In this document: positions 1 through 32,576 of the stretch, one piece after another
Numbering within the stretch: the stretch's first letter is position 1
Layout of the letters: the number at the start of each line of letters is the position of its first letter
NCBI GenBank assembly: GCA_017635675.1
Contig: JAGBLA010000108.1
Location: forward strand, 1 to 32,576
Direction: 5' to 3'
Source of the DNA: Ruminiclostridium sp.
GTDB taxonomy: Bacteria > Bacillota > Clostridia > Oscillospirales > Ruminococcaceae
DNA length: 32,576 nucleotides
Position numbers and translations under genes: made by a program
Notes under the pieces: model-generated
The model's input: the letters and a program-made list of their open reading frames with translations, nothing else
What the model was told of the DNA's origin: nothing
Databases searched by the model: none

Positions 1-15
1 CCGACGAAGCCGGGC

Positions 16-144
16 TGACGCAGTAGACGGTCACGGCAGGAAGCCGTGGTATTGCCGCCAAAAGCGCGCAGGACGCGCGCATACAAAGCGGCATAAAGTG
101 GATAGCTCTTTTTCTCTCAAATTGGGTTTTTAGAGGTTCCCTTA
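16..144 (+). repeat. Left copy of a 129-bp perfect inverted repeat with two CAGGA-loop hairpins
   Basis: These 129 bases reappear without a mismatch, reverse-complemented, at 32439-32567. Identity ends abruptly at both edges. Inside are two adjacent hairpins. The first (32-48) pairs CACGGC with GCCGTG around loop AGGAA. The second (64-80) pairs GCGCGC with itself around loop AGGAC and is enclosed by an outer stem, TGCCGC (53-58) with GCGGCA (88-93). No transposase is visible. I read it as a dispersed non-coding element, such as a MITE/REP-like unit or the end of an insertion sequence. The family is not recognised. Confidence 0.9.
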
Positions 145-286
145 AGACAGGCGGCGGCATACGGTATCTTCCCGCGGTCGAAACCGATGCCTATGCTACC
201 GGAAATGAGATAACGGTCATTGATGCGGGCTCTGCTTTCAGGAACGTATTCGGAGATCTTTGAAACGCTGTCACACTTTGCTGTGT
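145..286. other. Short stretch between repeat and aldo/keto reductase; possible gene fragment
   Basis: A plus-strand frame is open from the repeat to a TGA at 261-263. It encodes about 38 residues beyond the repeat and ends in ...FRNVFGDL. An antisense frame (stop at 117-119) is equally open and reads ...DRYLISGSIGIGFDRGK.... Neither has a convincing start codon or ribosome binding site, and codon use does not separate them. It may be the 3' remnant of a gene interrupted by the repeat, or simply non-coding. No product is assigned. Confidence 0.25.
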
Positions 287-1282
287 TTACGCGTTTGCCG
301 AGAGCCTGTCTATCTCCGCAAGCTCCTCCGCGGTGAAGGAAGTGTTCTCTGTTGCCTTTATGTTGTCGAGAATTTGCGAGGGCTTTGACGCGCCGACCAG
401 CACAGAGGTTATGATACCGTCATGCAGCAGCCACGCAAGCGCCATTTCCGCAAGGGTCTGTCCCCTGTTCTTCGCGATGTCGTTCAGCTTTCTTATATTC
501 GTGAGCTTTTCCTCCGCGACCTGTTCCTCACGGAGAAATCTTCCGTCGGTGCGTATGCGGCTGTCCTCGGGGATACCCGCGAAATAACGGTCGGTAAGCA
601 TTCCCTGTGCAAGCGGCGAAAAGCAGATGATGCCCTTGCCGATGCGGTGTGAGGTCTCCTTGAGACCGTTCTTCTCCACCGTGCGGTTGAGTATGTTGTA
701 GCAGTTCTGATTGATGACGAACGGAGTGTGAAGCTCCTCAAGTATGGCGGAAGCCTTTTCAAGTGTCGCTCCGTCATAATTTGACAGCCCGACGTAAAGC
801 GCCTTGCCGCTGCGCACGATCTGATCGAGAGCGCACATTGTCTCCTCCAGCGGGGTCTGCGGATCCATGCGGTGATGATAGAATATATCCACATAGTCAA
901 GACCCAGCCGTTTCAGCGACTGGTCTAAGCTCGCGATAAGGTACTTTCTGCTGCCCCAGTCGCCGTAGGGGCCTTCCCACATATTGTAGCCCGCTTTCGT
1001 GGAAATGATCATCTCGTCACGGTAAGGCGCGAAATGCTCTTTCATTATCCTGCCGAAGTTCTCCTCGGCGCTCCCGGGCTTTGGACCGTAGTTGTTCGCA
1101 AGGTCAAAGTGCGTTATGCCGTTGTCGAACGCGGTGAAACACATCTGCTCCATGTTGGAATAAACTCCCGTGTCACCGAAATTGTGCCACAGTCCCAGTG
1201 ACACTGCGGGCAGCATAAGTCCGCTCTTTCCGCAGCGGTTGTATTTCATTTTGTCGTAGCGTTTTTCGTTTGCGATGTACAT
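287..1282 (-). CDS. Aldo/keto reductase, YghZ/Gpr (AKR14) type
   Basis: The 331-residue protein is a cytoplasmic NADPH-dependent aldo/keto reductase. It matches the E. coli YghZ (L-glyceraldehyde-3-phosphate reductase) pattern along its length: an N-terminal RYDKMKYNRCGKSGLMLP, then SLGLWHNFGD, HFDLANNYGP.PGSAEENFG and ISTKAGY.MW.GPYG. The catalytic tetrad is visible as D60, Y65, K96 and His in the YHH pair (136-137). Near the C-terminus, SVLVGASKPSQI (about 295-306) is the usual NADP(H)-binding region. The start is supported by AGGAGG a few bases upstream. It is the last gene of a minus-strand unit, 23 bases after the flavodoxin-like gene, and its binding site follows directly on that gene's stop. 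The family is clear. The physiological substrate (methylglyoxal, glyceraldehyde-3-phosphate or another aldehyde) cannot be read from the sequence. Confidence 0.93.
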   Translation of the reverse strand: MYIANEKRYDKMKYNRCGKSGLMLPAVSLGLWHNFGDTGVYSNMEQMCFTAFDNGITHFDLANNYGPKPGSAEENFGRIMKEHFAPYRDEMIISTKAGYNMWEGPYGDWGSRKYLIASLDQSLKRLGLDYVDIFYHHRMDPQTPLEETMCALDQIVRSGKALYVGLSNYDGATLEKASAILEELHTPFVINQNCYNILNRTVEKNGLKETSHRIGKGIICFSPLAQGMLTDRYFAGIPEDSRIRTDGRFLREEQVAEEKLTNIRKLNDIAKNRGQTLAEMALAWLLHDGIITSVLVGASKPSQILDNIKATENTSFTAEELAEIDRLSANA

Positions 1283-1305
1283 TTGTGCGCCTCCTGTTAT
1301 ATAGC

Positions 1306-1932
1306 TTATCTTATGAAATTCGTGAATGTCTTCTGTTCATAATCCGGCGGACAGACACCGGAAGTCTCCCCCGCGGCTATCGACTCCGCAAGCCATACCA
1401 TGTTTTTAGCGAGTGTCCTCATGGTCTGCAAGCCCTCGATGTCCTGCTTTACCTCATCGGGAGTTGAGCCGTGTACCTGGTTCCAGTACTGCGAACCCGC
1501 GACCACCATGTTTTCGATCAGATAGAACTGGTTGAGCCGCTCGAATGCCGACGTCGCACCTCCTCTGCGGCAGGACACGACTGACGCGGCGAGCTTGCCC
1601 GCGAACTTTTCGGCAGGAACACTGAAAAACAGCCTGTCAAGGAATGACGTGACTCTTCCAGTGGGGCCGCCGTAATAGACAGGAGAGCCCACAACTATCC
1701 CGACAAATTCGTCTATCCTCGCCGCAGCACGGTTCACGTCATCGTCAAAGACACATCTGCCTGTCTCGCTGCATTTACAGCAGGCTATACAGTCCTGCAC
1801 AGGCTTTTTGCCGAGCCACAATATCTCGGACTGCGCGCCGAGCCTTTCAAATTCAGCGCTCATCTCACCGAGCGCGGCGGCTGTGCAGCCTTTTTCGTTC
1901 GGGCTTCCGTTGATAAGTAGAAATTTTGACAT
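1306..1932 (-). CDS. Flavodoxin-fold NAD(P)H-dependent oxidoreductase, possibly an iron-sulfur flavoprotein
   Basis: The 208-residue cytoplasmic protein has the flavodoxin/FMN-reductase fold. The N-terminal LLINGSPNEKGCT (about 5-17) is the phosphate-binding loop for FMN. GSPVYYGGPTGRVTSFLDR in the middle is the second FMN-contacting segment of the NADPH-dependent FMN reductase family. A compact cysteine cluster (C48, C51, C52, C54, C60) sits where iron-sulfur flavoproteins carry their [4Fe-4S] ligands, so a cluster is plausible but not shown. GGGAGGT precedes the ATG at good spacing. It lies between the TraX-family gene and the aldo/keto reductase in one direction, so it may supply or share reducing equivalents with the reductase. 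The substrate is unknown. Confidence 0.88.
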   Translation of the reverse strand: MSKFLLINGSPNEKGCTAAALGEMSAEFERLGAQSEILWLGKKPVQDCIACCKCSETGRCVFDDDVNRAAARIDEFVGIVVGSPVYYGGPTGRVTSFLDRLFFSVPAEKFAGKLAASVVSCRRGGATSAFERLNQFYLIENMVVAGSQYWNQVHGSTPDEVKQDIEGLQTMRTLAKNMVWLAESIAAGETSGVCPPDYEQKTFTNFIR

Positions 1933-1983
1933 TGCTGTACCTCCCGGGTATTCTTTTTTCTGAACTGCAGTCCGGAACTGCGT

Positions 1984-2763
1984 TCAGATATTGTCAAGAC
2001 ATATTTTCACGGCGTATATTATCAGATAATGCACAGGATAAAAGATGTAGAAGAACCATTTTGAGAAAACCGGGTGTTTTCCCTTCTTCCCGTTGTAAAA
2101 CACGGTCATCACAACATATCCGAGCATCACGAAAGCAAGGTCGAGACTATCATTGAATATCGCAGCGCCATCGAATGTCCCGCCTATGACCTGCCATACC
2201 ACCGCGATCCCTTTCCACACGCAGGCGATAACAGTGTATGATATCAGCCGCGCTTTCGGTCTGTCGCGGAATATATGTATAAATAGTATGAACAGCACTC
2301 CGAATATCTCCCAGTCCGCGGATAACGCCAGTGTCCCAAGGCAGCACAGCACCACAAGAAGCACTCGCAGCGGCTTTTTCAGACTGCTCTCCCACGCCAT
2401 GACCGCGAGCAGACCTGCAAGAAGAGTGAACATCACGTTTGCCGTCCACCAGCCGAGCGAAGGTACAAACACTATCCAGTCGGGTATCTGCGTTATGCAG
2501 GCAAAAATCAGCAGCCGAAACGCGTATTTTCTGCGGTCACGGGTGTACTTGTACCCGTCCGCGATAAAGAAGAACATTACAGGCGGACATATCAGCGAAG
2601 CGTGTGAAAGCAGGTTCTGCCACAGCGGCATGACCGAATACGGGTCGCTTATACCGGGATTGCGCATGATAGTGAGCCACGCGAAAAGATGTCCCCAGAA
2701 CATGAAGAAAAGCGCCGTGTATTTCACAGTTTCGCGGTCAAATATCTTCGATCTGCCATTCAT
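1984..2763 (-). CDS. TraX-family integral membrane protein
   Basis: The 259-residue polytopic membrane protein has about seven hydrophobic segments between short charged loops. The opening KYTALFFMFWGHLFAWLT, the PPVMFFFIADGYKYTRDRRKYAFRL segment with its Tyr/Arg-rich loop, and the C-terminal FFYIFYPVHYLIIYAVK are typical of the TraX family (founder: F-plasmid pilin acetylase). Chromosomal Bacillota members have no proven substrate, and an acyltransferase role for this one is only an inference. No conjugation genes lie nearby. AAGGAG precedes the ATG, and a good sigma-A promoter lies about 45-75 bases upstream. It is the first gene of the minus-strand unit, ending 51 bases before the flavodoxin-like gene. 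Confidence 0.85.
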   Translation of the reverse strand: MNGRSKIFDRETVKYTALFFMFWGHLFAWLTIMRNPGISDPYSVMPLWQNLLSHASLICPPVMFFFIADGYKYTRDRRKYAFRLLIFACITQIPDWIVFVPSLGWWTANVMFTLLAGLLAVMAWESSLKKPLRVLLVVLCCLGTLALSADWEIFGVLFILFIHIFRDRPKARLISYTVIACVWKGIAVVWQVIGGTFDGAAIFNDSLDLAFVMLGYVVMTVFYNGKKGKHPVFSKWFFYIFYPVHYLIIYAVKICLDNI

Positions 2764-2807
2764 AACCGCTGCTCCTTTGTTAGCTCAGATTCGGATCCCC
2801 GATATTT

Positions 2808-2836
2808 ATTATATCATACAAAACTCATATTTGCAA
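2808..2836 (-). promoter_or_regulatory. Sigma-A promoter for the TraX/flavodoxin/aldo-keto reductase unit
   Basis: Read on the minus strand, TTGCAA (2831-2836) and TATAAT (2808-2813) are separated by exactly 17 bases and point at the ATG at 2763. Its -35 element lies 20 bp from the -35 of the opposed plus-strand promoter at 2857. Confidence 0.8.
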
Positions 2837-2856
2837 TAGCGCGCACGAAAATATGC

Positions 2857-2885
2857 TTGACATGGTTTTGGAATTATGGTACAAT
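2857..2885 (+). promoter_or_regulatory. Sigma-A promoter P1 upstream of the chemoreceptor unit
   Basis: TTGACA (2857-2862), a 17-base spacer and TACAAT (2880-2885) form a near-consensus promoter reading rightward. No open reading frame follows for about 190 bases, so any transcript would have a long leader or would end before P2. The stretch 2764-3084 holds only promoters and no gene that I can support. Confidence 0.75.
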
Positions 2886-3005
2886 ATTTCAGCGATTTTG
2901 TTCATGCTCTTGTTTGTATCCGTTTATCCTGCACTGTTAAATTTGCTTAAAAAGCGATAATTTTGCTATTTTTACCCAAAACACTGTCAAATCGTGCGAA
3001 AGCCT

Positions 3006-3034
3006 TTGACAAATCTCTCTAAATGTGTTATACT
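3006..3034 (+). promoter_or_regulatory. Sigma-A promoter P2 upstream of the phosphatase remnant and chemoreceptor
   Basis: TTGACA (3006-3011), a 17-base spacer and TATACT (3029-3034) form a strong promoter. Its expected start site (about 3041) lies some 44 bases before the ATG of the broken phosphatase gene and about 285 bases before the chemoreceptor start. It probably belonged to the phosphatase gene and may now drive the chemoreceptor and hydrogenase-like genes. Confidence 0.8.
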
Positions 3035-3084
3035 GACAGTAATCGCCGTTTAGGGGATTATTGTGAAGGAACAGGGTCGTTTGC

Positions 3085-3302
3085 ATGACAGAAATGAAAC
3101 GTAAACCGATAAGGCAGCAGCTCAATCGTACCGTTCTGATACTGACTGCAATATCACTCGCATCGACGGCGACCATATAGGTCTTGTAATGGCTGATGTA
3201 TCGGGCAAGGGCGTGCCTGCCGCGATGTTCATGATAATCGCAAAGACACTTAACATTAATGAACGTCGTTTGGAACGGAAAAAACTGATCTCTATCCAGT
3301 AA
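3085..3302 (+). pseudogene. Remnant of a membrane-anchored SpoIIE/RsbU-type (PP2C) serine phosphatase gene
   Basis: The frame from ATG 3085 encodes a basic N-terminus and the start of a membrane helix (KRKPIRQQLNRTVLILTAIS) and stops at TAG 3178-3180. In another frame, from about 3162 to TAA 3300-3302, follows RIDGDHIGLVMADVSGKGVP and AAMFMIIAKTL, the metal-binding core of SpoIIE-type PP2C phosphatases. After AKTL the similarity stops. The remnant therefore keeps only the first 25 or so residues and about 35 residues of the catalytic domain, joined out of frame, with the sensor region and the C-terminal half of the phosphatase missing. It cannot make an active enzyme. Its promoter (P2) is intact and points into the chemoreceptor gene. 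An assembly join is an alternative explanation for the junctions. Confidence 0.75.
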
Positions 3303-3326
3303 TAAAACCGGGAGGTAAATGAAAAA

Positions 3327-5309
3327 ATGAAAAAGAAAATGGGTCTGAAAAAGGCAGTTTTGCTTACAGTAAGCGCGGTAACGTCGATCACACTGCTATG
3401 CGTGTCGCTGATCGGTTACCTCGTGTCATTCAACAAGGTCAAGAATACGCTTACTGTTGAGACTGAACAGGCTCTTCTTGCCAACGCCGAGAAAATGAAT
3501 GCGTGGCTCGGAGAACAGTGCGTTTTCGCGGCGGCTCAGGCTAACGCGTCGGGAACTCTTTACGCGCTCAAGCCCGACCATTCCGGAGACCCTGATTTCA
3601 CAGCGACAGTGCTGCCGCTCAACAGCGCGCTGCTCGACGCATATACCTCCTACGAGGACAAGACTATCTACCTCGGCTCGGGTGCTGTCCTCTCGTCTGA
3701 CTTCGACCCCACGATACGTTCATGGTACACTGCCGCGAAGGCTCAGAACAAGGCGATATGCACTTCTCCATTCGTTGACGCTTCAACGGGCGGTATAATC
3801 TTCACAGTTGCGGCTCCGATAAAATCAAACGGAAGCTTTGTGGGAGTTTTCGGCTGTGACTTCAAGCTTGATGTACTCACCGGACTCGTAAGCAGCATGA
3901 AGCTCACCGAGCACGGCTATCCCATTCTTATCGACGCGGACGGCACATTCCTCGTTCACTCCAATTCCGATTACATGCCGACGGCGGACGGCAGGCTCAC
4001 TACGGTCAATACAGCGGCGGGAGAGTATTCAAAGGCTGTTTCGTCCCTCGGCAATGATGTGAGCATCGGGATATACAAGGACTACGACGGCACTGAAAAG
4101 TATTTCACTCTCAAGAAACTTGACAAAGCAGGCTGGACAGTAGGCTACATAATGCCGAAGGGAGACATCGAAGGCGCACTTGCAGACCTCGGTATAATGT
4201 TCCTTGTTATGTTCATCGTGTTCTTCGTGGGCGGAACAGGCATAGTATTCGTTGTTATCACGCGCCACTTAAAGCCTCTCGGAAAGCTTGCGGAGTCCGC
4301 TTCGCAGATAGCGAACGGCGACCTTTCGGCAGACCTTAGCTACGACACCGACGACGAGATAGGAAAGCTCTGCACAGAATTCGGAAAATGCATAGACGCG
4401 ATGCGCACTTATGTTGACGATATCTCCCACGTACTTACCGCGGTATCGACGGGTGATCTTACCGTTCCCCCGTCGGTTGAATACCGGGGTGACTTCAGAA
4501 AGATCGAGGATTCCATGCGCCTTATCCTTGACGAACTTAGCAGAATCATGTCGGATATCGACAACGAGAGCGCCCAGGTGATGAACGGTTCCAGCCAGAT
4601 GGCTGAGGGCTCACAGTCCCTTGCGGACGGCACCACCCGTCAGGCTTCCGCTATCCAGCAGATCTCCGCCACTATCGCGGAGGTGTCCTCTCAGATCGCC
4701 GCAACCGCGCAGAATGCTGCTCAGGCGGGCAGTCTCTCCAAACAGACCCAGAACAGGGTAAACGAGCAGGATACAGAGATACAGAACATGGTAAGCGCCA
4801 TGAATGATATAAGCAACACCTCACAGGAGATCGAGAAGATTATCAAAACCATCGAGGATATCGCATTCCAGACCAATATACTCGCGCTCAACGCGGCAGT
4901 CGAGGCTGCGCGTGCGGGTGACGCGGGCAAGGGCTTTGCGGTAGTTGCAGATGAAGTCCGCAACCTTGCGAGCAAGTCGGCAGAAGCCGCAAACTCCACC
5001 ACTTCGCTTATCACCGCGTCTATCGAGGCTGTCGGGAACGGCAGCAAGATAGCGCTCGCTACCGCGGAATCCATGAAGGAAGTCAAGGAAATGTCCGCAA
5101 AGACCGCCGAGCTTATCAACGAGATCGCGTCCGCAAGCGCAGAACAGAACGAGTCGATAAACCAGATCACAAGCGGCATCGAGCAGATATCGCAGGTAAT
5201 ACAGACAAACTCCGCGACGGCGGAGGAGACTGCCGCGTCCTGCGAGGAGCTTTCGGGACAGTCAAGGCTGCTTAAGGATCAGGTCGCTCGTTTCAGAATT
5301 AACAGATAA
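3327..5309 (+). CDS. Methyl-accepting chemotaxis protein with extracellular double-Cache sensor
   Basis: This 660-residue transmembrane chemoreceptor has TM1 at about 10-34, an extracellular dCache-type sensor at about 38-280 (including [20 protein letters not shown]), TM2 at about 286-312, HAMP at about 313-365 and a cytoplasmic signalling coiled coil to the end. The hairpin tip reads [20 protein letters not shown] (from about residue 509), the CheA/CheW contact region. The sensor type suggests small ligands such as amino or organic acids, but the ligand is unknown. GGAGG lies 11 bases before ATG 3327. A closer ATG at 3319 opens only a three-codon frame whose stop overlaps the real start, which suggests coupling or slight frame ambiguity. 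No cheA, cheW or flagellar gene lies in the window. The gene ends 13 bases before the hydrogenase-like sensor, so the two are probably co-transcribed. Confidence 0.93.
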
Positions 5310-5322
5310 ATCGAGGATAAAA

Positions 5323-7683
5323 ATGCAGATCACAGAATCGCTTGTCTATACGAATGACAAATGTATAGGCTGCAACAAATGTATTAATGTTTGCCCGGCA
5401 ATGGGCGCGTGTATGTCCGTCGATGTTGACGGTGCCAAGCGGCGTATCGCGGTGAACGGTACATACTGTGTTTCATGCGGTGCCTGTATGGATGCCTGCG
5501 TCCACAGCGCAAGGGAATTCAATGATGACACCGAACGCTTTTTTGAGGATCTTAAGGCGGGTCAGAAGATATCGCTCCTGCTTGCTCCGGCGTTCCTCGC
5601 AAACTATCCGAATCAGTACGGCTCGGTGCTCGGCGGATTGAAGCAGCTCGGCGTGAACCGCATCATATCCGTTTCATTCGGCGCAGACATCACTACCTGG
5701 GGCTATCTTAATTACATCAAGAAATACAACTACCTCGGCGGTATCTCTCAGCCCTGCCCCGCGGTCGTAAGATACATAGAGGATTACACTCCCGAGCTTC
5801 TCCCAAAGCTGTTCCCGATACACAGCCCGATGATGTGCGCTGCGGTGTACTGCCGCAAGGAGCTTAAGATCACAGACAAGCTTGCGTTCATATCCCCTTG
5901 TATCGCGAAAAAAATGGAGATAGACGATCCCAACAACGCGGGTCTTGTACAGTATAACGTAACATTCGACCACCTCATGAAGTACGTCAAGGAGCACAGG
6001 ATAAGCGGTCCGAACTGCACCGACGAGATAGAGTACGGTCTCGGTTCGATCTATCCAACTCCTGGCGGACTTAAGGAGAACGTGTACTGGTTCCTCGGAG
6101 AAGATGTCGCTATCCGCCAGATAGAAGGCGAAAAGCGTATGTACGAATGGCTCCAAAAGAACAGGAAGCGCATAAAGGACGGCACTACCCCGTTCCTGTT
6201 CATCGACGCGCTCAACTGCGAGAACGGCTGTATCTGCGGTACAGCGGTGGATCCTAAAATGTCCGAGACCGACGACGCGATGTACAATCTTCTGAAGATC
6301 AAAGAAGCGTCAAAGAAGAACCGCCCCGCAAGCGCATGGTCAAAGCACGCTTCCCCCAAAATGCGTCTTGCAGCTTTAAACAGACAGTTCAGACATCTGC
6401 GCCTTGAGGACTATATCCGCAAATATACCGACAGGTCAAAGAAAACAGAATACAAGACACCGTCGCCCACAGAGCTTGAATCTATATTCATATCCATGCG
6501 CAAGACCACGAAGCACAAGCAGAACATTAACTGCACCTGCTGCGGTTACTCCACCTGCACTCAAATGGCGACGGCGATATACAACGGGTTCAACGTCAAG
6601 GAGAACTGCATACACTACCAGAAAGACCACGACCAGCAGGAAATGGACCACGCGGAGTGCCTTGCAAAGGAAGTCGAGCGTCAGCGCGCGCAGGCTACGG
6701 GCGAGCATCACAAGCTCCTCTCGGCTATCGAGCGCATGGAAAACGAAGTAAACGACATCTACAAATCCATTGACGAAATGGCAGCGGGAAATGAGCGCAA
6801 CGCTTCCGACAGCAGCAACATAGCGCTTAAAATACAGGGAGTCTCAGATTTCACCGAGAACCTTGAAAAATCCATGAACGAGATACGCGGTCTTATCGAC
6901 CAGCTCGGCGCAAACAATAAGGAAGTCGTGAGCATAGCAAGCCATACCAACCTGCTTGCGCTCAACGCGGCAATAGAAGCTGCCCGTGCGGGTGAAGCCG
7001 GCAAGAGCTTCGCGGTCGTGGCGTCCGAGATCAAGAACCTCGCCGCAAACTCCGAGAACACCGCCAATAACAGCAACGAGAACCAGAAACAGATAGACGA
7101 ATCGGCACTAAGCATAATCAAGGGCGCGGAACAGCTCGCAACGGAAGTCGCAACAGTGAGCGACCTTACCAACAGTCTTGCCGAAGCTACCAACGAGATG
7201 TCCATTACCACGGAGGAGATACGAAGAAGCATAGGCAACGTCAAGAACGAGCTGAGCAATCTCGCCGTACCGGGAAGCAGCGACGGCACCGGAGGTTCGG
7301 GTCTGTACAGAAAGCATATTCTTATCGTTGAAGATGTTATCATCGGTGCGGAGATGCTCCGACAGATGCTCGCGGCTCTGGGAGCTTCCGCGGATATTGC
7401 CGAGAACGGTCAGAAGGCTGTCGAGATGTTTGAAGCCAGCACGCCGGGCGATTACGCCGCAATAATCATGGATATCCATATGCCGATAATGGACGGTATG
7501 GAAGCCACAAAAACTATACGCTCCATGTCCCGCCCTGACGCGGGAAGCGTACCTATCATCGCGCTTACGGCAAACAGCATAGAATACGACGCGCATAAGA
7601 CCGCAGGCGTCGGTATGAATGCTCACCTTACCAAGCCGGTAGATACGGCTGAGCTTATCAGAACACTCGAAAAACTTGTATAA
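5323..7683 (+). CDS. Soluble [FeFe]-hydrogenase-like chemosensor: ferredoxin + H-cluster domain + MCP signalling + receiver
   Basis: A 786-residue protein with no membrane segment. N-terminal 2[4Fe-4S] ferredoxin: C14/C17/C20/C24 and C49/C52/C55/C59. Hydrogenase large-subunit domain, about 80-310: the four H-cluster ligand positions are kept (C145 in QPCP; C193 in SPCIAKK; C299 and C303 in NCENGCICG), but the proton-shuttle Cys before the first ligand is Pro144 and the usual Met of the second motif is Ser191. A further Fe-S motif uses C404, C407, C412 and C429. Then a coiled coil with the chemoreceptor tip [18 protein letters not shown] (about 545) and a C-terminal receiver with D717, T749 and K771. 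This resembles sensory group C [FeFe]-hydrogenases, of which chemotaxis-linked forms are known. It probably senses redox state or H2 rather than turning over. The added receiver suggests phosphotransfer or adaptation feedback. Start: GAGGAT before ATG 5323. A strong terminator follows. Confidence 0.88.
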
Positions 7684-7714
7684 AGCCGTTTCACGCGCTT
7701 ACCGTGATCGGATG

Positions 7715-7763
7715 AAAAAAACTCCCCGTATCCGCAGCGTTCCCGCGGATGCGGGGAGTTTTC
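7715..7763. terminator. Bidirectional rho-independent terminator
   Basis: ACTCCCCGTATCCGC (7721-7735) pairs with GCGGATGCGGGGAGT (7745-7759), a 15-bp stem with one G-T pair. It is flanked by an A-run (7715-7720) on the left and TTTT on the right. It lies between convergent genes and serves both. Confidence 0.92.
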
Positions 7764-7770
7764 ATTCCGG

Positions 7771-8694
7771 TCATGATAAGCTTTGCCGCTCCCTGCCTGA
7801 TATTCGTATCTGAATAAGCGTGAACACGAGTGAGAGCACAGTGCCTATGATCGCGCCGGCGGATACATCGCTGAGATAGTGGGCTCCGAGCACCATTCTT
7901 GTGAACATGATGATGACACCGAATATAAGACCTGCCCAGAACAGAGTCACCTGCTTGTCCTTAAGCTTCGGTAAGAGCCATGAAAGGCACGGCAGAATGA
8001 ACATGGTGCAGACACTTAGAATACTGTGACCGCTGGGAAATGACAGAAATTCGTCGCCGTTCAGCCCGTAAAGCTCGGACAGCTCCGCGGAACCCGGAAA
8101 CGGAGTGTACCACGGTACAAACCCAATTCCCTCATATCCTACCGCAACGGTGCGAAAGCGCGGACGGGTGAACGAGTGCTTAAGCACCTGCATAGCTATG
8201 ATGCTTATCAGAAGGATAACTATAAGCCCTATCACCCTTTTCGCCAGCAGCTTGTCCCGGGTATTCTTCGCGGCACGATACCCGAATACAAACATCGGAC
8301 ATACAAAGATGACGCTCACAGCGAGTATTGCGGGTATATTTTTGTTGAGCGCGGGAAACAGAAACCCGAAGCTGTTCTTTTCGAGGAGAAAATAACCTCC
8401 CGCTATTCCCCCTGCCAAAGCGAGCAGACAGCACAGACCACACAGCAGGACTTTTATCGGCTTGCTCTTTTCGCAGTGTACCGCGCGTTCGCAGAGCGAA
8501 CCGATGAACAGCATTGCCGCCGCCGTAAACGGATAGAGACCAAGTGCGGTAATGACCGCGACAACTGTATTTCCCGGTGAATATATCGCCCCCGCGACAG
8601 CTTCGTCGGTAAATGTCCCGATGATGAACAAAGCGCCGAAAAACAGCAGCAGTGCCGCGTTTATCCATATCTGTATCTTGTGCTCTCTCTCCAT
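7771..8694 (-). CDS. PAP2-superfamily membrane phosphatase
   Basis: The 307-residue membrane protein has about seven hydrophobic helices. The type-2 phosphatidic acid phosphatase motifs are in order: KHSFTRPRFR (about 171-180, C1), SFPSGHS (about 217-223, C2, with the catalytic His) and TRMVLGAHYLSD (about 265-276, C3, with the second His and Asp). The domain is longer than a minimal PAP2 protein, with an extra N-terminal membrane region of about 120 residues. Members remove phosphate from lipid phosphates or undecaprenyl pyrophosphate at the outer membrane face. Which substrate applies here is unknown. GGGAG and AGGA lie just before the ATG. It follows the HD-GYP gene by 35 bases on the same strand and is probably co-transcribed with it. 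Confidence 0.9.
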   Translation of the reverse strand: MEREHKIQIWINAALLLFFGALFIIGTFTDEAVAGAIYSPGNTVVAVITALGLYPFTAAAMLFIGSLCERAVHCEKSKPIKVLLCGLCCLLALAGGIAGGYFLLEKNSFGFLFPALNKNIPAILAVSVIFVCPMFVFGYRAAKNTRDKLLAKRVIGLIVILLISIIAMQVLKHSFTRPRFRTVAVGYEGIGFVPWYTPFPGSAELSELYGLNGDEFLSFPSGHSILSVCTMFILPCLSWLLPKLKDKQVTLFWAGLIFGVIIMFTRMVLGAHYLSDVSAGAIIGTVLSLVFTLIQIRISGRERQSLS

Positions 8695-8729
8695 AGTCCT
8701 ACTCCCGTATTTACAGCAAACGGCATATA

Positions 8730-11700
8730 TCAGCCGTTCGTTGTTTTATTGTCTTCTGCGGCATCCTTTTCGCTGTACTTTATGCGGATATTCGTTATCG
8801 CGCACTGGTCGCCCGTGATCGCCGCATATATCGGACGGTCTATCCCGTTCATCATAGCTGTGTTCATAATTGATATGCCCGCATTTTCGGTGATAATAGT
8901 GATATTGCCGCCCTCTGCCTTAAATGTTACAAGAGCGTCATAGCCTTCCCTGTTGTAATTCTTCCATGCCTCCCAGCCGCCGAAGGCGTCGGTCTTGATG
9001 ACATTCACATCTGTATGACAGCTCGGGTCGCTCTCCCAGAACTCACCGTCAAACCGCATGAACGCAATGTCGCGGTAATTCTCACCGCCCACCTTGCCGT
9101 TATCGGAGCAGAAAATGTCGATATACGGGCAATGCCATACCAGCCGCGCTGTGGGCAGGCATTTCGCATGGAACGTTATGGTAAGCCCGTCCTCTATCTT
9201 TATGCCCTCGGAGTGCGCTGTCCGATAATCATCGACCTGAACATTCGGAATATCTCCCGCGGGCACATTGATATAGCTTATCTCCTCCGCTATCCTCGGT
9301 ATGTAGTCGGACGGAGACTCGGCTTCCGCCTTGACTGCCTTTATATCAAAGTAACGGCAGTGCTCGCCCGTAAGACCGATATGCAGATATCTTGAACTGT
9401 CGGGGAGCGCCGTAACGACCTCAACAATGCTGTTCCTGCCGATGACACGGATAAGAGCGTGGTCTTTTATCCTTACCGCCTCGATCTTGTAATCGCCGTT
9501 TTTCTTTATTTCATTGGAGACCGTGCCGATAGTCTTCGACTGCATCTTTCTTGCTCCGCCCGTCATGGTACGCCCGTCGAACCATATCTCGCCGTACTCG
9601 AAGTAAAGCAGATCCTTTATCTCCCGCTCGTCACTGTGGACACGCCCGTCAAGAGCGTCAAAGAGTATCAGCGACGGCTCGGGGCGGATACCCGTGGCTT
9701 CCTCGTCCGACCCGAGCGACAATGTGACAGTCGTCATTTTCGGGGTCACGAGTATCCCCTCGGACACGCTGCTTCTGTATTCTCCCACGGTAAGGTCGGA
9801 TATGCCCTCTGCGTCCTGGCTCTCGTCCCTTTCCTTCATCATATACTCGGTATCGAGGTCGATAAGGTGCAGCATATATCCCGCGAACACAGGGTCGAAC
9901 TGTGTTTCCGAGCCCTTGACGATCTCCTCGCGCACCTTCTGCTGGGGTATCGGGTCACGATAGCTTCTCTTGGAGGTCATAGCGTCATAAGCGTCAGCCA
10001 CCGATATCATTCTCGCTATCTCGGGTATCTCCTCGCCCTTCAGCCCCTCGGGATAGCCCTTGCCGTCATAGCGCTCGTGATGATAGTGCGCGCCGACGCT
10101 AAGATACGGAAATCCTGTTATGCTCGATAGTATCTGAACGCCCTTTGTCGGGTGCTGTTTGATTATGCTGTATTCTTCATCGGTAAGTCTGCCGTTCTTG
10201 TTGATGATGCTGCCGGGAACGCCTATCTTTCCGACGTCGTGCAGCAGCGCCGCATAGTAGATGTCATCGCATTCCTTTTCGGTCTTGCCCGCGAGCTCGG
10301 CTATCTTTCTCGAATACTCCGCGACTCTTGCGGAGTGTCCGTGAGTATATTTATCCTTCGCATCTATGGCGTTTACGAGCGCTGTCGCGGTCTGGTCGAA
10401 CAGCCGCCTCTGCTCCGCCTCACGCTGACGGAACCTTTCGGTCTTTTTCATAAGGTACAGTCGTATGCCGCCCCAGATTATGAGCATACCCGCAAGTATG
10501 CATATAAGGTAGAACCACCACTGCTCATAGAAAGCACGCTCCTTTATGATAAGGACGGAAAGCTCCTTGTTACCGCGTCCCATTGCGTCCTTCACACTGA
10601 GCACGAAACGATACTCGCCGCCGCTTAAGTTCGTATAGTCCACAGGTACGAGCTCACTTCTGCTTACCGTAACGCTCTCACGGTCAAAGCCCTCAAGCTG
10701 AAAGCTGACCTGCGGATCCATGAGTGAATAGTTATAGACATAGCTCGGAATGGTTATCTTCTGAGTGCCGCTTGTAACGGTGAAGCTGCCGGAGCTGTCG
10801 GGGTATATAATCTCACCGTCAGCCTCGATGTAAGGTATAAGTGCTTTAAGGTCGCTGACATTCTCGAATGACTTCTCGATATTGACTTTTCCGACGCCCG
10901 TTGTTCCCGCTATGTAGAGGTCGCCGTCGGCAGTAAGGTCGCTGTATGAGTTTGCGGTAGCGATACACGGAAGTCCGCTCGCCGCGCTGTAAAACACGGG
11001 AGTGATGTCTCCGTTCGCAATAAGGTCAGCGGCGGGCAGCACATAAATACCGTTGCTGCTCAGCACCCACATATCTCCATTGCTGTTACGATACAGGTCA
11101 AAGTTGTTCGGGTACGGGAAGTTATTTATCTTTGTCACCTTATGATCGGGTGTCATGTAGGCAAGGGCGCTGCTTGTGACTATCCAGACCACATTGTTGT
11201 CGGGGTCGCGCTTCAATCGCATTACGATATCCGAAGGAAGCCCTTCCGCGACATCTATGTTCTCCACTCCGTTATCATCTATGATGTAAAGTCCGCCGCC
11301 GTTGCTGCCGAGGAGTATCTCACCGTTCAGTCCCTCCTCCGCGGTAAGGCTCTCGATGTTCAGTATGCCGTCTTCCTTTCCGTAGGAGGCTGTCACCTTA
11401 TCGTCCTTGATGATATTCACGCCGCCCGTAAGCGCTACGATCATACTTCCGTCGCTGCACTCGCTTACCGAGCGTAAGCTTATGGACAGCAGTCCGTCCT
11501 CCTCGGTGACCGCGGTGAGCTCACCGTGGTCATAGCGCAGCAATCCGTATTTGCGCCATGTGGATATCCATACCCTGTCCTTGCTGTCGCGTATCACCGA
11601 GCGGATACGGCAGCCTTCAAGCAGCTTTATAAGATCATTTTCACCGAGATCCGCGCCCGAAACGGTCTTAGCCTTCGTCAGAGGCATGGCAGATACAGGA

Positions 11701-12866
11701 CCGTTATCGTCCAGAACCGTAAGCCCCGTATCGGTAGCCACAAACAGCTTACCGTCATAGGCACAGGTTGAATTGACCACAGCTTCCGAAAGTCCGAAGC
11801 GCTCGAATATATCTGCAAACTGGTTAGGCACGACCTTCATAACGCCCTGGCGTGTGGATGTGAACCACAGATTGCCGAGATAGTCGGTCATAACGTGACC
11901 GATGTTATTGTCCATGGGCAAATTCTCCAGCAGTGTGAAAGTCCCGTTCTCAAAAACGCCTATACCGTTTGTCGCGCATATCCATACCTTGCCGTCGATG
12001 TATTCAAGCGATTTTATGTAATTGAGCGGCTCGATCCCGATCTTTTCTAATATCTCATAGCCTTCGCTGATATCTATGTAGTAAAGCTGAAGATCGGCAG
12101 CCTCCTGGTACAGCTTTCCGGGCTCCGTCAGCGAGGGAAGTATAGCTCCCGCGCCGTGGAACGGGTTTTCCTCGGCGCTTATGAACCTTGCGAGCGCGCC
12201 GTCCCGCAGCATGATAAGATCTCCGAGGTCCGTTGTCCCGTAGATATACCCGCCGGTCCCCGTGCGAAGATCGCGCATATTCGCTTCGGCTATCGCCTCA
12301 TCGTCGATGTGTTTAAGGTCGTAGTCACGGTCGATCGTAGTAATGCCGCTTGTGGTGGCGACATAGATGATACCATTCTCGTCCTCGGTAATGGCGCGGA
12401 TATGAGCCGAACTCATGCCGTCGAGCTTTCCCCACATACGGATACCGCCGTTCTCCATGACCCCCACGCCGTTATCGTTGGTGCCTATCCAAAGCCTGTC
12501 GGAACTGTCAACATACAGGCACTTTATGCTCGTGAGACCGCTTGACGGATCCATGCGCTCAAAGGTGTTGCCGTCATAGCGTATCAGACCCGCATAGCTT
12601 CCTATCCATATAAATCCGTCGGACGTTTCCGTGATAGCGTTAGCTTCTGAGGTCGGCAGACCGTTTGAATTGTCGTAAAGCACTGCCGAAAAGCCTTCGC
12701 TCAGTCCCGTCGGATCGACGCTCAGGTGCCTGTTCGGAATACCTGAGGAGTTCAGAGGGAAATCCTCCGCCCCCGCGGATACAGCTCCGTGAAAAACACA
12801 GCATATCGCAAGAACGCCCGCCGTGAACAGTGACGCTATCCTTTTCTTTATCGAATATATATTCAT
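8730..12866 (-). CDS. Beta-propeller sensor / HD-GYP phosphodiesterase with duplicated C-terminal domain
   Basis: This is a 1378-residue membrane sensor. An N-terminal signal or anchor (about 8-32) is followed by many two-component-regulator propeller repeats (for example DGFIWIGSYAGLIRYDG, LWFTSTRQGVM; about 55-690). Next come a Y_Y_Y-type beta domain (about 705-775, GGEYRFVLSVKDAMG), a membrane helix (about 782-805), a short coiled coil and an HD-GYP domain (about 835-1010). The catalytic HD pair is H876-D877 in LLHDVGKIG, and HHERYDGKGYP near 930 carries the GYP motif, so c-di-GMP hydrolysis is expected. After it lie two homologous beta-rich domains (about 1025-1195 and 1205-1370), both starting (E/D)YR...SEGI and ending in TG(E/D)xC...(D/N)I(K/R). 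The propeller probably binds an extracellular ligand, perhaps a carbohydrate as in HTCS sensors. AAAGGGG and a 17-bp-spaced promoter precede it. Confidence 0.92.
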   Translation of the reverse strand: MNIYSIKKRIASLFTAGVLAICCVFHGAVSAGAEDFPLNSSGIPNRHLSVDPTGLSEGFSAVLYDNSNGLPTSEANAITETSDGFIWIGSYAGLIRYDGNTFERMDPSSGLTSIKCLYVDSSDRLWIGTNDNGVGVMENGGIRMWGKLDGMSSAHIRAITEDENGIIYVATTSGITTIDRDYDLKHIDDEAIAEANMRDLRTGTGGYIYGTTDLGDLIMLRDGALARFISAEENPFHGAGAILPSLTEPGKLYQEAADLQLYYIDISEGYEILEKIGIEPLNYIKSLEYIDGKVWICATNGIGVFENGTFTLLENLPMDNNIGHVMTDYLGNLWFTSTRQGVMKVVPNQFADIFERFGLSEAVVNSTCAYDGKLFVATDTGLTVLDDNGPVSAMPLTKAKTVSGADLGENDLIKLLEGCRIRSVIRDSKDRVWISTWRKYGLLRYDHGELTAVTEEDGLLSISLRSVSECSDGSMIVALTGGVNIIKDDKVTASYGKEDGILNIESLTAEEGLNGEILLGSNGGGLYIIDDNGVENIDVAEGLPSDIVMRLKRDPDNNVVWIVTSSALAYMTPDHKVTKINNFPYPNNFDLYRNSNGDMWVLSSNGIYVLPAADLIANGDITPVFYSAASGLPCIATANSYSDLTADGDLYIAGTTGVGKVNIEKSFENVSDLKALIPYIEADGEIIYPDSSGSFTVTSGTQKITIPSYVYNYSLMDPQVSFQLEGFDRESVTVSRSELVPVDYTNLSGGEYRFVLSVKDAMGRGNKELSVLIIKERAFYEQWWFYLICILAGMLIIWGGIRLYLMKKTERFRQREAEQRRLFDQTATALVNAIDAKDKYTHGHSARVAEYSRKIAELAGKTEKECDDIYYAALLHDVGKIGVPGSIINKNGRLTDEEYSIIKQHPTKGVQILSSITGFPYLSVGAHYHHERYDGKGYPEGLKGEEIPEIARMISVADAYDAMTSKRSYRDPIPQQKVREEIVKGSETQFDPVFAGYMLHLIDLDTEYMMKERDESQDAEGISDLTVGEYRSSVSEGILVTPKMTTVTLSLGSDEEATGIRPEPSLILFDALDGRVHSDEREIKDLLYFEYGEIWFDGRTMTGGARKMQSKTIGTVSNEIKKNGDYKIEAVRIKDHALIRVIGRNSIVEVVTALPDSSRYLHIGLTGEHCRYFDIKAVKAEAESPSDYIPRIAEEISYINVPAGDIPNVQVDDYRTAHSEGIKIEDGLTITFHAKCLPTARLVWHCPYIDIFCSDNGKVGGENYRDIAFMRFDGEFWESDPSCHTDVNVIKTDAFGGWEAWKNYNREGYDALVTFKAEGGNITIITENAGISIMNTAMMNGIDRPIYAAITGDQCAITNIRIKYSEKDAAEDNKTTNG

Positions 12867-12916
12867 AGATAATGCCCCTTTGTATGAATAAGACAGGTTA
12901 TTTACTTTATCTGTAT

Positions 12917-12945
12917 ATTATATCACATATTTATATGATTTGCAA
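12917..12945 (-). promoter_or_regulatory. Sigma-A promoter for the HD-GYP / PAP2 unit
   Basis: On the minus strand, TTGCAA (12940-12945), a 17-base spacer and TATAAT (12917-12922) lie about 50-80 bases before the HD-GYP start codon. Confidence 0.82.
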
Positions 12946-12971
12946 GATTTTTTGATGAAAACACGATGACG

Positions 12972-13010
12972 AGAAACAAGAACCGCCGCAGCGGTCTTTG
13001 CTGCGGCGGT
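12972..13010 (-). terminator. Rho-independent terminator after the Bax-inhibitor-like gene
   Basis: ACCGCCGCAG (12982-12991) pairs perfectly with CTGCGGCGGT (13001-13010) around a 9-base loop. Read on the minus strand it is followed by the T-rich TTCTTGTTTCT. It lies 24 bases past the stop of the gene at 13034. Confidence 0.85.
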
Positions 13011-13033
13011 GATCCGTATGTGTATGTTTTCAG

Positions 13034-13876
13034 TCAGTTGCTGCGGTTATTGCCCATGATCTTAACAATAAGGTCAAGCACCTTGAAGTACAGCCATATA
13101 ACGCTGAACGCAAGCCCGTAAGCCGCGTACCATTCGTATTTCTTCGGAAGACCGTTCTCAACGGACTCGCGGATAGTGTCAAAGTCCACGAGCAGGAGCA
13201 GCGAGCCTACTACTACCATTATCGCGCTTATGCCTATCGACAGCACAGGATCTGCGGCAAGCTGCGCCACGATGTCTCTTGTGAACGGGATAAGCGAGCC
13301 CACGAACATCAGCAGACTTCCGAGGCATACGGTTATGATCGCCGACAGAATGAATGTCTTGAGCTTCTGTGAAACCTTGATGATACCCATTCCGTACAGA
13401 AATCCCATTGTGAAAACAAGGATAAGCGTTATCACAAGCGCAAGCAGCACGGGTGCAAGATACACATCGGCGAAGGTCGTCGCCGCCCATGCGAGCAGAA
13501 AGCCTATCGACGCGCAGAAAAGCGAGCCTGTAACGGGGATAGTGGGTCTTATGAACACCGCGAGCAGTGGCGCTATAATAGATATAAGCCCCGCGATTGC
13601 CACTGCCATAGCTTCGTTGGAGTATATCTGCACCGACGCGCCGTCTTCAAATACAGGCTGATCGAATATCAGCTCACCGCCGAAGCCCGACGACATTTTC
13701 ATGAACACCGCGGCTCCCACGCCGAGCGCTGTAACGATAAGAAAGAAAACGAGCTTTGCAGTGATCCCGCCGTACGTGCAGACTTCCCCTCCTGTATGCT
13801 CCGCTATCTTGGACAGTCTTCGTATCACGGGGTTCTGTGAGAAAAGATGATTGGTTGATCTTGTGTTGGTTGCCAT
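13034..13876 (-). CDS. Bax inhibitor-1/YccA-family membrane protein
   Basis: The 280-residue protein has a polar N-terminal tail of about 35 residues and seven hydrophobic helices. The tail carries the pattern NPVIRRLSK seen in bacterial BaxI_1/YccA-like proteins, and the C-terminus has KKYEWYAAYGLAFSVIWLYF, the family's conserved last helices with acidic residues just before (DFDTIRESVENG). Eukaryotic and Bacillus relatives act as pH-sensitive calcium leak channels. Transport here is inferred from the family only. I chose the ATG at 13876 because AAGGAGGT lies 6 bases upstream. An in-frame ATG ten codons earlier has no binding site. It has its own promoter and terminator, so it is probably transcribed alone. 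Confidence 0.9.
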   Translation of the reverse strand: MATNTRSTNHLFSQNPVIRRLSKIAEHTGGEVCTYGGITAKLVFFLIVTALGVGAAVFMKMSSGFGGELIFDQPVFEDGASVQIYSNEAMAVAIAGLISIIAPLLAVFIRPTIPVTGSLFCASIGFLLAWAATTFADVYLAPVLLALVITLILVFTMGFLYGMGIIKVSQKLKTFILSAIITVCLGSLLMFVGSLIPFTRDIVAQLAADPVLSIGISAIMVVVGSLLLLVDFDTIRESVENGLPKKYEWYAAYGLAFSVIWLYFKVLDLIVKIMGNNRSN

Positions 13877-13928
13877 AAAATACCTCCTTGAATGATACAC
13901 AGGCATTTATTTTTAAGCCTGTTACTGT

Positions 13929-13957
13929 ATTATAACACATCGCGCGGGATTTTTCAA
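13929..13957 (-). promoter_or_regulatory. Sigma-A promoter for the Bax-inhibitor-like gene
   Basis: On the minus strand, TTGAAA (13952-13957), a 17-base spacer and TATAAT (13929-13934) lie about 50-80 bases before the chosen start codon. Confidence 0.85.
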
Positions 13958-14005
13958 TGATTTGGCGGCAAAAAAACGCCGCACTTTACAATTCTTTCCG
14001 ACACT

Positions 14006-15349
14006 TCATGTCACGGAATGACTGCGCCATTTGCCGCCTTTGTAGCGTATATAGCTCATAAGCCCCGTAAGGAACCACGTAAGTCCCGAGGTTGCCCATA
14101 CCGCCCAGCACCCTATCTCGGGTATCGACGCGAGTACCGTCGCGAAGCCTATACGTCCGATGACCTCCACAAAGCCGTTCACCATGGCGTAGAATACGTC
14201 ACCCGCACCGTTGAGAACTCCCCGGGTGGTGTGTATCGTGCCGAGGAAAAGGTAAAAGCACGCGGACAGTTTGAGTGCTTTCCCGCCTATGTCGATGACC
14301 TCGGCGTCCTCAACGAAGATGTTTACTATGTTCCCGCCGAACAGCATGAAAATCACGAGCATAACTGCCGAGAACACTGCCATAGCTATCATGGACAGCC
14401 GATATCCCCTGATGCATCTGTCCGTCTTTCCCGCGCCGATATTCTGCCCCACAAACGTTGACAGCGCGGCGCCGAGGGACGCGAAGGGCTGCTGGATTAT
14501 CTGCTCAACACGCATAGTAGCGGTATAGGAAGCTATAACGGTATCGCCGAATGTGTTCGCCGTCCTTTGCAGATATATCATAGATACGGATATGAACGCG
14601 TTCTGCACGGCAATTGGTATTCCCTTGGATATGCAGTTCCCCGCCGCTTTCATGTCGAGTGCCGCTGTACGGCGGTCAAAGCGGAACTGCGGGAATTTCA
14701 CGAACGCGAATATTATACAGCTCAGCGCGGATACCGCCTGCGCGATTATAGTCGCGAGCGCCGCGCCGTTCACACCCATACCGAAAACTATGACAAATAG
14801 CAGGTCGAGCGCCACATTAAGCACGCTCGCGACTATCAGGAAGAACAGCGGTATCCGCGAATTTCCGAGGGAGCGCATGACTGCGTTTATCCAGTTGTAC
14901 GCAGCTACCGCCACAGTCCCCGACACGGCAATGCGCATATACCCGAGGGACGAGTCGAATATCGTTTCGGGCGTTTCGAGCAGATGCAGCAGCGACGGTG
15001 CGAGTATATACGCCGCGACAGACAGCACAACTCCGAAAGCTCCTATGACATAGGCGGAATTGGTTATGTACCTCTTTACCTCATTCTCGTTGCCCGCGCC
15101 GAAATGCTGGGCTATGAGTATGCCCGCGCCGAGTGAGATGCCTATACAGAACGCGTAGAAAAAATACGTTATCGAGCCCGTCGCACCTACGGCCGCAAGC
15201 GCGTTCTTGCCAAGATACTGCCCGACGATCACCGAGTCCACGATGTTGTAGAACTGCTGAAACAGATTGCCGAGCAGCAGCGGCAGGGTAAATCTTATGA
15301 TATTGCCGAATTCGCTGCCTTCGGTCATGGTTTTTGTATATGTGTTCAT
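14006..15349 (-). CDS. MATE-family multidrug/cation efflux transporter
   Basis: The 447-residue protein has about twelve membrane helices in two similar halves. The N-terminal half begins NIIRFTLPLLLGNLFQQFYN followed by IVDSVIVGQYLGKNALAAVG, the standard MATE opening. The second half repeats it around FISVSMIYLQRTANTFGDTV and FASLGAALSTFVGQNIGAG. MATE proteins export drugs or metabolites in exchange for Na+ or H+. The substrate cannot be read from the sequence. I chose ATG 15349 because AAGGAA lies 6 bases upstream. The frame runs 32 codons further but has no binding site, and the extension lies largely between promoter and start. It is expressed from its own promoter, which is divergent from the GGDEF operon promoter. 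Confidence 0.92.
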   Translation of the reverse strand: MNTYTKTMTEGSEFGNIIRFTLPLLLGNLFQQFYNIVDSVIVGQYLGKNALAAVGATGSITYFFYAFCIGISLGAGILIAQHFGAGNENEVKRYITNSAYVIGAFGVVLSVAAYILAPSLLHLLETPETIFDSSLGYMRIAVSGTVAVAAYNWINAVMRSLGNSRIPLFFLIVASVLNVALDLLFVIVFGMGVNGAALATIIAQAVSALSCIIFAFVKFPQFRFDRRTAALDMKAAGNCISKGIPIAVQNAFISVSMIYLQRTANTFGDTVIASYTATMRVEQIIQQPFASLGAALSTFVGQNIGAGKTDRCIRGYRLSMIAMAVFSAVMLVIFMLFGGNIVNIFVEDAEVIDIGGKALKLSACFYLFLGTIHTTRGVLNGAGDVFYAMVNGFVEVIGRIGFATVLASIPEIGCWAVWATSGLTWFLTGLMSYIRYKGGKWRSHSVT

Positions 15350-15476
15350 ATAATTCCTTCTTGTCATTAGCTGCTGCTCATTCCTGTCCTCTGTCGTGAG
15401 CTTTCTGAAAGATCCCGCCGCAAAAAGAACCATTGTTATTCTCATTCAAAGTTTCCGCTAAGATCGATTCCAACGT

Positions 15477-15505
15477 ATTATATCACAGGAAACGGGCGTT
15501 GTCAA
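15477..15505 (-). promoter_or_regulatory. Consensus sigma-A promoter for the MATE gene
   Basis: On the minus strand, TTGACA (15500-15505), a 17-base spacer and TATAAT (15477-15482) match the consensus in full. The leader is about 120 bases. The -35 lies 71 bp from the -35 of the divergent promoter at 15577. Confidence 0.9.
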
Positions 15506-15576
15506 TACGTCTTTTTCCGCTGCAGATACGGGTTTCCGCCATATATCGCGGAAAACACGGCCAAAGAGATCATGTA

Positions 15577-15605
15577 TTGACACGCGGGTTTTTATATGGT
15601 ATAAT
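15577..15605 (+). promoter_or_regulatory. Consensus sigma-A promoter for the GGDEF / HD-WYL / RelA-SpoT operon
   Basis: TTGACA (15577-15582), a 17-base spacer and TATAAT (15600-15605) match consensus in full and lie 57 bases before the GGDEF start codon. I see no other promoter before the terminator at 20984-21015, so it probably drives all three genes. Confidence 0.9.
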
Positions 15606-15661
15606 ACAGGGAGTAAAAGTTTCATATAATACGACCTATAATATATTATAAAGGTGAAAGC

Positions 15662-17533
15662 ATGAAAAAAAAGATCACGGGAATCGCAGGAGACCTGAAA
15701 CGATCGGGATTAAGACATATTCTTGCAGCAGCGGCAGCTCCGCTGTTCTTTGTCGTGCTTACGGTAGTATATTTTGTTTTCATGACAGCCTCAGTAAAGG
15801 AAAGCATTATAAGCAACGGCGAGATAAGCTGCATAAGATCGGCAAACCGCTTTGACAACTATCTTCTCAACGGCAAGGATTCCATACGCACCGCCGCGTA
15901 CACCATTGATACGCTCATGCGGGACAAACGCCCGTCCGAGGAGATACTCGCGTACATGACGCTTCAGTCCGAGTGTATAATCAATACGGTGAACAAGGAC
16001 TTCACAGGTTTTTACGGCTACATAAACGGCGAATACCTCGACAGCTCGGGGTGGGTGCCGGAAGATGATTACGTCCCCACGGAACGCCCGTGGTACACCG
16101 ATGCCCTCCGGATGAACGGAAGTCTCGCCCTCGTGGAGCCTTATGTTGACGCAAAGACACAAACAGTCATTTTAACACTCGCACAGCTGCTGAGCGACGG
16201 GAAAAGCGTGGTAGCGCTCGACATGAGCCTCGATACCGTTCAGAAGATTACAGAGGAGATAGCCGAGTCCGATGCCGACACCCAGGCTATGGTCATCACC
16301 GACAGCGGAAGCGTCGTAGCGCACTCGGACAAGCAGGAGCTCGGCAAAAACTACCGCGAAGAGAAAGGCACCCTCGGAGCGGAAGCCGCTGCCCGTGTAT
16401 TCTTGATGAAAGACAGCCATTACGAGATAGCCTTCGCGGGTCAGCAGTATATCGTATACAGCGTGCCTATCGAGAATAACTGGCGCAGCGTTTCGGTGAT
16501 AGGCTCGGGAAATGCCCTGGCACCGCTTAAAATACTAATGGCGGTAACGGTCATAGTGCTCACGGCGACAGCGGCTATCGCGGGCTCGGTGTTCATGAAC
16601 ATTTTCAGAAAAGGCATCGCGGAGGAAAAGCTGAACTTCCAGCTCTCCTCTATCGCGGATATCTATATGACCGTGTTCGACCTTAATGTTATAAATGACA
16701 CTTACAGCGAGATATCGTCAAAAGACCCGCTCGTCAGCGAGCTTGCAGACAACGGCGGAAATAATATGCGCGAAACGCTCTACTATGTGACCGATAAGCT
16801 CACAAACGAGCTGTCAAAGGAGTCCGTGCGTGAGTTCGTGGACATCGACACGCTCGAGGAACGGCTTTCCGAGACCAATACTATCACTCTTGAGTTTCTC
16901 AACCACAACAATCTCTGGTTCCGCGCAAGATTTATCGTTTCAGAGCGCACCGCCGCAGGCAGACTTTCGCACGTTATGTTCACCACAGAGCTTATAGACA
17001 AGGAAAAGCGCGACCGCGACAAGCTCCTGTACCTGTCCGAGACAGACCGCATGACAGGCGTTAGCAACCGCGGAAGCGGCGAGCACAAGATACGCGTTAT
17101 GCTCAGCAATAACGAACATGGTATGTTCATGCTCCTTGACGCGGACAAATTCAAGTCGATAAACGACACATACGGTCACGCTGTGGGCGACAAGGTGCTG
17201 ATGTCGATCGCGTACAGCATGCAGCACACGTTCCGAAGCGTTGATGTGGTAATGCGGCTCGGCGGAGACGAATTTGCGGCGTTCATTCCCGGCGTTACTG
17301 ATATCGAAACAGGCAGAAATATGACAGAACGGTTGTTTGAATGTATAGACAACGTACATATCCCCGAGCTCGGGGAACGCAGGATAGCCGTAAGTGTAGG
17401 CGCGGCGTTCTATCTCGACGGCGACAGCTATCCGTTCGAGGAGCTATACAAGCGCGCCGACAGCTGCACCTACATAAGCAAGCGGCACGACGGCAATTAT
17501 GCCGCATTCTACGGTTTCGACTCCGATGAATGA
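15662..17533 (+). CDS. Membrane diguanylate cyclase (dCache + GGDEF)
   Basis: The 623-residue protein has TM1 at about 20-42 and an extracellular dCache-type sensor at about 45-288. The sensor includes RPWYTDALRMNG and VEPYVDAKTQTVILTLAQL, the ligand-pocket pattern of this fold. TM2 (about 292-316), a linker of about 130 residues (possibly PAS-like) and a C-terminal GGDEF domain (about 455-620) follow. The active-site motif is intact: RLGGDEF with GGDEF at 534-538. The product-inhibition I-site RSVD (525-528) sits five residues before it, as in feedback-regulated cyclases. It should make c-di-GMP in response to an external small molecule. AAGGTG precedes the ATG. The HD-WYL gene starts 15 bases after its stop, so the signal and the downstream alarmone-type pair are probably co-expressed. 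Confidence 0.94.
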   Translation: MKKKITGIAGDLKRSGLRHILAAAAAPLFFVVLTVVYFVFMTASVKESIISNGEISCIRSANRFDNYLLNGKDSIRTAAYTIDTLMRDKRPSEEILAYMTLQSECIINTVNKDFTGFYGYINGEYLDSSGWVPEDDYVPTERPWYTDALRMNGSLALVEPYVDAKTQTVILTLAQLLSDGKSVVALDMSLDTVQKITEEIAESDADTQAMVITDSGSVVAHSDKQELGKNYREEKGTLGAEAAARVFLMKDSHYEIAFAGQQYIVYSVPIENNWRSVSVIGSGNALAPLKILMAVTVIVLTATAAIAGSVFMNIFRKGIAEEKLNFQLSSIADIYMTVFDLNVINDTYSEISSKDPLVSELADNGGNNMRETLYYVTDKLTNELSKESVREFVDIDTLEERLSETNTITLEFLNHNNLWFRARFIVSERTAAGRLSHVMFTTELIDKEKRDRDKLLYLSETDRMTGVSNRGSGEHKIRVMLSNNEHGMFMLLDADKFKSINDTYGHAVGDKVLMSIAYSMQHTFRSVDVVMRLGGDEFAAFIPGVTDIETGRNMTERLFECIDNVHIPELGERRIAVSVGAAFYLDGDSYPFEELYKRADSCTYISKRHDGNYAAFYGFDSDE

Positions 17534-17548
17534 CAACGAGAGGTACCA

Positions 17549-19186
17549 ATGAAAGAAAACCCGGAAGAAAGATTTGAAGAGGCGCTGAAATTCGCGAAAC
17601 TTAAGCACTCCGGGCAGGAGCGCAAGGACGGGTCGCCGGCTATAATACACCCGATATCGGTCGAAAAAACGGTACGGGAAAAGGGCGGAGACATCGACTG
17701 CCGTATCGCCGCGCTGTTCCACGACCTGCTGGAGGACACCGACGCTTCCGAAAAAGAGATAGAAGCTATCGGCGGTGAAAGAGTGTTAAAGCTCGTGAAG
17801 CTGCTGACGAAAAAGCCAGGTTATGTCATGCGTGAGTACGTGAACGGGATACTTTCGGATAAGGACGCTGTGCTGATAAAGGGCGCGGACAGGCTCCACA
17901 ACCTGCGCAGCGCCCTTCTTGCCGACGAGGATTTCCGCCTTAAATACATAAAAGAGACCGAGGAATGGTACATGGACTTTCTGCCGGAGATACCGCCGAT
18001 GACGGAGGCTCTGCGCAGCTCGCTCATGGGAAGCTTGGATCTGACAGCTATCGTTGAAATGCTTATCATAACTGCGACCTACGATTCGCCCGTGTCTCCG
18101 GAGATGCTATGTAAAGCTTTCACGGGTGCAAAAGAAAAAGATATCCGTTACGCGCTTGACGCATACACCGACAGGCTCCTGCCGCTCAATGTGACTATAA
18201 GGAAGAAGGACGGCGGCTACTATGCCGAGCTTCCGTTCAGCGAAACGGATATCATTATCCTGCGCGCCGCCCTGCACGGCAATCCGTACTGTGAAAAAGC
18301 CCAGGCGGACAAGCTTTCGGAAAGGCTGAGCATGCTGCTGCCGTGGTATATGCGTGAGACAAACGACAATAACGGCATCAGCACGGAACGATACCCTGGA
18401 ACCTTCTATGACAATATTACAGCGCTTATCAAGGCACTGTACCCCCTTCCGGACGAAAACGGCGAGACGAACTATAAGAAAGTCACATTCCGCACCTGTG
18501 ACCATGGACCTGACGGCACGATGATACCCCGTACTGATCAGAACGGCTGTATCAGAGAATACAAGGTAAACCCTCTCAAGATCTTCTGCAAGAACAACAG
18601 TTTCTACCTTCTCACATACAGCGTCAGAGATCATGCGCCGATAAAATACATTACCTTCCGCATTGACAGGATAACAGATGTAAAATGCACCGATGAAGAC
18701 GCCGAGCCCTATGAGAGCGGGCTTTCCGCTGAACAAACGGAAATGCTTAAACTAAAAGACAAGCTTTTCCGCAGCCGTTTTCTGTCAAAATACACCGGAA
18801 ATATATATCCCGAACCGGAGCATGACCCCGCACAGCTGAACGCTGTCGAGTGTATGGACAGCCGTGGGTTCAGCCTGCGTGACTACTTCTATAAAAACAG
18901 CGTTATGTTCGTTGACAGGAACATACCGTCTGCCCGCATAAAGGTCAAGCGGACGTTCATGAACACTATGATCGATACATTCGGATATGACTATGACCTG
19001 ATATGCTCGGACGACACCTTCTGCACGATTCAGGTGCATAATGTGGCGCAGAATGCTCTGGTAAAGCTTGCGGTGGAATTTGAAGACATGGCGGAGATCA
19101 CAGACAACAGCGAGATCCGTGAGGAAATACGCCAAAAGCTGATGCGGCTCACAGAGAAGTATAAGGAAGACAGCGATAATGAGTGA
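17549..19186 (+). CDS. HD alarmone-hydrolase-like domain fused to a winged-helix/WYL/WCX regulator
   Basis: This is a 545-residue cytoplasmic protein. Residues 1-145 are an HD domain of the RelA/SpoT/MESH1 hydrolase type: HSGQERKDGSPAIIHP with H34, FHDLLEDT with H58-D59 and E62-D63, and KGADRLHNLRS with D114 and N118, so all metal-site and catalytic residues are present. Residues 160-235 resemble the winged helix of WYL regulators, ending in KKDGGYYAELPFSE. About 305-380 is WYL-like (VNPLKIFCKNNSFYLLTY, then FRIDRITDV). About 460-540 matches the WCX tail (FEDMAEI and EIREEIRQKLMRLTEKY). I infer an alarmone or nucleotide pyrophosphohydrolase joined to a ligand-sensing DNA-binding regulator. 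The fusion is unfamiliar to me. AGAGGT lies 6 bases before the ATG. Its stop overlaps the next gene by 8 bases, implying translational coupling and a joint role, perhaps as antitoxin or regulator. Confidence 0.82.
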   Translation: MKENPEERFEEALKFAKLKHSGQERKDGSPAIIHPISVEKTVREKGGDIDCRIAALFHDLLEDTDASEKEIEAIGGERVLKLVKLLTKKPGYVMREYVNGILSDKDAVLIKGADRLHNLRSALLADEDFRLKYIKETEEWYMDFLPEIPPMTEALRSSLMGSLDLTAIVEMLIITATYDSPVSPEMLCKAFTGAKEKDIRYALDAYTDRLLPLNVTIRKKDGGYYAELPFSETDIIILRAALHGNPYCEKAQADKLSERLSMLLPWYMRETNDNNGISTERYPGTFYDNITALIKALYPLPDENGETNYKKVTFRTCDHGPDGTMIPRTDQNGCIREYKVNPLKIFCKNNSFYLLTYSVRDHAPIKYITFRIDRITDVKCTDEDAEPYESGLSAEQTEMLKLKDKLFRSRFLSKYTGNIYPEPEHDPAQLNAVECMDSRGFSLRDYFYKNSVMFVDRNIPSARIKVKRTFMNTMIDTFGYDYDLICSDDTFCTIQVHNVAQNALVKLAVEFEDMAEITDNSEIREEIRQKLMRLTEKYKEDSDNE

Positions 19187-20984
19187 GTTTTATGTGTGCT
19201 ATGCATGGAACAAAATTGCAGATATCACCGACAGTTCTTTATATATCCTAAAGGTCAATTACAGTCTGAACGAATACGGCGAGCTCGTATGGGAGGGCTG
19301 TACCCGGCTCAGCCCTTTGATGTATGACCTCATCGGGTTTGATTTGTTTACCCCGCCCTTCGAGCGGCTCCCGGATGTGTACACCGACGATAATGGTATC
19401 GTCCGCCTGAAAGCCTGTCGGAATGCCGCGGAATACACCGGTTACAATCCCATGAGGATACTCCCGTATAAATCCGGGTTCTTCCGCACGATAACACTTA
19501 TCGGCGTAACAAAACGGGAGAAACCGAGGTTCAGGACATTCAACATGACTAATCGCAGGATAGAGATACTTGACGAGCATTACTGCGATTACGGCTATTT
19601 CGTGTGCGACTACAACGGTTCCGTGTCCTACCTCACAAAGGAACAGACCATTTCCATAATCAACCGCTACGGCGCGGCAAACGCGGTCTCGGACGGCGAC
19701 AGGATAAAATTGATAACATGGGACGATGAGACAGGTGATACCGATGATATCACCGACGGTCTTCCGCGCCTTGAGGATGTGGGACTGCCGCTTTTTGCCC
19801 CGCCGGAAAACACAGCAGCCGCCGACAATATGGCTCCGTACTCCGACGCGGACGATAATACCGCCGTATTTGACATCGCAGATCTGCGGACATACGCTGA
19901 TTCGTTCTTTACTATAAGACGTCAGAGAATAAAAAATGATACCGCGCTTACGGAGTTCACCGAGAGCATTGAGGCTTTTCACCAGGCGCTCGTTTTCGGC
20001 ACCGTGTCGGAACATGCGTACATGAAGATACGCGGCAAGCTCGGAAGCTTCAGAGAACGGCTCGAAAGCGGGAGCGAGTACCAATTCATCGAGAACGACC
20101 TGATGTCACAGCTGCGCGGGATACCGTTCGTTCGGACAGATGCATTTAACGAAATGCTTAGTCACCGTAAAAGCGCCCTTGAGCGTCTGGTGAACTTGCA
20201 GACGCTGTGCGACATGAATCGTGACATCGTAAGAAGATACTCCGAGCACCTGCTTGCCGAGACATGGCTTACAAAATGTATGAGTAAGCTCTGCGAAAAG
20301 ACCGGTACGCGGCTTGAAGGCACCGAAACGCGTATCAAATCACCTGCCTCGCTGTACGGAAAGCTGTATGAACGAAACAGCAAGGAGGGCAAAACACCCG
20401 AGGAGCTGTTCGGCGGCACCTGCGATATAATACGCTATACCGTATGCTTTGACGAACCGACGGATTACTGCGGCGGTACCGAGGCTTTCATAAAAGAGCT
20501 TATAGGGCAGTTCCCCGGCTCTCAGCTCGAACGGTTCCGCAATTACTGGACGCCGTACGTATCAAATCAGTACAGGGGGATAAATACCGTCATACGCCTG
20601 CCGGATATGTGCTATGATCACCGCTCCGACCGACTCGTGAGCGGCAGATACAGCAATTCCCGAAACTGCACACCGATACGGAGCCTTTGCTTTGAGGTGC
20701 AGTTCCATACTGCCGCAAGCTTAAAGATAAAGGAAGATACCCATAAGATGTATGAGAAGCTGCGCCGGCACGATACCGACGGCAATGAACGGGCAATGAT
20801 AAAGGCAGATATGGAGAAGGCAAACGAGCAGCTTGAAGTGCCGGAGGGCGCACCGTTCATGTCTTTGGTGTCCAACGAGTATATCGAAGCCATGAAAGCT
20901 CTGCGGGAGCACCTCGACCGCGCACTTGACGGCATTCGGGATAATGCGGGGATCTGTCTTGCCGACACATCTGCGTTACAATAA
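19179..20984 (+). CDS. Large protein with a C-terminal RelA/SpoT-type nucleotidyltransferase domain
   Basis: This is a 601-residue cytoplasmic protein. Residues 1-220 match no family I recognise. About 225-370 is helical and charged. About 370-530 is a RelA/SpoT-fold domain: R385-I-K387, S391 and K395 reproduce the R-x-K-x3-S-x3-K pyrophosphate-donor motif, D416 follows in DIIRYTV, Y465 is the nucleotide-stacking Tyr in NQYRGINT, and E506 lies in FEVQFHT before THKMYEKLR. Two features differ from housekeeping Rel: DxxGxR is DIIRYT, and the His of the Y-x-x-x-H motif is N469. The YxGINT / EVQFHT pattern is one I associate with RelA/SpoT-like polymorphic toxins. It may pyrophosphorylate a nucleotide or tRNA. 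There is no TGS, ACT or own HD domain. AAGGAAG lies in the upstream gene's end, and the 8-base overlap couples it to the HD-WYL protein. Confidence 0.82.
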   Translation: MSEFYVCYAWNKIADITDSSLYILKVNYSLNEYGELVWEGCTRLSPLMYDLIGFDLFTPPFERLPDVYTDDNGIVRLKACRNAAEYTGYNPMRILPYKSGFFRTITLIGVTKREKPRFRTFNMTNRRIEILDEHYCDYGYFVCDYNGSVSYLTKEQTISIINRYGAANAVSDGDRIKLITWDDETGDTDDITDGLPRLEDVGLPLFAPPENTAAADNMAPYSDADDNTAVFDIADLRTYADSFFTIRRQRIKNDTALTEFTESIEAFHQALVFGTVSEHAYMKIRGKLGSFRERLESGSEYQFIENDLMSQLRGIPFVRTDAFNEMLSHRKSALERLVNLQTLCDMNRDIVRRYSEHLLAETWLTKCMSKLCEKTGTRLEGTETRIKSPASLYGKLYERNSKEGKTPEELFGGTCDIIRYTVCFDEPTDYCGGTEAFIKELIGQFPGSQLERFRNYWTPYVSNQYRGINTVIRLPDMCYDHRSDRLVSGRYSNSRNCTPIRSLCFEVQFHTAASLKIKEDTHKMYEKLRRHDTDGNERAMIKADMEKANEQLEVPEGAPFMSLVSNEYIEAMKALREHLDRALDGIRDNAGICLADTSALQ

Positions 20985-21015
20985 AAAAGAGCTTTCCCGC
21001 GGGAAGGCTCTTTTT
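20984..21015. terminator. Bidirectional rho-independent terminator
   Basis: AAAAAGAGC (20984-20992) pairs with GCTCTTTTT (21007-21015), extended inward by TTTCCC/GGGAAG with one G-T pair. The A-run and T-run allow use from both sides. It closes the plus-strand operon and the convergent gene at 21032. Confidence 0.92.
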
Positions 21016-21031
21016 ATGTGCTTATCAATTC

Positions 21032-21736
21032 TTATGCGCTTACCTTTCTCACGATAGAGATAGGGGTCTGCTGAGAACACTGGTCATGGGGATTGTCGCG
21101 GAACACCTGCTCACCGAAAGCTGTGGGGAGGTCTGCCCTGCTCTTGCCGAGAACAGTGGCGGCAATATCGTTGGCGTCGATGATGATGACATCACAGCCG
21201 CAGTGCTTTGCGAGCTCCGCCGCAGCCTCGTCGGGCTTGTCCGGAGCCATTTTTGCGTAGTGGTTATACGGCGGCAGCGTGTATTCGCAGGGACCGTCTA
21301 TCGCTCTTGCTTTCATGCCGCAGATATTATAGAACACACCCTTCTTGCCGAAGACCTTGCCGATAGCCGCGCAGAACGCCGCCCACAGCACCTTGGGTCT
21401 TCCGACCTCACGTATGCACAGCTCCATAGTCTGCGGCATACCGAGACCGATGCCGTAATTCGTCTTTACTACGAAATGGCTCAGGAACTTTGCAAGGCGG
21501 GATACCTTTATCTCGTCGATAGGAAAGGCTCTTCCCTGGGTTATGGCGATTATCTTCTCGGAGATGATGACCGTATCGCCCTTTTCAAGGTACGGACAGA
21601 CGTACTTGTCAAGCACATCGGTCATAACGTCGTCCTTCATGATAACGTGAGTTTTTATGGGATAACGGGCATAAGTGCCGAAATCCGTGTCTATGGTAAG
21701 GTTTTTGCCCTCGTTGGGGTCAAAAGGCATTTCCAT
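21032..21736 (-). CDS. Coenzyme F420-0:L-glutamate ligase-like (F420_ligase domain) protein
   Basis: The 234-residue cytoplasmic protein belongs to the CofE-like F420_ligase family. Visible family features include YVCPYLEKGDTVIISEKIIAITQGR near the N-terminus (the GD.v..s.K......g pattern) and KTNYGIGLGMPQTMELCIREVGRP in the middle. A C-terminal DVIIIDANDIA.TVLGKS matches the segment that in CofE contributes metal and nucleotide binding. No other F420 biosynthesis gene is present, and Ruminococcus-like bacteria are not known F420 producers, so the real substrate is unknown, possibly another gamma-glutamyl or amide ligation. I chose ATG 21736 because AAAGGA lies 9 bases upstream. The frame extends ten codons further without a binding site. 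It has its own promoter and is transcribed alone. Confidence 0.8.
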   Translation of the reverse strand: MEMPFDPNEGKNLTIDTDFGTYARYPIKTHVIMKDDVMTDVLDKYVCPYLEKGDTVIISEKIIAITQGRAFPIDEIKVSRLAKFLSHFVVKTNYGIGLGMPQTMELCIREVGRPKVLWAAFCAAIGKVFGKKGVFYNICGMKARAIDGPCEYTLPPYNHYAKMAPDKPDEAAAELAKHCGCDVIIIDANDIAATVLGKSRADLPTAFGEQVFRDNPHDQCSQQTPISIVRKVSA

Positions 21737-21768
21737 TTTTTTCAGTCCTTTGCTTTTTAATAGCATAT

Positions 21769-21797
21769 ATTATACCATATTTTAACGTATTAGTCAA
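21769..21797 (-). promoter_or_regulatory. Sigma-A promoter for the F420-ligase-like gene
   Basis: On the minus strand, TTGACT (21792-21797), a 17-base spacer and TATAAT (21769-21774) lie about 30-60 bases before the start codon. Confidence 0.85.
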
Positions 21798-21956
21798 CCG
21801 TTTATGCAACATTTTTCGCAGTTTTCACATATTAAAGTAAACCGTACTGCATTATACAGGCTGTAATAGGCTTTATGCTGTGCATTATGCGCGATTTGAC
21901 AATTTTATACAATTGATTTTTTGTACAAATAGCCTATGTTAAATGTTAAAAAAATG

Positions 21957-21965
21957 TGGTATAAT
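21957..21965 (+). promoter_or_regulatory. Extended -10 promoter for the CarD-like gene
   Basis: TGG directly before TATAAT (21960-21965) forms an extended -10 element, about 47 bases before the ATG. The -35 region 17 bases upstream is only TGTTAA. The surrounding 21800-21995 is AT-rich and holds no gene that I can see. Confidence 0.65.
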
Positions 21966-22012
21966 AAATATACATGAATTTGTCATATTTCATCGCTAAG
22001 GAGGTTTTGTAA

Positions 22013-22534
22013 ATGGATACGGCAGATTTTTCCGTCAATGATTACGTAGTTTACAAGGGAGTTGGTGTATGCCGTATCGAGGCTGTTGAAAACAAGACCT
22101 TTGACGGCGTGAAATACGAGGATTATTTTAAGCTCGTACCGGTAAGCTCGGGTTCGTCGTCGTACTTCATACCCGTGGGCGCGGCTCAGCTGCGGCTGCG
22201 CAGACCCATGACCGAGGACGAAGTAAACGCGGCTATCGACAACTCCGCGGACGGAGAGATAACGCTTGACCGGAACACCCGTGAGCGCAGGAACGCTATC
22301 GAGCTGATACTCAAGGAGGGTGACTGCACCCGCATAATCACACTCATAAAGACCATACACCTTCATACAAAATCCTGCCGCGACAGCGGCAAGAAGGTGC
22401 TCGTGTCCGACGAGAACGCGCTCCGCATGGCGGAGAACATGATATACCCCGAGTTCTCGTTCGTGCTCGGCATCGGCGAGAACGAGGTAGAGAACTATAT
22501 CGGAAAGCGTCTCGGGAATGCTGTGAACGCGTAA
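22013..22534 (+). CDS. CarD/CdnL-family transcriptional regulator
   Basis: The 173-residue cytoplasmic protein has an N-terminal CarD/TRCF-type RNA polymerase-interaction domain: FSVNDYVVYKGVGVCRIEAV (6-25), YFKLVPV and SSYFIPV followed by LRRPMTEDEV. An all-helical C-terminal half (about 85-173) matches the DNA-contacting part of CdnL/CarD proteins. Members bind the beta subunit and stabilise open promoter complexes, often at rRNA and stress promoters. A Trp that wedges the minor groove in mycobacterial CarD is not visible here. AAGGAGG lies 8 bases before the ATG. The superoxide reductase gene follows after 56 bases with only a small hairpin between them. Confidence 0.92.
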   Translation: MDTADFSVNDYVVYKGVGVCRIEAVENKTFDGVKYEDYFKLVPVSSGSSSYFIPVGAAQLRLRRPMTEDEVNAAIDNSADGEITLDRNTRERRNAIELILKEGDCTRIITLIKTIHLHTKSCRDSGKKVLVSDENALRMAENMIYPEFSFVLGIGENEVENYIGKRLGNAVNA

Positions 22535-22538
22535 GTAC

Positions 22539-22555
22539 GCTGCCGCACAGGCAGC
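22539..22555 (+). other. Small hairpin between the CarD-like and superoxide reductase genes
   Basis: GCTGCC (22539-22544) pairs with GGCAGC (22550-22555) around loop GCACA. No T-run follows, so it is not a standard terminator. It could be an mRNA processing or stability element between two co-transcribed genes. Confidence 0.4.
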
Positions 22556-22590
22556 CGTAAATAACCCATGAACACATAAGGAGAGATTCT

Positions 22591-22971
22591 ATGACACCAA
22601 AATTCTACAAGTGCAAGGGCTGCGGACAGTTTGTTGCCGTTATCGACAAGAAAGCCTGTGACATCAAGTGCTGCGGCGAGGCTATGGAAGAGGTAATCGC
22701 CAATACCGTTGACGCGGCAAAGGAAAAACACGTTCCCGTTGTCACAGTTGACGGAAGCATTGTAAAAGTCGCTGTCGGAAGCGTTGAGCACCCCATGACC
22801 GATGCCCACCTCATCGAATGGGTATGTCTTGAGACAGAAAAGGGTATGCAGCGCAAATACCTCACCCCCGCCGACAAACCCGGAGTATGTTTCGCGCTCA
22901 CTCCCGACGACAAGGCTGTCGCGGCTTACGCTTACTGCAATCTCCACGGTCTGTGGAAGGCTGACTGCTGA
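22591..22971 (+). CDS. dfx: Superoxide reductase (2Fe desulfoferrodoxin)
   Basis: The 126-residue cytoplasmic protein reduces superoxide to hydrogen peroxide without making oxygen, a typical defence of anaerobes. The N-terminal desulforedoxin domain has C8 and C11 (YKCKGCG) and the C28/C29 pair (IKCCGE), which bind a rubredoxin-like iron. The neelaredoxin domain keeps the active-site ligands: H47 in EKHVP with its Glu-Lys pair, H67 in VEHPM, H73 in DAHLI, and the Cys and His of YCNLHGLW near the C-terminus. The length fits class I (2Fe) enzymes. AAGGAG lies before the ATG. No separate promoter is evident, so it may be read from the CarD-like gene's promoter. A strong terminator follows. Confidence 0.95.
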   Translation: MTPKFYKCKGCGQFVAVIDKKACDIKCCGEAMEEVIANTVDAAKEKHVPVVTVDGSIVKVAVGSVEHPMTDAHLIEWVCLETEKGMQRKYLTPADKPGVCFALTPDDKAVAAYAYCNLHGLWKADC

Positions 22972-22986
22972 TAAACAGAATACATA

Positions 22987-23022
22987 AACGCCTGTACCGC
23001 CGCGGTGCAGGCGTTATTCTTT
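22987..23022 (+). terminator. Rho-independent terminator after superoxide reductase
   Basis: AACGCCTGTACCG (22987-22999) pairs with CGGTGCAGGCGTT (23003-23015), with one G-T pair and a 3-base loop. The T-rich ATTCTTTCT follows. It separates the oxidative-stress genes from the ruv run. Confidence 0.88.
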
Positions 23023-23040
23023 CTCAGACATAAAAAATGC

Positions 23041-23069
23041 TTGCAATTCTTTCCAATATATGCTATAAT
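23041..23069 (+). promoter_or_regulatory. Sigma-A promoter for the ruvC operon
   Basis: TTGCAA (23041-23046), a 17-base spacer ending in TGC, and TATAAT (23064-23069) give both a -35 and an extended -10. It lies 31 bases before the ruvC start. It is the only clear promoter I see for the run to 32408. Confidence 0.85.
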
Positions 23070-23099
23070 AATACGATACTATTATGGGGTAATGTTTAT

Positions 23100-23621
23100 A
23101 TGCGGATAATCGGCATCGACCCCGGCTACGCCATAGTGGGCTTCGGGGTAATAGAATACGAGCGGCGGCAGTTCAGCGTCATCGACTACGGCGCCATAAC
23201 CACCGACGCGGAGACGGAGTTCAACACAAGACTGCTGGAAATATACGACGATACCTGCGAGATACTCGACAGGTACAAGCCCGAGGCTATGGCGATAGAG
23301 CGTCTGTACTTCACCACAAACGCCACGACAGGTATCGCGGTGGCTGAAGCGAGAGGGATAGTACTTCTTGCGGCACGGCAGAGAAACATCGGGATATACG
23401 AATATACGCCCCTGCAGGTGAAAAGTTCGGTGACAGGCTATGGAAAAGCCGTCAAGAAACAGGTGCAGGAGCTTACCAAGAATATACTTAAGCTCCCGGC
23501 GATACCAAAGCCGGACGATACCGCGGACGCGCTCGCTATCGCGGTATGCTGCGCGCACTCGTCGGGTTCGGCAATGAACACGGCGATGAACGCGGCACTG
23601 AAAGGAGAGAAGAAGAATTGA
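23100..23621 (+). CDS. ruvC: Holliday junction endonuclease RuvC
   Basis: The 173-residue enzyme cuts Holliday junctions symmetrically during recombinational repair, working with RuvAB. The four catalytic acidic residues are visible: D7 in IIGIDPGY, E67 in AMAIERLYF, and D140 and D143 in KPDDTADALA. The length is normal. The ATG at 23100 is chosen because the RuvC N-terminus begins MRIIGIDPG. The ribosome binding site is weak (GGGG about 10 bases upstream). An open extension of 21 codons upstream overlaps the promoter. Its stop overlaps the TTG start of ruvA by 4 bases (TTGA), which implies coupling. Confidence 0.96.
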   Translation: MRIIGIDPGYAIVGFGVIEYERRQFSVIDYGAITTDAETEFNTRLLEIYDDTCEILDRYKPEAMAIERLYFTTNATTGIAVAEARGIVLLAARQRNIGIYEYTPLQVKSSVTGYGKAVKKQVQELTKNILKLPAIPKPDDTADALAIAVCCAHSSGSAMNTAMNAALKGEKKN

Positions 23622-24226
23622 TATACTCGGTCAGAGGAAAGCTCACCCACAAGACCGCCGACCTCGCGGTGGTGGAATGCGGCGGAGTAGGCTATGCCTG
23701 CAGGACAACATCATACACTCTGTCACCGCTGAAAGTCGGTGAGGAGGTGTTCCTGCTCACATACATGAACGTCCGCGAGGACGCGGTGGAGCTTTTCGGA
23801 TTCGGTGAAGCCGCAGAGCTCAACTGTTTCAAGCTGCTTTTGAGCGTGAACGGCGTGGGGCCGAAGGCTGCGCTTTCAATACTGTCGGGAATGTCGCCGC
23901 AGGGATTTGCGCTGTGTGTTGCGCAGGGCGACGGCAAGGTGCTCACAAGAGTTCCCGGCATAGGCAAAAAGACCGCCGACCGCATAATTCTGGAGCTTAA
24001 AGACAAAATGACAGACCGCATAGGCGAGATAAGCTCGGATACATACGCAGAGCTTTCAAATCCGACCATCGCCGTGACGGGAAGCATAGCGGAAGCAGTG
24101 ACGGCGCTGACGGCGCTGGGATTTACCGCTGCGCAGGCGCAGAAGGCGCTCGCGGGGCTTTCACCGGAATTACCGGTCTCTGAGCTCGTCAAGGAAGCAC
24201 TCAAGAAAATAGGGAGCATAAAATGA
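23618..24226 (+). CDS. ruvA: Holliday junction branch-migration protein RuvA
   Basis: The 202-residue protein forms the tetramer that holds the Holliday junction flat and loads RuvB. Domains in order: OB fold (about 1-63, IYSVRGKLTHKTADLAVVE), two helix-hairpin-helix motifs (about 70-130, SVNGVGPKAALSIL and RVPGIGKKTADRIILELKD) and the RuvB-contacting C-terminal domain (about 150-202). The protein must begin at TTG 23618, since RuvA starts (M)IYSVRGK. The TTG lies inside the ruvC stop, with AAAGGAG about 12 bases upstream, and the open frame further up is ruvC overlap. Its stop overlaps the next ATG by 4 bases. Confidence 0.95.
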   Translation: MIYSVRGKLTHKTADLAVVECGGVGYACRTTSYTLSPLKVGEEVFLLTYMNVREDAVELFGFGEAAELNCFKLLLSVNGVGPKAALSILSGMSPQGFALCVAQGDGKVLTRVPGIGKKTADRIILELKDKMTDRIGEISSDTYAELSNPTIAVTGSIAEAVTALTALGFTAAQAQKALAGLSPELPVSELVKEALKKIGSIK

Positions 24227-24441
24227 ACGAAGAAAACAGGATAATTACCGGAGACCCTGTATCATCGGAGCTCGAAGAGCTGCGCAGGGAGCTGAAAAAG
24301 CAGAAAAGCATGATAAAAGCTATTCTCGTGCTTTTGATAATACTGACGAGCTTTATCATCATATATCTGTTATATAAGATGACGATAGGCTCGATATTCG
24401 GGCAGCTCATAGGATTTGTCACAGGGCTCTTCGGAGGATAA
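24223..24441 (+). CDS. Small single-span membrane protein between ruvA and ruvB
   Basis: The 72-residue protein starts with the ATGA overlapping the ruvA stop, so it is translationally coupled. Residues 1-30 are polar and charged with a short amphipathic helix ([19 protein letters not shown]). Residues 32-52 form one strong membrane helix ([18 protein letters not shown]). The end is Gly- and Phe-rich ([13 protein letters not shown]). I recognise no family. The position suggests a conserved accessory reading frame, but nothing ties it to recombination. Confidence 0.72.
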
Positions 24442-24484
24442 GGCAGGATACCCGATACATACAAAAACAACGGAGAAACGAAAA

Positions 24485-25537
24485 ATGATAGAGACCAACC
24501 ATGACCGTGACGACGAGATATATGCCAACTCACGCATAACCGAGCCTGTGCTCACCCCCGAGGACACGGACATCGAATACAGCCTGCGCCCGAAACGCCT
24601 TAACGAGTACATCGGACAGGATAAGGTGAAGGAGAATATGTCCGTGTTCATAAAGGCAGCGAAGGACAGAGGCGATACCCTCGACCACGTGCTGCTGTAC
24701 GGACCTCCCGGGCTCGGCAAGACCACCCTTGCGCGGATAATCGCCAACGAAATGGAGGTGGGCATAAGCATCACCTCGGGACCCGCCATAGAGAAACCAG
24801 GCGACCTCGCGTCCATACTCACGAACCTCAAGGACGGCGATGTGCTGTTCATAGATGAGATACACCGTATGTCAAGACAGGTGGAGGAGATACTCTACCC
24901 CGCCATGGAGGACAATGTCCTCGATATCATCATCGGAAAAGGTCCCTCCGCTCAGTCGATACGCATAGACCTGCCGAGGTTCACCCTTGTGGGAGCGACA
25001 ACCCGCGCAGGACAGCTCACAAGCCCTCTGCGCGACCGTTTCGGCGTGATACAGCGCCTTGAGCTTTACTCGGAAGACCAGCTCTGTGACATCGTTATGC
25101 GCTCGTCCGTGATACTAACTATTCCTACCGACCGCGACGGAGCACTTGAGATAGCAAAGCGCTCCCGCGGGACTCCGCGTATCGCAAACAGGCTTCTTCG
25201 CCGCGTCAGAGACTTTGCCGAAGTCATGGGCAACGGCAGGATAACCCGCGATATGGCGGATATTGCCCTTGACAGGCTGGAGATAGATAAGCTGGGGCTC
25301 GACGGACTGGACAGGCGGCTGCTGACTATGATAATCAAGGGCTACAACGGCGGGCCCGTTGGACTTGAGACCCTTGCTTCGGCGCTCGGAGAGGAAGCTG
25401 TGACGCTGGAAGACGTGTGCGAGCCGTTCCTTATGCAGCTCGGATTTATTGCCCGCACGCCCCGCGGACGTACTGCCACAAGGCTCGCATACAAGCACCT
25501 CAACATCGACCAGCCGGGTCAGCAGACTTTTGAATGA
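24485..25537 (+). CDS. ruvB: Holliday junction helicase RuvB
   Basis: The 350-residue AAA+ motor drives branch migration on RuvA-bound junctions. Walker A is GPPGLGKT (73-80) and Walker B is LFIDEIH (121-127, with D124 and E125). The sensor/arginine-finger region reads [18 protein letters not shown], and the C-terminal winged helix ends with [10 protein letters not shown]. The ATG at 24485 is chosen because GGAG lies 10 bases upstream and RuvB proteins have an N-terminus of this length. A longer frame from 24416 overlaps the small membrane protein gene. Confidence 0.97.
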
Positions 25538-25586
25538 CCGCTCACACGCGTATTTCAGATATAATACATCAAGGAGAAAGCATATT

Positions 25587-26951
25587 ATGGGAAGATTATT
25601 CGGGACTGACGGAGCCCGCGGTGTAGCTATAACCGAGCTTACCTGCGAGCTTGCCATGAACATCGGAAGAGCAGCGGCGATAGTTCTGACAAAACACAAG
25701 ACCGCAGGCAGCAAGGCTAAGATACTGATAGGAAAGGACACACGCGTGTCCTCGGATATACTGGAAGCCGCGCTCATATCGGGCATAATGTCGGTGGGAG
25801 CTGACGCGGTGACACTTGGAGTGGTGCCTACCCCCGCGGTGGCATACCTTGTGACAAAAGAAATGGCTGACGCGGGCGTGATGATATCCGCGTCACACAA
25901 CAGCGTTGAATACAACGGCATAAAGCTGTTCGCGGGAACGGGTTTCAAGCTCCCCGATGAGGTGGAAAACGAGATAGAAGCGCTTATCCTCGACACCCCC
26001 GAAAGAATGGAACTGATGTCGGGCACTGCGGTCGGCAGAGTAAGCGAGCTTACAAACGCTGCCGAGACATACGTAAAGCACCTTGTTTCCGCATCTGCTA
26101 TCGCCCCGAACGACCTTCGCATAGTCGCGGACTGCGCAAACGGCAGCGCCTCGGCGACCGCGCTGGGACTATTCAGCAAGCTCGGAGTGCGGGCGGACAT
26201 CATATTCTCGGAGCCGGACGGGTGCAATATCAATGACGGCTGCGGCTCAACGCATATCGAGAAACTCTGCGAACGCGTGAAGAACGGGGGCTATGACCTG
26301 GGCGTGGCGTTCGACGGCGACGCGGACAGGTGCCTGGCGGTAGATGACAAGGGCAGGATAGTTGACGGCGACCGCCTTATAGCTATCATCTCCTCTAAAA
26401 TGAAGTCTGACGGCGCATTACGGAACGACACGGCTGTGGTAACGGTCATGAGCAATCTCGGTTTTCACACATACATGAAGGAGCACGGCATAAACACCGT
26501 CTGCACCGCTGTCGGTGACAGATATGTGCTGGAGCGTATGCTGAAAGACGGGTTCAATATAGGCGGCGAGCAGTCGGGACACATTATCTTCCTCGACCAT
26601 GCGACCACAGGCGACGGACAGCTCACGGCGGTGAAGCTGCTATCGCTGCTCACACAGTCGGGCAGAAGGCTCTCGGAATACAACGATGAATTCACGGACT
26701 ATCCGCAGCTCCTTGAAAACGTGAAGATAACCGACAACAAGAAGGGGCTCTGGGACAAGGACGAAAACATACTCGCGGCAATAAAGGAAGCCGAAACGGC
26801 TCTCGGCGCGGACGGACGCATACTTGTGCGCGAAAGCGGCACTGAACCGCTGCTGCGCGTGATGATAGAAGGCAAGGACGCGGACAAGGTGAACAGGTGC
26901 ACAAAGCTGATAGCCGACGCGGTGCGTGACAAGCTCGGAAGCGAGGACTGA
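25587..26951 (+). CDS. glmM: Phosphoglucosamine mutase GlmM
   Basis: The 454-residue cytoplasmic enzyme converts glucosamine-6-phosphate to glucosamine-1-phosphate for UDP-GlcNAc and peptidoglycan synthesis. It begins MGRLFGTDGARG. The phosphoserine loop is MISASHNSVEYNGIK with the active Ser at 103; the usual Pro after HN is Ser. The metal loop is FDGDADRCLAVD, the sugar loop GEQSGHIIF, and the phosphate-binding loop RESGTEPLLRVMIEG. The length is standard. AAGGAG lies before the ATG at 25587. The in-frame extension back to 25449 runs inside ruvB and is rejected. The methyltransferase start follows its stop after one base. Confidence 0.97.
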   Translation: MGRLFGTDGARGVAITELTCELAMNIGRAAAIVLTKHKTAGSKAKILIGKDTRVSSDILEAALISGIMSVGADAVTLGVVPTPAVAYLVTKEMADAGVMISASHNSVEYNGIKLFAGTGFKLPDEVENEIEALILDTPERMELMSGTAVGRVSELTNAAETYVKHLVSASAIAPNDLRIVADCANGSASATALGLFSKLGVRADIIFSEPDGCNINDGCGSTHIEKLCERVKNGGYDLGVAFDGDADRCLAVDDKGRIVDGDRLIAIISSKMKSDGALRNDTAVVTVMSNLGFHTYMKEHGINTVCTAVGDRYVLERMLKDGFNIGGEQSGHIIFLDHATTGDGQLTAVKLLSLLTQSGRRLSEYNDEFTDYPQLLENVKITDNKKGLWDKDENILAAIKEAETALGADGRILVRESGTEPLLRVMIEGKDADKVNRCTKLIADAVRDKLGSED

Positions 26952-26952
26952 C

Positions 26953-27846
26953 ATGAGAGTCGCAGAGCACTGGAAGGATTACACGCTCCTGGACACCATG
27001 AACGGCTATAGATTCGAGTCGTGGGGAGGTCACAAGGTGGCGCGTCCCGACCCGCAGGTCGTGTGGCATGACGTTCAGAACGGAATGTCCCGCATGAAGA
27101 ACGGCTGTGAGGGCATTTACTACCGCTCGGAAAAGGGCGGCGGACACTGGGAGTTCAGAGAAGGTATGCCGGAAAGCTGGAAGATAAGCTACGGCAGCCT
27201 TAAATTCAGGATAAAGCCCACCAACTTCAAGCACATGGGGCTGTTCCCTGAGCAGGCTGTGAACTGGGACTTCTGTCAGCGCGCCATACGTGAGGCGGGA
27301 CGCCCCGTGAACGTTCTGAACCTGTTTGCGTACACCGGCGGAGCTACGCTCGCCTGCGCCGCGGCGGGGGCTTCGGTATGCCATGTGGATGCGGTGAAGG
27401 GCATGGTTAGCTGGGCGCGGGAAAACGCGGCACTGAGCGGACTTGCCGAAAAGCCGGTACGCTGGATAGTCGAAGACGCGATGAAATTCGTGGAACGCGA
27501 GATAAAGCGCGGTCACAGATACGACATCATCATACTTGACCCGCCGAGCTACGGACGCGGCTCAAACGGTGAGATGTGGAAGATAGAGGACTGCATTTAC
27601 GAACTGATGACCAACTGCATGGAGCTTATGTCGGACAAGCCGCTGTTCATCATGCTCAACAGCTATACCACGGGACTGTCTCCCGCGGCAATGGAGTATC
27701 TGCTGCATGAGATCGCCTACCCGCGCGGCAGAGAATACAGCGTATCCGCGGACGAGATAGGACTTCCTGTCGCAGCAGATCACGGTCGGCGCGTACTTCC
27801 CTGCGGGAGCACGGCACTGCTGTTATTTGAAAAGATAGATATATAA
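26953..27846 (+). CDS. Class I SAM-dependent methyltransferase, RlmI-like
   Basis: The 297-residue protein resembles the catalytic part of RlmI/RlmK-type rRNA methyltransferases. A small N-terminal beta region (about 1-80) leads to LFPEQAVNWDF (about 97-107). Then come SAM-binding motif I, NLFAYTGGATLACAAAGA (about 124-141), the acidic CHVDAVKG after it, and motif IV, ILDPPSYGRG (about 195-204). The DPPSYG motif fits RNA base methylation. The PUA domain of true RlmI is missing, so the target is uncertain. The start is ATG 26953, one base past the glmM stop, with GAGG in the end of glmM. It is in the same operon. Confidence 0.87.
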   Translation: MRVAEHWKDYTLLDTMNGYRFESWGGHKVARPDPQVVWHDVQNGMSRMKNGCEGIYYRSEKGGGHWEFREGMPESWKISYGSLKFRIKPTNFKHMGLFPEQAVNWDFCQRAIREAGRPVNVLNLFAYTGGATLACAAAGASVCHVDAVKGMVSWARENAALSGLAEKPVRWIVEDAMKFVEREIKRGHRYDIIILDPPSYGRGSNGEMWKIEDCIYELMTNCMELMSDKPLFIMLNSYTTGLSPAAMEYLLHEIAYPRGREYSVSADEIGLPVAADHGRRVLPCGSTALLLFEKIDI

Positions 27847-27864
27847 ACAAAGAAAGTCAACAAA

Positions 27865-29622
27865 ATGGATCCGATAATTGAGATAAGTAACCTTGAATTT
27901 GAATACAAGAATTACGACGAGAACGGCGAGGTAACGGGAGCAAACAAGGTTCTCCGCGGGATAGACCTTACTGTCCCGAAGGGTCAGTTCCTTGCGGTGC
28001 TCGGACATAACGGCTGCGGCAAATCCACACTCGCAAAGCACCTGAACTGCATACTCACCGCTACCGGAGGATATGTAAAGGTGAACGGCATCGACTGCGC
28101 GGACGAGAACCGCGTGTTCGATATTCGCCAGACCGTGGGAATGGTGTTCCAGAACCCCGATAACCAGCTTGTCGCGACTGTCGTGGAGGAGGACGTGGCA
28201 TTTGCCCTCGAAAACCTCGGCGTACCGACGGAAGAGATACGCAGGAGAGTTGACGAAGCGCTGAAGCTCGTGGATATGTACGATTACCGTGAGCACTCTC
28301 CTCACCAGCTTTCGGGCGGTCAGAAGCAGAGGGTCGCTATTGCAGGCATTCTTGCCATGCACCCCGAGGTGATAGTGCTTGACGAGCCCACCGCAATGCT
28401 CGACCCAAAGGGGCGCTCGGAGGTCATGGAGACCGTGAAGCTCCTCAATTCACAGGGTGTCACCATTATCCTTATCACCCATTACATGGACGAGGCGGTG
28501 CAGGCTCACAGAGTTGCGGTCATGGATCACGGACGTATCATCATGGACGGCACGCCGAGAGAGATTTTCGCACGGGTGGAGGAGCTCAAAGAACATTCCC
28601 TCGATGTCCCGCAGGTGACGGAGCTTATGTACAAGCTGAAAAAAGAGGGTATAGATGTTCCCGTGAACGTGCTCACGGAGCAGGAATGCGCGGAAGAGCT
28701 GCTTAAACTCAGACACCGCAGCATAGACATACCGCCCTGTGAGCCGAAACCGGAGAATGACGATATCCCGTTCATCGCGGAGACCAAAAAACTTATATAC
28801 AAGTACAGCGTCGGGACTCCGTTTGAATCCACCGCGGTGGATAATGTGAGCGTCAGCATAAAAAAGGGGCAGTTCGTCGGCGTCATCGGTCACACAGGAA
28901 GCGGGAAATCCACGCTGATACAGCACCTCAACGGACTTCTCAAGCCCTCCTCCGGCGAGGTATATATAGACGGCAAAAACATCTGGGAAAAGGGCAGCGA
29001 TATACGGTCGGTACGGTTCCTTGCGGGACTTGTGTTCCAATACTCGGAATACCAGCTCTTTGAGGACACGGTGTATAAGGATATCGCCTACGGTCCCAAA
29101 AACATGGGACTGTCGGAGGCGGAGGTCGATAAAGCTGTGCGGGAAGCCGCCGAGGCAATGGGCATAGGTGAGGAGCTTCTGGAGCGCTCGCCGTTTGACC
29201 TGTCGGGCGGTCAGAAGCGCAGGGTGGCGCTTGCGGGAGTTATCTCGATGCGCCCGCAGGTGCTTATCCTCGACGAGCCCGCCGCGGGGCTTGACCCGAA
29301 AGGGCGCGACATGGTGCTCGACGAGATAAGCGAGTACCACAGGAAGTCGGGTACTACGATACTGCTGGTGTCCCACTCTATGGAGGACATCGTGAAATAC
29401 GCAGAGAAGATACTTGTGATGAACAGAGGACGGTTATTCTGCTACGAGGACACCGATACGGTGTTCAGCCGCGCAAGAGAGCTCGAACAGGTGGGGCTCG
29501 GGATACCGCAGGTTTCCCGACTCGCGGGACTGCTGAAAAACGGCGGACTGGACATCGGCGAAGATATATATACAGTTGAAAGAGCAAAAGAAAGGCTTGT
29601 GAAAGCACTAAATGTTGAATGA
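27865..29622 (+). CDS. Fused ECF-transporter ATPase (EcfA1-EcfA2 in one chain)
   Basis: The 585-residue protein holds two complete ABC ATPase domains, normally the separate EcfA1 and EcfA2 of the energy-coupling factor module for vitamin or metal uptake. The first half (about 4-275) has Walker [10 protein letters not shown] (47-55), LSGGQKQR (about 149) and [15 protein letters not shown]. The second half (about 300-585) has GHTGSGKST (342-350), LSGGQKRR (about 446) and [15 protein letters not shown]. Both catalytic Glu residues and both H-loops ([16 protein letters not shown]) are present, so both sites should be active. The linker is about 40 residues with [13 protein letters not shown]. The ribosome binding site is weak (AAGAAAG). 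ecfT overlaps its end by 11 bases. No substrate-binding S component is in the window. Confidence 0.93.
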
Positions 29623-30421
29623 TATTACGATAGGTCAGTTTTTCCCCGGGAACTCGGTCATACACCGCATGGACAGCAGATTCAAGATAGTTCTGGACAT
29701 AATATATGTGGTGATGCTTTTCATTGCGGACAATTTCGTCGGGCTCGGCATAGCCTGCATATTCATGGTAATGGTGTACGCGGTCTCGGGGATAAGCTTC
29801 CGACTGATACTCAAAAGCATAAAGCCCGTCATGCCGATAATACTTTTTACGGCGATACTCAACCTTATTTTCGTCAAGGACGCGGCAGCCGAACCGCTCG
29901 TATCCTTCTGGGTGATAAGCATTTACCGGAAAGGCGTGGAGACATCGCTGTTCATGGTGCTCCGCATACTGTTCCTTATAATCGGTATGTCGCTTCTCAC
30001 CTACACCACATCTCCCATTGTGCTTACCGATGCGATAGAAAGCCTTATGTCGCCGCTCAAAAAGGTGAAGTTCCCGGTGCATGAGCTGGCGATGATGATG
30101 ACGATAGCGCTTAGGTTCATACCCACGCTTATCGAGGAGCTCAACAAGATAATGATGGCACAGAAGGCGCGCGGAGCCGCGCTCGACTCAGGCGGGGTCA
30201 TAAAGCGCGCAAAGGCTATGATACCCATTCTGATACCGCTGTTCGTCAGCGCCTTCAAGCGCGCCAACGAGCTCGCTACAGCTATGGAGTGCCGCTGCTA
30301 CCGCGGCGGTGAGGGCAGGACACGGCTCAGAGTGCTGAAAGCCACAAGGCTGGACGCGTATGCGACAGGGCTTACTCTGTGCGTTCTCGGAATGGTCATC
30401 ATCAATAACATCGTTTTCTGA
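29612..30421 (+). CDS. ecfT: ECF transporter transmembrane protein EcfT
   Basis: The 269-residue membrane subunit couples the EcfA ATPases to exchangeable S components. It has about five to six hydrophobic segments. The first cytoplasmic coupling helix has the usual motif in [15 protein letters not shown]. In the second, [14 protein letters not shown], Cys-Arg-Cys stands where many EcfT proteins have Ala-Arg-Gly; the essential Arg is kept. The N-terminus begins [20 protein letters not shown], the family's conserved opening. The ATG lies 11 bases inside the end of the ATPase gene, and the truA ATG follows its stop after one base, so all three are coupled. Confidence 0.94.
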
Positions 30422-30422
30422 T

Positions 30423-31163
30423 ATGCGAAATCTGAAAATTTATATAGCCTACGACGGGTCGTGCTATCACGGCTGGCAAAGGCAGGAAAACAACATCACG
30501 GTACAGCAGGTCATCGAAGACACGCTCCTGCGCATTCTCGGCGAGCGGGTGACTGCCCACGGGTGCTCACGCACCGACGCGGGTGTTCACGCGAGAGAGT
30601 TCTGCATGACCGTGAGGACAGACAACCCTATCCCCTGCCCCGGGCTTGTGCGGGCAATGAACGGACAGCTTCCCGATGACATCGCGGTGAAAAGCTGTGA
30701 GGACGCACCGGAGGACTTTCACGCAAGGTTCTCGTCAAAGGGCAAGGAATATGTTTATATCATCAATACAGCGCCCGTGAGGGACGTGTTTGCCAACAGA
30801 CACGCGCTGCACTACCCTCACCCGCTCGATGTCCCGCGGCTCGACGCTGCCGCAAAGCTGTATGTCGGTGAGCGCGACCTCGCGGCTTTCTGCCGCGCGG
30901 AGTCCCTCGCACAGCATAAGACCACCGTGCGCACGGTGTACTCCGCCGGCATGGAGCGCTGCGGCGACAGAGTGACCTTCACCGTCAGCGGCAGCGGGTT
31001 CCTGCACCATACAGTGCGGATAATGGTCGGAACTCTGCTGTGGATAAATGAGGGCAAAATAAGCGAGGACAATATAACAAAGGCGTTCGCGGCGGGCGAC
31101 AGGGAGCTTCTCGGAGTGACCGCGCCGCCGGACGGACTTTATCTGAACAAGGTACTATACTGA
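30423..31163 (+). CDS. truA: tRNA pseudouridine(38-40) synthase TruA
   Basis: The 246-residue enzyme makes pseudouridine at positions 38-40 of the tRNA anticodon arm. It starts MRNLKIYIAYDGSCYHGWQR, the TruA opening. The catalytic Asp is D52 in GCSRTDAGVHA, and the C-terminal half has FTVSGSGFLHHTVRIMVGTL. The length is standard. The start is ATG 30423, one base after the ecfT stop. A longer frame from 30360 lies inside ecfT. The order ecfA-ecfT-truA is common in Bacillota, often beside ribosomal protein genes, which are absent here. Confidence 0.96.
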   Translation: MRNLKIYIAYDGSCYHGWQRQENNITVQQVIEDTLLRILGERVTAHGCSRTDAGVHAREFCMTVRTDNPIPCPGLVRAMNGQLPDDIAVKSCEDAPEDFHARFSSKGKEYVYIINTAPVRDVFANRHALHYPHPLDVPRLDAAAKLYVGERDLAAFCRAESLAQHKTTVRTVYSAGMERCGDRVTFTVSGSGFLHHTVRIMVGTLLWINEGKISEDNITKAFAAGDRELLGVTAPPDGLYLNKVLY

Positions 31164-31187
31164 AAAAACACGGTCAGGAGACAGACT

Positions 31188-32408
31188 ATGAAGATACCCG
31201 ATCTCTCCGAGGTCACGGAAAAGGCGGAAAGCTCCGAAAAAGCCAAAGCCGTTGACCTCGGGAAAATCAGAAAAAAGAAAAAGCGAAGCCGGCACCTGGT
31301 CAAGCTCATAATCGTGCTTATCCTGCTCATAATCTTCGCGTTCGTATGGTTCAACGCGGACACGATATTCGAGCCGCTGCGCGGCATCGCGTCGAGGATA
31401 GACAACAAGACATCGTATGATGTTGGATTTCCTATCGACCTTCCGGGAAGCAGCTCATACTCACTTATGCCGTCGGGTGACTGTTTCACGATGCTCACGG
31501 ACACCTATCTGTACGCCTACGATGTGTCGGGCGAACAGCTCTACGCGCTCAAGCACGGTTACAGCAAGCCGCATCAGGCTACAAGCTCCCGACGGATACT
31601 CATTTACGATAAAACGGGTTACAGCTTTTCGATATACAACCGTGCAAGCGTTATCTGCTCAAAAACCACGGACGACAAGATAGTTTACGCGACTATCGGC
31701 AATGACGGGCTCGCGGCGGTGCTCACGGAGTCTTCGAGATACTCCGATGTGCTGCAGGTATATGACGACAGCGGAAACTGGAAATACACCCGCAAATTTG
31801 CGGACGAGAACGTTATGCAGGTCACTTTCCCCGGTGACGGCGAGCATATCGTCGTATCGACAATAAGCTCGAAGAACGGCGGGCTCATGGCAAATATCTA
31901 CCGTCTTTCGATAAAGCAGACAGACGGGTACATCTGGAAATACACCCTGATCGGCGGGAGCCTTCCCTGCGCTCTGTACGCGGACAGAAGCAGGGTCACG
32001 GTGCTGTGTGACAACTGCGTGACCTCACTCGGGTATGAAAACGGAGAGCTGCTTGACAGCTTTGCCTACACGGGTGTGCTGAAACATTTCAGCCTTACGC
32101 CCGAACGCACCCTCGTACAGTACAACGATATCTCAGCGAACCGCAATGTGCTCGTCGCGCTTGAAAAAGATTCCGCGCCATACGCACAGGTCAATGTCTC
32201 CGCCGGTGCGTCCTGCGTTTATTCCGACACGGAGGGTATATATGTGCTGGACGGGGCAAGGATAAGAGTGTTCGATACCGCTCTTATCGCGGAAAAACAG
32301 GTGAATGCTTCGGACGATGACTACTCGGATTTCATAAAGCTCGGAAACAGCATCGTTGCAATAGGTTACAGACATCTGAACAAGTTTGATGTGAACGTTG
32401 CCGAATAG
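31188..32408 (+). CDS. Membrane-anchored beta-propeller-like protein (DUF5711 type)
   Basis: The 406-residue protein has a basic, charged cytoplasmic N-terminus (1-36, with RKKKKRSRH), one membrane helix (about 37-56, LVKLIIVLILLIIFAFVWF) and an extracellular beta-rich domain (about 75-406). The outer part has weak repeats of the kind Y..DVSGE.LYAL, VYDDSGNWKYTRKF and LDGARIRVFDT, suggesting a WD40/PQQ-like propeller. This layout fits the DUF5711 proteins common in Ruminococcus-like bacteria. Function is unknown. AGGAG lies before the ATG. It ends the plus-strand run, 24 bases after truA, and the inverted repeat begins 30 bases past its stop. Confidence 0.8.
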   Translation: MKIPDLSEVTEKAESSEKAKAVDLGKIRKKKKRSRHLVKLIIVLILLIIFAFVWFNADTIFEPLRGIASRIDNKTSYDVGFPIDLPGSSSYSLMPSGDCFTMLTDTYLYAYDVSGEQLYALKHGYSKPHQATSSRRILIYDKTGYSFSIYNRASVICSKTTDDKIVYATIGNDGLAAVLTESSRYSDVLQVYDDSGNWKYTRKFADENVMQVTFPGDGEHIVVSTISSKNGGLMANIYRLSIKQTDGYIWKYTLIGGSLPCALYADRSRVTVLCDNCVTSLGYENGELLDSFAYTGVLKHFSLTPERTLVQYNDISANRNVLVALEKDSAPYAQVNVSAGASCVYSDTEGIYVLDGARIRVFDTALIAEKQVNASDDDYSDFIKLGNSIVAIGYRHLNKFDVNVAE

Positions 32409-32438
32409 CCCGTAACGTCAGCTTCAGAACAGAAAACA

Positions 32439-32567
32439 TAAGGGAACCTCTAAAAACCCAATTTGAGAGAAAAAGAGCTATCCACTTTATGCCGCTTTGT
32501 ATGCGCGCGTCCTGCGCGCTTTTGGCGGCAATACCACGGCTTCCTGCCGTGACCGTCTACTGCGTCA
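32439..32567 (-). repeat. Right copy of the 129-bp repeat, inverted relative to the left copy
   Basis: This is the exact reverse complement of 16-144, with no mismatches. Both copies point inward from the window ends in mirror orientation. The flanking bases differ (AACCTCCTA at 32568-32576), which fixes the edge of the repeat. Read in the direction of the upstream gene, the hairpin loops are the complement of the AGGA loops. No separate terminator is visible after 32408, so this hairpin-rich element may also end transcription. Confidence 0.9.
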
Positions 32568-32576
32568 AACCTCCTA

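What the first reader, a model, noticed from the sequence alone, without database searches (positions are those of the whole stretch)
15577..21015. Self-contained three-gene operon linking c-di-GMP synthesis to a split alarmone hydrolase/synthetase pair with a WYL regulator
One consensus promoter and one strong terminator enclose three genes: a Cache-GGDEF cyclase with intact active site and I-site, an HD(alarmone hydrolase)-winged helix-WYL-WCX protein, and a RelA/SpoT-fold protein overlapping it by 8 nt. WYL regulators are known to control defence loci (CapW, BrxR) and DNA-damage responses (PafBC, DriD), and paired hydrolases neutralise toxic small alarmone synthetases. The arrangement suggests a toxin/antitoxin-like or stress module in which an external signal, through c-di-GMP, could set the activity or expression of the pair. 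I know of no described system with this set.
Basis: partly seen in the sequence, partly recalled or inferred. Interest (0 to 1): 0.82.

Follow-up and report, generated by a model that had tools for sequence, protein, structure and literature searches.

The report
Alarmone synthetase–hydrolase operon with WYL regulator
A bacterium carries a three-gene unit that appears to pair an enzyme making a potentially toxic stress nucleotide with an enzyme that destroys it, the destroyer being built into a likely gene regulator, plus a maker of a second signalling nucleotide; the make-and-destroy pairing is a known kind, but this packaging seems to be new.

Summary
In detail: a perfect sigma-70 promoter, three co-directional genes and a terminator-like hairpin. 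Gene 1 is Cache-GGDEF. Gene 2 is an alarmone-type HD hydrolase fused to a WYL protein. Gene 3 is an uncharacterised 340-residue N-terminal region plus a RelA/SpoT-fold synthetase domain that lies with the adenosine 3'-pyrophosphokinases and exported alarmone synthetases, not with canonical SAS/Rel, and keeps the catalytic residues. Four gene-3 loci are known, window included: WYL overlaps gene 3 in 4 of 4; the same HD subfamily is fused to WYL (2) or stands alone within about 2.3 kb (2); GGDEF is present in 2 of 4. The whole operon recurs in a close relative at another locus, far more diverged than Rel. HD-synthetase pairs also stand on 6 of 6 Rhodococcus plasmids read, but this HD subfamily lacks a recognised synthetase neighbour in 5 of 9 genomes. 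Best reading: a toxSAS-like synthetase/hydrolase module whose hydrolase-antitoxin is fused to a WYL regulator. A c-di-GMP input rests on linkage alone. No structure could be predicted; no activity was measured.

The parts
15577..15605 (+). sigma-70 promoter, perfect consensus (TTGACA-17-TATAAT, extended -10)
   Evidence: a perfect promoter also precedes the operon in G038 (L005 13992-13964), with TATATGGTATAATA shared
15662..17533 (+). gene 1: membrane Cache-GGDEF diguanylate cyclase, GGDEF motif and RxxD I-site present
   Evidence: 71% identical to the G038 copy
17549..18028 (+). gene 2, HD domain (about residues 1-160): alarmone hydrolase type, motif residues H34, H58, D59, E62, D63, D114, N118 present (their roles are recalled)
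18035..19186 (+). gene 2, winged-helix (by position) - WYL - WCX-like part (about residues 163-545); lines up from its start with the WYL-only proteins of G068 and L012
19179..20198 (+). gene 3, N-terminal region (about residues 1-340), no recognised domain, conserved in all four homologs
20199..20984 (+). gene 3, RelA/SpoT-fold synthetase domain of the Apk/EAS clade
20992..21006 (+). hairpin terminator (longer stem visible in the sequence), also between gene 3 and its convergent neighbour

Best explanation
The operon is a synthetase/hydrolase (toxSAS-antitoxin-like) module. Gene 3 transfers pyrophosphate from ATP to the 3'-OH of an adenine and/or guanine nucleotide, making (p)ppApp and/or (p)ppGpp at a level that can stop growth. 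The HD domain of gene 2 removes the 3'-pyrophosphate and acts as the antitoxin. The WYL half of gene 2 is a ligand-gated DNA-binding protein that controls the operon; because HD and WYL are one polypeptide, detoxification and regulation are held together. In two loci a Cache-GGDEF cyclase is co-directional in the same operon and may feed an outside signal in through c-di-GMP. Shown by sequence: architecture, catalytic residues, clade of the synthetase, linkage of HD + WYL + synthetase in 4 of 4 loci, operon and promoter kept in two genomes. Inferred: the activities, toxicity, neutralisation, autoregulation and any c-di-GMP effect.
For: Gene 3: the only PDB sequence hit at E<=10 is 8vx3, SaEAS. 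tblastn reaches head morphogenesis proteins of Mannheimia and Pasteurella phages (2e-5, 1e-3), by host and protein type most likely the Apk2 toxins of PMC12226406 (accessions not matched). With the 8vx3 index taken as native minus 35, the residue whose change inactivates SaEAS (D121) and its ATP-binding R124, N169, E182, Q184 fall on D416, R419, N469, E506, Q508, identical in all four homologs. Motifs reported as typical of adenosine 3'-pyrophosphokinases (RYT, GxN, YH) read RYT, GIN, FH. A tree of 15 rows splits gene 3 + Apk-type from canonical SAS/Rel with 100/99. HD: motifs kept. Linkage: WYL overlaps gene 3 in 4 of 4; same HD subfamily fused (2) or within about 2.3 kb (2). G025: canonical SAS overlapping this HD subfamily. 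Rhodococcus plasmids: HD + Apk-type synthetase + third ORF in 6 of 6 read, 8-nt HD/synthetase overlap in 5 of 6. Sporadic: gene 3 in 3 of 71 genomes of the genus, own included. G000 vs G038: Rel 93.5%, neighbour gene 96%, CarD 87%, but gene 1 71%, gene 2 56%, gene 3 47.5%, and different flanks.
Against: No activity or toxicity data. The HD subfamily also occurs with no synthetase recognised by eye nearby in 5 of 9 genomes (G048, G026, G246, G321, G387; three of these on short or edge contigs), so it is not an obligate antitoxin. The one Streptomyces record read has an Apk-type gene with no HD gene annotated in the 4.9 kb stretch. In PMC12226406 the hydrolase Aph1 neutralised two of three Apk2 domains only partly. 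The Rhodococcus HD is just 29% identical to gene 2's. A conserved 340-residue N-terminal region is unexplained and could make gene 3 a regulated, non-toxic enzyme or an exported one. The SaEAS K154 position is R in the window and C in L012. In both fused HDs the usual PYITHP reads PAIIHP/AAIIHP. No operator was identified: a dyad in the window (15533-15554) is not among the inverted repeats of the G038 upstream region. None of the 41 genus genomes that are at least 90% complete and at most 5% contaminated has gene 3; the carriers are drafts, the window's own with 7% contamination.
Confidence: 0.58

Rival explanations
1. A non-toxic signalling circuit: gene 3 is a regulated (p)ppGpp/(p)ppApp synthetase with a sensory N-terminal region, gene 2 sets the level of the same messenger and reads it through WYL, and the Cache-GGDEF adds a second messenger. 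Nothing is killed; the unit tunes gene expression.
For: Large conserved non-catalytic N-terminal region; same operon as a membrane sensor cyclase in two genomes; a perfect consensus promoter, which suggests steady expression. A SAS of Treponema denticola, not of this clade, held down by a TPR domain, is reported as not toxic in E. coli (PMC10434055, passages).
Against: The Apk/EAS enzymes described in PMC12691689 and PMC12226406 slow or kill E. coli from the cytoplasm, to different degrees; sporadic distribution, different sites and fast divergence look like a conflict or TA locus.
Confidence: 0.2
2. An exported effector with immunity: the N-terminal region is a delivery domain, the C-terminal region the toxic synthetase, and gene 2 the cytoplasmic immunity hydrolase.
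For: Relatives of the synthetase domain are C-terminal toxin domains on MuF, WXG/LXG, XopAD or PAAR carriers (PMC12691689 section 9).
Against: No signal peptide seen by eye (no predictor was run) and no delivery domain called by Pfam or PDB sequence search in the four homologs; no secretion genes among the 17 window genes scanned (not all window genes); overlapping with a WYL gene in 4 of 4.
Confidence: 0.1
3. A tRNA-directed toxSAS: gene 3 pyrophosphorylates tRNA 3' ends and HD reverses this, as for FaRel2/CapRel-type toxins.
For: Some toxSAS enzymes act on tRNA (PMC11782079, passages; PMC12691689, passages).
Against: The domain groups with nucleotide-acceptor Apk/EAS enzymes, not with canonical SAS, and keeps the RYT and GxN motifs; tRNA-acting toxSAS were not themselves placed in the tree.
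Confidence: 0.1

Closest known systems
Apk2 - IapK - Aph1 (MuF polymorphic toxin, adenosine 3'-pyrophosphokinase, and its two immunity genes)
   Same: homologous synthetase domain with RYT and GxN motifs; a dedicated hydrolase gene next to it
   Different: no MuF domain called; the hydrolase is fused to WYL; order hydrolase then synthetase; no room for an IapK gene between gene 3 and the terminator (an IapK homolog was not searched for elsewhere)
FaRel / ATfaRel (toxSAS with small alarmone hydrolase antitoxin)
   Same: synthetase and SAH in one operon; Rhodococcus HD-synthetase-third ORF resembles the three-gene FaRel operon as described in PMC11782079 (passages)
   Different: Apk/EAS-clade synthetase, long N-terminal region, WYL fusion, GGDEF gene
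Exported alarmone synthetases (SaEAS, PDB 8vx3)
   Same: closest solved structure by sequence; catalytic Asp and four of five named ATP-binding residues kept
   Different: no signal peptide seen by eye, no delivery domain called; linked hydrolase, whereas SaEAS has no immunity gene beside it
WYL regulators of defence and DNA-damage loci (CapW, BrxR, PafBC, DriD)
   Same: WYL with a likely N-terminal winged helix, next to a potentially lethal effector (search listing and abstract starts)
   Different: carries an alarmone hydrolase domain, not mentioned in the abstract starts listed; ligand unknown

Membership tests
RelA/SpoT-fold pyrophosphokinase | catalytic Asp and Glu, R-x-K-S motif, E-x-Q motif | tested here: met
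   R385/K387/S388, D416, E506/Q508 invariant in four homologs; mapped on SaEAS
Apk / EAS synthetase clade | groups with Apk/EAS rather than with canonical SAS/Rel; RYT and GxN motifs | tested here: met
   tree of 15 rows (4 gene 3; 1 Streptomyces and 3 of the 6 Rhodococcus rows; 7 canonical), split 100/99, long branches warned of; motifs
Apk / EAS synthetase clade | makes (p)ppApp and/or (p)ppGpp | not testable with these tools
   no assay
Exported alarmone synthetase | signal peptide or known secretion-recognition domain | tested here: inconclusive
   no convincing Pfam or PDB hit to the N-terminal region; signal peptide judged by eye only; structure prediction unavailable
Small alarmone hydrolase (HD) | HP, HDxxED and ADRxHN motifs (recalled) | tested here: met
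   invariant in A6; profile hits to Rel and Mesh1 structures
toxSAS toxin-antitoxin module | synthetase genetically linked to a hydrolase or binding antitoxin | tested here: met
   4 of 4 loci, window included
toxSAS toxin-antitoxin module | synthetase toxic, partner neutralises | not testable with these tools
   needs expression assays
WYL transcription regulator | WYL domain above the curated cut-off with wHTH in front | tested here: inconclusive
   WYL 27.7 bits vs 21.8; wHTH inferred from position only
Known anti-phage defence system | match to a PADLOC model other than generic WYL | tested here: not met
   only CRISPR-associated WYL models match gene 2 and nothing at E<=1 matches genes 1 and 3; the L012 gene 3 has a weak PifA match, 0.0056
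c-di-GMP controlled module | effector that binds c-di-GMP | not tested
   no c-di-GMP receptor domain was called by Pfam in genes 2 and 3; binding by WYL not testable here

The most novel reading that the evidence does not exclude
A self-contained two-messenger circuit: a (p)ppApp-type alarmone made by gene 3 is at once the ligand sensed by the WYL domain and the substrate destroyed by the HD domain of the same polypeptide, so gene 2 is a self-erasing alarmone receptor-regulator, and a Cache-GGDEF cyclase of the same operon lets an outside signal gate it through c-di-GMP. This would be a transcription factor that reads (p)ppApp and a direct wiring of c-di-GMP to it.
Probability: 0.2. Interest if true: 0.85.

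Novelty: new variant of a known kind. Interest (0 to 1): 0.57.

Why it matters
WYL domains sit next to many defence and damage-response genes, and for most their ligand is unknown (recalled). A WYL protein fused to an enzyme with a predictable nucleotide substrate names a candidate ligand class and makes it directly testable. It would also be a case of an Apk/EAS-type synthetase kept under the control of its own cell rather than shipped out as a weapon.

Tried and rejected
Considered and rejected: (1) ordinary housekeeping SAS: the genome has its own Rel (G000:C31) and gene 3 is outside the canonical rows of the tree. (2) Chance neighbourhood: operon order, the 15-nt gap (with the ATG start of gene 2 in G038), the 8-nt overlap and the promoter are kept in G038 at another locus. 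A rough estimate of finding the HD subfamily within 5 kb of gene 3 by chance is 4e-4 per locus (crude, uses 6 of 71). (3) Known defence system: PADLOC gives only generic WYL models for gene 2 and nothing for gene 3. (4) Similarity of the gene-3 N-terminal region to gene 2's WYL part: hhalign probability 6%. (5) Phage gene: the one IMG/VR contig (L012) has ordinary bacterial neighbours (AraC-type regulator and GH113; an alcohol-dehydrogenase-like ORF by eye).

Led nowhere: genome contigs with the single protein (12 stretches, none a relative); viral contigs with gene 2 (107 stretches, none a relative); PDB search with the N-terminal region (one hit, E 0.64); operator search. Wider searches found no further full-length homolog: own genome only among 297 family genomes and 394 order genomes (where two others had short C-terminal matches, not pursued). 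A first relatives search listed G091; its protein groups with canonical SAS and was dropped from the gene-3 count.
Full report
1. What is there. The window is a complete contig of a draft genome (G000:C60; 223 contigs, 85% complete, 7% contamination). A perfect promoter (15577-15605), three genes in one direction and a terminator-like hairpin (20992-21006) are as described. The exact promoter pattern occurs twice in the window, mean 0.00 in 100 shuffles; the other copy is divergent, with 71 bases between the two, in front of the MatE gene. Gene 1 to gene 2 is a 15-nt gap; genes 2 and 3 overlap by 8 nt (ATGAGTGA).

2. Gene 1 (15662-17533) is a Cache-GGDEF protein (the dCache match is just under its cut-off) with GGDEF and an RxxD five residues before it, both kept in the G038 copy. 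Its nearest listed relatives outside the operon (57, 57, 50, 50% in G061, G058, G024, G059, where at most 18 candidates per genome were scored) stand with no HD-WYL or gene-3 neighbour among the ORFs listed (two of these contigs are 5-8 kb long). So the cyclase belongs to a more general family and was recruited here.

3. Gene 2 (17549-19186). Residues 1-160 are an HD domain of the alarmone hydrolase kind (TIGR00691 8.1e-24; Rel and Mesh1 structures). HP, HDLLED and ADRLHN are invariant in the four HDs of alignment A6. Residues 163-545 carry a WYL domain, with WCX called at E<=1 in 3 of 8 members of the alignment, not in the window protein. The winged helix is inferred from position. The WYL-only proteins of G068 and L012 line up with gene 2 from about residue 163 on, so the fusion joins two units that elsewhere are separate genes.

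4. Gene 3 (19179-20984). The first 340 residues are conserved among four homologs but match nothing convincing in Pfam (weak hits in single members, best 0.037) or the PDB (one hit, 0.64). The rest is a synthetase domain: part of NCBIfam XopAD 8.9e-16, PDB 8vx3 4.3e-10 as the only PDB hit, and phage head morphogenesis proteins of Mannheimia and Pasteurella by tblastn (2e-5 and 1e-3). The PDB calls 8vx3 'SaSAS'; I take it to be the SaEAS of PMC12691689 (outline with abstract, passages, sections 5 and 9 read), because that paper's text holds the code 8VX3 and describes the same double mutant. With the chain index as native minus 35 (M48 = L83M, A86 = D121A), SaEAS D121, R124, N169, E182, Q184 fall on D416, R419, N469, E506, Q508, identical in all four homologs. 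The fifth named ATP-binding residue, K154, is R in the window, K in G038 and G068, and C in L012. PMC12226406 (abstract, sections 3 and 11 read) gives RYT, GxN and YH as motifs of adenosine 3'-pyrophosphokinases, against AVR, SxH and IR in guanosine enzymes; gene 3 has RYT, GIN, FH. SaEAS, which shows RYT and GLN in the alignment, makes both adenine and guanine products, so the motifs do not fix the product. A tree of 15 domain sequences (4 gene 3, 4 Apk-type, 7 canonical SAS/Rel) splits gene 3 plus Apk-type from canonical with 100/99 support; gene 3 alone has 87/83 and the Apk-type rows 71/67, and long branches were warned of.

5. Relatives. Gene 3 was found in 3 of 71 genomes of the genus, own included, in none of the 41 that are at least 90% complete and at most 5% contaminated; in the own genome only of 297 of the family and full-length in the own genome only of 394 of the order; on two contigs of genome contigs whose lengths match the G038 and G068 contigs; and on one IMG/VR contig, L012. 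That is four distinct loci, all draft or metagenome contigs, two of them bins of one sample by their titles. WYL overlaps gene 3 in 4 of 4 (8, 8, 4 and 11 nt, the last with the ATG start). The HD subfamily is fused to WYL in 2, and is a stand-alone gene in 2: about 2.2 kb away in the opposite direction (G068, L006 658-1137) and about 2.1 kb downstream behind a zinc-ribbon gene (L012). GGDEF is beside it in 2 of 4.

6. Independent pairs. In G025 a canonical SAS (RelA_SpoT 2.5e-20) overlaps a stand-alone HD of the same subfamily (53% identical). On six Rhodococcus plasmids (all six Rhodococcus records among the 39 hits; 11 Prescottella, 16 Pseudomonas and others not read) an HD gene, the Apk-type synthetase and a third ORF stand in a row. 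HD and synthetase overlap by 8 nt in five of six, and restriction or DNA methyltransferase genes lie beside them in five of six stretches. That HD is only 29% identical to gene 2's. Against this: the one Streptomyces record read has an Apk-type gene beside an XRE regulator and no HD gene annotated. And the close HD subfamily was found in 9 genomes (6 of 71 in the genus; three more in the family sample of 297, where four rows score 250-298 bits and the next 95); in 5 of those 9 (G048, G026, G246, G321, G387) no synthetase was recognised by eye in the stretch read, three of them on short or edge contigs. A further IMG/VR contig, L050, has an HD 44% identical and no synthetase recognised by eye.

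7. Evolution. Between G000 and G038 Rel is 93.5% identical over 663 residues, the F420-ligase-like neighbour 96%, CarD 87%; gene 1 is 71%, gene 2 56%, gene 3 47.5%. In G000 the operon lies between MatE and the F420-ligase-like gene; in G038 between Tex and a pyridoxal-kinase-like gene. The G000 copy of that kinase gene has no such operon within 1.5 kb, and the 12 kb around the G038 F420-ligase-like gene holds none either. Rare, found at different sites and fast-diverging is what conflict or TA loci look like, though separate acquisition from diverged sources would look the same.

8. Mechanism. I favour a toxSAS/antitoxin-like module: gene 3 makes (p)ppApp and/or (p)ppGpp, HD removes it, WYL regulates. 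Steps shown: domain content, active-site residues, linkage. Steps inferred: every activity. That Apk/EAS enzymes slow or kill E. coli from the cytoplasm is from PMC12691689 and PMC12226406 (one of three Apk2 domains was weak); that a linked hydrolase protects by removing the product is from PMC12226406, where protection against the two strong toxins was partial. WYL regulators acting at defence and DNA-damage loci is from a search listing with abstract starts. In the 2014 WYL survey (PMC4012209, passages only) WYL is fused to Cas3 with its HD domain, to nucleases and to a nucleotidyltransferase; the words SpoT and ppGpp do not occur in its held text.

9. Novelty. Full-text searches for WYL domain with alarmone (7 papers, all listed), WYL with c-di-GMP (10, all listed), two of four EAS/Apk2/SAS/WYL terms since 2023 (2, neither holding WYL), three of four WYL/HD/TA terms (91, 12 listed), alarmone synthetase/hydrolase with regulator and fusion terms (5), ppApp with messenger and regulator terms (837, 15 listed) and toxSAS with hydrolase (8) listed no paper whose title or abstract start describes this set. 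I opened five papers: PMC12691689, PMC12226406, PMC11782079 (passages), PMC4012209 (passages) and PMC10434055 (passages). Subscription papers are mostly not held. The synthetase-hydrolase pair is known; the HD-WYL fusion next to an Apk/EAS-clade synthetase and the link to a GGDEF gene appear undescribed: a new variant of a known kind.

10. Limits. Four loci is a small sample. Neighbourhoods were partly judged by eye.

Noticed in passing
window 8730-12866 (-): 1378-aa protein with two-component-regulator propeller, Y_Y_Y and an HD domain with HD-GYP motifs (HD...HHERYDGKGYP, by eye), a probable c-di-GMP phosphodiesterase two genes from the GGDEF operon.
   Followed up: partly
window 5323-7683 (+): 786-aa fusion of Fe-only hydrogenase large-subunit domain, MCP signalling domain and response-regulator receiver; looks like a sensory hydrogenase. 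In G043 its homolog lies beside the F420-ligase-like gene.
   Followed up: no
window 15477-15505 (-) and 15533-15554: A second perfect promoter, divergent, toward the MatE gene, and an 11+11 nt dyad TTTCCGCCATA/TATCGCGGAAA between the two promoters, a possible operator; not among the repeats found upstream in G038.
   Followed up: partly
window 3327-5309 and L005 16433-18421: A Cache-MCP gene 72% identical to the window's MCP lies about 2.5 kb from the G038 operon, although the operons sit at different loci.
   Followed up: no
L045 1486-3094: Canonical SAS (PADLOC candidate PDC-S33, 5e-16) overlapping a stand-alone HD of the gene-2 subfamily: a likely separate toxSAS-type pair.
   Followed up: partly
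L123 3340-5127 and L157-L161: Rhodococcus plasmid three-gene set HD / Apk-type synthetase / 186-aa ORF, next to restriction or methylase genes in five of six; looks like a toxin-antitoxin module of its own.
   Followed up: partly
L006 6545-12042: Beside the G068 WYL-gene 3 pair stand an AAA ATPase (weak IetA/TRIP13 matches), an RNA ligase and a PARG-type gene, a conflict- or repair-like cluster.
   Followed up: no
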